From: Anaeromyxobacter diazotrophicus | GTDB lineage: Bacteria; Myxococcota; Myxococcia; Myxococcales; Anaeromyxobacteraceae | DNA: 64,000 nucleotides | Reading direction: 5' to 3' | Assembly (NCBI RefSeq): GCF_013340205.1 | Contig: NZ_BJTG01000003.1 | Span: forward strand, 310,001 to 374,000 | Shown here: positions 1 to 64,000 of the stretch, in pieces | How positions within the stretch are numbered: the first letter of the stretch is position 1 | Layout of the letters: each line of letters opens with the position of its first letter | Notes under the pieces: model-generated | Told to the model about the DNA's origin: nothing | What the model saw: only the letters and a program-made list of their open reading frames with translations | Database searches by the model: none | Translations under genes and position numbers: made by a program

Positions 1-1766
1 AGGCGCTCGAAGCTGGCGGCGCCCTCGGCGGCCACGCCGTCGAGGAAGGCGCGCCGGCCCGACTCGGAGTCCGGCTCGGAGAGGTAGACCGCCTCGGCGG
101 CTGCGACGCGCAGCGCCGGGTCGCCCTCGGTCTCGAGGGCGGTGCGCAGGAAGGCGACGTTGCGCGGGTCGCCGGAGCGGCCGAGCTGGTAGTAGGTGGC
201 GAGGTGCGCCTTCACGTCGGCGGCGGCCTCGTCGCGCGGGGCCGCGCTGCGCGGGGTGGCCGAGGCGACCGCGGCGCCGAGGTCGGCGGGCTGGCCGCCG
301 GCGGCGGCGAGCGCGCTCCCCACCGCGTCGATGGCGCGGATGGTCAGGTGGGCGCGGCCGGGGAAGTCGTTCACCAGGATCGAGAAGACGAGCCGCTCGC
401 GCGCAGCCGTCTCGACGAAGCCGGAGAGGCTGGTCACGTTCTCGAGCGTGCCGGTCTTGGCCCGCAGCCGGCCGTCGGTCGACTCCATGCGCCAGCGGGT
501 GGTGCCGTCCTTGCCGGCCACCGGCAGCGCCGCCAGGAAGTCGGCCATGATGGGGAAGCGCCGCCACACCTCGCGCAGCAGCGTCACCGTCTGGCGCGCG
601 CTGAAGCGGTTCGAGTCGTTGAGGCCCGAGCCGTTCTTCATGACGTAGCTGCCGCGCGGCAGGCCGGCTTCGGCCAGGAAGTCCTCGACCGCCTCGACGC
701 CCTTGGGCCAGGTGCCGGGGAGGCCCTTCTTCTCCGCGCCCAGCGTCTTGAGGAGCTGCTCCGCCACGAAGTTGTTGGAGGTCTTGTCGAGCTTGCGGAC
801 CACCTCGCCGAGCGCCTCCGACTGCGCCACCAGGAGCAGCCGCGCCGAGGGGGGCACGGGCGCGCGCCGCACCTGGCCGGTCACCCGCACCCCTCGCAGC
901 TCGAGCAGCCGCTTGAGGGTGTGGCCGAAGTAGAGCGGCGGGTCGTCGATCTTCCGGTAGAAGACCTGGTCGCGGCTTCCGGCCGGCAGCCGAGCGTCCA
1001 CGACGATGCGCTGGCGCCCGCTGGGGAGGCGCACCGAGGACGGCGTCACCCGCCGCCGGCCGTTCGAGCGCACCGTCCGCGTGCGGTTCTCGACCTCGAG
1101 GTAGTCGCTGGCCGGCTCCAGCTCGACCCGGCCGCGGTCGCCCGCGCGCGCGCCCGGCGCGACGTGGATCGCGACCACGTTGAAGTTGAGCGAGAGCGCG
1201 CCCACCGGCGCCAGGTAGGAGCGGTCGCCCCGCTCCTGGTCGTAGCCCGGCCCCTCGCGCTGCCCGTCGAAGAAGGCGTCGTCGACGAGGAGGTCGCCCC
1301 GCACCACCTTCACGCCGCGGTGGGCGATGTCGCCGGCGAGCGCCCACAGCCGCTCGGTCACGAAGGTCGGGTCGCCCTTGCCCTTCACCCACAGCGCCTT
1401 CACCGCGCCGCCGGACGGCGCGCCGTCGGCGTAGACCTCGGTGTCGAAGCGGTACTCGGGGCCGAGGCGCGCCAGCGCGGCCGCGCTCGTGAAGAGCTTC
1501 ACGTTCGAGGCGGGGTTGAGCAGCGCGTCCGGGTCGCGCGCGTAGAGCACCTCGCCCGAGTCGAGCGAGGCGACCACGATGCTGGCGCGGGCGGCGCGCA
1601 GCGGGGTGCGGGCGACGATCTCGTCGATGGCCTGGTCGAGCGCGCGCTTGCGATCGGCGGGGGCGGCGGCGTGCTCCGGCTCGGCCGGGGCGGGGTGGAC
1701 CGGCAGGGGCGCGAGCGCGAGGGCGAGCGCCGCCGTGGCGGCGCGGAGAGAGAGCGGGGTGGTCAT
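1..1766 (-). CDS. dacB: D-alanyl-D-alanine carboxypeptidase/endopeptidase, PBP4 (DacB) family, partial
   Basis: Penicillin-binding protein 4 type peptidase (MEROPS S13) that trims or cuts peptidoglycan peptides in the periplasm. The gene starts at an ATG and is still open at the window edge, giving 588 codons without a stop. An N-terminal hydrophobic segment (residues 5-22) looks like a signal peptide. All three active-site motifs are present in order: SxxK as S87-N-V-K90, SxN as S330-N-N332, and KTG at 437-439. After the catalytic part, residues from about 460 on are alanine-rich and helical with HEAT-like periodicity, beyond the usual end of the family. Family assignment is firm; the role of the C-terminal extension is unknown and its end is not in the window. 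Confidence 0.93.
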   Translation of the reverse strand, partial: MTTPLSLRAATAALALALAPLPVHPAPAEPEHAAAPADRKRALDQAIDEIVARTPLRAARASIVVASLDSGEVLYARDPDALLNPASNVKLFTSAAALARLGPEYRFDTEVYADGAPSGGAVKALWVKGKGDPTFVTERLWALAGDIAHRGVKVVRGDLLVDDAFFDGQREGPGYDQERGDRSYLAPVGALSLNFNVVAIHVAPGARAGDRGRVELEPASDYLEVENRTRTVRSNGRRRVTPSSVRLPSGRQRIVVDARLPAGSRDQVFYRKIDDPPLYFGHTLKRLLELRGVRVTGQVRRAPVPPSARLLLVAQSEALGEVVRKLDKTSNNFVAEQLLKTLGAEKKGLPGTWPKGVEAVEDFLAEAGLPRGSYVMKNGSGLNDSNRFSARQTVTLLREVWRRFPIMADFLAALPVAGKDGTTRWRMESTDGRLRAKTGTLENVTSLSGFVETAARERLVFSILVNDFPGRAHLTIRAIDAVGSALAAAGGQPADLGAAVASATPRSAAPRDEAAADVKAHLATYYQLGRSGDPRNVAFLRTALETEGDPALRVAAAEAVYLSEPDSESGRRAFLDGVAAEGAASFER

Positions 1767-1884
1767 GAGCGGGGAGCCTGGCGGCCCCGAGTTTAGGGGC
1801 AGGGCGGCCACCCGCGAAAACCTCTGCCGCTCCGGCCCTATTTCAGCGGCTTTGACAATCCGCCGGCGGCCGGGTAGCGTCTGC

Positions 1885-1899
1885 TGAGAATGAGTCTCA
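1885..1899. promoter_or_regulatory. Fur-box-like palindrome over the fur start codon
   Basis: The 15-mer TGAGAATGAGTCTCA has perfect 5-base arms (TGAGA/TCTCA) and matches the 7-1-7 Fur-box consensus TGATAATNATTATCA at 11 of 14 positions. The fur ATG lies inside it, so bound Fur could block both transcription and translation start. A second copy lies at the end of the gene. Autoregulation is inference. Confidence 0.6.
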
Positions 1900-2393
1900 G
1901 TCTCGATAAGAACGGCGCCGCTCCGGCCGACGCGAGCGGACAGGAGCCGCTGCTCGCGGCGGCGCTCGGCCGCTTCGAGGGCCTGCTGGCCGCCCGCGGC
2001 CTCCGGCTCACCGCCGCGCGCCGGGCCATCGTCGAGGCCGTCCTGCGCCGCGCCGGGCATTTCACCGTCGAGGCGCTGGTGGCCGACCTGCGGTCGCGCG
2101 GGCTCGCCGCGTCGAAGGCGACCGTCTACCGGGCGCTGCCGCTGCTGACGGAGGCCGGCATCCTGGCCTCGGCCGTGCTCACCGCCGACGAGCGGACCTA
2201 CGAGCGGGCGGTGGGGCGCGAGCACCACGACCACCTCGTGTGCCAGGGCTGCGGCAAGGTGGTGGAGTTCGAGTACGAGGCGATCGAGGTGCTCCAGCGC
2301 GAGCTGGCCGCTCGATACGGGTTCACCCTCGAGGGGCATCTGCATCAGCTGTTCGGCCGCTGCGCCGATTGCCGGAAGGGCGACACGAAATGA
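1890..2393 (+). CDS. fur: Fur-family metal-dependent transcriptional regulator
   Basis: 167-residue ferric-uptake-regulator family repressor. The N-terminal half is a winged helix (residues about 28-95, with KATVYRALPLL as the recognition-helix region). The C-terminal half has the metal signature HHDHLVC (112-118) and two CxxC pairs, C118/C121 and C158/C161, as in structural-zinc Fur proteins. An extra 25-residue N-terminal tail precedes the domain. The ATG sits within a Fur-box-like palindrome and the stop codon begins a second copy, which fits autoregulation. Whether the sensed metal is Fe, Zn or Mn cannot be read from sequence alone. The stop overlaps the start of a zinc-ribbon gene (ATGA). 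Confidence 0.92.
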   Translation: MSLSLDKNGAAPADASGQEPLLAAALGRFEGLLAARGLRLTAARRAIVEAVLRRAGHFTVEALVADLRSRGLAASKATVYRALPLLTEAGILASAVLTADERTYERAVGREHHDHLVCQGCGKVVEFEYEAIEVLQRELAARYGFTLEGHLHQLFGRCADCRKGDTK

Positions 2394-2611
2394 GAACGCG
2401 TCTCAGGGGAGACGAGGTGGGCGCTTCGCGCCACGCCGCCGACAGCAGCGGCGCGATCCGTTTCAGCGACGAACCGGCGACCCCCTGCTGCCAGGGCGAC
2501 GAGCTCCGCTGCGGCTGCGGAAGCCTGCTGGCGCGGATCGTGGGGCCGGCCGTCGAGCTGAAGTGCCGCCGCTGCAAGCGCGTCTGGAACATCCCCATCG
2601 AGAAGAGCTAG
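2390..2611 (+). CDS. Small Com-like zinc-ribbon protein coupled to fur
   Basis: 73-residue protein whose ATG overlaps the fur stop codon in an ATGA junction, implying translational coupling. Cysteines at CCQGDELRCGCG and CRRC, about 18 residues apart, form a treble-clef or ribbon pattern resembling the phage Mu Com family (C-G-C-G...EIKC-RC). The first 30 residues show no recognisable fold. The upstream palindrome TGAGAACGCGTCTCA overlaps its start, so it may also have its own Fur-controlled promoter. A metal-binding or RNA/DNA-binding accessory of Fur is plausible, but no function is established. Confidence 0.75.
   Translation: MRTRLRGDEVGASRHAADSSGAIRFSDEPATPCCQGDELRCGCGSLLARIVGPAVELKCRRCKRVWNIPIEKS
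2391..2405. promoter_or_regulatory. Second Fur-box-like palindrome
   Basis: TGAGAACGCGTCTCA repeats the arms TGAGA-N5-TCTCA of the copy at the fur start. It begins with the fur stop codon and covers the first codons of the zinc-ribbon gene. Confidence 0.55.
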
Positions 2612-2654
2612 CTGGCGGGCTGCGCGCCTGGCCTCCAGCCGCTACGAGGCCTCC

Positions 2655-3185
2655 ATGCTCGCCTACGTCTTCTGGCACTGGCCGCTCGCCGCCGTCTCCG
2701 AAGAGGAGTACCTGCAAGCCCTCGCGGCGTTTCACCAGGCCCTGCAGCGCGCGCCGCCGCCCGGCTTCCGCGGCTCGCGCGTCGTCGCCGTCGAGGGAGC
2801 GCCCTGGTGCGGCGCGGAGCGCGCGTTCGAGGACTGGTACCTCGTCGACGACTTCGCGGCGCTGGGCGCGCTCAACGAGGCCGCCATCGCCGGCGCGCGC
2901 CGCGCGCCCCACGACGCAGCGGCGCGCCGCGCGGCCGGCGGCGCGGGCGGGGTCTACCGGCGGCTCGCCGAGGGGAAGCGCGCGGACGACCGCGCGACCT
3001 GGCTCGCGAAGCCGTCCGGCGTGAGCTACGGCGACTTCCTGGCGCGGCTCCCGCCCGGCACCGAGCTGTGGCAGCGGCAGCTCGTCCTCGGCCCCGCGCC
3101 CGAGTTCCACTGGGCCGGCCCGGCGCCGGCCGGCGTGTCAGGGCTCACGCTCGCGGCGCGGGAGCGCTTCACGAGCGCCGTCTGA
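2655..3185 (+). CDS. Hypothetical protein
   Basis: 176-residue protein not recognised as any named family. It opens with an aromatic-rich strand (AYVFWHWP), has an alternating helix/strand character, and carries several Trp residues (W10, and WY in the middle). There is no signal peptide or membrane segment, so it is probably cytoplasmic. It lies 43 bases after the zinc-ribbon gene on the same strand, so it could be in the fur transcript, but the gap has no overlap or clear ribosome site. Codon use is typical of the neighbourhood, so it is likely a real gene. Confidence 0.65.
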   Translation: MLAYVFWHWPLAAVSEEEYLQALAAFHQALQRAPPPGFRGSRVVAVEGAPWCGAERAFEDWYLVDDFAALGALNEAAIAGARRAPHDAAARRAAGGAGGVYRRLAEGKRADDRATWLAKPSGVSYGDFLARLPPGTELWQRQLVLGPAPEFHWAGPAPAGVSGLTLAARERFTSAV

Positions 3186-3210
3186 GGGCCAGGCTCGCTT
3201 GGTCGATCCC

Positions 3211-3236
3211 GTAGGGCGGGGGCTCGTCCCCCGCCG
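3211..3236. repeat. Dispersed GC-rich palindromic repeat, copy A
   Basis: Begins GTAGGGCGGGGGCTCG and continues with the complementary C-run, forming a GGCGGGGG/CCCCCGCC stem. The same 25-26 bases recur inside the HNH gene (exact) and, inverted, between murC and murB. It lies intergenically upstream of the pirin gene. Confidence 0.75.
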
Positions 3237-3409
3237 CTGGGCGCACGGCGCGGCCGTCCTTGGTGCCAGCCCGCGCGGAGCCTCTGCCTGAAGTCGGCCG
3301 CTCCCGCTTCGCTAGCCCAGCGAGGCGGGGCCACTCCGCCAGGCCACATGGGTGTCTCTTTACACTCCAGGGGTGCTCCTTACGTTCCCGGCACACCCCG
3401 GAGGCACAC

Positions 3410-4117
3410 ATGATCACCGTCCGCCGCGCCGACGAGCGCGGGCACGCGGAGCACGGCTGGCTCGACAGCCGCCACACCTTCTCCTTCGCCGACTACCACG
3501 ACCCGGCGCACATGGGGTTCAGCGACCTCCGCGTCATCAACGAGGACCGGGTGGAGCCGGGCCAGGGCTTCGGCACGCACGGGCACCGCGACATGGAGAT
3601 CATCTCCTACGTGCTCGAGGGCGAGCTCTCGCACCGCGACTCCATGGGCACGGGCTCCGTCATCCGGCCGGGCGAGGTGCAGCGCATGAGCGCCGGCACC
3701 GGCGTGCGGCACAGCGAGCAGAACCCGTCGCGCGAGCGCCCCGTGCACTTCCTGCAGATCTGGATCCTGCCCGACCGCGCCGGCCACACGCCGTCCTACG
3801 AGCAGAAGGCGTTCCCCGAGGCGGAGCGCCGGGGCCGGCTGCGCCTCGTCGCCTCGCCGGACGGCGCCGAGGGCTCGCTCACCATCCACCAGGACGCCCG
3901 CATGTACGCCGGCCTGCTGGCGGAGGGCGAGCAGGCCCGGCTCCCGCTCGCGGAGGGGCGGCAGGCCTGGGTGCAGCTCGCGCGCGGGGAGCTGTCCGTG
4001 AACGGGCAGGCGCTCCGGGCCGGGGACGGCGCCGCGCTGACGGGCGAGGCGGCGGTCGAGCTGGCCGGCCGCGGCGCCGCGCCGGCGGAGGTGCTCGTCT
4101 TCGACCTCGCGCCGTGA
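3410..4117 (+). CDS. Pirin family protein (YhhW-like)
   Basis: 236-residue bicupin. The N-terminal cupin holds a complete metal site exactly where E. coli YhhW has it: H57, H59, H101 and E103. Pirins of this type bind Fe(II) or another divalent metal, and several oxidise quercetin; the natural substrate here is unknown. The start is set by GGAGG seven bases upstream; an upstream in-frame extension runs through the palindromic repeat region and is not credible. It is convergent with the methylase gene, with only 11 bases between stops. Confidence 0.93.
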
Positions 4118-4128
4118 GGCGGGTCGGG

Positions 4129-5982
4129 CTAGCGCCGGCCGCCCGCGGCCACCGCGGCCCGCACCTGCGCGGCGTGCGCGAGCCGCGCCTCGACCCGCGC
4201 CAGGAGCTCGCGCCGGCCGGCCTCCACCTCGCGCGGGGCGAGCCCGAGCGCGTCGCCGACGAGGCCGTCGAGCTCGCGCTGCGCCGGCCGCGCCAGCATC
4301 GCGCGGAGGTCGGTCGTGACCGGGTCGCGCGCCAGCGCCGCCCGGCACGCCTCGAGCGCGCCGCGGCGGGCGGCGAGCGCCGCCGGGCGCGGGAACGGCG
4401 CCCCGGCCAGCACCCCGCAGTCGACGTCGGCGATGGCCTGCATCCCGGTGAGCTGCCGCGCGGCGCGGTCCACGGCGAGCCGCAGCGGCGTCGACGAGAG
4501 CGCCAGCGCGACCAGCCACGGCTCCTGGTCCGGGCCGGGGAAGAGGGCGTGCCACTTCTTGTCCTCCCACAGCCCGCCCTCGTTCAGCACCGCGAAGGCG
4601 CGCGCGCCCACCTTGGCTGGGTAGAGCACCGGGGCCGGGGTCCGGCCCGGCGCCACGCGCCACCACGGCGAGCGCCCGGCGCAGGTGGGGCGGGCGGCGA
4701 CGCCGCGCGCCTCGCCGAGCGCGACGTAGGCGCGCGCCGCGGGGCCGAGCTCGGCCGGGCGGAAGAGCGCGCGCCGCGGCGCGACCTGCTCCGGGGCGGC
4801 CGCCTCCCGCAGCGAGGCGAGGATGGGCTGCGCGTCGCCCGGCGCGAGCGCCAGCTCCCCGGCGAGCGCGCTCTCGAAGCGGCCGCCGCCCCGGGGGACG
4901 AGGTGGAAGAAGGCGTTGCAGCCCGACTTCATGCCGAAGCGCACCCGGCACGCGTCGCCCAGCGCGCCCGCGCCGGCGGCGGCGGCGCGCGCGGCGCGAA
5001 GCGGCCGGAGCCGCGCGCTGCCCGCCCCGCGCGCCAGCGCCGCCAGCTCCTCCGCGCCCAGCGCGGCGAGCGGGACGGAGGCCTCGGCGGCCGCGCGGCC
5101 CAGGTGCCCCTCCGACCAGACCGCGAGCGCCGTGTCGACCGAGGCGGCGAAGCTGCCCGCGGCGCGGGAGCGGAGCCGCCAGGCGAACCCGCCGCGCGCC
5201 GCGCCGTCCGCCCGCAGCGGCGCCGCGGACCGCGCGGTGTCGAGCGCGCGCGGCCACACGAGCGCCACGTCCGCGGCGTGGCGCAGCGCCAGGGCGGCGA
5301 AGTGCGCCGACAGGTCGGCCTGCCGGGAGAGCCCGCTCGCTCGCGCCGCGCGAGCCTTGTCGGCCGCGGCGAGCGCCTCGTGGCGGAGGAAGGGCGGGTT
5401 CATGAGGACGAGGTCCGCCGCGGGCCACGCGCGCCGGGTCGCGTCGCCGCAGGCGAGGTCGGCGCGGGCGCCGAGGAGCCGCAGGCGCGCCTCCGCCGCG
5501 CCGGCCGCGAGCGGCGCCACGTCGAGGCCGAGGAGGCGCGGCTCGGCCCCGCAGCGGCGCGCGACCTGGAGCGCCGCCACGAGGAGCGCGCCGCCGCCGC
5601 AGGCCGGGTCGAGGACGCGCGCGCCGTCGAGGGCGCGCCGGAGCCGCGCGGGCGCGGGCGCCGCGCCGAGCAGCGCCAGCACCGCCTCGTCCTCGGCGCA
5701 GCCGCGGCGCGCGGCCACGCGCGCGAGCCCCAGCGCCGCCAGCAGCCGCGCCTCGGCCGCCTCGGTGAACACCGCCCCGCGCGCGCCGTCGAGCGCGCCG
5801 CGCGCGATGGCCTCCAGGAGCCGGCCGTCGAGCCGCGCGGGGGCGGGGTCGAGCTCGCTGCCGACGGCGAAGCTCGCCAGGGGACCGCCGGGCCTGCCGG
5901 CGAGCCGGCGCGCGGCGGCGCTGAGGCGCGCCTCGGGCGCGAGGGGCAGGAGCGCCGCCAGGGCGCGCGCGACGGACGTCAC
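4129..5982 (-). CDS. Orphan N6-adenine DNA methyltransferase (Eco57I/TaqI-like)
   Basis: 617-residue methylase. SAM-binding motif I is DPACGGGALL (125-134) and catalytic motif IV is NPPF (195-198), the signature of N6-adenine (gamma-type) DNA methylases. A C-terminal half with a conserved F-G-M-K-S-G-x-N-x-F-F segment around residue 355 resembles the target-recognition domain of Eco57I/TaqI-type enzymes. No endonuclease motif (PD-(D/E)xK) is evident in the N-terminal part and no restriction gene is adjacent, so it looks like an orphan methylase. It is translationally coupled (ATGA) to the upstream membrane-protein gene. Target sequence and role (epigenetic or relic restriction) are unknown. 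Confidence 0.82.
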   Translation of the reverse strand: MTSVARALAALLPLAPEARLSAAARRLAGRPGGPLASFAVGSELDPAPARLDGRLLEAIARGALDGARGAVFTEAAEARLLAALGLARVAARRGCAEDEAVLALLGAAPAPARLRRALDGARVLDPACGGGALLVAALQVARRCGAEPRLLGLDVAPLAAGAAEARLRLLGARADLACGDATRRAWPAADLVLMNPPFLRHEALAAADKARAARASGLSRQADLSAHFAALALRHAADVALVWPRALDTARSAAPLRADGAARGGFAWRLRSRAAGSFAASVDTALAVWSEGHLGRAAAEASVPLAALGAEELAALARGAGSARLRPLRAARAAAAGAGALGDACRVRFGMKSGCNAFFHLVPRGGGRFESALAGELALAPGDAQPILASLREAAAPEQVAPRRALFRPAELGPAARAYVALGEARGVAARPTCAGRSPWWRVAPGRTPAPVLYPAKVGARAFAVLNEGGLWEDKKWHALFPGPDQEPWLVALALSSTPLRLAVDRAARQLTGMQAIADVDCGVLAGAPFPRPAALAARRGALEACRAALARDPVTTDLRAMLARPAQRELDGLVGDALGLAPREVEAGRRELLARVEARLAHAAQVRAAVAAGGRR

Positions 5983-6347
5983 GCCGCCATCTTAGCGGGA
6001 TGCCGCGCCTCGGCGACCTTGCCGCTCGGCACCAGCGCGAGCAGCAGCACGGCGACCCCGGAGGCGAGCTCGTTGGCGGTGACCGTGCGCGAGCCGAAGC
6101 CCAGCGCGTCGGCCGCCGCGAGCAGCCAGATCGCCGGCGCGGCCAGCGCGAACCGCACCAGCGGCCACTCCAGCGCGGCGAGCGTGCCGACGCTGACGAG
6201 GAGGCCCAGCGCGACGTCGTGCAGCACGGCCGCGACGGTGGGGTAGCCGAGGACGAGCGGCGCCAGCATGAGCCAGAGTCCCACCGCGAAGGTAGCCCAG
6301 CGTGCGCGCATCACCTCCACGGTGGGCCGGGGCGCGCGCACCGTCAA
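5979..6347 (-). CDS. Small SPW-repeat-like integral membrane protein
   Basis: 122-residue protein with about four hydrophobic segments and the motif G-L-W-L-M-L-A-P-L-V-L-G-Y, typical of SPW-repeat membrane proteins. Its last codons overlap the methylase start by four bases. Function of the family is unknown. The pairing with a DNA methylase may be only transcriptional convenience. Confidence 0.72.
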   Translation of the reverse strand: MTVRAPRPTVEVMRARWATFAVGLWLMLAPLVLGYPTVAAVLHDVALGLLVSVGTLAALEWPLVRFALAAPAIWLLAAADALGFGSRTVTANELASGVAVLLLALVPSGKVAEARHPAKMAA

Positions 6348-6492
6348 GGTACGCCGCCCGCCGGCCCCCGCCGGGGCGGTCGCCCGGAGCGCGGCGGAGC
6401 GTGCGCGCCCCCCTCCGAGGGCCCCGCCGGGGGGCGCTCCCTGGGGGAGGGCTCTCCCGCGCCTGGCGTCCTGTACGATCGGCCCTCGCTAC

Positions 6493-6516
6493 GGGCCAGG
6501 AGTCGAAAACTGGCCC
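6493..6516. other. Inverted repeat upstream of a small gene
   Basis: GGGCCAG and CTGGCCC form a perfect 7-bp stem around a 10-base A-rich loop. It lies 69 bases upstream of the next start codon on the plus strand, in an otherwise gene-free 237-base gap. It could be an operator or a 5'-leader hairpin; no T-run follows. Confidence 0.35.
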
Positions 6517-6584
6517 TGTCAGAGGACGTCGCTAGCATGCCCCCATCTGGTCGACCCTCGGCCGCAACGCGACGACGGACGCAC

Positions 6585-6851
6585 ATGACGACATCGGACG
6601 AGCGAGTCGCGACGGAGATGGGCCGCGCGCTCATGGCCCTCTACCGGGCCGGGATGCAGGTTCGGGTCTGGCCCGACGCCCTCTCGGGGCGCGCCTCGGC
6701 CCGCATCGTGGCCGGCCCCAGCGCCCACCGCCGCCGCGCCGCCGCGCCGCGCTCAGCGACTGGCGAAGGCGACTCGCCGCTCTCGGCGCTGTACGCCGCC
6801 GTCGAGCGGATGAACACGCGCGCCGGCGCCGTCGTCGTGCAGCTGGATTAG
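6585..6851 (+). CDS. Small hypothetical protein
   Basis: 88-residue protein, not recognised. The central part is basic (R/A-rich around residues 38-60) and is flanked by predicted helices. The chosen ATG opens a reading frame that stays protein-like; an upstream in-frame ATG would add 16 basic residues. It ends at a strong hairpin shared with the convergent gene. Codon use is ordinary. Weak support as a real gene beyond an open frame and codon bias. Confidence 0.45.
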   Translation: MTTSDERVATEMGRALMALYRAGMQVRVWPDALSGRASARIVAGPSAHRRRAAAPRSATGEGDSPLSALYAAVERMNTRAGAVVVQLD

Positions 6852-6878
6852 GACGGGCGGGCGGCCCCGCCCCCGTCC
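6851..6878. terminator. GC-rich hairpin between convergent genes
   Basis: GGACGGG...CCCGTCC arms with G/C-rich inner stem lie immediately after the plus-strand stop and just before the minus-strand stop. Possible bidirectional transcription end without a T-run. Confidence 0.45.
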
Positions 6879-6885
6879 AGCGGCG

Positions 6886-7167
6886 TCACGCGAACAGCCC
6901 GTCCAGGCGCCGCTCGATGTCCTCCTGCACCTGCTTCTTCATCGCGCCGGGGACGAGCATGGGGAAGTGCAGGTCGATGGTGACGTGCCCGTCGCCGGCC
7001 GCGTAGACGCCGGAGATCCCCATCTTCGAGACCTTGCCGGTCTTCGCGGCGGGGTCGCGGTCGTACTTGAGCCCCATCTTGGCCGTGAGGCGCTCCATCA
7101 CCTCGTCGACCTTCTCGTAGATCTGCTGGGCGTCCTTGCCCGGGTACTCTCGCTTGATCTGCGGCAT
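6886..7167 (-). CDS. Polyhydroxyalkanoic acid system family protein (PHA_gran_rgn)
   Basis: 93-residue protein with the pattern of the polyhydroxyalkanoic acid system family: a start MPQIKREYPG, a helix ending in K-Y-D, then strands GVYAAGDGHVTIDLHFPML and a C-terminal amphipathic helix. Family members are linked to PHA granules but their biochemical role is not settled. The ATG is chosen over an upstream in-frame start because the family begins at this residue and AAGGA lies next to it. It follows queC by 19 bases on the same strand. Confidence 0.75.
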   Translation of the reverse strand: MPQIKREYPGKDAQQIYEKVDEVMERLTAKMGLKYDRDPAAKTGKVSKMGISGVYAAGDGHVTIDLHFPMLVPGAMKKQVQEDIERRLDGLFA

Positions 7168-7186
7168 TCCTTGGTGACCTCCGACT

Positions 7187-7888
7187 TCAGACGTACACGG
7201 TAGGATCCGGGACTCCCGCCTCGGCAAACCCCTTCCGCCGCAGCTCGCAGGCGTCGCAGCGCCCGCAGGCGCGGCCTCGGACGGGGTCGTAGCACGAGAG
7301 GGTCAGCCGGTAGGGCACCCCGAGCGCGGTCCCGAGCCGGACGATCCCGGCCTTCGAGAGCCGCAGGAGGGGGGCGCGGACGTGGAGCGGCCGGCCCTCG
7401 ACGCCCGCCTTGGTGGCGACGCGCGCCAGCCGCTCGAAGGCGCGGATGAAGGCGGGGCGGCAGTCCGGGTAGCCCGAGTAGTCGATGGCGTTCACGCCGA
7501 CGTAGATGTCGCTCGCGCCGAGCGTCTCGGCGTGCGCGAGCGCCAGCGCGAGCAGGACGGTGTTGCGCGCCGGCACGTAGGTGACCGGGATGCCCCGCCC
7601 CATGGCGCGCGCCGGCCGGTCCTTCGGCACGGCGACGCCGGCGTCGGTGAGCGCCGAGCCCCCGAACGCCGACAGGTCGACCCTGACCACCCGGTGGTCG
7701 GCCGCCCCCAGCGCCCGCGCCACCCGGCGCGCCCGGTCGAGCTCGGTGCGGTGGCGCTGCCCGTAGTTCACGGACAGCGCGTGCGCCTCGAAGCCGTCGC
7801 GGCGAGCGACGGCGAGGCAGGTGCTCGAGTCGAGGCCTCCGGAGAGGAGGACCACCGCGCGCGGCGCGGCGCGCTTCCGCTTCGCCAT
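7187..7888 (-). CDS. queC: 7-cyano-7-deazaguanine synthase
   Basis: 233-residue QueC, which converts 7-carboxy-7-deazaguanine to preQ0 with ATP and ammonia on the route to queuosine (or deazaguanine-modified DNA). The N-terminal PP-loop motif is [12 protein letters not shown] (about residues 11-22). The C-terminal zinc site is the C...CGRCDAC cluster near residue 210-221. The chosen ATG gives a normal family length; an ATG three codons upstream is also possible. Other preQ0 genes (queD, queE, queF) are not in the window. Confidence 0.95.
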
Positions 7889-7929
7889 GCGGCGCATCCT
7901 CCACGAACCGCCCCCCTGCGGCAAGCGGG

Positions 7930-8445
7930 TCAGGGCGCGCCGGTGACGGTCCAGCGCGCGGTGCAGGGCACCCCGCAGGCGGTCCCGCCGTCCTTCTCGC
8001 ACCCCGCCGTGCCGCCGTCGGGCGGCGCGAGGTCGTCGGAGAGCTGGCCCGAGAAGCCGGTGACCCCGCCGTCGCTCCGGAGCAGGTCGCCCTCGAGCGT
8101 CTCGACCACCGTGAGCGGGCACCCGCAGGCGTCCAGCGTCGCCGGCGCCGGCGGGGCCTTCAGCGTCAGGTGGTCGCCCTCGCGGTCGCCGGCGAGCGGG
8201 GCCGACTCCAGGCGGTCGAGGCACAGGTAGGCCTGCGTGTCGGTGTAGGAGAGGGTCCCCGTGAAGGCGAGGCCCCCGTCGACGCTCGGGCAGATCCCGC
8301 CGTCGGCCTTGTCGGCCTGGCCGCTGAAGACGAGGGTGGCGACCGGCGCGCCGGGGCAGGCGGGGGGGTGCGCCCGCGCCTCGCAGCCGGCGAGCGCCGC
8401 CGCCAGCGCGAGGCCCAGCGCCCTCGCGGCGCGGGGCGCGCTCAC
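7930..8445 (-). CDS. Predicted lipoprotein, unknown function
   Basis: 171-residue protein beginning at a GTG that overlaps the previous gene's stop (GTGA). A lipobox ALAGC near residue 22 follows a short hydrophobic run, predicting an acylated lipoprotein. The mature part is Cys- and Asp/Gly-rich, with repeated D-G-G turns and beta-strand character, like a small secreted beta-sandwich. No family recognised. Coupling to the TPR-like gene suggests they work together at the envelope. Confidence 0.75.
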
Positions 8446-11210
8446 GGCCCCTCCGCGCGGAAGTCGAGCCAGACGTCGGTGAGCGCGAACGCGGCGAGGT
8501 CGCGCACGTCGCCGTGGGCGAGGGCCTCGGGCCGCGGCCGCTCCCGCAGCGGGCGCTCGCTCTCGACCAGCGCCGCCAGCGCGGCGCCGGGGGCGCCCGC
8601 GTGGAGCAGCGCCAGCCGGGAGGCGGTCCGCCGGGCGGCGGCGGCGAGCTGGGGCTGGGGCGTCACCGCCAGCTCGGCCGAGGCCGCCGCGCCGAGCGCC
8701 GCCGCCTCGGAGCGGATCGCCGCCGGGACGGTGCGGGTGAGCGCGGCGAGGAGCGCCTCGGCCCGCGCGGCCGGGATCGCGGGCGCGGCCAACGCGCCGC
8801 CGGCGAAGCGGCAGGCGAGCTCGCACAGGAGCCCGCGCGCCTCCGGCCCGAGCCGCCCGGCGAGGGCCCAGCCCAGGTCGACGAGCGCGAGCCCCCGGGC
8901 GAGGAGGAAGCGCGCCGCCGGGGCCGGCGCCCGCGCGAGCTCGCGGCCGAGCACGAGCGAGGGCGGCTGGGTGTTCTCGAGCTGCACCTCCAGGCCGCCC
9001 TCGCCGCGCAGGTACGCGGCGCAGGCGCGGGCGCCGAGGGCGCGGCGGGCGGCGGCGAGCAGCGCCAGCAGCTCGGGGGCGTGCGCCGGGCCGAGCGCGT
9101 CGGCCGGCCCCACGCCGCGGTGGGCGAGGCCGGACTGGTAGAGCGGCTCGAGCGCCGGGGCGAGCAGCGCGAGCAGGCGCGGGAGCGCGCCGCGCGAGGA
9201 AGGGTGCGCCACCGCGGCGCGCAGCGCGGGCGGGGGCTCGCGGGGGGAGGCGTCCTCGTCGGCGAGCGGGATCCCCTCGGCGAAGGCGCCCAGCGCGGCG
9301 GCGGTCCGGGCGAGCAGCTCGAGCCGGCGCCGCTCGGCGGGTGCCCTCCACGGCGCCGCCGAGGCGGCGTGGCGCGCGAGCGGCGCGAGGGCGGCGGGGT
9401 CGAGCGGGGCGGCGCGCGCCGCGGCGAGGGCCTCGGAGAGCGCGGGGGGGAGGGGAGCGGCGGCGGGGGCGGGCGGGGTGGGAGAGGCCCCTCCACCCGC
9501 TTCGCGGGGCGAGGGAGACGATACCCCGTGCGCGGGGGCGGCTGGGGTGGCGGGCGTCGCGGGAGCTCCAGGGGCGCCGGGCGGTATGACCACCTGTGAA
9601 TCACCCTCTCCCCCCTCGGGGGAGAGGGCAGGGAGAGGGGGCAGCGCCGCGCGCCGCAAGCGCGCCGCCTCCTCCCGCCGCAGCGCGGCGTTCTCCGGCT
9701 GGCCCGCCTTCTCCCAGCTCACCGCGGCCTCTTCCTCCGCCTCCGCCGCGAGCGCGGTCTCGCCCCGGGCGAGCGCCTCGTCGCGGAGCCGGTCCAGCGC
9801 CCGCACGGCGCGGAGGTGCTCGCCCGCCTCGTCGCAGGTGCGGGCGAGGGCGCGCAAGGTCTCGGGCGCGCGCGCCAGCCGCGCCGCGTGGTCGAGGTGG
9901 AGCCGCGCCGCGGGGAGGTCCGCGGCGAGGAGGCGGCCCAGGCGCGCGTGCGCGGCCGCCTTCTCCTCCGTGTCCGGGGCGTAGGCGGCGAGCCGCCGGC
10001 AGGCGCGCAGGAGCGCCTCGCGGTCCTCGCCCCGCTCGCCCAGCGCGACCAGCGCGCGCAGCGCCGCGAGGTGGTCCTTGCGGAGCCCGAGCGCGAGCTC
10101 GGCGGCCCTCGCCAGCGCCGCGGGCTCGGCGGCCGGTCCGAGCGCGAGGCACGCCTCGGCGGCGGCGAGCGCCGAGCTCTCCTCGCCGTGGCGGGCGGCG
10201 GCCGCGGCGGCGGCGGCGAGCGCCTGCGAGGCGGCGGCGGGCTCGCCCCGCCCGGCGCGGACCTGCGCCAGCGCGGCCAGGGCGCCCGCGTCGTCCGGGC
10301 GGCGCGCCACCGCGGCGGTGGCGGCGGCGAGGGCCTCGGCGCCGTGGGAGGGGTCCAGCGCGAGGAGCGAGACCAGCCGGGCGGAGGCGAAGGGGTGGGC
10401 GGCCTGGGCGCGGTCGAGGGCGCGGTAGGCAGCGAGCGCGCCGCCGAGATCGCCGGCGGCGAGGAGCCGCTCCGCGTCCGCGAAGACCCGCGCACCCTCG
10501 AGCTCGAGGAGGAGGTCGGGGTCGGCCGGCGCGGGGGCCGCGGCGGCGCGATCCCAGACCAGCCGGACGCCGCCGGCCTCGACCTCGGCCCGCGCCAGCC
10601 GCGCCGCCGCCGCGCGCGGCAGCTTGAAGCCGCGCCCCGGCAGCGTGCGCCGGAGCAGCGCCGGCAGCGGGTCGAGGCGCAGGGCGCCGCCCTCGGGCTC
10701 GCCGTCGGCGAGGCCCCGGAGCGCGCGCGCGACCAGCGCCGGGAGCCGGGCGGCGGGCACGCGAGAGGGCGCGTACAGGCGCGGCGCGTGCAGCCGCAGG
10801 AGGAGGCGGGCGCCGCCCTCCTCCGCGAGCAGCGCCGCCTTGAGCGTGAAGGGGGTGCCGTCGGCGAGCGCGCCGGCCGCCTCCAGGAACCCGGCGCGCG
10901 GCGCCAGGTCCAGCCGGGCGAGGCCGCTCCCCGGCTCCGCGAGCGGCGCCACCGCCGCCGAGAGCGCCTCCGGCCGCGCCGCGACCTCCGCCCGATCGAG
11001 CTCGCAGAGCCGCCCGTGGAACTGCGCGGCGCCGGCGGAGACGTCGAAGGGGAGCCGCACCCCCGGCACCTCCAGCGCGAGCGCGACCAGCTCCAGCCCG
11101 GGCGCCAGCGCGCCCGCCGGCAGCGCCACGTACGCCCCGCCGCGCTCGAGCCGCAGCTCGAGCCCGCTGGCGTGCGCCGGCGCGTCGTTCGGGGTGGGCA
11201 GCTCCGCCAT
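8442..11210 (-). CDS. Large TPR-like alpha-helical repeat protein
   Basis: 922-residue protein. Residues 1-240 are beta-rich without a known domain. From about 250 to 520 the sequence is a solenoid of A/L/E-rich helical pairs typical of tetratricopeptide repeats. A Pro/Ala-rich linker (about 520-580) then leads to a second helical half. The linker is partly encoded by a palindromic repeat of the CCCTCTCC type. There is no signal peptide, so it is probably cytoplasmic. The ATG is preferred to a GTG three codons upstream because AGGA is well placed only for the ATG. It sits between a periplasmic protease gene and a lipoprotein gene; function is unknown. Confidence 0.8.
9604..9628. repeat. CCCTCTCC-type palindromic repeat inside a coding region
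   Basis: Perfect 11-bp arms CCCTCTCCCCC and GGGGGAGAGGG around a 3-base loop. The copy is read in frame and encodes residues about 528-536 of the TPR-like protein, in its flexible linker. A related 12-bp-stem copy lies downstream of ftsZ. Confidence 0.65.
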
Positions 11211-11225
11211 CGGGCGCACATCCTA

Positions 11226-11247
11226 CCGCCCCCGCGCGCGGGGGCGG
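11226..11247. other. Perfect GC palindrome between protease and TPR-like genes
   Basis: CCGCCCCCGCG is followed directly by its reverse complement. It occupies the short gap between two same-strand genes and has no T-run, so an mRNA-processing, stability or attenuation hairpin is more likely than a terminator. Confidence 0.4.
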
Positions 11248-11276
11248 AGGCGGGCGTGCCGGCCGCGGCGGGCCCG

Positions 11277-14200
11277 CTAGCGGGCGGGCCCGCCCGCCTG
11301 CTGCTGCGCCATCTCGGCCGTGCCGCGGCGGTAGACGTAGAAGGTGCGCCGGCTCTGGAACTCGTCGTCCTCGCGGGCGAAGACGGTGACCACGTTGTTG
11401 CCCGGCTTGAGCGGCACGTCGGTGGCGAAGTCCATGCGGTCGGAGGCGCCCGCCTCCGGGACGACCTTGAAGAACACCTTCTGCTCGTTCGCGAAGACGA
11501 AGACGTCGCGCAGCTTGTTCTGCAGCCCCGCGGCGCCCGGCGAGACCGAGGCGGTGCCGGTGAGGTGCAGCCTGTCGCCCGTCACCACCGGCGCACCGCC
11601 GCCGGAGGCGGGGGCGAGCGCGATGCGCGGGGGCTCGCGCTGGAACACCTCGGTCGCCGCGGTGGCGGCGCCCGGCCTCGCGCCCGGCGCGGCCTCGACG
11701 TCGCGCGCCTGCGCGAAGGCGGCGCGGCCCTTCTGCCACTCCACCCGGTAGAAGTCGCCCACCTTGCCGGTGACGGCCAGGAGCGCGCCCTTCTTCGCGA
11801 CGGCGATGGGCGGCGCGGAGGCCGCGGCCCCGGCGCGGAGCGCCGCCTGGGCGGTGGTCACGCGGACCGCGCCGCTGGCCGCGACGCGCGCCTTGCCCTC
11901 GGCGGCGACCGGGATCTCGAGCCGCTCCGAGACGAACTCGTCGAGCTTCTCGTCCACGATCATGAGCCGGAGCGGCATGGTGTCGGGCTTGAGGCCCTTC
12001 TTCACCTCGAGCTGCAGGAGCGCGGTCTTCACCTCGCCCGGCGCGAGCTTCCCCACCACCACCCGGCCCTTCTTGATGAACACCTTCTCGTCGCCCAGGT
12101 TCTTGAGCGAGACGTAGGTCTTGTCGCCCGCGGCGCCCTGGCCCTCGTTCCGCACGTCGACGCGCAGCGTGACCTCCTCGCCGCGCTGGACGAGCCCGTC
12201 GCCGTTGCCGAGGGCCTCGTCGTCGATCTGGGTCGAGAACGCGAAGGCGGGCTTGGGGTTCTCCACCACGTCGACCGCGGTCAGCGCGTCCGGCGGCGCC
12301 CGGCCGCCCTCGTCCTCGAAGTGCAGCTTCACCTCGTCGTGGCGGCTGTCGAGGCCGGCCGGCAGCTTCACCGGCACGGTCCAGGTCCGCTTCTCGCCCG
12401 GCTTCACCAGCCCGAAGACGAACTCGCGCCGGTCGAGCAGCGGCCACTTGTCGACCAGGGTCCAGGCGCGCAGCCGCCGGAGCGGGCCATCGCCCTTGTT
12501 CTCCACCGTGACCGTCCAGGGCAGCGTCTCGCCGGCGGCGATGGTCTTGCCGGGCGGCGGCGACACCGAGACCACCGGGCGCGCGGCGCCGGGCGCGGCG
12601 CCGGCGGTCCAGTCGACGCCCAGGGCGCCGAGCTTCTGGACCAGGCGCCCGTCCTCCTCGGCGCGCCGCTCGGCCACGAAGCCCTTGGCGGCGGCGAGCA
12701 GCCGCGGCCGGTCGGCGAAGGGGGCGCGCGCCAGCAGGTCGCGGGCGAAGCGGATCTGGTAGTCCTCCTTCACCTCGTCCGGGTTCGCGTCGAGGTCCTC
12801 GTCCTCCTGCTGCTCGGGGGTGAGCTCCTCGGCGCCCGCCGCCTCGCCGTGGGCGCGCGCGGCCGCCTCCCGCTTCTCGTCGGCCTTCATCGCCTTGGCG
12901 AGCAGGTCCTCCTTCTCGTCGAGCAGGTAGCGGAGCTCGAGCGCCGACTTCTCGGCGCTGGCGCGCCGCTCCTCCGCCCGCTTCTGCGCCTCGGCCTGGG
13001 AGGCGGTGGCGTCGGAGGGGTTCGCGAAGTGCTTGTCGAGGTCCACCTCGCCCATCGAGCGCGCCGGCGCGAAGTAGTTGATCGCGTCCTTGAGCGCCCG
13101 GCCGGGCAGGAGGAGCACGTCCGGCGAGACCCCGACCTCCTGGATGGAGAGGTCGCCCGGGGTGAGGTACTGCGCGATGGTGAGCTTGAGCGCCGACTCC
13201 TCGGTCGGCCGGGCCGGATCGGAGAAGTCGTACAGGACCTGCACCGAGCCCTTGCCGAAGGTCTGGCGGCCGATGACCAGCGCGCGGTTGTTGTTCTTGA
13301 GCGCGCCCGCCACGATCTCGCTGGCCGAGGCGGAGCTGTTGTTCACGATGACGACCAGCGGCAGCCCGGTCATGTCGTCGCGGTCGGCGTGCGCCTCCTT
13401 CACCTCGTGCATCCGCATGCCGTCGCCGACCGTCTTCACGATGACGCCCTCGGAGAGGAAGACGTCGGAGACGCTGATGGCCTGCTCGAGCAGGCCGCCG
13501 GGGTTGCCGCGCAGGTCGAGCACGAGCCCCTTGAGCGCGCCGCCCGCCTGCGCCCGCTGCTGCGCGATGGCGGCCTGCAGGTCGCGGGTGGTGTTGGCCG
13601 AGAACTGCGACAGCTTCACGTAGCCGACGCCGCCGGCGAGGAGCTTCGCCTGCGGCACGGTCTCGACGCTGATCACCTCGCGCGACAGGTCGAGGCGGTG
13701 CGCCTCGGGCCAGGCGCTGCGCTGCACGGTGATGGCGACCCGGCTCGCGGGCTTGCCGCGCAGCCGGTCGACGGCGTCCTGCAGGTCCATGTTGACGGTG
13801 GACTGCTCGCCGATCTTGGTGATGACGTCCTTCGGCTTGATCCCCGCCTTCTGTGCCGGCGTGTTCTTGAGGACGCGCACCACGGTGAGGTTCCCGTCGC
13901 GCATGGCGATGACGAACCCGAGGCCGCCGAACTCGCCCTTCGTCTGCAGCCGCATCTCCCGGAACATCTTCGGCTCGAGCAGAACCGAGTGCGGGTCGAG
14001 CGTGGAGAGCATGCCGTTCGTGGCGGCGTACTCGATCTCGCGCAGGTTCTTGTGGGCGACGAGGTGCTGCTGGATGAAGGTGACCGCCTCGCCCATGACG
14101 GCCCGCACCTTGTAGATGCTGTCGACGCCGCCGAGGTCGAGCGGCCGGCTGGCGCCGCCCACGGTGAGGGTGAGCTTCCCCTGCTTGGCGTCGCCCTCGA

Positions 14201-14528
14201 CCATGACCTCGGCCACGGTCTTCTCGACCATGTCGAGCGCCCCGACCACCATCGCCTTCGGGTCGACGCGCTTCGGGTCGACGTAGTTCTCGGCCACGTA
14301 GTGGATGGCGCGCGAGAAGACCGGCAGCTGATCGAGGGGGTAGTCGGGGTCCTCGTCCGCGCTGGCGCCCGTGCGCGCCAGGGCCGCCGCCTGGTGCGGA
14401 TCCCGCGCCGCCACGCGCACCGGCCCGCGGGGCTCGGCGCTCGCCCGGCTGTAGGCGAAGTAGGCGATCCCGCCGCTCGCGGCGGCCGCGACGGCGAGGG
14501 ACGCCAGCAGGCGGGTGAGGCGGTTCAT
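11277..14528 (-). CDS. S41-family C-terminal processing peptidase, large MXAN_5808-like form
   Basis: 1083-residue periplasmic serine peptidase. A signal anchor covers about residues 7-25. A PDZ domain (about 195-270, with G-G-L-G-F-V) is followed by the tail-specific protease core. The Ser-Lys dyad is S401 in S-S-A-S-A-S-E and K426 in F-G-K-G-S. About 600 further residues hold a Glu-rich coiled segment and beta-sandwich repeats (several V-x-V-x-N-x-G-x-G motifs), as in the large protease family first described in Myxococcus. Ordinary CtpA enzymes are about 400-450 residues. Start choice is uncertain because no ribosome site is visible. Likely cleaves exported proteins; the substrate is unknown. 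Confidence 0.88.
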   Translation of the reverse strand: MNRLTRLLASLAVAAAASGGIAYFAYSRASAEPRGPVRVAARDPHQAAALARTGASADEDPDYPLDQLPVFSRAIHYVAENYVDPKRVDPKAMVVGALDMVEKTVAEVMVEGDAKQGKLTLTVGGASRPLDLGGVDSIYKVRAVMGEAVTFIQQHLVAHKNLREIEYAATNGMLSTLDPHSVLLEPKMFREMRLQTKGEFGGLGFVIAMRDGNLTVVRVLKNTPAQKAGIKPKDVITKIGEQSTVNMDLQDAVDRLRGKPASRVAITVQRSAWPEAHRLDLSREVISVETVPQAKLLAGGVGYVKLSQFSANTTRDLQAAIAQQRAQAGGALKGLVLDLRGNPGGLLEQAISVSDVFLSEGVIVKTVGDGMRMHEVKEAHADRDDMTGLPLVVIVNNSSASASEIVAGALKNNNRALVIGRQTFGKGSVQVLYDFSDPARPTEESALKLTIAQYLTPGDLSIQEVGVSPDVLLLPGRALKDAINYFAPARSMGEVDLDKHFANPSDATASQAEAQKRAEERRASAEKSALELRYLLDEKEDLLAKAMKADEKREAAARAHGEAAGAEELTPEQQEDEDLDANPDEVKEDYQIRFARDLLARAPFADRPRLLAAAKGFVAERRAEEDGRLVQKLGALGVDWTAGAAPGAARPVVSVSPPPGKTIAAGETLPWTVTVENKGDGPLRRLRAWTLVDKWPLLDRREFVFGLVKPGEKRTWTVPVKLPAGLDSRHDEVKLHFEDEGGRAPPDALTAVDVVENPKPAFAFSTQIDDEALGNGDGLVQRGEEVTLRVDVRNEGQGAAGDKTYVSLKNLGDEKVFIKKGRVVVGKLAPGEVKTALLQLEVKKGLKPDTMPLRLMIVDEKLDEFVSERLEIPVAAEGKARVAASGAVRVTTAQAALRAGAAASAPPIAVAKKGALLAVTGKVGDFYRVEWQKGRAAFAQARDVEAAPGARPGAATAATEVFQREPPRIALAPASGGGAPVVTGDRLHLTGTASVSPGAAGLQNKLRDVFVFANEQKVFFKVVPEAGASDRMDFATDVPLKPGNNVVTVFAREDDEFQSRRTFYVYRRGTAEMAQQQAGGPAR

Positions 14529-14671
14529 GGAGGACCGTGGGCTTTCTGCTGCGTGGCTGAGTTCTTGAATGACGGACCCGGACCGATCGAGCATAGGGTG
14601 GGGAGGGGGGCGGCGCAAGGTGAGGCGCCGCCCGTATGGCGCCGGGCGTGACGCGGCGATACAAGGCCGCC

Positions 14672-16036
14672 ATGTCGCTCGACCCGCGCATCTCCGACAG
14701 CCCCCTGGTGCGCGGTGTAGGCGATCTCACGAGCTGGTTCCGCGACCGCGAGCGGCCGGCCTCCGAGTGGAAGGTGGGCCTCGAGCAGGAGAAGGTCGGC
14801 CTCGTGGCCGGCACGCTCGACCCGGTGCCCTACGACGGCCCCCGCGGGATCGCCGCCCTCCTGCGCGGGTTCGAGCGGTACGACTACGCGCCGGTCGAGG
14901 ACGAGGGGCACGTCATCGCCGCCCAGAAGGACGGGCTCACCATCTCCATCGAGCCGGGCGGCCAGCTCGAGCTGTCGGGGCGGCCCTTCCAGGACGTCCA
15001 CGTGGTCGCGGCCGAGCTCGACCGCCATCTCGCCAAGTGCCGGGTGCTGGGCGAGGAGCTCGGGATCGAGCTGCTGGCGGTGGGGTACCGGCCCTGGGGC
15101 ACGCCCGCCACCGCGCCGTGGATGCCGAAGTCGCGCTACCTCGTCATGCGGCCGTTCCTCGCGGCGCGGGGCCGCCGCGGCGAGGACATGATGGCCATGA
15201 CCGCCTCGGTGCAGGCCTCCTACGACTTCGGCTCCGAGCGCGACATGGCCGAGAAGCTGCGCGTGGCGCTGGCGGTCCAGCCGGCGGTGGTGGCGCTCTA
15301 CGCGAACGCGCCCTTCGTCGACGGGGCGCCGTGCGGCTGGAAGAGCTTCCGGGCGGCGGTGTGGGAGGACGTGGACCGCGCCCGCTCCGGGCTGCTCCCG
15401 TTCGCGTTCGAGCCGGGCTTCCTGGAGGACCCCTACCGGCGGTACGTGGAGTGGGCGCTCGACGTCCCGATGATCTTCCTCAGGCGCGACGGCCGCTACC
15501 TCGACCCGGGCGGCCAGACCTTCCGCGCCTTCCTGGCGGGCGGCCTGCACGGCACGCGCCCCACCCTCGCCGACTGGGAGGATCACCTCAGCACGCTCTT
15601 CCCCGAGGTGCGGGTGAAGGGGGTGGTGGAGGTGCGCGGCGCCGACGCCTGCGACGCCGCCATGACGAAGGGCCTCACCGCCTTCTGGAAGGGCCTCCTC
15701 TACGACCGGACCGCGCGCGCCGACGCGTTCGCGCTGGTGAGCGGCCTCTCCCTCGACGAGCGCCGCTCGCTGACCCTCGCGGCCGGTCGCGAGGGGCTCG
15801 AGGCGCGCCTGCCCGACGGGCGGACGCTGGCGCGGCTGGCGGGCGAGCTGGTCGAGCTCTCCGCGGCCGGCCTGTGCCGCCAGAAGTGCTGCGGGCAGCA
15901 GGGGCAGGACGAGCGCGTCTTCCTCGACCCCCTGCGGGCGCGCGCCGCGTCCGGCCGCTCGCCGGCGGACGACGCGCTGGCCGCTTTCGCGGGCGGCGGC
16001 GCTCGCGCGCTGGCGGCGCACCTCCGCGTGGCGTGA
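14672..16036 (+). CDS. gshA: Glutamate-cysteine ligase, plant/proteobacterial GCS2-like type
   Basis: 454-residue ligase that joins glutamate and cysteine, the first step of glutathione synthesis. The ATP/glutamate-binding start G-L-E-Q-E-K-V-G is at about residues 37-44. The family features P-W-M-P-K-S-R-Y and the Cys-rich C-terminal segment C-R-Q-K-C-C are present. The ATG chosen removes 12 unconserved upstream residues. It is divergent from the S41 protease across a 143-base gap that must hold both promoters. No gshB is in the window, so gamma-glutamylcysteine may be used elsewhere or the second gene is distant. Confidence 0.9.
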   Translation: MSLDPRISDSPLVRGVGDLTSWFRDRERPASEWKVGLEQEKVGLVAGTLDPVPYDGPRGIAALLRGFERYDYAPVEDEGHVIAAQKDGLTISIEPGGQLELSGRPFQDVHVVAAELDRHLAKCRVLGEELGIELLAVGYRPWGTPATAPWMPKSRYLVMRPFLAARGRRGEDMMAMTASVQASYDFGSERDMAEKLRVALAVQPAVVALYANAPFVDGAPCGWKSFRAAVWEDVDRARSGLLPFAFEPGFLEDPYRRYVEWALDVPMIFLRRDGRYLDPGGQTFRAFLAGGLHGTRPTLADWEDHLSTLFPEVRVKGVVEVRGADACDAAMTKGLTAFWKGLLYDRTARADAFALVSGLSLDERRSLTLAAGREGLEARLPDGRTLARLAGELVELSAAGLCRQKCCGQQGQDERVFLDPLRARAASGRSPADDALAAFAGGGARALAAHLRVA

Positions 16037-16061
16037 CCGCCGGGGCCGGCGCGCCGCGCGC

Positions 16062-16892
16062 TCAGTGCTCGTGGGTCACGAACCGCAGCGCCCACATGAG
16101 CACCACGCCCGTGAGCAGCGCGGCGGAGAGCTTCAGCTTGGACTCGCCGCGCCGGTGCAGGTCGGGGAGGATGTCCGAGAGCGCGAGGTGGAGGAAGGTG
16201 CCCGAGCTCGCGGCGAGCGCGAAGGCCGTGAAGCGCTCGGTGTGGAGCAGATCGCGCAGCGCGAGGTAGAGCGCGGCCCCGAGCGGCACGGTGAGCGAGA
16301 AGGCGGCGTTCATCGCCAGCGCCCGGCGCCGGGAGTACCCCTCGGCGCGGAGGATGGCGGAGAGCGAGAACGACGACGGCACCTTGTGCGCCAGGATGGC
16401 GAGGAACACCAGGAAGCCGAGCGCGCGCTCGGTGGAGGCCGCGCCCAGCGCGAAGCCGTCGATCATGGTGTGCAGGGACAGCCCGACGAAGGCGGCCAGG
16501 CCGACCGTGTGCACGGCGCAGCCGGTCCCCTCGCACGGCTCGCCGTGGCCGTGGACGTGCGGGTGAGGGTGCGGCGGCGGCGCGGCGGCCTCGCTCGCCA
16601 GCACCTCGAGGGCGGCCGGCCCGGGCTCGGCGCACACGTGCACCAGCACGAAGCGCTCGAGCAGGAACAGGAACAGGAACCCGAGCAGCACGAACGGGAC
16701 CGACGCCATCCCGGCGCTCTCCACCGCCTCCGGCAGCATGTGGAAGAAGGCGGCGCCCAGCATGACGCCGGCGGAGAAGGAGAGGAACGCGTCGTTGCGC
16801 CGGGCGTTGCCGAGGAGCGGCAGCGCCCCGCCGGCCAGCGCCGCCACCAGGATCGCCCCGGCGTAGAAGGCGAGCAGCACCGGCTGTGTCAT
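16062..16892 (-). CDS. ZIP-family divalent metal transporter
   Basis: 276-residue inner-membrane transporter with about eight predicted helices. A histidine-rich cytoplasmic loop (PHPHPHVHGHG, residues about 103-113) lies between helices 3 and 4. The helix 4 signature H-T-M-I-D-G-F-A-L-G and helix 5 H-K-V-P-S-S match the metal-transport helices of ZIP proteins (Zn, Fe or Mn uptake). Its ATG overlaps the stop of the Fis-like gene. It is the third gene of a dusB-fis-ZIP operon, so it may be controlled with translation or growth-rate signals. Confidence 0.9.
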   Translation of the reverse strand: MTQPVLLAFYAGAILVAALAGGALPLLGNARRNDAFLSFSAGVMLGAAFFHMLPEAVESAGMASVPFVLLGFLFLFLLERFVLVHVCAEPGPAALEVLASEAAAPPPHPHPHVHGHGEPCEGTGCAVHTVGLAAFVGLSLHTMIDGFALGAASTERALGFLVFLAILAHKVPSSFSLSAILRAEGYSRRRALAMNAAFSLTVPLGAALYLALRDLLHTERFTAFALAASSGTFLHLALSDILPDLHRRGESKLKLSAALLTGVVLMWALRFVTHEH

Positions 16893-17269
16893 CGGAGCCT
16901 CAGGGCGCGGAGGCGGCGGGCGAGCGTGCCGCGGTCGATGCCGAGCACCCGCGCCGCGTCGGCGCGCACGCCGGCGGCGCGCGCCAGCGCGGCGGCGAGC
17001 AGCGGCCGCTCCACCTCGCGCAGCACCGCCTGGTAGAGGCCGGTGGCGCGGTGCCCCTGCAGCTGCGCGTAGAAGACGTCGACCCGCCGGCGGATCTCCC
17101 ACTCGAGCGGGAGCGGCTGCGCGAGTCGCCCGTCCACCAGATCGAAGGCCGCCCGCGTCAGGAGCGCGAGCCCCTCGGCCGGGGAGGCGGCGCGCGTCAC
17201 CTCGGCGCCGGCGGCGGCGCAGGCGCGCTCGAGCGCCGCCGGCGCGTCCGGGAGGAGGAGCGCCCGCAC
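16889..17269 (-). CDS. Fis-like DNA-binding protein in a dusB operon
   Basis: 126-residue protein. The C-terminal 54 residues follow E. coli Fis closely: L-Y-x-x-V-L-x-E-V-E-x-P-L-L, then the helix-turn-helix with L-G-I-D-R-G-T-L-x-R-R-L at 109-120. The first 58 residues are not Fis-like and have a receiver-like pattern without the phosphoacceptor aspartates. The GTG start overlaps the dusB stop (TAGTG) and its stop overlaps the ZIP transporter start. dusB-fis is the classical gammaproteobacterial arrangement, which supports a nucleoid or regulatory role. An NtrC-family C-terminal remnant is the alternative. Confidence 0.8.
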   Translation of the reverse strand: MRALLLPDAPAALERACAAAGAEVTRAASPAEGLALLTRAAFDLVDGRLAQPLPLEWEIRRRVDVFYAQLQGHRATGLYQAVLREVERPLLAAALARAAGVRADAARVLGIDRGTLARRLRALRLR

Positions 17270-18321
17270 TAGTGGAGCTCCTCGCCGGCCGCGCCCTCGG
17301 CGGCCGCCGCGGGCGCGAACGCCTCGCCGTCGTCGGGGAAGTGGAGGTCGATGAGGCGCCGCACGTCGTCCGCGGTCTCGAGCCGGTCGGCGTCGCGCCG
17401 GAAGTGCAGGCCGCCGCGCCGGCCGCGCGTGTACCAGAGGAGGTGCTTGCGGAGCTCGCGCAGCGCGTGGCGCTCCGCGGCGTCGGCCGCCTCCGCCGGG
17501 AGCTGCCGGCGGCGGTGCTCGATCTGGAGCGCCACGTGGCGCAGCACCACCTCCGCCCACGCGCCGCGGGTGGGCGGGGGCGGCGGCGCCTCGCCGCGCT
17601 CGGCGGCCCGGAGCTCGCTGAAGATCCAGGGGTTCCCGCAGGCGCCGCGCGCCACCAGCACCGCGTCGCAGCCGGTCTCGGCGCGCATGCGCAACGCGTC
17701 CGCGGCGGTCCACACGTCGCCCGACCCCAGCACCGGGATGGAGACGGCCCGCTTCACCGCCGCCACGAACTCCCAGCGCGCCTGGCCGGCGTAGCCCTGG
17801 GCGCGGGTGCGGCCGTGGAGCGCCACGGCGCTCGCGCCGCCGGCCTCGGCCGCGCGCGCCACCTCGACGCAGTTGAGGTTCGCGTCGTCCCAGCCGGCGC
17901 GGATCTTGACCGAGACCGGCACCCCGCCCGCCTCGCGCACCGCGCGGACGGCCGCCTCCACCGCGGCGGGGTCGCGGGCGAGCGACGCGCCGGCGCCCGT
18001 GCCGCAGACCTTCTTCACCGGGCAGGCCATGTTGATGTCGACGAGCCCTGCGCCGTGGCGGACCGCCGCCTCGGCGCCGCGGGCGAGCGCGTCCGGCTCG
18101 GCGGCGAAGATCTGCACGGCGAACGGGACCTCCTCCGGGTCGCGGTCGAGGTAGGAGAGCGTCTGGCGCGTCTCGTGGAGGAGCCCGTGCGCCGAGACCA
18201 TCTCGGTGTAGGCGAAGGCCGCCCCCATGTCGCGGCAGATCTTGCGGAACGGCCGGTCGGAGACGCCGGCGAGCGGCGCCAGGAAGAATCGCCCGGCGAA
18301 GCGGTGGGGGCCGATGTGCAC
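17269..18321 (-). CDS. dusB: tRNA-dihydrouridine synthase
   Basis: 350-residue flavoenzyme that reduces uridine to dihydrouridine in tRNA D-loops. The N-terminal FMN-binding barrel begins F-L-A-P-L-A-G-V-S-D (13-22). The catalytic cysteine is C100 in N-M-A-C-P-V-K-K-V. The C-terminal helical part is complete and ends in an Ala-rich tail of about 15 residues. The GTG start is supported by AGAGGAA seven bases upstream; an upstream ATG would add 33 unconserved residues and overlap the divergent promoter region. First gene of a three-gene operon with fis-like and ZIP genes. Confidence 0.93.
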   Translation of the reverse strand: MHIGPHRFAGRFFLAPLAGVSDRPFRKICRDMGAAFAYTEMVSAHGLLHETRQTLSYLDRDPEEVPFAVQIFAAEPDALARGAEAAVRHGAGLVDINMACPVKKVCGTGAGASLARDPAAVEAAVRAVREAGGVPVSVKIRAGWDDANLNCVEVARAAEAGGASAVALHGRTRAQGYAGQARWEFVAAVKRAVSIPVLGSGDVWTAADALRMRAETGCDAVLVARGACGNPWIFSELRAAERGEAPPPPPTRGAWAEVVLRHVALQIEHRRRQLPAEAADAAERHALRELRKHLLWYTRGRRGGLHFRRDADRLETADDVRRLIDLHFPDDGEAFAPAAAAEGAAGEELH

Positions 18322-18412
18322 GTGGTTCCTCTCGCGCCCGTCCGCCTGGGGCGGCGGCAGCTCGCGGGCGCGCCGCACCCCGGGCCGGTTCGTGTTAAGC
18401 CGTCGCGAGAGC

Positions 18413-19930
18413 ATGCGCAAGCTCGGCGCGAGGTGGGCGGCGGTGGCGCTCCTGTGGCTGGCGGCCCCGGGCCCGGCCGGCGCCGCCGCGCGTGCGTACC
18501 CCGATCACGTCACCCTCGTCTACACCGCCGATCTGTTCGGCACCCTGGAGCCGTGCGGCTGCAGCCAGGACCAGCGGGGCGGGCTCGCCCGCATGGCGGC
18601 CGCCCTCGCGCGCATCCGGGCGGAGGGGCAGCCGGTCTTCTTCGTCGCCGGCGGCGACCTGCTCTTCGAGGGGCGGCCCGCGGGCGACCTCGCCGTCCAG
18701 CAGGAGCTCGCCGCCCGGACGGCGGCCCGCGCGCTGGCCGCGATGCGCCTCGACGCGTTCGCGCCGGGCGAGCGCGACCTGGTCCTCGGGCCCGCCTTCC
18801 TCCGCGGGCTGGCGCTGCCCGCGGGCGACCGGTTCACGCTCCGCGCCGGCGGCCGGCCGCTCGTCGCGCTCGGCCCACCCGGCGCGGTGCCGGCGGCGCC
18901 GGTGCGGATCGGCCTCGTCCACGAGGGCGGCACGCGCGCCGCCGCGGCGCGGGCGGAGGAGGCCCGGCGCGAGGGGCTCGCGCTGCTCCTCGCCTCCCAC
19001 CGCGGCGAGGTCCTCGAGGACGACGTGAACCGCGCGGCGCTCGAGGGTCCGGTGCCGGTGGTGCAGGTGCAGGGGCGGGGGCAGTCGCTGGCGCGCGTCG
19101 ACCTCTACCTGCGCGGCGACCTCGCCCGGGGCTTCACCGCGCTGCCGGACGCGGCCGCTCGCGACGAGGAGCTCGAGCTGCTCGAGCTCCGGACCGCCGA
19201 CTACGCCCGCCGCCGGGCGGGCGCCCTCGCCTCCGGCGCGGCCGAGCTGGCCCGCGCCCTCGACGGGAAGCTGGCCGAGCTCGCGGCGCGCGCGCGGGAG
19301 GTGCGGGCGCGCCCCGTCCCGGAGCCCCCGCGCGATCGCCCCTCGCTGGTGGTGAGCTTCGTCGCGCTCGGCGAGCGCCTGCCGCAGGATCCCCGCGTCC
19401 GCGCGATCCTCGACCGGCACCACGCCGAGGTGGCGCGCCAGAACCTCGCCCGGGCCCGCGCCGCGCCGCGGCCGTGCCCGGCGCCCGCGGCCGGGGCGGC
19501 GGCCTACGTCGGCACCGACGAGGCGCCGCGCGGCGCGGTCTCCTCGTGCAAGGGGTGCCACCCGGAGGCGGTCGCGCAGTGGGAGACCACGCGCCACGCG
19601 CGCGCCTGGGCGACGCTGGTGCGGGTGGGCCGGGAGCACGACCTCGCCTGCGTGGGGTGCCACGTCACGGGCTGGCGGGAGCCCGGGGGCGCGTGCGACA
19701 TCGCCGCGGTCGAGGGCCGGCGCGACGTGCAGTGCGAGGCGTGCCACGGGCCGGCCAGCCTCCACGCGCTGGATCCGCCCGGGCACCTGGTGCGGCGTCC
19801 GGGTGAGGCGGTCTGCCGGGGTTGCCACACACCCGAGCACTCGACGAGGTTCGAGCTGCGGAGCTACCTCCAGGGCGTGATCGGCGCCGGGCACGGGGAC
19901 GGGCTCCGCGGCCGAGATGGGCCTCCCTGA
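18413..19930 (+). CDS. Multihaem cytochrome c fused to a phosphoesterase-like domain
   Basis: 505-residue exported protein with a signal peptide (residues about 5-26). The N-terminal 230 residues resemble 5'-nucleotidase/metallophosphoesterase folds (V-Y-T-A-D-L-F-G, G-G-L-A-R, A-G-G-D-L) but the first metal motif DxH reads D-L-F, so phosphatase activity is doubtful. A CGC pair follows E-P. The C-terminal part has four CxxCH haem sites (CKGCH, CVGCH, CEACH, CRGCH) in a cytochrome c554-like arrangement. Likely a periplasmic electron-transfer protein. Divergent from dusB by 91 bases. Confidence 0.85.
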   Translation: MRKLGARWAAVALLWLAAPGPAGAAARAYPDHVTLVYTADLFGTLEPCGCSQDQRGGLARMAAALARIRAEGQPVFFVAGGDLLFEGRPAGDLAVQQELAARTAARALAAMRLDAFAPGERDLVLGPAFLRGLALPAGDRFTLRAGGRPLVALGPPGAVPAAPVRIGLVHEGGTRAAAARAEEARREGLALLLASHRGEVLEDDVNRAALEGPVPVVQVQGRGQSLARVDLYLRGDLARGFTALPDAAARDEELELLELRTADYARRRAGALASGAAELARALDGKLAELAARAREVRARPVPEPPRDRPSLVVSFVALGERLPQDPRVRAILDRHHAEVARQNLARARAAPRPCPAPAAGAAAYVGTDEAPRGAVSSCKGCHPEAVAQWETTRHARAWATLVRVGREHDLACVGCHVTGWREPGGACDIAAVEGRRDVQCEACHGPASLHALDPPGHLVRRPGEAVCRGCHTPEHSTRFELRSYLQGVIGAGHGDGLRGRDGPP

Positions 19931-20064
19931 TCCGTGGGACAGGGTGCGACGCGAGCAGGCAGGCGACCTGACGGGTGATTTCCCTTCGGCTGCCCTTGCC
20001 GGTACCATGATCCCCAACGAGGCCACTGGCTGGCCGAGGCCTCGATACGCAGCCAAGGAAGCGC

Positions 20065-21870
20065 ATGATCCGAATGAAGCCGCTGGTGTTTTGCGCGCTC
20101 GTCGCCCTCGCGGGCGGCGCAGCCCTCGCCGCCGAGAGCCTGCCCGCGACGGGGCCGACCGACGGCACCGGATCCGCCGCCGCGCTTCCGCCCTCGCCCG
20201 GGCCCGCCCTCGCCGCCGCCGTGGCCCAGCCGGAGGTCGCCGCGGCGAAGCCGGCCGGAGACGAGGACCCGGCCGACGAGGCTGACGCCTCCGCCCCGGA
20301 CGAGCCGGTCATCGACCAGGAGGTCCAGGCCGAGTCCGCCGAGCTCGAGCAGGTGCGCGCGGCCGAGGAGAAGGCGCGCGTCTCCGAGCAGGTGCCGCCC
20401 GAGGACGCCGCCGCGCGCGCCGCGGCGCGGCTCGGGCTCGAGTCGCCGCTGCGGCAGCGCCTGCGCGAGGCCTTCGGCCGCGAGAGCGGCGCCGGGCCCG
20501 AGTCGAACGGGCGCATCGCCGGGCTGCCCGAGATCGACCACGACCTGCGGCACCTCCAGGCCGAGTACGACATCCCGATCGAGGTGAACGAGCAGGTCCT
20601 CGCCTACGTCCGGTTCTTCCAGGCGCCGCTCGTCCGCAAGCACTTCGTGAAGTGGCTCGGGCGGTCGTACCGGTACATCCCGGCGTTCCGGAAGATCCTG
20701 CGCGACGAGGGGCTGCCCGAGGACACCGTGTTCCTCGCCATGATCGAGAGCGGCTTCGGCAACCTCGCCACCAGCCGCGCCAAGGCGGTGGGGCCGTGGC
20801 AGTTCATCCCCGCCACCGGCAAGCGCATGGGGCTCAAGCAGGACTTCTGGGTGGACGAGCGGCGCGACCCGGAGAAGGCCGCCCGCGCCGCCGCGAAGTA
20901 CCTGAAGGAGCTGTACAAGCAGACCGGCGACTGGCGCCTGGCGTGGGCCGGCTACAACGCCGGGGTCGGCAAGATCTTCAAGGCGCGCGCGAAGGGGCAG
21001 ACCGACTTCTGGTCCATGACGCGCGGCCGCGTGCTCAAGGCGGAGACGAAGGGCTACGTGCCGAAGCTCATGGCCGCGGCCATCGTCACCAAGCACCACG
21101 AGGCGTTCGGCTTCTCGAAGGAGGAGATCGAGGCCGAGGCGTGGCAGGACTACGACGAGGTGTCGATCCCCACCGCCACGCCGCTGGCGGCGGTGGCGCA
21201 AGCGGCGGAGCTGCCGGAGAAGGCGCTGCTCGAGCTCAACCCCGAGCTGCGCCGCACCTGCACCCCGCCGCGCGCGTACACGCTCAAGCTCCCGCGCGGC
21301 CAGAAGGAGGCGTTCGCCAGGAACTGGCCGGGCGTCTCCGAGACCGTGGGCAAGCTGGCCTTCGCCCAGCACCGCGTCGGCCGCGGCGAGTCGCTCCGGG
21401 CGATCGCGAGGACGTACCGCGTCGACGAGGTCGCCATCGCGCGCGTCAACGGGCTGCGGCCCGCGCGGCACGTGAAGGCCGGGACCGAGCTCGTCATCCC
21501 GCTCAACGCGCTCGCCCGCAACCAGGGCGTGGCGTTCGCGTCGGCCGAGCGCGCCTCGCAGGCGGCGGAGCCGCGGGCGCGGCGCACCGCGGGCCGCAAG
21601 GTCGTGGCGGCCGCCGGCACCTCGGCGCGGCAGGCGGACGCCGGCTCGGCCGGCCGCCAGCGCGCGACGGTGCAGGTGCGCTCGGGCGACACGCTCTGGA
21701 GCCTGGCGCGCCGGTTCGGCGTGGCGGTGGAGGAGCTCTGCCGCTGGAACGGCATCCGCAACCCGCGCAGCTTCAAGCTGCAGGCGGGGCGCGCGCTGGT
21801 GGTGTACCCGCCGGCGCGCCCGAGCCGGTCCGCCGAGGCGGCCCCCATCCGCGCCGCCGCGGCGGGGTAG
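20065..21870 (+). CDS. mltD: Membrane-bound lytic murein transglycosylase D-like, with two LysM domains
   Basis: 601-residue enzyme that cleaves glycan strands of peptidoglycan to anhydromuropeptides. Signal peptide at residues 5-23, then a long acidic Ala/Pro-rich spacer (to about 150). The SLT catalytic domain spans about 205-325, with catalytic glutamate E228 in M-I-E-S-G-F, and A-V-G-P-W-Q-F-I-P and W-A-G-Y-N-A-G motifs. LysM domains at about 437-482 and 544-592 bind peptidoglycan. AAGGAA precedes the ATG; a second ATG three codons in is also possible. No lipobox is evident, unlike E. coli MltD. Confidence 0.92.
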   Translation: MIRMKPLVFCALVALAGGAALAAESLPATGPTDGTGSAAALPPSPGPALAAAVAQPEVAAAKPAGDEDPADEADASAPDEPVIDQEVQAESAELEQVRAAEEKARVSEQVPPEDAAARAAARLGLESPLRQRLREAFGRESGAGPESNGRIAGLPEIDHDLRHLQAEYDIPIEVNEQVLAYVRFFQAPLVRKHFVKWLGRSYRYIPAFRKILRDEGLPEDTVFLAMIESGFGNLATSRAKAVGPWQFIPATGKRMGLKQDFWVDERRDPEKAARAAAKYLKELYKQTGDWRLAWAGYNAGVGKIFKARAKGQTDFWSMTRGRVLKAETKGYVPKLMAAAIVTKHHEAFGFSKEEIEAEAWQDYDEVSIPTATPLAAVAQAAELPEKALLELNPELRRTCTPPRAYTLKLPRGQKEAFARNWPGVSETVGKLAFAQHRVGRGESLRAIARTYRVDEVAIARVNGLRPARHVKAGTELVIPLNALARNQGVAFASAERASQAAEPRARRTAGRKVVAAAGTSARQADAGSAGRQRATVQVRSGDTLWSLARRFGVAVEELCRWNGIRNPRSFKLQAGRALVVYPPARPSRSAEAAPIRAAAAG

Positions 21871-22071
21871 ACCGCTCACCCGCAGTCATGCCGCGCTGCG
21901 CCGGACCCGCGGTACGCCCTGCTACGGGCGTCTGGACCGGTCGTGGGGAATGTAGTACGAACGGCGACCGGTCGAGCCACCCCCCTGGCTTTCGTAGCGG
22001 CTCGACTGAATAGACCGCGCTCGCCCCGCGTCTGGGCGGTGAGGTCACCTTCTCAAGAGAAAGGGTCCACC

Positions 22072-22335
22072 ATGAAGCGCATCGTCACTGCCCTCTTCGC
22101 CGTCGCGTTCGCCACCACCGCCCTCGCCGCCGACGGGGCCGCGCTGTACGCCTCGAAGTGCAAGGCCTGCCACGGCGCCGCCGGCGAGGGCGCCAAGATG
22201 GCTCCCAACGCCATCGCGGGCATGCCGGCCGATCAGGTGAAGAAGGCGATCACCGAGGGCAAGGGCAAGATGAAGCCGGTCAAGGTCGACGACGCCGACG
22301 CCGTCGCCGCGTACGTGGCCGGCCTGAAGAAGTAA
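22072..22335 (+). CDS. Small monohaem cytochrome c
   Basis: 87-residue class I cytochrome c. Signal peptide of about 19 residues ending A-L-A, one haem site C-K-A-C-H near residue 30, and a probable Met ligand in G-K-G-K-M-K-P near residue 65. The mature protein of about 68 residues is a soluble periplasmic electron shuttle. A purine-rich site AAGAGAAAGG precedes the ATG. It is followed within 25 bases by a strong terminator, so it is the end of its transcript. The 200-base upstream gap holds no other gene. Confidence 0.92.
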   Translation: MKRIVTALFAVAFATTALAADGAALYASKCKACHGAAGEGAKMAPNAIAGMPADQVKKAITEGKGKMKPVKVDDADAVAAYVAGLKK

Positions 22336-22357
22336 GGTCGCGCGAGACGCTGCATGG

Positions 22358-22389
22358 AAGGGCCGCGGGGCAACCCGCGGCCCTTTTTT
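22358..22389 (+). terminator. Rho-independent terminator after the monohaem cytochrome gene
   Basis: GGGCCGCGGG, loop GCAA, then CCCGCGGCCC followed by six T residues. With the A-run on the other side it may also stop transcription from the convergent HNH gene. Confidence 0.93.
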
Positions 22390-22581
22390 GCATGGGCTCC
22401 GGTTCCCTCTCCCCGCCGGCGCCTCATGATTGGGCACAAGTCTCCCCCTCGGCGCGTCGCAGCCAGCCGAGAGGTGCGTGGCCGTTCTGCGGTCGCCGCT
22501 TCGATGTACCAGGGCACCGTCCGGCGAGCGGCGCCGGCGAGGCGTAACCTCCGCGTACGCGGCGCCGTCCGCGAGATCGGC

Positions 22582-23820
22582 TCACGATCCGGTGCCGTGC
22601 CGGCCCGGCGTCGACGTCGAGCCAGCGGTCTGCGCGCGCTCGCCGCAAGCCCCAGAAGTGCTTCCGCCAGCGATAGCTGGAGCGCTCCGGTCCGCATCCT
22701 TCCGGAACTGCTCCATGTGCTCCCGCCCGAAGACGTGCTCCGCGTGCAGGGAATTGTGATTGCGGCAAACCAGTCTCAGGTTCCCGGCGGTGCTGCGACC
22801 GCCGAGCGCCACGGGCTCGATGTGGTCGAGCTCCAGCATCCAGGTACTCCCGCAGCGGCGGCCATCGGGTGAGCACCAGGCGCAGCGCCCGCCGTCCCTC
22901 TTCCAGACCTCCCGACGCACCGCGGCCGGGATGGGCTCGCGCGTGCCTGGAACGGGCACAGGCGCCTTCTCCGCCGGCTCGGGGCTCTTCCGCTGGCGCG
23001 AGGGCTCAACCGCGCCGCGGCGCTTGCCGTGCTTTTCGATCGCGCACTTCACCGCTTCGCGAAGAAGTGCGCCGAGCTCGCCGTTCCGGACCTTGTGGGC
23101 GAGGAGCGTCTTCAGCTGGTCGAGGTCCTTCTTCAGCTCGGCGTCGACGGTGACCCGCAGCGAGTAAGTCTGGGCGTCGACGGGCTCGAGCTTGGCGCGG
23201 CACGCAGGCCGCGGCGCCTGAAGCTGCGGCGGGCGCGCCTGCGCCACGGTCGATTCGAGACTCAGGTCATCCACCGGGATCTCCCCGGGCTGTAGGGCGG
23301 GGGCTCGTCCCCCGCCGCGGTCGAGCTCGAGGCACCCCGCTTCGATCGGCTTCGAGAGCGCAACGGGCGCCTGTTCCGCCCTCGGCAGCCGCCGCAGCCC
23401 CTCCCGCGGAGCCAGCCGCGGCTGCAGCGACGCGACGAGCTGCTCGGTCTCCACCTTGGTCTTGTACGCGGCTCGCTGGACGAGATTCTCCCAGTTCGCC
23501 TCGGTGAGCACAGGTCCGAGCACTGCCGCGGTGGACAGCGAGAGCCGCCCGTCGCGCAGCGGCTCCGCGAGCCCCGGGAGCCGGCGCAGCACGCGCATGG
23601 CGTTGATGCGCCGGCCCGCGGCGCCCTCGCTGAGGTGGAGGGCGCGGACGCACCACTCCCAGAGAGACGGATACCCGGCCTCAGCCCAGGCCCGGCGCTG
23701 GTCGAAGACGTCGAGGTAGAGGAGGAACTCGACCTGCGTGTGGCGCTCATGTCCGGCCAGCTCGGCCAGGCGAAGCGAGAGCGCGGCGGTGTCGAGGCAG
23801 GCGGGAACGGCGTCGGTCAT
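22582..23820 (-). CDS. HNH endonuclease-domain protein with in-frame palindromic repeat
   Basis: 412-residue protein. Residues 1-160 form a helical domain (DUF222-like in style). Residues about 167-177 ([11 protein letters not shown]) are encoded by a dispersed palindromic repeat. A helical stretch around 215-265 follows. The HNH zinc/nuclease module is C313-x2-C316, L-E-L-D-H-I-E-P at 329-336 and N-L-R-L-V-C-R-N-H-N at 347-356. GGAGGT right before the ATG fixes the start; an upstream extension is unsupported. The family is often mobile-element associated and multicopy; whether this copy is active is unknown. The last 40 residues look low-complexity. Confidence 0.85.
   Translation of the reverse strand: MTDAVPACLDTAALSLRLAELAGHERHTQVEFLLYLDVFDQRRAWAEAGYPSLWEWCVRALHLSEGAAGRRINAMRVLRRLPGLAEPLRDGRLSLSTAAVLGPVLTEANWENLVQRAAYKTKVETEQLVASLQPRLAPREGLRRLPRAEQAPVALSKPIEAGCLELDRGGGRAPALQPGEIPVDDLSLESTVAQARPPQLQAPRPACRAKLEPVDAQTYSLRVTVDAELKKDLDQLKTLLAHKVRNGELGALLREAVKCAIEKHGKRRGAVEPSRQRKSPEPAEKAPVPVPGTREPIPAAVRREVWKRDGGRCAWCSPDGRRCGSTWMLELDHIEPVALGGRSTAGNLRLVCRNHNSLHAEHVFGREHMEQFRKDADRSAPAIAGGSTSGACGERAQTAGSTSTPGRHGTGS
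23292..23317. repeat. Dispersed GC-rich palindromic repeat, copy B (inside HNH gene)
   Basis: Identical over 26 bases to the copy upstream of the pirin gene. It is read in frame by the HNH gene without interrupting it. Confidence 0.8.
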
Positions 23821-24329
23821 GGAGACCTCCCAGTGCGTGTCCGACGGTAACACGCAGTTTTCGGGCGTCCGGGAAGGCCCCTGGCCGCTGTGCCTGCGCG
23901 TTTTCGCAGGTGCTCCGCCGAGCTCTCCTTCGGCAGCGCCGAGCGCCCCCGCACGCCCAGGGCACGGCGCAGTGGCGGGCGGTTCTGAAGAGGCGTCAGG
24001 GCGCGAGCGCTCTCTGCCGTGAAAGCGGTCAAGCACGAATCGCACTCACAGTCGGGGCGTGTGCAGCGGGCGAAACATCGTTCACCCTCGGAGAACCATC
24101 GTAAGCCGGGCACGCGGCATCGCCTCGTACGCGCGCCACCGCCTCGCGTGCGACGCCCGACCCACAGCGGCGCCCGCCAGCGCGGCACCGCCCGCCCACC
24201 TGCCGCGCCCCGTCTCAGCCCAAATCCGCCGGCCGGCGCATGCCGCTCCACCCTGCTGGGCCGCATGCCCTCTTGAAGATGTGAGGGAGCTGAGCCGCTG
24301 CGCGGGGCGAGGGGAGCAGGCCCCGCCCT
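23821..24329. other. Gene-free stretch of about 500 bases
   Basis: No convincing reading frame, RNA gene or repeat seen. Composition is slightly less G+C-rich than the flanks (runs such as AAGCGGTCAAGCACGAATCG), and it must contain the HNH gene promoter. Open frames crossing it show random composition. Confidence 0.5.
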
Positions 24330-25616
24330 TCAGCTCAGCGCCCGCGCCGGCTCGATGCGGGCGGCGGCGGCGGCGGGGGCGAGGGCGCCCAGCGCGGCGG
24401 CGAGCGTCGCCACCGCCACGCCGGCGAGGGACATCCAGGGCGCGAACGCGAAGAGGGTGTCGGGGCGGAACGGGAAGTCCGGCAGGGCCCGGGCCAGCGC
24501 CGCGTCGGCGGCGAGCGCGAGGAGGCGGGCCGCGAGCGCGCCCAGCACGCCGCCGGCGAAGCCCACCAGGCCGGCCTCCGCCACCAAGAGCGCGCGGACG
24601 TCGCCCGGCCGCGCCCCCACCGCGAGCAGCACGGCGAGGTCCTTCGCCCGCGCCCGGACGCTCGCGAAGAGCGACTGCGCGATGGCGAGCGCCGCCAGGG
24701 CGCAGAGCACGAGCGCGAGGAACGCCAGGCCGCCGGTCGCGAGCGCCACCGCCGCGCCGACCCGCTCGGCGGAGGCGCGCTCCCCCTCGTCCACCGCCAG
24801 GCCCATGCGCCGCACCGCCCGCGCCACCCCCGGCACGTCCTGCGGGGCGGCGGCGAGGAGCGTCACCGCGGTGTAGCCCTGGTCGGGCTTGCCGTACTCG
24901 CGGTGCAGGCGGCGCACCGCCTCGAGGGGCAGCGCGGCGGCGTAGAGCGGCACGCGGTCGGAGAGGCCGGCCAGCAGGAGCCGCCCGTCGTAGACGCGAT
25001 CCTCGGTCTTCTGCGGCACCATCGAGAAGCCCACCCGCACCGGGAGCTGCAGGCCGACGAGCGCCGGGCCGGCCGGGAGCCGCCGCACGTTCCAGGCGGG
25101 CGCGATGGTGCGGTTGTAGACCTCGATCAGCCGGCGCGAGAGGACCACCGGGATGGCGCCGCCCGGCCCCGGGTCGTCGAAGGGTGCGCCGGGCGGCAGG
25201 TCCTGGGCGACGAGCCCGCGCGGCACGCCCAGCGCCGGGATCTGGATCACGAGCGAGGGCGGCCAGTTCACCGCCAGCCCCTCCGGCGCGCGGGTGGCCG
25301 CGAGCGGGACCCGCAGCGCGAGCTTGGGCCAGGCGTCGGCCACGCCCGGGAGCGCGCGGAGCCGCGCCAGCGTCGCGTCGTCGAGCCGCCCCCCGCCGAG
25401 CACGCCGGAGAGCGAGACCGCCGGCGGCACCACCTCGACCAGGCGCGCGTCGCTCGGGAAGACCCGCCGGGCGGCCTGCGTCACGCCCGCCCCGAGCGCG
25501 AGGAAGAAGACCAGCGCCGCCGCGCCGACCGCGACGGCGCCGCCGTTGAGCAGCGCCCCGCGCCGGTCGGCGGCGAGGTCCTGGCGCGCCAGGTGGAGGA
25601 GCCCGCGCAGCCTCAT
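24330..25616 (-). CDS. FtsX/MacB-like ABC transporter permease
   Basis: 428-residue inner-membrane permease with one N-terminal helix (about 22-46), a periplasmic domain (about 50-265), and three C-terminal helices, the topology of the LolC/E-MacB type VII ABC family. The ATG overlaps the ATPase stop codon (ATGA). The C-terminal R-I-E-P-A-R-A-L is the usual coupling motif of this family. With the adjacent ATPase it probably performs mechanotransmission at the envelope, such as lipoprotein handling; the substrate is not indicated. Confidence 0.87.
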   Translation of the reverse strand: MRLRGLLHLARQDLAADRRGALLNGGAVAVGAAALVFFLALGAGVTQAARRVFPSDARLVEVVPPAVSLSGVLGGGRLDDATLARLRALPGVADAWPKLALRVPLAATRAPEGLAVNWPPSLVIQIPALGVPRGLVAQDLPPGAPFDDPGPGGAIPVVLSRRLIEVYNRTIAPAWNVRRLPAGPALVGLQLPVRVGFSMVPQKTEDRVYDGRLLLAGLSDRVPLYAAALPLEAVRRLHREYGKPDQGYTAVTLLAAAPQDVPGVARAVRRMGLAVDEGERASAERVGAAVALATGGLAFLALVLCALAALAIAQSLFASVRARAKDLAVLLAVGARPGDVRALLVAEAGLVGFAGGVLGALAARLLALAADAALARALPDFPFRPDTLFAFAPWMSLAGVAVATLAAALGALAPAAAAARIEPARALS

Positions 25617-26290
25617 GCCGGCCGGAGCCTCCCGCGCTCCAGGAGCAGCGCGCGATCGGCCGCGGCCGTGACGCGCTCCTCGTGCGTCGCGACCAGCACG
25701 GTGAGCCCCTCGGCGGCGAGCGCGCGGAAGAGGGCGATGACCCCGGCGCCGGTCACGGCGTCGAGGTTGCCGGTCGGCTCGTCGGCGAGGAGCAGGCGGG
25801 GCCCGGCGAAGAGCGCGCGCGCCACCGCCACCCGCTGCCGCTCGCCGCCCGAGAGCCGCGCCGGGCGCTGCTCCGCCTTCTCCGCCAGGCCCACGCGCGC
25901 CAGCGCCGCCCGCCCGGCGGCGGCGAGCGCGCGCGGCGCCGGGGCCGGTCCGGCTGGCCGGAACCAGGCTGGCAGGCAGACGTTCTCCAGCGCGGAGAGC
26001 CCGGGCAGGAGGTTGAAGGCCTGGAAGACGAACCCCACGGTGGCGTTGCGGAAGCGCGCCCGCCCGGCGGGGGTGAGCGCGCGCAGCTCCTCGCCCGCGA
26101 CCCGCGCCTCGCCCTCGAACGCGGCGTCGAGCGCGCCCACGATGTGGAGCAGGGTGGACTTCCCCGAGCCGGAGGCGCCCTGCAGCGCCACCAGCTCGCC
26201 CGGCGCGACGTCGAGGTCCAGGCCGTCGAGCACCGTCAGCGAGGCCGGACCGTCCTGGAAGCGCTTGACCAGGCCGCGGACGCGGATCAC
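25613..26290 (-). CDS. ABC transporter ATP-binding protein, LolD/MacB type
   Basis: 225-residue ATPase with Walker A G-A-S-G-S-G-K-S-T (39-47), Q-loop V-F-Q-A-F-N, signature L-S-G-G-E-R-Q-R-V-A-V and Walker B L-L-L-A-D-E-P-T-G-N-L-D, the last being diagnostic of the LolD/MacB/FtsE group. It starts at a GTG overlapping the lipoprotein stop (GTGA) and ends overlapping the permease start. It is the energy module of a three-gene lipoprotein-ATPase-permease operon. Confidence 0.93.
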   Translation of the reverse strand: MIRVRGLVKRFQDGPASLTVLDGLDLDVAPGELVALQGASGSGKSTLLHIVGALDAAFEGEARVAGEELRALTPAGRARFRNATVGFVFQAFNLLPGLSALENVCLPAWFRPAGPAPAPRALAAAGRAALARVGLAEKAEQRPARLSGGERQRVAVARALFAGPRLLLADEPTGNLDAVTGAGVIALFRALAAEGLTVLVATHEERVTAAADRALLLERGRLRPA

Positions 26291-27882
26291 GGCGCCGCCT
26301 CCGGCGGCCGCGCCTCGACCACCAGCTCGAGCCGGGCGGCCTCCGCCGTCACCTCGGCCCGCGCCGAGGCGGCGAGGAGCCGCGCGGCGGGATCGACGAG
26401 GCGGTCCGCCAGCGAGCGCATCACGAAGGCGTCCGGCCCGGAGCCGTACGCGGCGGCGGGCAGGGCGCGGAAGGCGGCGACGAGCTGGCCGAAGTCGATC
26501 ACCGCGCCGCTCGCGCCGGGGGCGAGGGCGCGGCGGGCGTCGGCCGTCGGAGCCGCGTCCCCGCGGGCGCCGCCGCCGAGGAGCTGCTCGAGCCGGCCCG
26601 GGCCGCCCGCGACGAGGAGCCGCCGCCCGTCCAGGGCGACGTCGAGGGCGAGCGGCCCGCGCGCGAAGCGCCAGCCGGCGCCGCCGGGGCCGCGCGCCGC
26701 GGCGGTGAACCCGAGCGCCGGGGCGGCCGCGGCCAGGCGCGCGAGCGCCGCCCGGGCCCGCGCCTCGTCCTGCACCGCCAGCGCCGCCGTGAGGTGGGCG
26801 AGGCGGAACGGATCGCCCGTCACGGCGCCCTCCGCCCCGCGCGAGACCGCCGCCACGTCGAAGGTGGGCGCCAGCGCCAGCGCCGCCGTCGCGCCGGGGG
26901 CGAGCAGGCCGAGGAGGTCGCGCTCGGGGTCGAGGCCGGCGCGCGCGAGCGCGGCCTGGACGCCCGGCGCCGCCCAGAGCGCGCGGCGCAGGAGCGGGGC
27001 GGGGTCGCCGGCGAGCCGCCCGGCGAGGAACGCGTCGGGCGGCCGACCCGGCAGCTCGACGGCGGCGGCGCCGGAAGGCGGCGCGAGCGCGGCGCCCCAG
27101 AGCTGGCGCCGCTCCTGGCCGAGCAGGAGCACCGCGTCCACCTGGAGCCGGGTCGCCGCCGCGGACAGGGCGGCCGCCGCGCCCTCGCGCAGCGCGGGCC
27201 AGCGCGCCACGGCGGGCGAGCCGGGCGGCGCGAAGAGCAGCGCCGTCCGCTCTCCGCCGAGCGCGGCGCGCGCCCGGGCGAAGGGGGCGCTGCGCTCGAG
27301 CGGGGCGGACCTGGCCGCGGCGGCCAGCGCCGCCAGGCGGTCCGGCGCGCCGGGCCCGGCGGCGAGGAGCGCGTGGCCGCCCGCCACGAGCAGCGCCAGC
27401 GCCACCGGCTGGCCGGCGGCCCGGAAGGCCGTCACCTCGAACCCGCCCGCGCGGGTCGGCTCGCGCCGGCCGGCGCCGAGCCGGTCCTGGGCGAGGCGCC
27501 CGACGGTGTCCGCGAGCTTCGCCGCGTCGGCGACGGGCAGGACGAGCACGAGCTCCCCGGTCGCGGTGCGCGCGGCGGCGAGCCCGCGCTCCGGGTCGAG
27601 CCCGGCCGCCGCCAGCGCCAGCGGGTCGAGGGGGTCGAGCCCGAGCTGCGCCTTGGCGGCGGCGAGGGCGTCGGCGAGGTCGGCCGCGGCAGGGAAGGTG
27701 AGGACCGTCCGGAGCAGGGCGACCGCCTGCTCCTGGGCGGCGCGCAGCCGCGGCACCACCACCACCAGCGGGACGTCGGCCGGGAGGAGCCGCTCCGGCG
27801 GGGCCGCCGCGGGCCCGCCGCAGCGGCCGCAGCCGCTGGCGGCCAGGAGGAGCAGGGCCGCCAGCGCCGGACGGTTGCGCAT
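26287..27882 (-). CDS. Large predicted lipoprotein of an ABC transporter operon
   Basis: 531-residue protein with signal peptide and lipobox A-A-S-G-C (C18), hence membrane-anchored. The mature part is Ala/Leu-rich with repeated alpha/beta units, like proteins annotated DUF3352; no catalytic motif seen. Four-base overlap with the ATPase gene implies a stable functional set. It may be a substrate-binding or chaperone-like partner for the exporter, but this is inference only. Confidence 0.78.
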   Translation of the reverse strand: MRNRPALAALLLLAASGCGRCGGPAAAPPERLLPADVPLVVVVPRLRAAQEQAVALLRTVLTFPAAADLADALAAAKAQLGLDPLDPLALAAAGLDPERGLAAARTATGELVLVLPVADAAKLADTVGRLAQDRLGAGRREPTRAGGFEVTAFRAAGQPVALALLVAGGHALLAAGPGAPDRLAALAAAARSAPLERSAPFARARAALGGERTALLFAPPGSPAVARWPALREGAAAALSAAATRLQVDAVLLLGQERRQLWGAALAPPSGAAAVELPGRPPDAFLAGRLAGDPAPLLRRALWAAPGVQAALARAGLDPERDLLGLLAPGATAALALAPTFDVAAVSRGAEGAVTGDPFRLAHLTAALAVQDEARARAALARLAAAAPALGFTAAARGPGGAGWRFARGPLALDVALDGRRLLVAGGPGRLEQLLGGGARGDAAPTADARRALAPGASGAVIDFGQLVAAFRALPAAAYGSGPDAFVMRSLADRLVDPAARLLAASARAEVTAEAARLELVVEARPPEAAP

Positions 27883-27913
27883 GCGGGATCTCTACCATGT
27901 ATAAAGCGCGCCC

Positions 27914-28555
27914 ATGATCTTCTCGGCCGCCGACGACGGCGCCCTCGCCCTCGATCTCCTGCCCGACTGGCGCGCGCTCCTGGGGGAGCGCGCGGACCGG
28001 CTCGAGCTCGAGATCGGCTCGGGGCACGGGGGGTTCGCGCTCGGCTTCGCCCGCGCGCAGCCAGACCGGGCGCTCGTCGCCATCGAGCAGCGGCGCAAGT
28101 TCGCCGACGAGCTGCGCGACCGGGCGGCGCAGCGCGGCCACGCCAACCTGGTCGTCATCACCGGCGACGGCCGGCTCCTGGCGCCGCGGCTGTTCCGCGC
28201 CGGGTCGCTCGCCGCCGTGCACGTCCACTTCCCCGACCCGTGGTGGAAGCGGCGCCACCACCGGCGGCGGCTGGTGGACGACGGGATGTCCCAGCTCCTC
28301 TTCGGCCTGCTCGCGCCGGGCGGGCTGTGCGACTTCCGCACCGACGTGGAGCGGTACGCGCTGGAGGCGGTGGAGCGCCTCGAGGCGATCGGCTTCGAGA
28401 ACGAGGCGGGCCCCGGCGGCTTCTCGGACCGGCCGGAGGGCGAGATCCCCTCCACCCGCGAGAAGCGCTACCTCGCCACGGGGCACCCGGTCTGGCGGCT
28501 GCGCCTGCGAAAGCCCGCGGCCGGCGCGCCCGCGCCGCGGCATACTGGAGCGCCA
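27914..28555 (+). CDS. trmB: tRNA (guanine-46-N7)-methyltransferase
   Basis: About 214-residue SAM-dependent enzyme making m7G46 in the tRNA variable loop. SAM motif E-I-G-S-G-H-G-G-F (33-41), the RNA-binding/catalytic stretch H-F-P-D-P-W-W-K-R-R-H-H, and the C-terminal T-R-E-K-R-Y-L-A-T-G-H motif are all present. The stop (TGA, last base 28558) overlaps the next gene's ATG. Divergent from the ABC-operon lipoprotein by only 31 bases, so the two promoters must be close or overlapping. Confidence 0.94.
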
Positions 28556-28965
28556 TGACGGCCCGCCTCCGCCTCGCCCCGCTCCTCGCCGGGGCCCTCC
28601 TCGCCGCCGCGGCCTGCGCGCAGCGCGAGGGCTCGCCCGAGGCCGCCTACCGCGCCTTCGTCCGGGCGGTGGCGGACCGCGACGGCGACCGCGCCTGGGC
28701 GCTCCTCTCCGGCGACACGCAGGCGTGGCTCGACGCGCGCGCCCGCGAGGCGGCGGCGCACGCGCCGGGGGTCGTCCCGCCGAGCGGCCGCGACCTGCTC
28801 CTCGGGGACGCGGCGCGCGCCTCGCGGCGGGTGGCCGAGGTGGTCGTCCGGCGCGAGTCGCGCGATCGCGCGCTGCTCGAGGTCCGGGAGGAGGGCGGCC
28901 CGGCGCGCGAGGTGGAGCTCGTGCGCGAGCGGGGCTGGAAGGTGCGGCTCCCGCCGCCCTCGTAG
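28555..28965 (+). CDS. Small predicted lipoprotein, DUF4878-like
   Basis: 136-residue protein, start codon overlapping the trmB stop (ATGA). A hydrophobic signal ends in A-A-A-C, predicting lipidation at C20. The remainder resembles the small NTF2-like lipoproteins (S-P-E-A-A-Y-R-A-F-V-R-A-V-A-D-R-D) that have a cone-shaped alpha+beta fold. No catalytic residues identified. Function unknown. Confidence 0.75.
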   Translation: MTARLRLAPLLAGALLAAAACAQREGSPEAAYRAFVRAVADRDGDRAWALLSGDTQAWLDARAREAAAHAPGVVPPSGRDLLLGDAARASRRVAEVVVRRESRDRALLEVREEGGPAREVELVRERGWKVRLPPPS

Positions 28966-29036
28966 CGCGCGAGGGCGGTGGACCGGAGCGGGCCCGGGTG
29001 TTAAGAAAGCTCCCTTCTTTCGAGGCCCTGCCCACG

Positions 29037-31712
<2,676 letters not shown>

Positions 31713-31858
31713 CCGAAGACGCCGGAGGAGTCAAGGCGCGGCGCGCGACGTCCCTCGCCAGGGTCATTTGACCCCGGCGCGGGACGGGCCCTACCATCCT
31801 CGGGACGGAGGGACGCCGCACGCCGCGCAGCGCGCCGAGATCGGGGAGAGCGTCCGCG

Positions 31859-32194
31859 GTGGTCGATCTGGCCGCCGCCCGCGACGATCGTCGCCTGCGC
31901 GACTACCGCTCCCGCCTCGGCACGGTCCAGGAGACCAACCGGAAGGCGCTGGCGCGCCTGTTCCAGAGCGGCGTCATCTTCAGCCGCGCCGGCGCGCGGC
32001 TCGGGCGCGACCTCCTGCTGGCGCACCAGCACCTCACGAAGGTGGCCGATCTGCTCGGCCGCCTCGCCGACCTGGACCGCGGGCTCGGCCGCGACAGCGA
32101 GGCGGAGGCGCTCTACGCCCAGGTGCAGTCGCTGCTGGCGCGCACGAGCGAGCTGTCGGCGCGGTCGGACGGGCTCCTCGCGCGCGAGCGGTAG
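31859..32194 (+). CDS. Small helical hypothetical protein
   Basis: 111-residue protein predicted almost entirely alpha-helical and charged, with heptad-like Leu spacing, starting at a GTG. No family recognised. It lies 146 bases downstream of alaS and 143 bases upstream of the hydrogenase genes on the same strand. It could be a coiled-coil structural protein; nothing ties it to the hydrogenase beyond location. Confidence 0.55.
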   Translation: MVDLAAARDDRRLRDYRSRLGTVQETNRKALARLFQSGVIFSRAGARLGRDLLLAHQHLTKVADLLGRLADLDRGLGRDSEAEALYAQVQSLLARTSELSARSDGLLARER

Positions 32195-32337
32195 GACCGC
32201 CCAGCTCACGTGCCCGTGCTCCGCCGCCCGGGCGACGGGCGCCAGCCCTGATCCGCGCGCCCCGCAGGAGCCCGGGCGTGCCCCGCCCGGTCGCGCCGTG
32301 CGCGCGTAGAATCGCCTCGCAGCGGGGGAGCGAACCG

Positions 32338-33576
32338 GTGATTCACTTCGTCCTCGACGGCAGGACGGTCGTGACCGACGAGGGCCACACCGTCCTCGCC
32401 GCCTGCCGGGAGCACGGGATCTCCCTGCCGACGCTGTGCCACCTCGAGGGGCTCTCGACGGTCGCGTCGTGCCGGCTCTGCCTGGTGGAGGTGGACTCGC
32501 TCCCGCGGCCGGTCCCCGCCTGCGCCACCGCGGTCTGGGAGGGCATGCGCGTCACCACTCGCTCGGCGCGGCTCGCGCAGCACCGGCGGTCGGTGGTCGC
32601 CCTGCTCTTCGCGAACGGCGACCACGTCTGCGCCGCGTGCCCGGCCAGCGGGTGCTGCGAGCTGCAGGACCTCGCCCAGCTCCTGGGCGTCGACCACGTC
32701 GACCTGGAGCTCCCGCGCCGCGCGCGACCGGTCGACGCGAGCCGCTCCCGGTTCCTGCTCGACCCGGGGCGCTGCGTCCTGTGCACGAGGTGCGTGCGCG
32801 CCTGCGCCGAGATCGAAGGAGCGCGGACGCTCGGCCTGGCCGGGCGCGGCGCGCGCACGCGGCTCGTCACGGACGGCGGGGAGCGCTGGGGTGACAGCCC
32901 GACCTGCACCGACTGCGGGCGCTGCGCCGCGGTCTGCCCGACCGGCGCGCTGCTCGAGACCGCCACCGCCGCCCAGGGCCTCGCGGCGCGCAGCCGACCC
33001 CGCCGCACGCCGGCGCGGGCTCAGCCGGCGCCGCCGCCGCTCGCGGCGGGTGAGCCCGGCGACCGGGCGCGGCTCGCCACCGTCTGGCTCGGCGGCTGCT
33101 CCGGCTGCCACATGTCGCTCCTCGACCTCGACGAGGCGCTGCTCGCGCTCGCCTCACGGGTCGACCTGGTGTACTCGCCGCTCACCGACGCGCCGGAGCT
33201 CCCGCCCGAGGTCGACGTGTGCCTGGTGGAGGGCGCGGTGGCGACGGCGGGCGACGAGGCGGAGCTCCGCGGGGCCCGCGAGCGCGCGCGGGTCCTCGTC
33301 GCGCTCGGGGACTGCGCCTGCTTCGGGAACGTGACCGCCATGCGCGACGCCGTCGGCGGCGCCCCCGCCGTGCTGCGGCGGGCGTGGCGCGCGCCGGCCG
33401 GCGTGGACGCGGAGCTCCCCGCGCTCCTCGACCGCGTGCGGCCGGTGGCGGAGCTGGTCCCGATCGACCTCTTCCTGCCGGGTTGCCCGCCGGGCCCCGG
33501 CCTCATCCGCGCCGCCCTCGAGGAGCTGGCGGCCGGGCGGCTCCCCGCGCTCGCCGGCCAGGCTCACTTCGGGTGA
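32338..33576 (+). CDS. Fused HoxU-HoxY subunit of a soluble group 3 [NiFe]-hydrogenase
   Basis: 412-residue fusion. Residues 1-205 are HoxU-like: [2Fe-2S] ligands C34, C45, C48, C62; a His/Cys [4Fe-4S] set H96, C98, C101, C106 or C107; then two ferredoxin-type CxxCxxC clusters at C146-C156 and C190-C200. A Pro/Ala linker (about 215-240) joins a HoxY-like small subunit with G-G-C-S-G-C-H (C254, C257), G-D-C-A-C (C326, C328) and P-G-C (C383) for the proximal cluster. The GTG start follows GGGGGAG. In known HoxEFUYH enzymes U and Y are separate proteins; no HoxE or HoxF diaphorase lies nearby, so the electron acceptor is open. Confidence 0.87.
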   Translation: MIHFVLDGRTVVTDEGHTVLAACREHGISLPTLCHLEGLSTVASCRLCLVEVDSLPRPVPACATAVWEGMRVTTRSARLAQHRRSVVALLFANGDHVCAACPASGCCELQDLAQLLGVDHVDLELPRRARPVDASRSRFLLDPGRCVLCTRCVRACAEIEGARTLGLAGRGARTRLVTDGGERWGDSPTCTDCGRCAAVCPTGALLETATAAQGLAARSRPRRTPARAQPAPPPLAAGEPGDRARLATVWLGGCSGCHMSLLDLDEALLALASRVDLVYSPLTDAPELPPEVDVCLVEGAVATAGDEAELRGARERARVLVALGDCACFGNVTAMRDAVGGAPAVLRRAWRAPAGVDAELPALLDRVRPVAELVPIDLFLPGCPPGPGLIRAALEELAAGRLPALAGQAHFG

Positions 33577-33580
33577 GGTC

Positions 33581-34996
33581 GTGGGGCGCCGCGTCGTCAT
33601 CGATCCCGTCACGCGCATCGAGGGGCGCTCCCGTGCCGTCATCGAGCTCGACGAGGCGGGTCGGGTCCGCGACGCCCGCGTCGAGGTGACGGCGCTGCGC
33701 GGGTTCGAGGCCGTGTGCGCCGGGCGGCCCCTGCGCGAGCTGCCGGCCCTCACGGCGCGCATCTGCGGCATCTGCCCGACGGCGCATGCGCTGGCGGCGG
33801 CCAAGGCGGGCGACGTCCTCCTGGGCGCCGCCCCACCACCCGCAGCGCGCAGGTTGCGGCGGCTGGCGATGCTGGCGCAGTTGGTCCAGTCCCACGCGCT
33901 CGCCTTCTTCTATCTGTCCGCCCCCGACTTCGTGCTCGGGTATGACGCCGAGCCTGCCCGCCGCAACTTCCTCGTCGCCGCCGAGGTCGCGCCCGGGCTC
34001 CTCCGCGACGGCGTCCTGCTGCGGCGCGTCGGGCAGGAGGTCCTCGCGCGCCTCGGGGGGCGGCGCGTGCACGCACCGTACATCGTCGCGGGCGGCGTGG
34101 CGGCGCCGCTCACGCCGTCCGATCGCGACGCGATCGCCGCCGGTTTGCCCGAGGCGCTCGCCGCGGCGGAGCGGACCCTGGCCTGGTGGGCGGCCACGCT
34201 CCCCGCACGCGCCGACGAGGCGGCCAGCTGCGGCGCGTTCGAGACCCCCTTCCTGGCGCTGGTCGGGGCGAAGGGCGAGCTCGACCCGTGCGAGGGCGCG
34301 CTCCGGCTCGTCTCCGCGGCGGGGGCGATCCTCGAGGACGGCCTCGATCCGGCGCGGTACCAGGAGCTCATCGGGGAGCGGACCGTCACGTGGAGCCGGC
34401 TCAAGCACCCCTACTGGCGATCGCTCGGGTTCCCGGCGGGAGCCTACCGGGTCGGGCCGCTGGCGCGGCTCAACGCGGTGGCGCGCTGCGGGACCCCGCG
34501 CGCCGACCGGGCGCTGCGCGAGTTCCGCGCGCTCGGGCGGGGGGCCGTGCTGTCCACGTTCCACGCCCACGGTGCCCGGCTGGTCGAGATCCTGTTCGCG
34601 CTCGAACGCATGGACGAGCTGCTCCGCGACCCGCATCTGCTCGGGCGCGAGGTCCTCGCGCCCGCGGGCGAGGCGTGCGGGGAGGCGGTCGGGGCGTGCG
34701 AGGCGCCGCGCGGCACGCTCTTCCACCACTATCGCGTGGACGCGGGGGGGCTCGTCACCTGGGCCAACCTGCTCGTCGCCACCGGTCAGAACGCCACCGC
34801 GATGGACCGCGCCGTCCGCCAGGTGGCGGCGCGCTGGGTCGACGGGCCCCGGATCACCGAGGCGCTGCGAAGTCGCGTCTCGGCGGCGATCCGCGCCTTC
34901 GACCCCTGCCTCTCCTGCTCGACCCACGCGGTGCGCGGCCCCGAGGCCGAGCTGCGCCTGGTGGGCGCCTCCGGAGAGCTCCTCGACGAGATCTGA
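33581..34996 (+). CDS. hoxH: [NiFe]-hydrogenase large subunit, HoxH-like
   Basis: 471-residue large subunit carrying the NiFe active site. The N-terminal motif R-I-C-G-I-C-P-T-A-H has C62 and C65; the C-terminal motif D-P-C-L-S-C-S-T-H has C443 and C446. Twenty-two residues follow H449, the usual length of the tail removed by a maturation endopeptidase after nickel insertion. The GTG start is four bases after the HoxUY stop, so the pair is translated together. No hyp genes or HoxW-type protease are in the window, so maturation must be supplied from elsewhere. Confidence 0.92.
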   Translation: MGRRVVIDPVTRIEGRSRAVIELDEAGRVRDARVEVTALRGFEAVCAGRPLRELPALTARICGICPTAHALAAAKAGDVLLGAAPPPAARRLRRLAMLAQLVQSHALAFFYLSAPDFVLGYDAEPARRNFLVAAEVAPGLLRDGVLLRRVGQEVLARLGGRRVHAPYIVAGGVAAPLTPSDRDAIAAGLPEALAAAERTLAWWAATLPARADEAASCGAFETPFLALVGAKGELDPCEGALRLVSAAGAILEDGLDPARYQELIGERTVTWSRLKHPYWRSLGFPAGAYRVGPLARLNAVARCGTPRADRALREFRALGRGAVLSTFHAHGARLVEILFALERMDELLRDPHLLGREVLAPAGEACGEAVGACEAPRGTLFHHYRVDAGGLVTWANLLVATGQNATAMDRAVRQVAARWVDGPRITEALRSRVSAAIRAFDPCLSCSTHAVRGPEAELRLVGASGELLDEI

Positions 34997-35025
34997 GGCG
35001 GGGACGGCCAGCCCACCCGCGGGCG

Positions 35026-36366
35026 TCAGACGAGATCGAACCGCTCCGAGTGGATGTCGCCCACCGGCACCCCGAGCCGCACCAGCGCCCGCTCCACCAC
35101 GTCCATCATGCCCGGCGGCCCGCACACGAAGCAGGTGACGCGCAGGTCGCGCAGGAGGTGGCGGCCGAGGACCTCCTCCGTCACCAGGCCGCGCTCGCCG
35201 CGCCAGCCCTCCGGCGGGTGCTCGAGCACGTGCACCACCTCGAGCCGCAGCCGGCCGGCGAGCTCCCGCAGGGTCTCCCGGAACGGCGTCGCCTCCCACC
35301 GGCCGGTGCCGTACACGAGGACGTGGCGCCGCCGGTCCCCGCGGTCGGCCAGCGTGCGCAGGATCGAGAGGCAGGGCGCGATGCCGGCGCCGCCGGCCAC
35401 GAGCAGGTAGCCCTCGGCGTCGGGGAAGCCGTCGAGCGTCATGCTCCCGAACGGCCCGTCGACGTAGGCGCGCGCGCCGGGGCGGAGCTCGGCGGCCACC
35501 CGGCGGGTGAAGTCGCCCGCCTCCTTCACCGTCAGCTCGAGCCGCGGCGCCCCCTGCGAGCTGCTGGAGATGGAGAAGGGGTGCTCGCGCGCGCCGAAGG
35601 GCGAGCCGAAGAGGGTGAGCCAGACGAACTGCCCTGCGCGGAACCGGACGCCGGGGTGGCCGTCCGGCTCGAGCGCGAGCGTCGTCACCCGTCCGCCCTC
35701 CGGCCGCACCTCGCGCACCACCCACGGCCGGCGGAGCAGGACGAGCGGCTTCGCGAGGCGCACCCGCACGATGAGGAGCCCCCAGGCGAGCGTCCAGGCG
35801 AGCCAGGCGACGCGCTCCACCGGGCGCGCGAGGAGCCGGTCCGCCCGCAGCGCGTGGAGCGCGCCGAGCGCCAGGGCCGCCACCGCGAGCAGGCCGTGGC
35901 CGGCGCGCCACGGCTCGTAGGGGAGCCGCAGCCCGCGGCGGAAGAGGCTGGTGACGAGCAGCGCCGCCAGCGCGTAGAGGGCGAGCACACCGGCCGCGAT
36001 GGCCGGGGGAGCGCCGGCGACCGTCAGCCACCCGAGCGCCGCGGGCGCGTCGCGGCCGAGCAGCGCCAGCGGGTGGAGCACCGCCAGCCCTAGCGAGACC
36101 CAGGTCATCGCGCGGTGGAAGGCGTAGACGAGGTCCGTCCCGAACGGCGGCGCCAGCCACTGGAAGCGGGCCGTGAGGGCGAACTGCATGGTCATGGTGG
36201 AGAGGGCGAGGAAGCCGAGCGCCGAGGAGAGCTCGCGCCCGAAGCCGCCCCGCCCCTCCGACGGGGCCGCGAGCAGGACGAGGATGGGCTGGAAGGCCAG
36301 GAGGGCGTACAGCGCCACCCACAGCGCCGAGCGCGCGACGTCGCGGGGCGCGGCCCGGGGCGCCAC
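35026..36366 (-). CDS. Ferric-reductase/NOX-like flavohaem membrane oxidoreductase
   Basis: 446-residue protein. Six or so N-terminal helices carry two His pairs each spaced 14 residues apart (H in A-F-H...L-H-P and A-G-H...L-H-A), the bis-His b-haem pattern of ferric reductases and NADPH oxidases. The C-terminal half is a ferredoxin-NADP reductase module: FAD motif R-E-H-P-F-S-I-S, nucleotide motif G-G-A-G-I-A-P, and C-F-V-C-G-P-P-G-M near the end. It would pass electrons from NAD(P)H across the membrane to iron or oxygen. It converges on hoxH with a 29-base gap. A GTG start with upstream 30-residue gene one base away suggests coupling. Confidence 0.88.
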   Translation of the reverse strand: MAPRAAPRDVARSALWVALYALLAFQPILVLLAAPSEGRGGFGRELSSALGFLALSTMTMQFALTARFQWLAPPFGTDLVYAFHRAMTWVSLGLAVLHPLALLGRDAPAALGWLTVAGAPPAIAAGVLALYALAALLVTSLFRRGLRLPYEPWRAGHGLLAVAALALGALHALRADRLLARPVERVAWLAWTLAWGLLIVRVRLAKPLVLLRRPWVVREVRPEGGRVTTLALEPDGHPGVRFRAGQFVWLTLFGSPFGAREHPFSISSSSQGAPRLELTVKEAGDFTRRVAAELRPGARAYVDGPFGSMTLDGFPDAEGYLLVAGGAGIAPCLSILRTLADRGDRRRHVLVYGTGRWEATPFRETLRELAGRLRLEVVHVLEHPPEGWRGERGLVTEEVLGRHLLRDLRVTCFVCGPPGMMDVVERALVRLGVPVGDIHSERFDLV

Positions 36367-36367
36367 C

Positions 36368-36460
36368 TCACCGGCTCCGCGCCAGCGCGAACACGACCGC
36401 CGCGGCGAGGAGGAGGAGCCCCGTCGCCGCCGCCGCCCAGCTGGCGAGCCGCTGCCGCAC
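36368..36460 (-). CDS. Very small single-span membrane peptide upstream of the flavohaem oxidoreductase
   Basis: 30-residue open frame: GTG start with GGGAGG one base upstream, a basic/aromatic N-terminus (R-Q-R-L-A-S-W), then about 18 hydrophobic residues and a basic C-terminus A-R-S-R. It ends one base before the next start codon. The layout resembles small accessory membrane subunits. The ribosome site spacing is tight, so expression is uncertain. Confidence 0.42.
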   Translation of the reverse strand: MRQRLASWAAAATGLLLLAAAVVFALARSR

Positions 36461-36552
36461 GCCCTCCCTTGTACCCGATGCCGCCGGCCGAGGGAGGGGG
36501 CGCGCGCGGCGGGTCGGCTTGCCCCGGCCCGCGGCCTGGTCTACAACTGCGA

Positions 36553-36596
36553 TGTCCGCTCTGACGGACAGAGGGCTGCGTCTCCGTCAAAACGGA
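36553..36596 (+). promoter_or_regulatory. Tandem TCCG-N6-CGGA palindromes upstream of the CBS gene
   Basis: Two copies of TCCG-N6-CGGA (starting at 36555 and 36583) lie 28 bases apart, about 2.7 helical turns. Both can also form small RNA hairpins. They end 22 bases before the GTG start, so they may be a repressor operator or leader structure. Confidence 0.5.
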
Positions 36597-36617
36597 TACC
36601 GGCCGAAGGAGCCCCGC

Positions 36618-37040
36618 GTGCCGACCGTCCGCGACGTCCTGGCCCAGAAGAACAGCGCCGTGGTCTACACCTGCGCGCCGGGCGTCACGCTCGCGGAGGC
36701 GAGCCGGCTCCTGTGCGACCGCGGGGTGGGGTGCCTCGTGGTGGCGGACGACGACGGCGCGGTGCAGGGCGTCCTGTCGGACCGGGACGTGGTGCGCGCC
36801 GTCGCCGCCGGGCGCGATCCGGCCCGGACGCCGGTCGCCCAGGCCATGTCCACCTCCGCCGCCGCGGTCGAGCTGGAGGCGCCGCTGGAGGAGGTGGCGC
36901 GCCTGCTCCGCCGCCGCCGCGTGCGCCACCTCCCGGTGGTGGGCCGGCGCGGCCTGCTCGGCGTGGTGTCGCTGGGCGACCTGGCGCGGTTCTACACGCT
37001 GCGCGAGCGCGCCTCCGCCGAGGCCGCCGCCCTGCAGTGA
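36618..37040 (+). CDS. CBS-domain pair protein
   Basis: 140-residue stand-alone CBS pair (about residues 8-65 and 70-128), with the typical G-V-L-S-D-R-D-V-V and H-L-P-V-V-x-R-R-G-L-L-G-V-V-S motifs. Such proteins bind adenosine nucleotides and regulate partners. AAGGAG upstream fixes the GTG start; a longer frame would run through the tandem palindromes. No obvious partner gene is adjacent; the phosphatase gene downstream is 67 bases away. Confidence 0.88.
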   Translation: MPTVRDVLAQKNSAVVYTCAPGVTLAEASRLLCDRGVGCLVVADDDGAVQGVLSDRDVVRAVAAGRDPARTPVAQAMSTSAAAVELEAPLEEVARLLRRRRVRHLPVVGRRGLLGVVSLGDLARFYTLRERASAEAAALQ

Positions 37041-37107
37041 CCGCGCGCGCCTGACCCGGGGGCTGGCGCGGCGCGCGCGCTTGGCGGCCGGCGCCGCGGC
37101 GCGCATC

Positions 37108-37845
37108 ATGCCGCGCATGCGCCTCCTCGCCCTCGCCTCCGCCGCAGCGCTCCTCGCCGGCTGCGCCGCCCCCCCGGCGCAGCGCCCGCCCCCGGGCGCC
37201 GCGGCGCGCGGGGCGCCGGTTCCGGCGGAGGTCGTGACCGCCGCCGGCGCCGCCGCGGGCGTGGACGTTTGGGCCATCACCGGCCCCTGCCCGGCGGCGG
37301 GCACCCCGTCCTGGCGCGACGACCTGGCGGTCCTGCTGTGGGTCCAGGAGGCGCGCACGCCCGAGGAGGTGCAGCGCGCCGCCGCCGAGGTCGAGCTCGG
37401 CCCCGAGGCGCTGGCGGACGGGGCGGGCGGGCCCCTCGACGCGGCGCACCGCCCGCTCACCTGGGCGCTGCTCGCCGCCGCCGAGCGCGACGCGCGCAAG
37501 GTCTACGGGCCGCTCAAGGCGCACTGCGGTCGGCCGCGCCCGTACGCGGCCGACCCGCGCGTGGTCCCCGCGGTCCAGCGGGAGCCGAGCCCCGCCTTCC
37601 CGAGCGGCCACGCCACGCGCGGCGCCCTCTACGCGCGACTCCTCGCCGAGCTCGCGCCGTCGCGGGCACCGGCGCTCCTGGAGCGCGGCCGCCAGATCGG
37701 GTTCGACCGCGTCCGCGCCGGCGTGCACTGGCCGAGCGACGTCGAGGCGGGGCGCAAGCTCGGGACGGCGCTCGCCGAGGCCTGGCTGGCGCGCCCCGAG
37801 TTCCGGGCCAGGCTGGAGGAGGCGCGGCGCGCGGAGTGGCGATAG
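37108..37845 (+). CDS. PAP2-family acid phosphatase lipoprotein
   Basis: 245-residue exported phosphatase. The leader ends in L-L-A-G-C, predicting a lipoprotein. The three class A acid phosphatase/PAP2 motifs occur in order: K-x6-R-P as K-A-H-C-G-R-P region, P-S-G-H-A-T (histidine phosphate-acceptor neighbourhood), and S/R-x6-H-x3-D as R-A-G-V-H-W-P-S-D. It should dephosphorylate lipid or small phosphomonoesters in the periplasm. Two in-frame ATGs are possible (three codons apart). Confidence 0.88.
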   Translation: MPRMRLLALASAAALLAGCAAPPAQRPPPGAAARGAPVPAEVVTAAGAAAGVDVWAITGPCPAAGTPSWRDDLAVLLWVQEARTPEEVQRAAAEVELGPEALADGAGGPLDAAHRPLTWALLAAAERDARKVYGPLKAHCGRPRPYAADPRVVPAVQREPSPAFPSGHATRGALYARLLAELAPSRAPALLERGRQIGFDRVRAGVHWPSDVEAGRKLGTALAEAWLARPEFRARLEEARRAEWR

Positions 37846-37915
37846 CGATAGGGCAGGCACCGCGGAGGGGCCTGCACCGCCCGGCGCGGAGCGTGGGGGG
37901 AGCGACGCCGCGCGA

Positions 37916-38755
37916 TCACTTCCTGCGCGGCCACGTCGGCGCCCGGTCCACCTCGTCCGCCACGCTCGAGTTGTAGACGCCGGTGCGGTCGCCCGCCGGC
38001 AGGTGGTCCCTCAGGACGAAGTCCGGACGCGGCTGCGAGTTCACGTAGGCCGCGACGTCCACCGCGTCGGCGTCGCTCGCCAGCGGCGCGTCCGGCGGCA
38101 TGGTCGCCCGGAGCCACCCGGCGAGCTTCGGCACGGCGGCGAGGCCCGCGCCGGCGTTGTACGAGCGCGGCCCCCACACCGGCGGGTCGCCTTGCCCGTC
38201 CTCGCCGTGGCACGGGGCGCAGCGCTCGCCGTACAGCTTCCGCCCGCGCTCGACGCTCACCTTCGAAGGAACGAAGGCCGGCTTCGCGAACGAATGGGGA
38301 CCCAGCGGCGCCTCGGCGTTGAGCCGAACCGGCATCCCGGTGGACAACCACGTGATGTAGGCCGTGAGGGCGATCGACGGCTTGCTCCCCACGGGCGGCC
38401 GGGTGCCGTTCAGGCTCCGCATGAAGCAGTTGAGGACGCGGTCCTCCAGCGTGAGCACCGCCTGCTCGCGCGGCCCCCAGGCAGGGTACGCGGTCGCGGC
38501 GCCGAGCAAGGTGGAAGCCGTGGGATGGGCTCCAGAGTCGGGATGGCACGACGCGCACGAGAGCGCGTTCCCGACGAACGCCCGGGTGAGGGGGTGCGTC
38601 CCGGTCTCGTCGAAGAGCTTCTTCCCGAGCTTCACCGCCTCGCCCAGCTCGTCCGGCGGCAAGGCTGCGTCGGCCGGCTTGGCAGGGGGGCTCCGTGAGC
38701 CGGAGGCGTTCAGGGTGAGTGCCAGGGAGAGCGCGAGCAGGGAGGGGAGCGCCAT
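37916..38755 (-). CDS. Dihaem cytochrome c, TsdA-like thiosulfate dehydrogenase
   Basis: 279-residue exported dihaem cytochrome. Signal peptide about 1-20. Haem 1 is C-A-S-C-H at 67-71, followed by the TsdA signature N-x-C-F-M-R-S-L-N-G with C110, which in TsdA is the axial thiolate ligand of haem 1. Haem 2 is C-A-P-C-H at 179-183. TsdA oxidises thiosulfate to tetrathionate or runs in reverse; direction cannot be read here. It is separated from ftsZ by 150 bases containing a palindromic repeat. Confidence 0.85.
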   Translation of the reverse strand: MALPSLLALSLALTLNASGSRSPPAKPADAALPPDELGEAVKLGKKLFDETGTHPLTRAFVGNALSCASCHPDSGAHPTASTLLGAATAYPAWGPREQAVLTLEDRVLNCFMRSLNGTRPPVGSKPSIALTAYITWLSTGMPVRLNAEAPLGPHSFAKPAFVPSKVSVERGRKLYGERCAPCHGEDGQGDPPVWGPRSYNAGAGLAAVPKLAGWLRATMPPDAPLASDADAVDVAAYVNSQPRPDFVLRDHLPAGDRTGVYNSSVADEVDRAPTWPRRK

Positions 38756-38841
38756 GGCGCCTCGAGCGGTGGGGATGTGCCGTCGTTGGAGCGCGTCCGC
38801 GGCGATTGGGTTCGGCAGCCGGCTCGCGCCCGAGACGAGAG

Positions 38842-38872
38842 CTCCCTCTCCCCCGGGGTCGGGGAGAGGGAG
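38842..38872. repeat. CCCTCTCC-type palindromic repeat between ftsZ and the TsdA-like gene
   Basis: Perfect 12-bp arms CTCCCTCTCCCC and GGGGAGAGGGAG with a 7-base loop. It belongs to the same family as the copy inside the TPR-like gene. It lies 34 bases after the ftsZ stop and may act as a transcription or decay barrier; no T-run follows. Confidence 0.65.
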
Positions 38873-38905
38873 CGGTGCACCTTCAGCGCGTGGGGCCGAG
38901 CTCCC

Positions 38906-40183
38906 CTACTCCGGCAGCCCGGTCTGCCCGCCGCGCAGCCGCAGGAAGGCGGGGATGTCGTACTGGTCGTCGTCGCTGGGCTTGAAGCCGTCGGGCGACA
39001 TGGCGGGGCGGGTGCGCGAGGGGATGGGGGGCGGGCGGGGCGGGGCGGCGGCGCCGCTCGCGACCTTCACCGGCTCGCGGCGGGGCGCCTCGGCGGGCGC
39101 GACGGCGCGGGCGGCGGTGGCGAGGACCGCGGCCGGGGAGGCGGCGGCGACGGGGGCCGGGGTCGCGCGCGGGGCCGCCATCGGCATCGCGATCTGCGCC
39201 TTCTGCACGAGGCGGATGGGCGCCTCCTTCTGCGCGAAGCCGGTGGCGATGACGGTGATCTTGACCTCGTCGCCCATGCGCTCGTCGATGACCGAGCCGA
39301 AGATGATGTTCGCCTCCGGGTCGGCCGCCGTCTGCGCCATCGTGACCGCCTCGTTCACCTCGTAGAGGGTGAGCGACGGGCCGCCGGTGATGTTGACGAG
39401 GAGGCCCGTCGCGCCGTCGAGCGAGACGTCCTCCAGCAGCGGCGAGCTGATGGCGGCCTGCATCGCCTCGATGGCGCGCCGGTCGCCGGCCGCGCGGCCG
39501 GTGCCCATGAGCGCCATGCCCTGCTCGCACATGATGGTGCGCACGTCGGCGAAGTCGACGTTGACGAGCCCGTGCACGGTGATGATGTCGCTGATGCCCT
39601 GCACGGCGTGCAGGAGCACCTCGTCCGCGCGCTTGAAGGCGTCCGCCAGGCAGACGTTCTCGCCCGCCACCGAGATGAGCCGCTGGTTCGGGATGACGAT
39701 GAGGGTGTCGACCGCCGCCTTGAGCTCGGCCAGGCCCTGCTCGGCCTGCTTCCGGCGCTTGTTGCCCTCGAACAGGAAGGGCTTCGTCACGACGCCCACC
39801 GTGAGCGCGCCCGACTGCTTCGCCACGTCCGCCACGATGGGCGCGCCGCCGGTGCCGGTGCCGCCGCCCATGCCGGCGGTGACGAACACCATGTCGGCGC
39901 CCGCCAGCGCGTCGGCGACGGCGTCGCGCGCCTCCAGCGCCGCCTCGCGGCCGCGATCCGGGTTGGCGCCCGCCCCGAGGCCGCGGCTGGACGCCTTGCC
40001 GAGCTGGATCTTCACCCCGGCCTTGTTGGCCGCGAGCGCCTGCACGTCGGTGTTGGCGGCGATGAACTCCACCCCCTCCAGCCGCCCGGCCACCATGGTG
40101 TTGATGGCGTTGCCGCCGCCGCCGCCGACGCCGATCACCTTGATGCGCGCGCCGGGCTCGTTCCTGTCCGAGAGCTCGATCAT
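38906..40183 (-). CDS. ftsZ: Cell division protein FtsZ
   Basis: 425-residue tubulin-like GTPase that builds the Z ring. GTP-binding signature G-G-G-T-G-T-G and N-x-D/T7-loop segments are intact. The globular core (to about residue 320) is followed by a Pro/Ala-rich linker and the conserved C-terminal peptide D-I-P-A-F-L-R that binds FtsA/ZipA-type partners, followed here by 9 more residues. The ATG is preferred to the upstream GTG because AGGGACCAGG lies just ahead. Last gene of the dcw cluster. Confidence 0.97.
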
Positions 40184-40210
40184 GTCCTGGTCCCTTTCGT
40201 GCTCGCGCAC

Positions 40211-41440
40211 CTAGAAGATCTCCCCGAGCCACTTCTGCATGCGGTTGCGCACCTTCCGGTAGACGTTCTCGTCCCGGATCTTGAAGTGGGGGCTCGCCTC
40301 CACCTGGCGCGCGCCGTACTTCACCAGCCCCACCGCGGTGGCGAACTGCGGGCCCTTCACCACGTCCACCAGGCCGCCGATGTTGCGCGGGAGCCCGCGC
40401 CGCACCGGCATCCCGAGCACCTCCTCGGCCATCTCGGGCATGCCGTGGAGGAGCGTCGAGCCGCCGGTGATGACGACCCCGGAGGCGAGCAGCTCCTCCA
40501 TCCCGCACTTCTGGATCTCGTGCTGGACCAGCATGAAGATCTCCTCCACCCGCGGCTCGATGATCTCGGCCAGGATGTGGCGGGAGAGGACGCGCGGCTG
40601 CCCGCCGCCGACGCTCGGCACCTCGATGGTCTCCTCCTTGTCCACCATCGACGCCATGGCGCAGCCGTACTGCTTCTTGATCCGCTCCGCCTCGTGGGTG
40701 GGCGTGCGCAGCCCCACCGCCACGTCGTTGGTGAGGTGGTTGCCGCCCAGCGACAGCACCGCGGTGTGCACGATGGCGCCGTTCGAGAAGATCGCGATGT
40801 CGGTGGTGCCGCCGCCGACGTCCACCAGGCAGACCCCGAGCTCCTTCTCGTCGTCGGAGAGCACGGCCAGCGACGAGGCCAGCGGCTGCAGCACGATGTC
40901 GGCCACGTTGAGGCCGGTCCGCTGCGAGCACTTGATGATGTTCTGCGCCGACGAGACGGCGCCGGTGACGATGAGCGCCTTGGCCTCGAGGCGCACGCCG
41001 CTCATGCCGACCGGCTCCTTGATGCCGTCCTGGTCGTCGACGATGAACTCCTGCGGCAGGACGTGGATGACCTCCCGGTCGAGCGGGATGGCGACCGCCT
41101 TCGCCTGGTCGATGACGCGGTCCACGTCCGTCTGCCGGACCTCCTTGTCCTTCACCGCCACCACGCCGTGGGAGCTGAAGGCCTTGATGTGGCCGCCCGC
41201 GATCCCGGTGTAGACGGTCGAGATCTCGCAGCCGCCCATGTGCTCCGCCTCCTCGATCGCCCGCTTGATCGAGGCGACGGTGGCGTCGATGTTGACCACC
41301 ACCCCCTTGCGCAGCCCCTTCGACGGGTGCGTGCCGATCCCGATGATGTCGATGCCCTCGTCGGTCATCTCGCCGACGATGGCGCAGATCTTGGTCGTCC
41401 CGATGTCGAGGCCGACCAGGATGTCTCCGCTCTTCGCCAT
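40211..41440 (-). CDS. ftsA: Cell division protein FtsA
   Basis: 409-residue actin-like ATPase that tethers FtsZ to the membrane. Phosphate 1 and 2 motifs (L-D-I-G-T-T-K; V-D-V-G-G-G-T-T-D) and the adenosine motif G-G-S-T-L-L are present. The C-terminal amphipathic helix (R-K-V-R-N-R-M-Q-K-W-L-G-E-I-F) is the membrane anchor. It lies between ftsQ and ftsZ on the same strand with short gaps (44 and 27 bases). Confidence 0.97.
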   Translation of the reverse strand: MAKSGDILVGLDIGTTKICAIVGEMTDEGIDIIGIGTHPSKGLRKGVVVNIDATVASIKRAIEEAEHMGGCEISTVYTGIAGGHIKAFSSHGVVAVKDKEVRQTDVDRVIDQAKAVAIPLDREVIHVLPQEFIVDDQDGIKEPVGMSGVRLEAKALIVTGAVSSAQNIIKCSQRTGLNVADIVLQPLASSLAVLSDDEKELGVCLVDVGGGTTDIAIFSNGAIVHTAVLSLGGNHLTNDVAVGLRTPTHEAERIKKQYGCAMASMVDKEETIEVPSVGGGQPRVLSRHILAEIIEPRVEEIFMLVQHEIQKCGMEELLASGVVITGGSTLLHGMPEMAEEVLGMPVRRGLPRNIGGLVDVVKGPQFATAVGLVKYGARQVEASPHFKIRDENVYRKVRNRMQKWLGEIF

Positions 41441-41484
41441 GACCCACCTCCGGACGAGTTGGCGCAGTCGCGCTTCGTCCTGTC

Positions 41485-42456
41485 CTAGAGCCCTCTCGGG
41501 CTCGCTACCTTCAGCTGATCGAGATGGGGGGGCGCAATGCTGCGCCCCCCCATGCCCCCCGCTCGCTCCGGGCCAGGCTCATTCGCCTGCCCCTGCGCTC
41601 GCAGGAGATCCACCTTCGCCAGCCGGACCGTCACCCAGGACGGGTGGAGCCGGTTGTCGAGGTGGAGCACCTCCGCCTTCCTTCCCTCGGCGCGGAGCGC
41701 CGAGAGCACCTGCTCGAGGCGGCCGAGCTTCGCCTCCAGGTCGCCCGTTCCGAGCCGGACCTGGACGCCCTCGTCGCCCACGTAGATCGTCGTGCCGTCT
41801 CCGGGATCGAGGTGGATCTCGGAGAGCCGGGCCGCCGCGTCGCGGCCGCCCTCGCGCCAGGCGCGCGCCAGCGCCAGCGCGCCCCGCAGCCGCGGCGCGA
41901 CGGCGTCGCGGCGCTGCACGTAGTCCGCTCGCGACAGCCCGGTCACGACCGGCAGATCGAGCCCGTCGCCGGCGGCGGCCCGCTTGAACGGCTCGCCCGC
42001 CTCGTCGACCAGGTACAGGCCCGAGAGATCGACCAGCGCCGCCGCGTGGCGCTCCACCACCCGCACCGTCAGCGCGGGGGGCCAGCTCCGGTGCACCTCC
42101 ACCCGGGCCACCCAGGGGTGGCGCGCCAGCGCCTGCTCGAGGCCGTCGACGTCGGCGGTGAGGAGGTGGTCGCCGGGGTGGACCGGGGAGAGCGCCAGCA
42201 GCTCGTCGGCGGTAGCGCGCTCCAGGCCCTCGAAGCGGAGGGTGCGGATGCGCAGCGACTCGGCGGAGCGGAGCAGGGCGGCCCCGCGCGGCGCGGCCGC
42301 CGCGGCGGCGCCGAGCCCGGCGATCGCGGTCACCAGGGCGAGCGCGCGGCGCCAGCGCCGCGTCCCGCGGGGCGCGGCGCTGCTCCCGTCGTCACGCCTG
42401 CGGTTCCGCCCGCGCCCCACACGCCGCTCCACGCCCCGCCACCCACGTCTGACCAC
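41485..42456 (-). CDS. ftsQ: Cell division protein FtsQ
   Basis: About 323-residue inner-membrane divisome protein. A basic cytoplasmic tail precedes a single membrane helix (about residues 38-58), then the POTRA domain (L-x-F-E-G-L-E-R-A-T-A-D-E-L) and the beta domain. The exact start is uncertain; this GTG leaves an upstream gap for promoters, whereas longer frames would collide with the divergent cytochrome gene. The last 20 codons run through a perfect GC hairpin and give a Gly/Pro-rich tail not needed by the fold. It is cut off from ddl by the inserted cytochrome island, so it needs its own promoter. Confidence 0.88.
   Translation of the reverse strand: MVRRGWRGVERRVGRGRNRRRDDGSSAAPRGTRRWRRALALVTAIAGLGAAAAAAPRGAALLRSAESLRIRTLRFEGLERATADELLALSPVHPGDHLLTADVDGLEQALARHPWVARVEVHRSWPPALTVRVVERHAAALVDLSGLYLVDEAGEPFKRAAAGDGLDLPVVTGLSRADYVQRRDAVAPRLRGALALARAWREGGRDAAARLSEIHLDPGDGTTIYVGDEGVQVRLGTGDLEAKLGRLEQVLSALRAEGRKAEVLHLDNRLHPSWVTVRLAKVDLLRAQGQANEPGPERAGGMGGRSIAPPHLDQLKVASPRGL
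41526..41551. repeat. Perfect GC-rich hairpin within the 3' end of ftsQ
   Basis: Arms GGGGGGGCGCA and TGCGCCCCCCC with loop ATGC. It is translated as part of the FtsQ tail (G-G-R-S-I-A-P-P). No T-run, so termination is unlikely; it may modulate ftsQ-ftsA mRNA stability. Confidence 0.55.
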
Positions 42457-42632
42457 CCGCCCGCTTCCGGCCGCTATCGCCCCAGCGCCAGCATGCCCGA
42501 TCGATCCCACTTTGCAAGTTCTCGACTCACATCCGCCGGCTGGCTGCGACGGCTTGCCGTCACACCTCGCTTGGGCTGCGCCCCGACCTGTGCGAACCTG
42601 CGGCGCCACTCGCTGCCCGGAGCGTCGACGCG

Positions 42633-42956
42633 ATGCCGGTCCTCACCCCACTCCTCGTCCTGATCGCGCTCGCCGCGGACGGCAGCGCGCGCGCGCCGAA
42701 CCGCCTCGCGCCGCTGCCCGCCGGGCAGTGGATCTCGACGCACGGGCCGTACGAGATGGGCGCCTGCAACGCCTGCCACGACCCGAGCGATCCGAACGCC
42801 CCGCCGGGCCGGCTGCGCAAGAAGTCGAACGCGCTCTGCTTCGACTGCCACGACGACTACCAGCGGCCGATGAAGGGGCACCCCTCACCGGAGGACGAGT
42901 GTGTCGTCTGCCACTCGCCGCACAATGCAAAGAAGAAGAAGCTGCTGTTGAAATGA
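42633..42956 (+). CDS. Small trihaem c-type cytochrome
   Basis: 107-residue exported cytochrome. Short signal peptide (1-20). Three CxxCH haem sites (C-N-A-C-H, C-F-D-C-H, C-V-V-C-H), the last followed by S-P-H-N-A-K-K-K-K, resembling the doubled-CXXCH family. First gene of a four-gene plus-strand island inside the dcw cluster. The next start is 210 bases away. Confidence 0.85.
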   Translation: MPVLTPLLVLIALAADGSARAPNRLAPLPAGQWISTHGPYEMGACNACHDPSDPNAPPGRLRKKSNALCFDCHDDYQRPMKGHPSPEDECVVCHSPHNAKKKKLLLK

Positions 42957-43166
42957 CATTGCACCACATTTGCGCACAGGGGTCGGTACGCCAATCGACG
43001 GCATCACACAGTGTCCGGCGTGCAGGGGACTTGGACCATTTCGATGACGCCGATCAAGGAAACCTGGATTGATCGTGTCCGATCATCGGCTGCAGATGGG
43101 CAGGCATCGCGCGTGGCTGACGGAACTAAGGCTCTGCTTCAGGGGCCTCCTTGCGGAGTGGATCGC

Positions 43167-44297
43167 ATGAGCTCGAGGAAGAGGTTCACCGTCGCCGTAG
43201 CTCTCGCCGCGCTCCTCGGCCCCGCCGCCGCCGCGGCCGCCCCCGCGCCAGCGGGCCCGGCCGTGCCCCTGCCGCCCGGCGTACCCGCCGAGCTCGCGGG
43301 CCGCCAGTTCAAGTACCCCATTGTACGGAAGGTGAACAACAAGCCGCTGCCCGACGGGGTCAAGGGCGCGAGCACGATGGCGCCCTTCGCCGCCGGCGAC
43401 TGCGGGTTCTGCCACCAGCGGAACGACAAGAAGGATCCCGGGCCGGTGAAGAAGTCCGGCAACGCGCTCTGCTACTCGTGCCACGAGGAGTTCGGCGAGA
43501 TCATGGCGCGGCCCTACAAGCACGTGCCCGCGCAGGCGCTCTGCACGAACTGCCACAACCCGCACAACTCGCTCGAGAAGAAGCTGCTGCACGAGGAGCA
43601 GACGGCGCAGTGCTTCGACTGCCACAAGAACATCCGCAACCTCACCGAGACCGTCCGGGTGAAGCACGGCGCCGTGACCACCAAGCGCAAGTGCGCCAAC
43701 TGCCATAACCCGCACGGCGCGAACATCGAGAAGATGCTCACCGCGCTGCCGTTCGATCAGTGCGTCGGCTGCCACTCCACCGACGACATGAAGGACTGGA
43801 ACGGCGTCACGCTGACGAACTTCCCCAAGCTGCTCCAGGAGAACCCGGTCTGGCACAAGCCGGTGGCCGCCAAGGACTGCTCCGCGTGCCACAAGACCCA
43901 CGGCGGCGACAACTTCCGCCTGCTGGTCGCCGAGTACCCGCCCCAGTTCTACGCACCGTACGACCTCAAGACCTACGCGCTCTGCTACCGCTGCCACAAC
44001 GACAAGGTCGTGAGCGCCGAGCAGACGACCACGCTCACCAACTTCCGCGACGGCTCGAAGAACCTGCACTACGTCCACGTGCACAACCTGGAGCGCGGCC
44101 GCACCTGCCGCGCCTGCCACGAGGTCCACGCCGCCAAGCAGCCCCACCGCATCCGCGAGGGCGTGCCGTACGGCTCGGCCGGCTGGGTCCTCAAGATCAA
44201 CTACACCAAGACGCCGACCGGCGGGACCTGCGCCAAGACCTGCCACGAGACCAAGACGTACGTGAACAAGACGGTCTCCACGGCGAGCAAGAAGTAG
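43167..44297 (+). CDS. Multihaem c-type cytochrome with nine CxxCH and one CxxxCH site
   Basis: 376-residue exported cytochrome. Signal peptide about 6-25. Nine CxxCH motifs occur in order (CGFCH, CYSCH, CTNCH, CFDCH, CANCH, CVGCH, CSACH, CYRCH, CRACH), then a C-terminal C-A-K-T-C-H with three residues between the cysteines. Many are followed by N-P-H or K-T-H, as in doubled-CXXCH proteins. It should be a periplasmic or surface electron conduit. GGAG precedes the ATG. Upstream in-frame extension has no signal-peptide logic. Confidence 0.9.
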   Translation: MSSRKRFTVAVALAALLGPAAAAAAPAPAGPAVPLPPGVPAELAGRQFKYPIVRKVNNKPLPDGVKGASTMAPFAAGDCGFCHQRNDKKDPGPVKKSGNALCYSCHEEFGEIMARPYKHVPAQALCTNCHNPHNSLEKKLLHEEQTAQCFDCHKNIRNLTETVRVKHGAVTTKRKCANCHNPHGANIEKMLTALPFDQCVGCHSTDDMKDWNGVTLTNFPKLLQENPVWHKPVAAKDCSACHKTHGGDNFRLLVAEYPPQFYAPYDLKTYALCYRCHNDKVVSAEQTTTLTNFRDGSKNLHYVHVHNLERGRTCRACHEVHAAKQPHRIREGVPYGSAGWVLKINYTKTPTGGTCAKTCHETKTYVNKTVSTASKK

Positions 44298-44305
44298 AGG
44301 ACACC

Positions 44306-45145
44306 ATGCCCGGACTCCGCTCGCTCCCGTGGGTGCTCGCCGCGCTCGTCTCGTGCGCCCTCCTCCCCGCCGACGCGCTGGCGTTCACCAACGTGGCGGT
44401 GGGGGATACGCTCGAGAACGTCGAGCTGCCCACCCTGGCCGGCGGGCGCGAGGCGCTGCTCTCCCCGCAGGCGCAGGCCAACGTCTTCATCTTCTTCCGG
44501 CCGCAGCAGGAGAACTCGCAGCTCGCCCTCAAGGCCATCTCCGACTGCGAGCGTCAGCTCGCCGGCAAGCCCGTCCACTGGGTGGCGGTGGTCTCCTCCA
44601 GCTGGAGCGCCCAGGAGGTGAAGGCCTCGGTGGCCGCCGCGGGCGCACGCATCCCGGTGCTGATCGATCAGGGCGACGTGCTCTACGGCCGGCTGGGCGT
44701 GCGGCTCCACCCCGCCATCGGGGTCGCGAACGGGAAGCTCCAGCTCGTCGCCTACGAGCCGTTCCAGGCCATCAACTACTGCGATCGGATCCGCGGCACC
44801 GTGCGCTACGCGCTGGGCGAGATCTCGAAGGCCGAGCTGGCCCAGGCCGACGCGCCGGCGAAGGCGCTCATGCCCAACGAGATGAAGGGCGCGGTGTCGA
44901 ACCGCCACGTGCGCATGGGCGAGATGTACCTGGGCATGCAGCAGCCCGACAAGGCCGCCGCCGAGGCGCGCCTCATCCTCGAGCAGGACCCGCGCTTCGC
45001 GCCCGCCCACGTCCTCCTCGGCGACGCGCTCTCGTCGCAGGGCAAGTGCGAGGAGGCGAAGCTCGCCTACCAGGCCGCGGTGAAGCTCTCCCCGCAGCTC
45101 CTCGCCGCCGTGCAGCAGAAGAAGTCCCCCTGCGCCGGGCAGTGA
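44306..45145 (+). CDS. Exported thioredoxin-fold/TPR-like protein without a CxxC
   Basis: 279-residue exported protein. Signal peptide ends near residue 26 (A-D-A-L-A). The first 150 residues have an AhpC/thioredoxin fold pattern (N-V-F-I-F-F-R-P...), but the place of the catalytic CxxC reads Q-Q-E-N, so a thiol-disulfide role at that site is not possible. Conserved single cysteines occur in D-C-E-R and Y-C-D-R. A C-terminal helical repeat (M-G-E-M-Y-L-G...A-P-A-H-V-L-L-G-D-A-L) is TPR-like. It starts nine bases after the cytochrome gene. Confidence 0.82.
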   Translation: MPGLRSLPWVLAALVSCALLPADALAFTNVAVGDTLENVELPTLAGGREALLSPQAQANVFIFFRPQQENSQLALKAISDCERQLAGKPVHWVAVVSSSWSAQEVKASVAAAGARIPVLIDQGDVLYGRLGVRLHPAIGVANGKLQLVAYEPFQAINYCDRIRGTVRYALGEISKAELAQADAPAKALMPNEMKGAVSNRHVRMGEMYLGMQQPDKAAAEARLILEQDPRFAPAHVLLGDALSSQGKCEEAKLAYQAAVKLSPQLLAAVQQKKSPCAGQ

Positions 45146-45219
45146 GGGAGCCCCGCGCCACGATGCCGCTCACCCCGTCCACCCAGCTCGCGCCGGCACT
45201 CGACCTCAGGAGGTCCCCC

Positions 45220-45954
45220 TTGCGCCTCATCACCATCGGCCTCGCGCTGCTCTCGCTGGCGGCCGCGCCCTCCGCGAGGGCGCGGGTGGTGGAGGGCGAG
45301 ACGCTGGAGTCCGCCGAGCTCGCAACCCTCGGCGGCGGCGCCGAGCCGCTGCTCGCCAGGACCGCCACCGTCAACGTGATCCTGTTCTGGCGCCCGGGGC
45401 AGGACGCCTCGCTCGACACGCTGAAGCAGCTGGCGGCGTGCGAGAAGGCGTTCCAGGGCAAGCCCATCCACATGGTGGCGGTGGTCTCGGGCGCCTACCC
45501 GGCCGCCGAGGTCCGGGCGGCGGTGAGCGGGGCCGGCCTCCACGTGCCGGTGCTCGTGGACGCCGGGGACGCGCTCTACGGGAAGCTCGAGATCCGGCAG
45601 CACCCGATGGTGGTGGTGACGGACGCGCGCGGGAAGGTGACGCTCGCGCAGCCCTACGTGCGCCTGCGGTACTGCGACATCGTCCACGCCCACGTCCGCT
45701 ACCTCCTGAAGGAGATCGACGCGGCGCAGCTCCAGGCGGTGCTGAACCCGCCCGCCGCCAGCATGCCCTCCGACGACAAGGGCGCGGTGGCGCGGCGCTG
45801 GATCAACATGGGCCGGCGCGAGGCCGAGGCGGGCATGTGCGAGCGCGCGGTGGTCTCGTTCAAGAAGGCGCTCGAGATCGCCCCCGGCAACGCCGACGCC
45901 CAGGCCGGGCTGGCCGGCTGCGCCGGGACGAAGCCGGCGGCGCTGGCGCAGTAG
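45220..45954 (+). CDS. Second thioredoxin-fold/TPR-like paralogue without a CxxC
   Basis: 244-residue paralogue of the preceding gene (same layout; A-C-E-K and Y-C-D-I keep the two cysteines, catalytic pair replaced by G-Q-D-A). A TTG start is preferred: AGGAGG lies six bases upstream and the protein then begins with a clean signal peptide (L-R-L-I-T-I-G-L-A-L-L-S-L-A). An upstream ATG (45163) would give a poorer leader. C-terminal helices are TPR-like. It ends before a convergent junction with ddl. Confidence 0.78.
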   Translation: MRLITIGLALLSLAAAPSARARVVEGETLESAELATLGGGAEPLLARTATVNVILFWRPGQDASLDTLKQLAACEKAFQGKPIHMVAVVSGAYPAAEVRAAVSGAGLHVPVLVDAGDALYGKLEIRQHPMVVVTDARGKVTLAQPYVRLRYCDIVHAHVRYLLKEIDAAQLQAVLNPPAASMPSDDKGAVARRWINMGRREAEAGMCERAVVSFKKALEIAPGNADAQAGLAGCAGTKPAALAQ

Positions 45955-46055
45955 GGCAACGCGCGAACCCCCTCGTCCGCGTCCGAGCGGGTTCGTGGGG
46001 CAGAGGGTTCCTGCTGCGATGAGCGGGTCTCGCGCGGCTTGCGCCGCGCTCGACG

Positions 46056-46982
46056 TCAAGCCTTGAGCGCGGCGCCGTCGAGCAGCCGCTCGCACAGCTC
46101 CGCGAAGGTGATGCCGAGGCCGGCCGCGATCTTCGGGACGAGCGAGGTCGCCGTCATGCCGGGGAGGGTGTTCACCTCCAGGATGTAGGGCACGCCGTCG
46201 GCGCTGACGATGAAGTCGGCGCGCGTCACCCCGGCGCAGCCCAGCACGAGGTGCGCCTGCTCCGCCGCCTCGCAGGTGCGCCGGGCGTGCTCCTCCGGGA
46301 GGCGCGCCGGGTAGAAGTACTGCGTCGCGCCGGGCGTGTACTTGGCCGTGTAGTCGTAGAACTCGCGCGAGGGGACAATCTCGATCGCGCCGAGCGCCTT
46401 GCCGTCGAGGACGGCCACGTCCACCTCCGTCCCCTTCACGTACCGCTCCACGATGAGCTCGCCCTTGTAGCGGGCGGCGTCGCGGCAGGCCGCCTGCAGC
46501 GCCTGCGCGTCGCGCACGATGTGGACGCCCACCGACGAGCCCTCGCCGGCCGGCTTCACCACCGCCGGCAGCCCGAACGGCAGGTCGGCCACGGTGATGC
46601 GCTCGGCCTGCTCGCGCGGGAAGACGCGGTACTCGATCACCTTGAGCCCGTGCTCCCGGAACAGCAGCTTCGAGAAGACCTTGTCCATGCCGAGCGCGGA
46701 GGCGAGCACCCCCGAGCCGGTGTAGGGGATGCCCATCGACTCGAGGAGCCCCTGGATCGAGCCGTCCTCGCCCCAGCGGCCGTGCAGGGCCACGAAGGCC
46801 ACGTCGGCGCGCGCGGCGCGCAGCCGCGCCGCCACCTCCAGGTCGACGTCGATGAGCGTCACGTCGTGGCCGCGCTCGCGCAGGGCGTCGGCGCACCCCT
46901 GGCCCGTGCGCAGCGACACGTCGCGCTCGCTCGAGCGCCCGCCGTACAGGACCGCCACCTTCTTGCCTGACCAGGTTCCCAT
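46056..46982 (-). CDS. ddl: D-alanine-D-alanine ligase
   Basis: 308-residue ATP-grasp ligase making the D-Ala-D-Ala dipeptide of peptidoglycan. Motifs: L-Y-G-G-R-S-S-E-R-D-V-S (13-24), the glycine loop E-G-S-S-V-G-V near 150, and the metal/ATP end I-L-E-V-N-T-L-P-G-M near 275. It lies 13 bases after murB. It is the last gene of the uninterrupted dcw stretch, because the cytochrome island follows in the opposite direction. Confidence 0.96.
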   Translation of the reverse strand: MGTWSGKKVAVLYGGRSSERDVSLRTGQGCADALRERGHDVTLIDVDLEVAARLRAARADVAFVALHGRWGEDGSIQGLLESMGIPYTGSGVLASALGMDKVFSKLLFREHGLKVIEYRVFPREQAERITVADLPFGLPAVVKPAGEGSSVGVHIVRDAQALQAACRDAARYKGELIVERYVKGTEVDVAVLDGKALGAIEIVPSREFYDYTAKYTPGATQYFYPARLPEEHARRTCEAAEQAHLVLGCAGVTRADFIVSADGVPYILEVNTLPGMTATSLVPKIAAGLGITFAELCERLLDGAALKA

Positions 46983-46995
46983 GGGTTCTCCAGTA

Positions 46996-47913
46996 TCAGA
47001 TCGTCTCGCCGGGTGGAAAATCCCCCGCCAGGCGCACCTCGGGCTCGAGCTCCACGCCGAAGCGGTCGCGGACGCGGCCGCGCGCCAGCCGGATGAGCGC
47101 GAGCACGTCGCGCGCGGTGGCGCCGCCCAGGTTCACGATGAAGTTCGCGTGGACCTCCGACCAGGCCGCGCCGCCGGCGCGGTGGCCCTTGAGGCCCACC
47201 GCCTCCATCAGCCGCCCGGCGTAGTCGCCCGGCGGGTTGCGGAAGGTGGAGCCGAAGGTGGGCCGGTCCAGCGGCTGGGTGGCCCGCCGGCGCGCCACGT
47301 CCGCGTCCATGGCCGCGCGGCTGGCCGCGACGTCGCCCGGCGCGAGCTCCACCTCGACGCGCGTCACGACGGCGCCGGGCGGGAGCCGGCAGGTGCGATA
47401 GGCGAAGCCCAGCGCCGCCGCCTCGACCCAGCCGGCGCCGTCGGCGGTGGCGAGCTCCACCCGCCGCACCACGTCCTTCATCTCGCCCGCGCGCGTGCCG
47501 GCGTTCATGGCCACGAGCCCGCCCAGCGTCCCGGGGATGGCGGCGGCGAACTCGCACCCGACGAGGCCCAGCTTGCCGGCCCGGGCGGTCAGCCGCGAGG
47601 AGGGCGCGCCCGCCGAGAGGACGAGGCGGGCCCCGTCCGACCGCTCCTCGCCGAAGCCGGGGGGCAGCTTCACCACCAGCCCGCGCACGCCGGCGTCGGC
47701 CACCAGCAGGTTGGCGCCGCCGCCGAGCGCGAGCACCGGCACGCCCACGCCGGCCGCGGCGCGGAGCACCGCCGCCAGGTCGTCCGGATCGGCGGGGCGC
47801 ACCAGCAGATCGGCGGGCCCACCCACGCGGACCGCCGTGCGCGGCGCGAGCGGCGCGTCGCACAGCGCCTCGCCGCGGGTGACCTCCACGATCTTGCGGC
47901 GCCAGTCGCTCAA
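46996..47913 (-). CDS. murB: UDP-N-acetylenolpyruvoylglucosamine reductase
   Basis: 305-residue FAD enzyme reducing UDP-GlcNAc-enolpyruvate to UDP-MurNAc. FAD motif G-G-G-A-N-L-L-V, I-P-G-T-L-G-G, and the proton-donor serine in W-S-E-V-H-A-N-F-I-V-N are intact. A TTG start is proposed. The longer frame begins within a palindromic-repeat pair and adds residues absent in the family. The repeat pair lies between murC and murB. Confidence 0.92.
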   Translation of the reverse strand: MSDWRRKIVEVTRGEALCDAPLAPRTAVRVGGPADLLVRPADPDDLAAVLRAAAGVGVPVLALGGGANLLVADAGVRGLVVKLPPGFGEERSDGARLVLSAGAPSSRLTARAGKLGLVGCEFAAAIPGTLGGLVAMNAGTRAGEMKDVVRRVELATADGAGWVEAAALGFAYRTCRLPPGAVVTRVEVELAPGDVAASRAAMDADVARRRATQPLDRPTFGSTFRNPPGDYAGRLMEAVGLKGHRAGGAAWSEVHANFIVNLGGATARDVLALIRLARGRVRDRFGVELEPEVRLAGDFPPGETI

Positions 47914-47938
47914 GACGTTCCGGGCCCTTCTAGAGTTC

Positions 47939-47962
47939 GCAGGGCGGGGGTTCATCCCCGCC
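47939..47962. repeat. Palindromic repeat, diverged copy C1 between murC and murB
   Basis: GCAGGGCGGGGGTTCATC then the complementary C-run, a variant of the dispersed repeat. Together with the inverted copy 11 bases further on it forms a compound palindrome just upstream of the proposed murB start. Confidence 0.6.
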
Positions 47963-47973
47963 ACAGCCACACT

Positions 47974-47998
47974 GGCGGGGGACGAGCCCCCGCCCTAC
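47974..47998. repeat. Dispersed GC-rich palindromic repeat, copy C2 (inverted)
   Basis: Exact reverse complement of the first 25 bases of copies A and B. Confidence 0.8.
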
Positions 47999-48008
47999 GG
48001 CTCGCGGG

Positions 48009-49385
48009 TCATCCGGCCAGCATCGCCAGCAGCTCTGGGCCCACGGCCGTGACGTCGCCCGCGCCGAGCGTGATGACGAGGTCGCCCGGGCGGAGCCGCT
48101 CGCGGGCCGCCGCGGCCAGGCGCGCCCGCTCCACGTAGGTCACGTCGCGGTGCCCGTGGGCGCGTACGGCGGCCGCCAGGTGCTCGCCCGAGACCCCGGG
48201 GATGGGCTCCTCGCCCGCCGCGTAGACGTCGGAGAGGAGGACCACGTCGGCGTCGTTGAAGGCGGTGGTGAACTCGGCGAGCAGGTCGCGGGTGCGGCTG
48301 TAGCGGTGGGGCTGGAACACGCAGACCACGCGGCGGCCGAACGCCTCGCGCGCGCCGGAGAGCACCGCCTTCACCTCCGCCGGGTGGTGGCCGTAGTCGT
48401 CCACCACCGTCACCCCGCCCGCCTCGCCGCGCACGGTGAAGCGCCGCTGCACGCCGTTGAAGCTCGCCAGGGCGGCGCGGGTGACGTCGTGGGCGAGGCC
48501 CATCTCGTCCCCGAGCGCCACCACCGCCAGCGCGTTGAGCGCGTTGTGGCGGCCCACCATCCCCACCTCGAACCGCCCCAGCGGCTCCTCGCGCCGGAAG
48601 GCGTCGAAGGCGACCCGGTGCTGCCGCACCTCGATGCGCGCGGCGCGGTAGTCGGCCTGCGGCCCCTCGCCGTAGGTGACGAACCGCTTCTCCACCTCCG
48701 GGATGAGCGACTGGACCGTGGGGTGGTCGATGCAGAGGATCGCGAGCCCGTAGAAGGGCACGCGGTTCACGAAGTCGAGGAACCCCTGGCGGAGCGCCGC
48801 CGGCGTCTTCCAGTGGTCGAGGTGCTCCGGGTCGATGTTGGTGACGACCGCGATGGTGGGCGGCAGCCGGAGGAACGAGCCGTCCGACTCGTCCGCCTCC
48901 ACCACCATGTACTCGCCGGCGCCGAGCTTCGCGTTCGAGCCGAAGGCGTTGACCTTCCCGCCCACCACCGCGGTGGGGTCGAGCCCGGCGTGGGCGAAGA
49001 GGTGCGCCGCCATGGAGGTGGTGGTGGTCTTGCCGTGCGAGCCGGCGATGGCGACGCCGTACTTGAGCCGCATGAGCTCGGCCAGCATCTCCGCCCGGGG
49101 GATGACCGGGATCTTGCGCGCCCGCGCCTCGACCACCTCGGGGTTGTCCCGGCGCACCGCGGACGAGATGACCACCACGTCGACGTCGGTGACGTGGGCG
49201 GCGGCGTGGCCGCGCTGGACGACGCCCCCCAGCTCGCGCAGGCGCCGGGTGGTGTCGGACTCCTTGAGGTCGGAGCCGGAGACGCGGTAGCCGAGGTTGA
49301 GCAGCACCTCGGCGATGCCGCTCATGCCGATGCCGCCGATGCCGACGAAGTGGATCTTGGCGGGCCTGGAGCGGAAGAGGGTCAT
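48009..49385 (-). CDS. murC: UDP-N-acetylmuramate-L-alanine ligase
   Basis: 458-residue Mur ligase adding L-Ala to UDP-MurNAc. N-terminal dinucleotide-fold motif [14 protein letters not shown] motif G-S-H-G-K-T-T-T-T, and D-D-Y-G-H-H-P are all intact. The ATG overlaps the murG stop codon. The 95 bases between this stop and murB hold the compound palindromic repeat. Confidence 0.96.
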
Positions 49386-50569
49386 GGGGTGGGCGGCGCC
49401 TCGGGCGCGTCCTCGGGGGCCTGGGCGGGGAGGGCCGGCCGGACGGGCGCGAACCCGGGGCCGCGGTCCTGCCCGCGCGGCGAGCCCCAGCGCCGGCGCA
49501 CGAGCTCGGTGCAGACGTCGGCGATCTCGCGCGCGGCCTGCGGCGCGCCGAGCCGCCCGGCGGCGCGCGACATCTGCGCCCGCCGCGCCGGCTGGCCGAG
49601 GATGGCCCGGAGCTCGCGCGCCAGGACCTCGCCGTTGAGGTCGCGCTCCTCGATCATGACCGCGGCGCCGGCGTCGACCAGGCTCTTCGCGTTCATGACC
49701 TGGTGGTTGTCGGCCGCGGCCGGGAACGGGACCAGGATCGACGGCTTCTTGCAGACGGTCAGCTCGGCGAGGGTGGTGGCGCCGGCGCGGCAGAGCACGA
49801 GGTCGGCGCGGGCGTAGGCCTCGCTCATGTCCTCGATGAACTCGCGGACGTCCACCCGGAAGCCGCAGGCGGCGTAGCCCTGCTCCACCTGCTGCCGGTC
49901 GCGGGCGCCGGTCTGGTGCGTGATCTCGAGCCGGTCCTTCAGGTCCGCGAGGTGCGGCAGCGCCTCGATGACGCGCATGTTGAGCGCGTGAGCGCCCTGC
50001 GAGCCGCCGAAGACGAGCAGCCGCAGCTGCTCGTGCTCCTGCACCGGGCGCATGTAGTTGTCCATGAGCTCGCGGCGGATGGGGTTCCCGAGCTGGTGGA
50101 CCTTGCGCTCCGCGAAGTAGCGGCCCGCCTCGGGGAAGGCGGTGAAGGCGGCCTGGACGAACCACCCGAGCACCCGGTTCGTGAAGCCGGCGACCGCGTT
50201 CTGCTCCTGGACGGCGGTCGGGATGCGGAGGAGCGCCGCCGCCAGCACCACCGGCCCGGACGCGTACCCGCCCACCCCCACCACCACGTCGGGCCGCCAG
50301 CGGCGCAGGATGCGCCAGCACTGCACGAAGGCGCGCGGGAGGAGCAGGAGGTTCGCGAGCAGCCCGAGGAGGCCCTTCCCCTTCAGCCCCTTCACCTCGA
50401 TGAGCTCGATGGGGAAGCCGGCCGCCGGCACGACCCGTGCCTCCAGGCCGCGCGCGGTCCCCGCGAAGACGACGTCGTTCTGCGGGTGGCGCGTCACCAC
50501 CTCCTCCGCCAGCGCCACGCCAGGGAAGACGTGGCCGCCGGTGCCGCCGCCTGCCACGAGCATGCGCAC
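49382..50569 (-). CDS. murG: UDP-GlcNAc:lipid I GlcNAc transferase
   Basis: About 395-residue membrane-associated glycosyltransferase converting lipid I to lipid II. The N-terminal [11 protein letters not shown] loop and the donor-binding region near G-G-S-Q-G-A and A-T-T-L-A-E-L are present. Starts at a GTG directly after the ftsW stop; an ATG two codons in is an alternative. The Pro/Ala-rich tail of about 35 residues is longer than usual. Confidence 0.95.
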
Positions 50570-51751
50570 CTAGGCGCCCTCCCCGGTGGCGGCGCCCACG
50601 CGGACGGCCTGGCTGGCGGGCTTGAGGAACCCGCCCCGCGAGGCCGAGACGCTGAGCAGGAGGCCGCTCGCCGCGAGGAGCGTGAGCAGCGAGCTGCCGC
50701 CGTACGAGACGAAGGGCAGGGTGAGCCCCTTGGTGGGCAGGAGCACCGTCACCACCCCCAGGTTCACGAGCGCCTGCACGCCGACGAGCGTGGTGATCCC
50801 GAGCGCGAGGTAGCAGCCGAACGCGTCGGCCGCGCGGAAGGAGGCGCGCAGCCCGCGCCACACGAACAGGGCGTAGAGCAGGATGAGGAGCCCGAGGCCG
50901 ACGAGGCCCGCCTCCTCGGCGATGACGGCGCCGATGAAGTCCGTGTGCGCCTCCGGCAGGTAGAAGAGCTTCGAGCGCCCTTGCCCGAGCCCCTGCCCGA
51001 ACCACCCTCCGCTGCCGATCCCGACCATCGACTCCCACATCTGATATCCCGCGTCGCGCCGGTGCTCGAACGGCCGGAGCCACGCCTCGAACCGGATCCG
51101 CCGGTAGGGCGTCCCCATCACCGCGTTGTAGACGAGCGGGAGCGAGGCGAGGAGCGCGCCCAGAAGATAGCTCACCTTGGCGCCGGCGGCGAAGAGCATC
51201 ACGAACAGGACGAGGGCCATCACGACGCAGGTGCCGAGGTCCTTCTCGGCCAGGCACAGCGCCATCAGCGCGCCCGCCACGAGCAGGTGCGGCAGGAAGC
51301 CGATCGAGAAGAGCCGCATCTTGTCGCGCTTCCGGGCCAGCGAGTGCGCCAGGTACAGGACGAGCGCCAGCTTGGCCGCCTCGGCGGGCTGGAAGTGGAG
51401 CACGCCGAGGTCGATCCAGCGCCGGGCCCCGCCCGCGGTGTGGCCGATGAAGGGGAGCAGCACCGCCACCAGCGCCACCACCGTCGCGGCGAGGACGGGG
51501 TAGGCGAGCCGCTCGGCCCGCCCGTACCCCGCGGCGAGCCCCGCCACCAGCAGCGCGAGCCCGAGGCCGACCGCGACGAGCTGCCGGTCGAGGAAGTGGA
51601 AGCTGTCGTGGAACCGCGTCGCGGCGGTCACCGCGCTGGCCGAGTAGACCGCCACCGCGCCGATGCCGACGAGCAGCACGATCGTGCCGAGGAGGAGCCG
51701 GTCGACGCCCTCGGCGGCCGGCGCGCGGGCGGTGGTGGCCTGGGCGCGCAT
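50570..51751 (-). CDS. ftsW: Lipid II polymerase/divisome protein FtsW
   Basis: 393-residue SEDS-family membrane protein with about ten helices that polymerises glycan at the septum with FtsI. The conserved motifs [22 protein letters not shown], and P-F-V-S-Y-G-G-S-S can be seen in order. The start overlaps the murD stop (TGATG). Confidence 0.95.
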
Positions 51752-53124
51752 CACGGCAGGGCCTCGACGAGCTGGCGGAAGCACTCGCCGCGGTGCTCGT
51801 AGCTCCGGAACTGGTCGAAGCTGGCGCAGGCGGGCGAGAGCAGCACCACGTCCCCGGGCGCGCCGAGGGCGGCCGCCCGCTCCACCGCCGCGGCCAGCGT
51901 GCCGACCGCCTCCAGGGGCGCGGCGCCGTCGAGCTCGCGCGCCAGCGCCGGCGCGTCCTCGCCGATGGTGAGCACCACCTTCACCCGCCCCGGGAAGAGC
52001 GGGCGGAGCGGCGCGTAGGGCGCGCGCTTGCCGCGCCCGCCCAGGATGAGCACGACGCGCGGCTGGCCGGCCGGGAACGCCGCCAGCCCGACCGCGGTCG
52101 AGTCGACGTTGGTGGCCTTCGAGTCGTTCACCCACTCCACCCCGTCGCGCTCGCGGACGAGCTCGAGCCGGTGCGGCAGCCCCTGGAACGCGTCGAGGCC
52201 CGCCTGCACCTCGCGCCCGGGGGCGCCCAGCAGCCGGGCGCACAGCGCCGCCGCCATCGCGTTCTCGACGTTGTGGCGGCCGCGCAGCGCGCGCGAGCGC
52301 AGGACGTACCGCTCCGGCGGGCCGTCGCCGCAGGCCAGCGCGAGCTCGCCGCCCGCCTCGGGCGCGCGCGCCGCCCGCGGGGCCGGGGGCCCGAAGCCGA
52401 AGGTGGCGAGCCGGCCCCGGCCGCTCCCGGCCAGCGCCACCGCCCGCGGATCGCCCGCGTTCGCGACCGCCCAGTCGCCGGGCTGCTGGTTCGCGAAGAG
52501 GCGCGCCTTGGCGAGCGCGTAGCCCTCGAGGTCGCGGTGCCGCTCCAGGTGGTCGGGCGTGATGTTGAGGAGCGCGGCCACGGTGGGCCGGAACCGCTCG
52601 ATGCCCTCGAGCTGGTAGGAGGAGAGCTCCAGCACCACCGCGTCGACCTGGCGCCCGGAGAGGACGAGCTCGGCGAGCGGGGTGCCGAGGTTCCCGCCCA
52701 CGAACACGCGGCGGTCGCGCGCGAGCAGCTCGCCCGCCAGCGCGGTGGTGGTGCTCTTCCCGTTCGTGCCGGTGATGCCGACGATGGGCCAGGGCGGCAG
52801 GAGCCGGGCCGAGAGCTCCACCTCGGCCAGCACCGGGACGCCCTGCCGGCGCGCCTCCTGGAGCTCGGGCAGGGTGAGCGGCACGCCGGGCGAGACCACC
52901 ACCAGGTCGGCGCCGGTGAAGTCGGCCGGGTCGTGCCCGCCGAGCGCCAGCTCCACCCCGTCGCCCAGCTCCCCCAGCGCCGGGGCGAGCTCGGTGGCCG
53001 CGCGGCGGTCGGTCACGGTGACGCGCGCGCCGCGGGCGCGCGCCAGCCGGGCGGCGGCGGCGCCGGAGCGGGCGAGGCCCACCACGAGGACGCGCTGCCC
53101 GGCGAGGCGGAGGGATCCTTCCAT
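51751..53124 (-). CDS. murD: UDP-N-acetylmuramoyl-L-alanine-D-glutamate ligase
   Basis: 457-residue Mur ligase adding D-Glu. N-terminal nucleotide-binding [13 protein letters not shown] loop [12 protein letters not shown], and the W-V-N-D-S-K-A-T-N motif are intact. Two bases separate the mraY stop from this start. Confidence 0.96.
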
Positions 53125-53126
53125 GC

Positions 53127-54269
53127 CTACCTCAGCTTGAGCGACGCCAGCGCCACGAGCGCCAGCATGATGGCGATGATCCAGAAGCGGACGATGATCT
53201 TCGGCTCGGCCCAGCCCTTGAGCTCGAAGTGGTGGTGGATGGGCGCCATCTTGAAGACCCTCCGCCCGGTGTACTTGTAGCTCGCCACCTGGATCATGAC
53301 CGAGAGCGTCTCGGCCAGGAAGACGCCGTGCAGGATGGCGCTCGCGACCTCGTTCTTGGTGAGCACCGCCAGCGAGCCGAGGGCGCCGCCCAGCGCCAGC
53401 GAGCCGACGTCCCCCATGAACACCGACGCCGGGTAGGTGTTGTACCAGAGGAAGGCGATGCCGGCGCCGATGAGCGCGGCGCAGAACACCCCCAGCTCCG
53501 CCGCGCCGGGGATGACCGGGATGCGCAGGTAGACGGCGATGGAGAAGCCGCCGATGGTCGTGCCGGCCACGTAGGCGAGGATGAGGAAGGTGGAGGCCGA
53601 GACGATGGTCGGGCCGACCGCGAGGCCGTCCAGGCCGTCGGTCAGGTTGACCGCGTGGCTCGTCCCCAGCACCACCAGCACCATGAACGGCAGGTAGAGC
53701 CAGCCGAGCGACGGGTTGAACCAGCGGGTCGGCACGAAGGGCAGGGTGACGTGCAGGTCCTGGAAGCTGCCCACCCGGAGCCAGGGGAAGGCGTGCGCGA
53801 CCGTGAAGTGCAGGTCGGAGAGGAAGAGGTAGTAGACCGCGACCACGATGAGGGTCTGCCAGAGGAGCTTCTTCTTCCCGGCCAGCCCCTTCGAGTTGCG
53901 CTTCGAGATCTTGAGGTAGTCGTCCCAGAAGCCGATGGCGCCGAAGCTGAGCGTGATGGTGAGCGCGGCCCAGACGTAGCGGTTGGTCAGGTTCGCGAAG
54001 AGGAGGGTCGCGGTCCCCATCGAGAAGAGGATCAGCGCGCCGCCCATGGACGGGGTGCCGGTCTTCTTCTTGTGCGACTCGGGGGTGTCCTCCCGCACGT
54101 TGGAGCTGCCGTACTGGATGACGCGCATGCGCTCGATGAAGACCGGGCCGAGGAGCAGGCCCAGCACGAGCGCGGTGAACCCCGCCGCCAGGATGCGGAA
54201 GGAGGGATAGCGCAGGACGTTGAAGAGCGCGAAGCGCCCCGCGAGCGGGTAGAGCAGGTGGTAGAGCAT
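53127..54269 (-). CDS. mraY: Phospho-N-acetylmuramoyl-pentapeptide transferase
   Basis: 380-residue integral membrane enzyme with about ten helices that forms lipid I on undecaprenyl phosphate. Motifs S-M-G-G, the N-L-T-D-G-L-D-G-L segment, and P-I-H-H-H-F-E, carrying catalytic and Mg-binding residues, are present. Its start overlaps the murF stop by one base (TAATG). Confidence 0.97.
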   Translation of the reverse strand: MLYHLLYPLAGRFALFNVLRYPSFRILAAGFTALVLGLLLGPVFIERMRVIQYGSSNVREDTPESHKKKTGTPSMGGALILFSMGTATLLFANLTNRYVWAALTITLSFGAIGFWDDYLKISKRNSKGLAGKKKLLWQTLIVVAVYYLFLSDLHFTVAHAFPWLRVGSFQDLHVTLPFVPTRWFNPSLGWLYLPFMVLVVLGTSHAVNLTDGLDGLAVGPTIVSASTFLILAYVAGTTIGGFSIAVYLRIPVIPGAAELGVFCAALIGAGIAFLWYNTYPASVFMGDVGSLALGGALGSLAVLTKNEVASAILHGVFLAETLSVMIQVASYKYTGRRVFKMAPIHHHFELKGWAEPKIIVRFWIIAIMLALVALASLKLR

Positions 54270-55693
54270 TAGTGGGCGTCGCCGGGCTGGGTGGGGGTCG
54301 AGCCGAGCGCGGCCACGAGCCGCTCCAGCTGGTTGGCCCGGCTCCCCTTCACCAGGAGCACGTCGCCGGGCGCGAGCCGCTCCTTCACCTGGGCCACGAG
54401 CTCCGGCAGGTCGGTGGTGTGGGTGACGTCGGCGAGGCCGGCGGCGCGGGCGGCCTCGGCGGTGTGGCGCGAGCGCGGGCCGAACGCGTGCAGCCGCGCC
54501 ACCGCATGGGCCGCCTGCTCGCCCAGGACGCGGTGCATCGCCTCCTCCGTGGCGCCGAGCTCGAGCATGTCGCCCAGCACCGCCACCGCGCGCCGGCCCG
54601 GGCCGGCCACCGCCCCGAGCGTCGCGAGCGCGGCGGTCATCGAGGCGGGGTTCGCGTTGTAGCAGTCGTCGACGAGGGTCACGCCGGAGGGGAGGTCCTC
54701 GATGCGCAGGCGGCGGCCGACCGGCTGCACCTGGGCCAGGCCCTGCGCGATCTCCTTGTCCCCGTAGCCGAGCGCCATGGCGGCGGCGGCGGCGGCGGCC
54801 GCGTTGGCGGCGTTGTGCAGCCCCACCAGCGGCAGCGCGACCAGGACCTCCTTCTGCCCGAGGCCGAGCGTGAAGCGCAGGCCGGCCGGCCCGTGCTCGA
54901 GGACCTCGAGCACCACCACGTCGCCGCGGTGGCCCCGGCCGGCGGCGAAGGTGATGAGGGAGCGGCCGGAGGCCTGCGCCCGCTTCAGCATGCGCGGGTC
55001 GTCGGCGTTGGCGACCGCCACGCCCCCGCGCGGCAGCGCGAAGTAGAGCTCGGCCTTGGCGTCGGCGACCCCCTCGACGTCCCCGCCGAAGTGCTCCACG
55101 TGCGCGGCGCCGGCCATGGTGACGACGCCCACCTGCGGCTCGGCCATGGCGGCCAGGCGCGCCACCTCGCCGGGGTGGTTCATCCCCATCTCGATCACCG
55201 CCCGCTGGTGCTCCGGCGCGAGGCCGAGCAGCGTGAGCGGCACGCCGATCTCGTTGTTGAGGTTGCCCTCCGTCTTGAGGGCCGGGCCGCGGGTGCGCAG
55301 CACGAGCCCGATCATCTCGCGGGTGGTGGTCTTCCCGTTCGAGCCGGTGACGCCCACCACCGGGATGGCGAAGCGGCGGCGGTGGTAGCGGGCGAGGAGC
55401 GCCAGCGCCTCCAGCGAGTCGCGGACGGCGAGCAGCGGGAGCGCCAGCGCCGCGGCGGGCAGGGAGGCGAGGCGGCCCTCCTCGACCACGGCGCAGGCGG
55501 CCCCGGCGGCGCGCGCCTGCGGGAGGAAGTCGTGCCCGTCGAAGCGCTCGCCCCGGAGCGCGACGAAGCAGGCGCCCGGCCCGAGCTGGCGCGTGTCGGT
55601 GGTGACGCCCTGGACTTCCGGCGGAGGCGGCCCGACGAAGCGGCCGCCCGCGGCGGAGGCGAGCTCGTAGCGGGTGAAGCGTGGTCCGTTCAT
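54269..55693 (-). CDS. murF: UDP-MurNAc-tripeptide D-alanyl-D-alanine ligase
   Basis: 474-residue Mur ligase that adds the D-Ala-D-Ala dipeptide. ATP loop G-V-T-G-S-N-G-K-T-T-T, N-N-E-I-G-V-P, E-M-G-M-N-H-P-G-E and the Y-N-A-N-P-A-S-M segment identify it. ATGA overlap with murE. Confidence 0.96.
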   Translation of the reverse strand: MNGPRFTRYELASAAGGRFVGPPPPEVQGVTTDTRQLGPGACFVALRGERFDGHDFLPQARAAGAACAVVEEGRLASLPAAALALPLLAVRDSLEALALLARYHRRRFAIPVVGVTGSNGKTTTREMIGLVLRTRGPALKTEGNLNNEIGVPLTLLGLAPEHQRAVIEMGMNHPGEVARLAAMAEPQVGVVTMAGAAHVEHFGGDVEGVADAKAELYFALPRGGVAVANADDPRMLKRAQASGRSLITFAAGRGHRGDVVVLEVLEHGPAGLRFTLGLGQKEVLVALPLVGLHNAANAAAAAAAAMALGYGDKEIAQGLAQVQPVGRRLRIEDLPSGVTLVDDCYNANPASMTAALATLGAVAGPGRRAVAVLGDMLELGATEEAMHRVLGEQAAHAVARLHAFGPRSRHTAEAARAAGLADVTHTTDLPELVAQVKERLAPGDVLLVKGSRANQLERLVAALGSTPTQPGDAH

Positions 55694-57189
55694 GGCGTGG
55701 CGCCGAGCCCCCGGCGCGCCTCCTCGCGATCGTCGAAGTGGCGGCGCTCGCCGCCGATGAGCTGGTAGTCCTCGTGGCCCTTGCCGGCGATGAGCACGGC
55801 GTCGCCGGGCCGGGCGGCGGCGAGCGCGAGCGCGATCGCCTCCCGGCGGTCGGGGACGACGAGGTAACCGCGCGCCCCGGCCGCCGCCTCGGCGCCGGTG
55901 AGGCGGCGCGCCCCGGCCCGCTCCAGCCCCGGCACGATCTCGGCCAGGATGTCCTCGGGCCGCTCGCCGCGCGGGTTGTCGCTCGTCGCGACCGCGAGCT
56001 CGGCGCCGCGGCCGGCCACCTCGCCCATGAGCGGGCGCTTGCCGCGGTCGCGGTCGCCGCCGCAGCCGAACACCACCACGAGGCGCCGGGGCGCGAGCGC
56101 CCGCAGCGCGGCGATCGCGCGCGCCAGGGCGTCGTCGGTGTGGGCGTAGTCGACGAAGGCGTGCACGCCCCGGCCGCTGACGCGCTCGAGCCGGCCGGGC
56201 GCGCCGGGGCAGGCGGCGAGGCCGCGGCCCACCGCCTCGAGCGGCAGCCCGGCCGCGAGGGCGAGGCCGGCGGCGCACAGGAGGTTCTCGAGGTTGTGCG
56301 CGCCGACGAGCGGGGAGGCGAGGTCGAGCTCGCCGGCGGGGGTCGCGAGCCGCGCCGAGAGGCCCCCGAGGCCGAAGCGCGCCCCGGCCGCGCCGAGCTC
56401 GGCGCCGGGCGCGCCGTAGCGCCAGACGCGGGCGGTCCCGCCGCGCGCGAGCTCGCTCGCGAGCCGCTGGCCGTAGGCGTCCGCGCCGTTCAGCACCGCC
56501 GTCCCGCCCGGCGCGAGGTGCTCGGTGAAGAGCCGGCGCTTGGCCTGGAAGTACCCCTCCATGTCGCCGTGGTAGTCGAGGTGGTCGCGGGTGAGGTTCG
56601 TGAAGCCGGCCGCGCGGAAGGTGAGGCCCGCGGCGCGCTCCTGGGCGAGCGCGTGCGACGAGACCTCCAGGAGCGCGAGGCGCGCCCCGGCGTCGCGGGC
56701 GGTGGCGAGCGTCTCGGCCACCTCGGTCGACTCCGGGGTGGTGTGGCTGGCGGGGCGCTCCCCGCCCGGCCAGCGGTGCGTCACGGTGCCGAGCACCGCG
56801 CTCGGGACGCCGGCCGCCCGGGCGCACGCCTCCACCAGGTAGGTGACGGTGGTCTTCCCGTTCGTGCCGGTGACGCCGACGAGCTCGAGCGCCTCCCCGG
56901 GCCGGCCGAAGAAGTTCATGGCCGCGAGGGCCATGGCGCGGCGGGTGCTGGGGACGAGCAGGAGCCGCGCCGGCGCGCAGGCGACCTCGCGCTCGGCCAC
57001 CACCGCCGCCGCGCCCCGGCGCGCCGCCTCGGCGGCGAAGTCGTGCCCGTCGGCCGCGACCCCGCGCAGGGCGAAGAAGAGCGCCCCCGGCCGGACCGCG
57101 CGCGAGTCGCCCGTCACGAGCGCGATCGGCGGATCGCCCTCGAGCGCCCCCCGCGCTCCCGTCCCCTCGATCACCTTGGAAAGGCGCAT
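55690..57189 (-). CDS. murE: UDP-MurNAc-L-Ala-D-Glu:meso-diaminopimelate ligase
   Basis: 499-residue Mur ligase. ATP loop G-V-T-G-T-N-G-K-T-T-V-T and the substrate-selecting D-N-P-R motif, diagnostic for meso-diaminopimelate, are both present, so the peptidoglycan is expected to be the mDAP type. 91 bases separate it from ftsI, the largest gap within this half of the cluster. Confidence 0.96.
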   Translation of the reverse strand: MRLSKVIEGTGARGALEGDPPIALVTGDSRAVRPGALFFALRGVAADGHDFAAEAARRGAAAVVAEREVACAPARLLLVPSTRRAMALAAMNFFGRPGEALELVGVTGTNGKTTVTYLVEACARAAGVPSAVLGTVTHRWPGGERPASHTTPESTEVAETLATARDAGARLALLEVSSHALAQERAAGLTFRAAGFTNLTRDHLDYHGDMEGYFQAKRRLFTEHLAPGGTAVLNGADAYGQRLASELARGGTARVWRYGAPGAELGAAGARFGLGGLSARLATPAGELDLASPLVGAHNLENLLCAAGLALAAGLPLEAVGRGLAACPGAPGRLERVSGRGVHAFVDYAHTDDALARAIAALRALAPRRLVVVFGCGGDRDRGKRPLMGEVAGRGAELAVATSDNPRGERPEDILAEIVPGLERAGARRLTGAEAAAGARGYLVVPDRREAIALALAAARPGDAVLIAGKGHEDYQLIGGERRHFDDREEARRGLGATP

Positions 57190-57280
57190 CTCGCTCCGGC
57201 CCGGCGCGATTCTACGGCGAGCCGCCCCGGGCAGAAAGGTTTGAGGATACGGGATCGGAGCCGGGGCCAGGGACCGCCCG

Positions 57281-59302
57281 TCAGCTCCGCGGCGGGGCGA
57301 GGACGAGGCGCACCCGTGCCCCCCGGTCGACGACCTGCCCGGGCCGGGGGGACTGGCCGGTGACGCGCCCCGAGCCGGTCACCTCGCCGGTGAGCTCGGC
57401 CTCCTCCAGCCGCCGCAGGGCGACGCGGGCCGGCAGCCCGGCCAGCGCGGGGACCGCCACGCCCCCCTCGCCGTCCGCGCGCGCGGCCGTCTCCTCGATG
57501 GCCGCGCCCGGGGAGGGCTCGTCCGCCGGGGTGGACCGCCGCGCCGGGGCCGGGTCGGGCGCCGCCGGGGCCCCGGCCGCCGCGAGCTCGTCCGCCTCCC
57601 CGGAGGGCGGCACCCCCATCGACTTGAGCGCGTGCTCGACCACCTCGCGGAAGACCGGGGCGGCCACCTCGCCGCCGTAGACGTCCCCGCGCGGCTCGTC
57701 CACGAAGACGCCCACCGCCAGGCGCGGCGCCTCGGCGGGCGCGAAGCCCACGAACGAGCTGAAGCGCTTGTCGACCGAGTAGCGGTGGGTGAGGGGGTCG
57801 GCCTTCTGCGCCGTGCCGGTCTTGCCCGCCACCCGCCACCCGGGGATGCGCGCCCGCTTGCCGGTGCCGTCCGCGTCGCTCACCACGCCCTCGAGCCAGC
57901 GCGAGAGCTGGAGGGCGGTCTCGCGGGAGACCGCGCGGCGGATGGGGGTGGGGTCGTTGCGGGAGAGCACCGCGCCGGTCCCGGCGTCGACCACCCGCCG
58001 CACCAGGATCGGCTTCATGAGCGTGCCGCCGTTCGCGACCGCCGCCACCGCGGCGGTGATCTGGAGCGGCGTGGCGGCGACGCCCTGCCCGAAGCTCATG
58101 GTGGCGAGCGTGATCTCCGCCTTCGGGAAGGGCACCGCGCCGCGCGGCTCGCCGGGGATCTCGGTGCCGGTCCGCTCGCCGAAGCCGAAGGCGAGCAGGG
58201 TCTGCCGGAGCCGCTCCCGGCCCAGCCGCGCGCCGATCTTGGCCGCCCCGACGTTGGAGCTGGCGGCGAGGATGCGGGCGGCGCTGGCGCGGCCGAGGCC
58301 CTTGTGGTCGTGGATGACGTGGCCGCCGATGCGGTAGGCGCCCTGCTCGCAGTCGATGGTGTCGGTGGGCATGAGCACGCCCGACTCGAGCGCGCCCGCC
58401 ACGGTGAAGATCTTGAAGGTCGAGCCGGGCTCGAAGGTGTCGAGCACCGCCTTGTTGCGGAGCAGGCCGCCCTTGCGCGGGAGGTTCGGGTTGAAGCCGG
58501 GCGCCTGGGCCAGCGCCAGCACCTCGCCGGTGCGCGGGTCGATCGCCACCAGGATCCCGGAGGCGGCGCGCGCCTGCGCCACCGCCTTGCCGAGCGCCTG
58601 CTCGGCCACGAGCTGCAGGCCGCCGTCGAGGGCGAGCTCGACCTGCGCCCCGGCCAGGAGCGCCTCGGGCGCGGGCGCCTCCGTCAGCACCGAGCGGCCG
58701 CGCGCGTCGCGCACCGAGGCCACGCGCGCACCGTCGCCCTGCAGCGCCTCGTCGTAGGCCTTCTCGATCCCCTCCAGCCCCTCGCCGTCGTCGCCGACGA
58801 AGCCGACCAGCTGCGCCGCCAGCGTCTTCGCCGGGTAGTACCGGCGCGGCTCCTGGAAGAGGGCCACCGCGTCGAGGCCGAGCGCCTGCACCGCCTTCGC
58901 CTCGTCCGGGCCGATGCGCCGCTTCAGCCACACGAACTTCGAGCCGCGCTGCGCCCGGCGGCGGAGCTGCTCCAGGTCCATCCCGAGCGCGCGCGCGAGC
59001 CGCGCCTGGTCGCCGGGCTCGAGGCGCTGCAGCGCGGCCGGGCTGGCGCCCACCGACGGCGCGTCGGCGCTGGCGGCGAGGAGCTCGCCGTTGCGGGCGG
59101 TGATCGCCCCCCGGCGCGGCGGCAGCTCGACGAAGCGTCGCCACTGGTCCTCGCCGTGGCCGCGGAGCTTGTCCGCCTGCAGGACCTGGAGGCGCACCGC
59201 CTGCGCCGCCACAGCGGCGAAGCCGCCCACGAAGAGGAGCGCCACCGCGGCGATGCGCGCGGCGATCCAGCGGACCTGCGCCGCCTCGCCCCCGGTCCGC
59301 AT
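57281..59302 (-). CDS. ftsI: Septal transpeptidase FtsI (PBP3) with C-terminal PASTA domain
   Basis: 673-residue class B penicillin-binding protein. N-terminal membrane helix (about 12-34), pedestal domain, then transpeptidase motifs S294-T-F-K297, S348-S-N350 and K494-T-G496. After the enzyme, a low-complexity Pro/Ala linker (about 560-600) leads to one PASTA domain (about 603-671). PASTA domains are rare in gammaproteobacterial FtsI but common in Gram-positive PBPs, and occur in some deltaproteobacteria. Confidence 0.96.
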   Translation of the reverse strand: MRTGGEAAQVRWIAARIAAVALLFVGGFAAVAAQAVRLQVLQADKLRGHGEDQWRRFVELPPRRGAITARNGELLAASADAPSVGASPAALQRLEPGDQARLARALGMDLEQLRRRAQRGSKFVWLKRRIGPDEAKAVQALGLDAVALFQEPRRYYPAKTLAAQLVGFVGDDGEGLEGIEKAYDEALQGDGARVASVRDARGRSVLTEAPAPEALLAGAQVELALDGGLQLVAEQALGKAVAQARAASGILVAIDPRTGEVLALAQAPGFNPNLPRKGGLLRNKAVLDTFEPGSTFKIFTVAGALESGVLMPTDTIDCEQGAYRIGGHVIHDHKGLGRASAARILAASSNVGAAKIGARLGRERLRQTLLAFGFGERTGTEIPGEPRGAVPFPKAEITLATMSFGQGVAATPLQITAAVAAVANGGTLMKPILVRRVVDAGTGAVLSRNDPTPIRRAVSRETALQLSRWLEGVVSDADGTGKRARIPGWRVAGKTGTAQKADPLTHRYSVDKRFSSFVGFAPAEAPRLAVGVFVDEPRGDVYGGEVAAPVFREVVEHALKSMGVPPSGEADELAAAGAPAAPDPAPARRSTPADEPSPGAAIEETAARADGEGGVAVPALAGLPARVALRRLEEAELTGEVTGSGRVTGQSPRPGQVVDRGARVRLVLAPPRS

Positions 59303-59317
59303 CCGTCGTCCCCTCCG

Positions 59318-59758
59318 CTACTCCGGCTGGTGCCGGGCCATCGCCTCGCCGAACGCCACCGCCTCGCGGCGCGCCTGCGCCACCCTCCGTACAGCTGGCT
59401 CCGCCGGCGCGGGGCGAAGGCTTTCCTCGCCCACCGCCCTGCCCGTCCCACCCGCCGCCACCGCCACCGCCCGACCCGCCACCACCGCCCCCGGCGCCGG
59501 CGGAGCCATCCCCAGGCGCTCGCGGGCGAGGCTCGAGAGCCTCCCCGGAGCGCGCAACGTCGCGACCTCGATCTCGAGCCGGTTCCGCTCGGCGCGCAGC
59601 GCCTCGCGCGCGCGCCGCAGCTCATCCAGCCGGTAGCCCTCGTTCGTCACCCGCGTGTGCGACCACACGTGGAACACGCCCACCCCGGCCAGCGCGGCGG
59701 CGCAGAGCGCCGCGCGCAGGACGAGCAGGACCGCGCCGCCGCGGCGCCCGGCGCTCAT
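59318..59758 (-). CDS. ftsL: Cell division protein FtsL
   Basis: 146-residue bitopic protein, recognised mainly by position. One membrane helix (about 10-30) is followed by a leucine-rich coiled coil ([16 protein letters not shown]). A 60-residue Ala/Arg tail extends beyond the usual length. ATGA overlap with rsmH fits the normal rsmH-ftsL-ftsI order. Confidence 0.88.
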
Positions 59759-60687
59759 CGCAGCCGCTCCACGGCGCGCAGCCGCGCGCTCCGGGCCCGC
59801 GGGTTCTCGGCGATCTCCTCCTCGGAGGCCTTGATCGCGCCGCGGGTCACCGGCGCGAAGCCGGCCTTCGCGCCGCAGCCGCAGACCGGCAGGTCGGGCG
59901 GGCAGACGCAGGCGTGGGTGAGGGCGCGGAAGCGCTCCTTCACCATCCGGTCCTCGAGCGAGTGGAAGGCGATGGCCGCCGCGCGCCCGCCCGGGTTCAA
60001 CAGCCCCGGCAGGCTGCCGAGCCACTGCGCCAGCGCGCCCAGCTCGTCGTTGACCGCGATGCGGAGCGCCTGGAAGGTGCGGGTGGCGGGGTGGATGCGC
60101 TTCGGCCACGCCTTGCGCGGGATGGCGCCGGCCACCACCTCGGCCAGCCGGGCCGTGTCGAGCTCCTCCCCGTCGGCCACAGCGCGCTTGATGGCGCGCG
60201 CCACCGGCCGCGCGAAGGGCTCCTCGCCGTACTCCTCGAGGATCCGCGCCAGCTCGCGCTCGTCGACGCGGGCGAGCAGCTCCGCCACCGTCTCGCCCTC
60301 CTCGCCCATGCGCATGTCGAGCGGGCCGGCCTCGCGGAAGGAGAAGCCGCGGGCGGGGTCGTCGAGCTGCGGCGAGGAGACGCCCAGGTCCACCAGCGCG
60401 CCGTCCACCCCGGACAGCCCGAGCGCCGAGAGCACGTCCTTGGCGTCGCGGAAGTCGGCCCGCACCGCGCGGAAGGCCTCGCCGTAGCGCGCGAGGCGGG
60501 CGCTGGCCGCGGCCAGGGCGCGCGGGTCCTTGTCGATGCCGATCACGCGCGCGCCCTCCGCCAGGAGGAGCTCGGTGTGCCCGCCGCCGCCCAGCGTCCC
60601 GTCGAGCAGGAGCTTGCCGGGCGCGGGCTGCAGGACGCGGACGACCTCGCGGGCCAGGACGGACGCATGGTGGAATCCGGCGCTCAC
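59755..60687 (-). CDS. rsmH: 16S rRNA (cytosine-1402-N4)-methyltransferase
   Basis: 310-residue SAM-dependent methylase (MraW). SAM loop G-T-L-G-G-G-G-H-T (30-38), and A-F-H-S-L-E-D-R near 245, plus the C-C pattern in the insert domain, identify it. Its start overlaps the stop of the STAS gene, so the two are translationally coupled. Confidence 0.95.
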
Positions 60688-60986
60688 GCGGCGCGCACGG
60701 CCTCCTCGACGTCGGGGTAGAGCTCCACGTACCCGGCGGCGCCGCCGGCGTGGACGAGGTCGCGCACGTAGCGCGACGCGCCCGCCGCGCGCAGCCCCGG
60801 GATGGCCTTGAGCAGCGCCGCGCCGGCGTAGTGGAGGTGGGTGACGCGCTTCAGGTCCACCACCACCATCCGCCCCTCGTGCCGGGCGCGCGCCGCGATC
60901 GCCGCGATGGCGGCCAGCTCGGCCCGGCCGAGCTCGCCCACCCCTCGCACGATGGTGACGCCGTCCTGGTCGCGCGCCTCGTACAT
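60684..60986 (-). CDS. STAS-domain protein embedded between mraZ and rsmH
   Basis: 100-residue single STAS (anti-anti-sigma-like) domain: strand-helix pattern with [18 protein letters not shown], where a phosphorylatable Ser/Thr would be expected in anti-anti-sigma factors the equivalent position reads Y-A-G. ATGA overlap with rsmH and 10 bases after mraZ show it is part of the operon. No anti-sigma kinase or sulfate transporter is near. Function in division or wall control is inference. Confidence 0.8.
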
Positions 60987-60996
60987 GACCGCCTCC

Positions 60997-61434
60997 CTAC
61001 ACGCCCTTGAAGAAGTCGATGACGTCGCCTTCCGCCATCTCCTCCGCCTGCTGCTCCTCGAAGCGCGCCCTGTCCCAGAGGCAGACGTCGCGCCCCATCC
61101 CCGTCCACACCACGTCCTTCTGCAGCCCGGCGTACGCGCGGAGCTGGGCCGGGACGAGCACGCGGCCGTGCTCGTCGAGGTCGATCTCCTGCGCGCTCGA
61201 GACGAAGCGCAGGATGTTCTTCTGCGCCTTGAGGTCGAACGGGCTCGCCTGCAGCACCTTCTCCTCGAGCTTCTTCCACTCCGAGTGAGGCAGGGCCCGG
61301 AGCGCCTTCATCCCCGGCGCCTGGATCAGGAAGACCTTCGGCTCGCCCGCCGCGGCGAGCGACTCGCGGAACTTGGCCGGGAGGCTGGTGCGCCCCTTGG
61401 CGTCGATCGCGTGGTGGAAGGTCCCGTAGAACAC
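60997..61434 (-). CDS. mraZ: Transcriptional regulator MraZ
   Basis: 145-residue double AbrB/SpoVT-like DNA-binding protein heading the dcw cluster. Two repeats each carry the D-x-K-G-R / D-E-H-G-R-V-L-V-P signature (about residues 10-22 and 82-95). GTG start. In other bacteria MraZ represses this operon by binding tandem repeats near the promoter, and five such repeats lie just upstream here. Confidence 0.95.
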   Translation of the reverse strand: MFYGTFHHAIDAKGRTSLPAKFRESLAAAGEPKVFLIQAPGMKALRALPHSEWKKLEEKVLQASPFDLKAQKNILRFVSSAQEIDLDEHGRVLVPAQLRAYAGLQKDVVWTGMGRDVCLWDRARFEEQQAEEMAEGDVIDFFKGV

Positions 61435-61450
61435 TGCTTGGCTCTCTGTC

Positions 61451-61495
61451 CCGCCCTGATCCGCTGTTTGCCACTATTTCCCACTCGACGCCACG
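61451..61495 (-). promoter_or_regulatory. MraZ operator: five 10-bp direct repeats
   Basis: Read toward mraZ, units beginning GTGGC, GTGGG, GTGGC, GCGGA, GCGGG recur exactly every 10 bases, matching the published style of MraZ boxes (TGGG-type pentamers with 5-base spacers). The array starts just after the predicted -10 and ends 16 bases before the start codon. Confidence 0.8.
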
Positions 61496-61524
61496 GATCT
61501 ACGGGCTTCGGTCGCGACTGTCAA
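61496..61524 (-). promoter_or_regulatory. Predicted sigma-70-type promoter for mraZ/dcw operon
   Basis: Consensus TTGACA (61524-61519) with a 17-base spacer to TAGATC (61501-61496). The MraZ repeats begin immediately downstream, so MraZ binding would occlude the start site. No experimental start is known. Confidence 0.6.
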
Positions 61525-61652
61525 CGGACCCCAGAGATGTCGCGGGGTTGGATCTGCTAGGGCGTTCAGGCACGGAAAGGTGCGCCGGCTCGGTTGGGGT
61601 GGCGCGCGCGCCGGAGTTGGCGCCGCCCCGGCGGGCGGCGATGCTCGGCGGC

Positions 61653-62489
61653 ATGCCCACCTTGAAGGGAAAGACGATCTTCATCACCGGCGCGAGCCGC
61701 GGGATCGGGAAGGCCATCGGCGTGCGGGCGGCGCGCGACGGCGCGAACGTGGTCGTGGCCGCGAAGTCGAAGGTCGCAAACCCCAAGCTGCCCGGGACCA
61801 TCTACTCGGCGGCGGAGGAGATCGAGCAGGCCGGGGGCAAGGCGCTGGCGGTGCCCTGCGACATCCGCTCCGACGAGGAGGTGGCCCGGGCGGTGGCGCA
61901 GGCGGTGGAGCGCTTCGGCGGGATCGACGTGCTCGTCAACAACGCGAGCGCCATCTTCCTCGCCGACACCGCCTCGACCCCGATGAAGCGGTACGACCTC
62001 ATGCAGGGCGTGAACGCGCGCGGGACGTTCCTCTGCACCCAGACCTGCCTGCCCCACCTGCTGAAGGCGGAGAACCCGCACGTCCTCATGCTCTCGCCGC
62101 CGCTCTCCCTCCGGCCGCGCTGGTTCGCGCCGCACGTCGCCTACACGATGGCGAAGTACGGCATGAGCATGTGCGTGCTCGGCATGGCCGAGGAGCTGAG
62201 GGAGCGCGGCGTGGCCGTGAACGCGCTCTGGCCGCGCACGGTCATCGCCACCGCCGCCCTGAACCTGCTCGGCGGCGACGAGACCGCCCAGCACGGGCGC
62301 ACCGCCGAGATCGTCGCCGACGCCGCCTGGGCGGTGCTGACGCGCCCGGCGCGGCAGTGCACCGGCAACTTCTTCATCGACGAGGACGTGCTGCGCGCCG
62401 AGGGGATGCAGGACTTCGAGCGCTACGCGGTGAAGCCGGGCGAGCCGCTCATGCGCGACCTCTTCGTCGACGAGGCGCGGGAGGGGTGA
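61653..62489 (+). CDS. Short-chain dehydrogenase/reductase, HSDL2-like
   Basis: 278-residue SDR. Rossmann motif T-G-A-S-R-G-I-G near residue 11, N-N-A-S in the middle, and catalytic Y-T-M-A-K (Y166 region). The C-terminal part follows HSDL2-type hydroxysteroid dehydrogenase-like proteins (A-L-W-P-R-T-V-I-A-T-A-A). Substrate is unknown; lipid or acyl chemistry is plausible. Two nearby ATGs are possible. Divergent from mraZ. Confidence 0.87.
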   Translation: MPTLKGKTIFITGASRGIGKAIGVRAARDGANVVVAAKSKVANPKLPGTIYSAAEEIEQAGGKALAVPCDIRSDEEVARAVAQAVERFGGIDVLVNNASAIFLADTASTPMKRYDLMQGVNARGTFLCTQTCLPHLLKAENPHVLMLSPPLSLRPRWFAPHVAYTMAKYGMSMCVLGMAEELRERGVAVNALWPRTVIATAALNLLGGDETAQHGRTAEIVADAAWAVLTRPARQCTGNFFIDEDVLRAEGMQDFERYAVKPGEPLMRDLFVDEAREG

Positions 62490-62561
62490 GCCGGCCGCGC
62501 GCCGCCGGCGCCGGCGCGCGCCCGCCGGAGCGGGGTGCCGGCGCCGGCCCGCGCCCGGGAG

Positions 62562-63230
62562 CTACTTGCCGTACGTGAAGCTGGCGGCCGCGTCGCCGCT
62601 CGCCGGCACCGTGACCTGCTGCGACTTCTCGCCGAGCTTCTCGTGCCAGGCGGTCACCGTGTAGGTGCCCGGCGGCACGTCCTTGATCGTGTAGGAGCCG
62701 TCGTCGCCCACCTTCGCGTAGGGCGTGTCGGAGACCACGATCCAGCCGTTCATCCACTCGTGCACGTCGCACTTCACGTGGACGACGCCGGGCTTCGAGA
62801 GCACGCGCGGGATCTTCTGGCCCTTGATCGGCATGGCGATGTTGAAGACGGTGGTCGTCCCCAGGTAGCCGTGGATGTTGTGGAGCATGGGGTCGCTGTT
62901 CACGATCTCGACCGTCGCCCCCGGGCCGGTCGCCTGGACGTGCGGCTTGTAGTGGCACTTCTCCTGGTCGAGCACGATCTTCTCCGGCGGCGGCTTGGGG
63001 AGGCCGCTCCCCTTCACCATCACCACCACGTTCTCGAGGTGGCCGCCCGCCACCTCGATCGACTGGTCGGGGACGGTGGCCCCGCAGACGTTCTGGTTCT
63101 TCGTCACCTTGAGCGGTGCGAGCTGCGGCGGGGCGCCGGTGAAGCTCACCGTGCCCTTGATCTCGCCCGCGCCCGCCGGCGCGGCCACCGCCGCGAGCAC
63201 GAGCACCATCGTCCCCAGGACTGCTTTCAC
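62562..63230 (-). CDS. Exported cupredoxin-like protein with C-x2-H-x2-M motif
   Basis: 222-residue exported protein. Signal peptide 1-21. N-terminal beta domain with cysteines, then H-N-I-H-G and C-D-V-H-E-W-M, a His/Cys/His/Met set suited to a type 1-like copper or other metal site, then a carboxypeptidase-regulatory-like strand (Y-T-I-K-D-V-P-P-G-T-Y-T-V). AAGGAGGT precedes the GTG. It follows a SCO gene, consistent with copper supply. Confidence 0.78.
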   Translation of the reverse strand: MKAVLGTMVLVLAAVAAPAGAGEIKGTVSFTGAPPQLAPLKVTKNQNVCGATVPDQSIEVAGGHLENVVVMVKGSGLPKPPPEKIVLDQEKCHYKPHVQATGPGATVEIVNSDPMLHNIHGYLGTTTVFNIAMPIKGQKIPRVLSKPGVVHVKCDVHEWMNGWIVVSDTPYAKVGDDGSYTIKDVPPGTYTVTAWHEKLGEKSQQVTVPASGDAAASFTYGK

Positions 63231-63254
63231 GTTCGACCTCCTTGTGGGGAGCGC

Positions 63255-63920
63255 TCAGCTCCCACGGTTGACCAGCAAGGCTGCGTCCCGGACCACCCGC
63301 GTCACCGCGTCCGCGTCCCCCGAGTCGTAGTAGCCGCGGATCCGGCCGCGCGCGTCGACCAGGACGAGGTGGGTGTCGTGGAAGATGGCGGGCTCGGCGC
63401 CGGGCGGGGCGTCGTTCCCCATCGCCGCGTGCAGCCCGGAGACGACGGCGCGCTGCACCGCGTCGGCGGGGCCGGTGAGGAAGGTCCAGAGTCGGGGGCT
63501 CGCCCGGTAGCCGCGTGCGTAGGCGGCGAGCCGCGCCGGCGTGTCGTGCTCCGGGTCGACGGTGAAGGAGACGAGGTGGAGCGCGGGCTCGAGGTTGCGG
63601 GCGCGCGACTGCACGCGCGCCATCGTGCTCGTGATGGCGGGGCAGATCGTGTCGCAGCGCGTGAAGACGAAGCTCGCGATCCAGACGTGACCCTCGAGCT
63701 CGGGCGAGCCGAAGGCGCGGCCTTGCTCGCTCGTGAGCTCGAAGCGAGGGACCTCCCCGAGGACTGGCAGCGGCGGCGGGAGGGGCGTGCGCAGCGCCCA
63801 GACGAGCGGCCACGCCGCGGGGAGGGCGAGCGCGAGCAGCCAGAAGGTTGGGCGTGCCACCATGCGGGCCAGCAGCGAGGCCGGCGGCGCGGGCGGGGGG
63901 GCGGTCGGGCTCGGGGTCAT
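63255..63920 (-). CDS. SCO1/SenC-family copper chaperone
   Basis: 221-residue membrane-anchored thioredoxin-fold protein. One N-terminal helix (about 27-45), metal site C-D-T-I-C (CxxxC) and the distal histidine in F-H-D-T-H. SCO proteins deliver copper to the CuA site of cytochrome oxidase. AAGGAGAG sets the start at this ATG; an upstream in-frame ATG would reach almost to the window edge. The 24-base gap to the cupredoxin-like gene suggests one transcript. Confidence 0.9.
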   Translation of the reverse strand: MTPSPTAPPPAPPASLLARMVARPTFWLLALALPAAWPLVWALRTPLPPPLPVLGEVPRFELTSEQGRAFGSPELEGHVWIASFVFTRCDTICPAITSTMARVQSRARNLEPALHLVSFTVDPEHDTPARLAAYARGYRASPRLWTFLTGPADAVQRAVVSGLHAAMGNDAPPGAEPAIFHDTHLVLVDARGRIRGYYDSGDADAVTRVVRDAALLVNRGS

Positions 63921-64000
63921 CTCGGCGCTCTCCTTCCCCGGCGGACGCGCTGCGTCATGCGGCGGGTCGCCGGCGCGGGCGACCATCTTGGGCATGGGCG

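Follow-up and report, generated by a model that had tools for sequence, protein, structure and literature searches.

A conserved multihaem cytochrome and redoxin-TPR gene island between ddl and ftsQ in Anaeromyxobacteraceae

Gene arrangement between ddl and ftsQ

Four genes, cytA, cytB, trxC and trxD, interrupt an Anaeromyxobacter-type dcw cluster between ddl and ftsQ, on the strand opposite to that of the cluster (Table 1). The locus lies in a 64,000-nucleotide stretch (the window) of Anaeromyxobacter diazotrophicus contig NZ_BJTG01000003.1. The first-pass annotation had described four plus-strand genes that break the dcw order here, and all of these open reading frames are present at that place and on that strand. 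Curated models identify rsmH, murE, murF, mraY, murD, ftsW, murG, murB, ddl, ftsQ, ftsA and ftsZ in the flanks, all on the minus strand. An FtsI-type PBP is also present, with spoVD as its best model at a score below cut-off, and murC is assigned from the translated reading frame only, not from a model. No model identified mraZ among the dcw flanking genes.

Table 1. Features at the ddl-ftsQ junction (window coordinates)
Feature	Position	Strand	Description
ftsQ	41485..42432	-	Flank; curated model match; likely true start about 42432
Putative ftsQ promoter element (ACTTGC..GGATCGATCGGGCATGCT..GGGCGATAGCGGC)	42465..42520	-	Conserved; from alignment and pattern
cytA	42633..42956	+	Exported trihaem c-type cytochrome, 107 aa, 3 CXXCH, Paired_CXXCH
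cytB	43167..44297	+	Exported decahaem cytochrome, 376 aa, 9 CXXCH and a C-terminal CX3CH
trxC	44306..45145	+	Exported ResA/TlpA-fold domain without CXXC, and C-terminal TPR, 279 aa
trxD	45220..45954	+	trxC paralogue, exported, shorter TPR part; start TTG 45220 probable
ddl	46056..46982	-	Flank, convergent with trxD; curated model match

Three of these genes are, or for trxD probably are, shorter than their longest reading frames. The cytB start is the ATG at 43167, the mechanical reading frame beginning earlier, at 43011. The TTG of trxD is preceded by a perfect AGGAGG and is probably the start, rather than the longest ATG start at 45163. The ftsQ gene also begins inside its reading frame.

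In base composition, the island genes resemble their neighbours. As the first-pass annotation had noted, there is no integrase or transposase among the four reading frames, and a search of the island edges gave no terminal repeats, the repeats found being haem-motif or low-complexity matches. Terminator-like sites show no clear excess over shuffled sequence, and a sigma-70 scan found no site. No porin or outer-membrane cytochrome gene is present beside the island in the window.

The cytochromes CytA and CytB

Both cytochromes have the properties of multihaem c-type proteins, namely several CXXCH motifs and an export signal, and the tri- and decahaem types first assigned to them hold. CytA orthologues occur in 12 genomes of the family, and their haem motifs are invariant in the alignment. 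All ten haem motifs of CytB are invariant in 17 aligned orthologues. CytB homologues share the C-terminal signature NLHxxHV...GRxCRxCHxxHA...GGxCxxxCHxxxxY, which is named by no Pfam or NCBIfam model. The CX3CH motif lies close to the C-terminus in 82 of the 93 homologues; of the other 11, ten are 16-, 26- or 42-haem proteins, and in one the motif is further inside. In complete genes, the number of CXXCH motifs ahead of CX3CH ranges from about 9 to 23.

CytB resembles MtrA/DmsE (TIGR03508) in its ten haem sites, paired-CXXCH repeats and profile similarity, but its score of 90.8 bits is under the curated cut-off of 192.2. It also differs in the C-terminal CX3CH, in the redoxin-TPR partner and in its neighbours, which are ftsQ and ddl, with no MtrB/PioB-type porin alongside. 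The score against the GSU2203 decahaem model NF041028 is 55.2 bits, under the cut-off of 325. The best PDB profile match (1.9e-25) is to a chain of 6r2q, which we take to be the MtrCAB complex; the PDB profile table names this entry otherwise. CytB is thus related to the MtrA/DmsE superfamily, yet should not be filed as a DmsE or GSU2203 member. An AlphaFold model computed without haem gave no confident structure for CytB (pLDDT 42).

The redoxin-TPR proteins TrxC and TrxD

In TrxC and TrxD, Pfam finds the TPR repeats only. Modelled with AlphaFold, TrxC reaches a mean pLDDT of 89 and is predicted to have a ResA/DsbE-type thioredoxin fold at residues 30-172, with ResA as the best Foldseek match (TMt 0.88); VIA-align of the same residues with ResA/DsbE gives a Z of about 19 and an rmsd of 1.8. 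ResA, DsbE and CcmG act in cytochrome c maturation. TrxC and TrxD share the predicted fold and export with ResA/TlpA/CcmG (DsbE). They differ in the added TPR part, in pairing with one cytochrome gene and in the active site: the ResA CXXC position typically reads F-F-R-P-x-Q-x-x-S (QxxS), and CXXC is absent from every homologue aligned. The first-pass description of two exported thioredoxin-fold/TPR proteins is therefore borne out in fold, TPR and export, but a function as thiol redoxins appears unlikely for want of CXXC, the defining motif, and the two proteins should not be filed as ResA/TlpA members. The two proteins were also compared with the CcmI/NrfG-type TPR chaperones, which bind the C-terminus of apocytochromes. 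Matches to PF23914, a CcmH/CycH-type TPR model, are below the 42-bit cut-off both for TrxD (E 0.0015) and for the homologue of an outgroup genome, G030 (5e-5).

A second CXXC-less redoxin-TPR gene is found in the same genome beside mreB (L139 6047-7039, G000:C8). It is divergent from a gene whose product joins a 7-haem protein to a cytochrome b561 domain; this layout is CbcL-like, and a 12-haem NrfH-like gene comes next.

Distribution and descent in Anaeromyxobacteraceae

The family was surveyed in 24 genomes of six genera (g1 to g6) by locating ddl and ftsA and reading the interval between them. The island is at the same dcw place in five genera (g1, g2, g3, g5 and part of g4), and the number of redoxin copies ranges from one to three. 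Several genomes depart from the full set. One from the window's own genus (G001) keeps cytB and trxD and has no recognisable cytA or trxC. In three others (G004, G016 and G019) only cytB is left at the junction, with its CX3CH kept, and no full-length trx homologue was found in these genomes. The island is missing, with other genes in its place, in G009, G013 and G020. In three g6 genomes (G006, G011 and G018) ddl is directly before ftsQ.

In a tree of FtsA, Ddl, MurB and FtsZ, g6 falls within one of two deep clades, both of which contain island bearers, so g6 most likely lost the island. The four outgroups (G163, G025, G070 and G030) have ddl adjoining ftsQ, which places the insertion on the family stem; by gene order and phylogeny, the island is ancestral to Anaeromyxobacteraceae. 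The CytB and redoxin trees track the species tree with a sole exception, the g6 genome G015. Here the dcw junction is empty and cytB-trxC-trxD is at another locus, and all three proteins group with g2, which indicates horizontal transfer of the genes as one block. Comparison of the ddl-ftsQ interval, proposed at the outset as a check, thus yields no random-insertion pattern in close relatives, and a recent insertion is ruled out by trees and synteny.

The island genes are under purifying selection. For orthologue pairs, dN/dS stays under 1 and is mostly 0.15-0.5; the two highest values are 0.64 and, for cytA at low divergence, 0.75. In the lineage without trx and cytA, the cytB stem branch is 0.64, as compared with about 0.06 for the sister pair. 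Such a long stem is as expected upon release from partner constraints; with alignment rows of unusual composition, it is suggestive only.

Other genes are seen at this junction in relatives: a multicopper oxidase gene where the island is missing (L042 5552-8167; L048 5786-8125), what appear by reading to be Fic-type and YbaK-like genes in G028 (L157 2718-4862), and a gene for an HNH protein in G010 (L040 8098-9396). In G005, a 304-amino-acid reading frame between ddl and the redoxin genes (L035 1938-2852) resembles REP-associated transposases by eye and has no Pfam match.

The cytB-trx pair in other phyla

Searching named genomes with the cytB alignment yielded 80 loci. Redoxin-profile matches number 52 in these loci, and 40 of them are directly downstream of the cytB homologue on the same strand. 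Record titles with adjacent pairs include Verrucomicrobia, Sterolibacterium, Holophagae, Desulfobulbaceae, Nitrospirae, Planctomycetes, Acidobacteria, Deferribacteres, Geomonas and Campylobacterota; as most of these records are MAGs, single taxon labels may be wrong. Among 195 Myxococcota genomes, a strong redoxin match (E below 1e-60) is found in 19, all of which also have cytB (19/19), while cytB is alone in five and 171 have neither gene. The association has a Fisher value of 4e-22, uncorrected for relatedness, with five families represented. No description of the pair was found in the open-licence papers searched.

Co-occurrence of the four genes elsewhere, another first-pass proposal, is therefore seen in part: cytB and trx are paired in many phyla, but cytA is a family-level partner outside the widely conserved pair. 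The pair itself is not obligatory. Of the 82 CX3CH cytochromes, 45 have no trx gene directly adjacent, and together with the three cytB-only genomes of the family these show that trx is not strictly required; a strict need for trx in CX3CH maturation is weakened by the same cases.

The surroundings of the pair vary. As at the window locus, it also stands alone among housekeeping genes elsewhere. At two loci, L052 (in G030) and L070, its neighbours encode a putative porin of 444-556 amino acids, a decahaem cytochrome and one more multihaem protein. The putative porins are barrel-like by reading and have no family match; the multihaem protein of L052 is lipoprotein-like and has Geobacter CxxxxCH motifs. 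These loci have the apparent layout of a porin-cytochrome conduit and are comparable to Geobacter-type Pcc conduits, the same three components lying beside cytB-trx, unlike the window island, which has no such conduit gene alongside. At L064, L066 and L124, genes near the pair or near a lone cytB encode NHL proteins, cytochromes that are small or undecahaem, and large proteins without assignment. This is a partial match to the Uet pathway, an undecahaem conduit described for Gallionella and Tenderia (PMC10734462, PMC5371394). The window island differs from Uet as well, being flanked by none of its components (undecahaem protein, porin, PPIase, NHL proteins). In Ca. Tenderia electrophaga, a TPR gene is apparently cotranscribed with three trihaem cytochrome genes and is proposed to align the cytochromes (PMC5371394); the island is similar in that a trihaem gene is accompanied by TPR genes. 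The word thioredoxin is absent from the main text of both papers.

A gene for an octahaem protein of about 345 amino acids, with an N-terminal 'NYPPDRS'-like segment, often follows cytB-trx (L072 9934-10953 and similar loci); it is seen in Nitrospirae, Geomonas and Campylobacterota records.

Proposed role of the island

The building blocks of the island are known, and their combination is conserved and has no name. We lean, with modest confidence, towards an ancestral envelope electron-transfer module of Anaeromyxobacteraceae, in which periplasmic relay cytochromes are served by a thiol-dead ResA-TPR chaperone or scaffold. Gene content, conservation, pairing, the loss of CXXC, selection and ancestry are the observations behind this reading, together with the predicted fold class; the periplasmic location is deduced from signal peptides only. 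Within the periplasm, decahaem CytB and trihaem CytA would relay electrons, probably passing them to, or receiving them from, an outer-membrane conduit whose genes are elsewhere. TrxC and TrxD would be chaperones or scaffolds dedicated to CytB, not thiol oxidoreductases, and their tasks may be apo-cytochrome holding, haem loading or partner alignment. From the kinship with maturation redoxins in fold, the one-to-one pairing with a cytochrome and the loss of the thiols, we infer holding or loading of the cytochrome in preference to disulfide chemistry. A more far-reaching version is rather unlikely. In it, CytB types would make up an unnamed, phylum-crossing family with the C-terminal CX3CH site as its hallmark, and the CXXC-less ResA-TPR proteins would form a new dedicated class of maturation factor. 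The thiol-dead ResA would bind the apocytochrome so that haem could be attached, or the protein folded, at the non-canonical site, much as the NrfEFG system serves CXXCK.

A purely structural task for TrxC and TrxD, in which they keep holo-cytochromes aligned in register to form a periplasmic bridge and take no part in maturation, is possible though doubtful. The TPR domains, the missing CXXC and the alignment proposed for the Tenderia TPR protein (PMC5371394) are in keeping with it, but the TrxC domain is nearest to the redoxins of cytochrome c maturation. A decaying island, or a random insertion that has persisted by chance, is very improbable. The losses in g6, the replacements and the reductions to cytB could be read in this way, as could the unrelated genes at the same junction in relatives. 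Retention in place by five genera, invariant haem motifs and dN/dS below 1 stand against it, and recurrence of the pair across phyla, together with inheritance of the island, argues for a real electron-transfer unit. The first-pass suggestion of an uncharacterised electron-transfer module is strengthened by the cross-phylum pair and the ancestry, but does not extend as a whole beyond the family, given the restricted range of cytA.

As a conserved pair present in many phyla, the cytochrome and the redox-dead ResA-TPR protein would be a unit of envelope electron transfer that had no name before, and cytB-trx would mark electron-transfer capacity in genomes without a known conduit. With a ResA-like protein that has lost its CXXC, it can be tested whether a maturation enzyme has turned into a chaperone, and natural losses in A. 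dehalogenans-like strains, where cytB is kept and its partners are gone, provide ready comparisons.

Position next to the cell division genes

The ddl-ftsQ position in many genomes, and the second CXXC-less redoxin beside mreB, might point instead to a non-respiratory envelope function, such as redox sensing or a role in oxidative stress, with a possible link to division. This appears quite improbable: outside the family the pair is in unrelated surroundings, often near multihaem cytochromes, island-less relatives keep an ordinary dcw cluster, and the mreB-side redoxin gene also has a multihaem/cytochrome b561 gene as its divergent neighbour. The only tie of the favoured electron-transfer module to cell division is its position.

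From the gene layout, it is plausible that the island separates ftsQAZ from the mraZ promoter. The element on the ftsQ strand directly upstream of ftsQ is conserved in island-bearing g1, g2 and g3 and partly in g5, and was not found by the same pattern in island-less g6 or in g4. Its conservation suggests that ftsQAZ may have gained or kept a promoter of its own.

Two further cytochrome genes were observed in the window. A SoxA/TsdA-type dihaem cytochrome gene (37916-38755, minus strand) lies downstream of ftsZ on the same strand, so that cytochrome genes are present on both sides of ftsQAZ. A reading frame at 18227-19930 on the plus strand displays four CXXCH motifs and a cytochrome c554-type domain.
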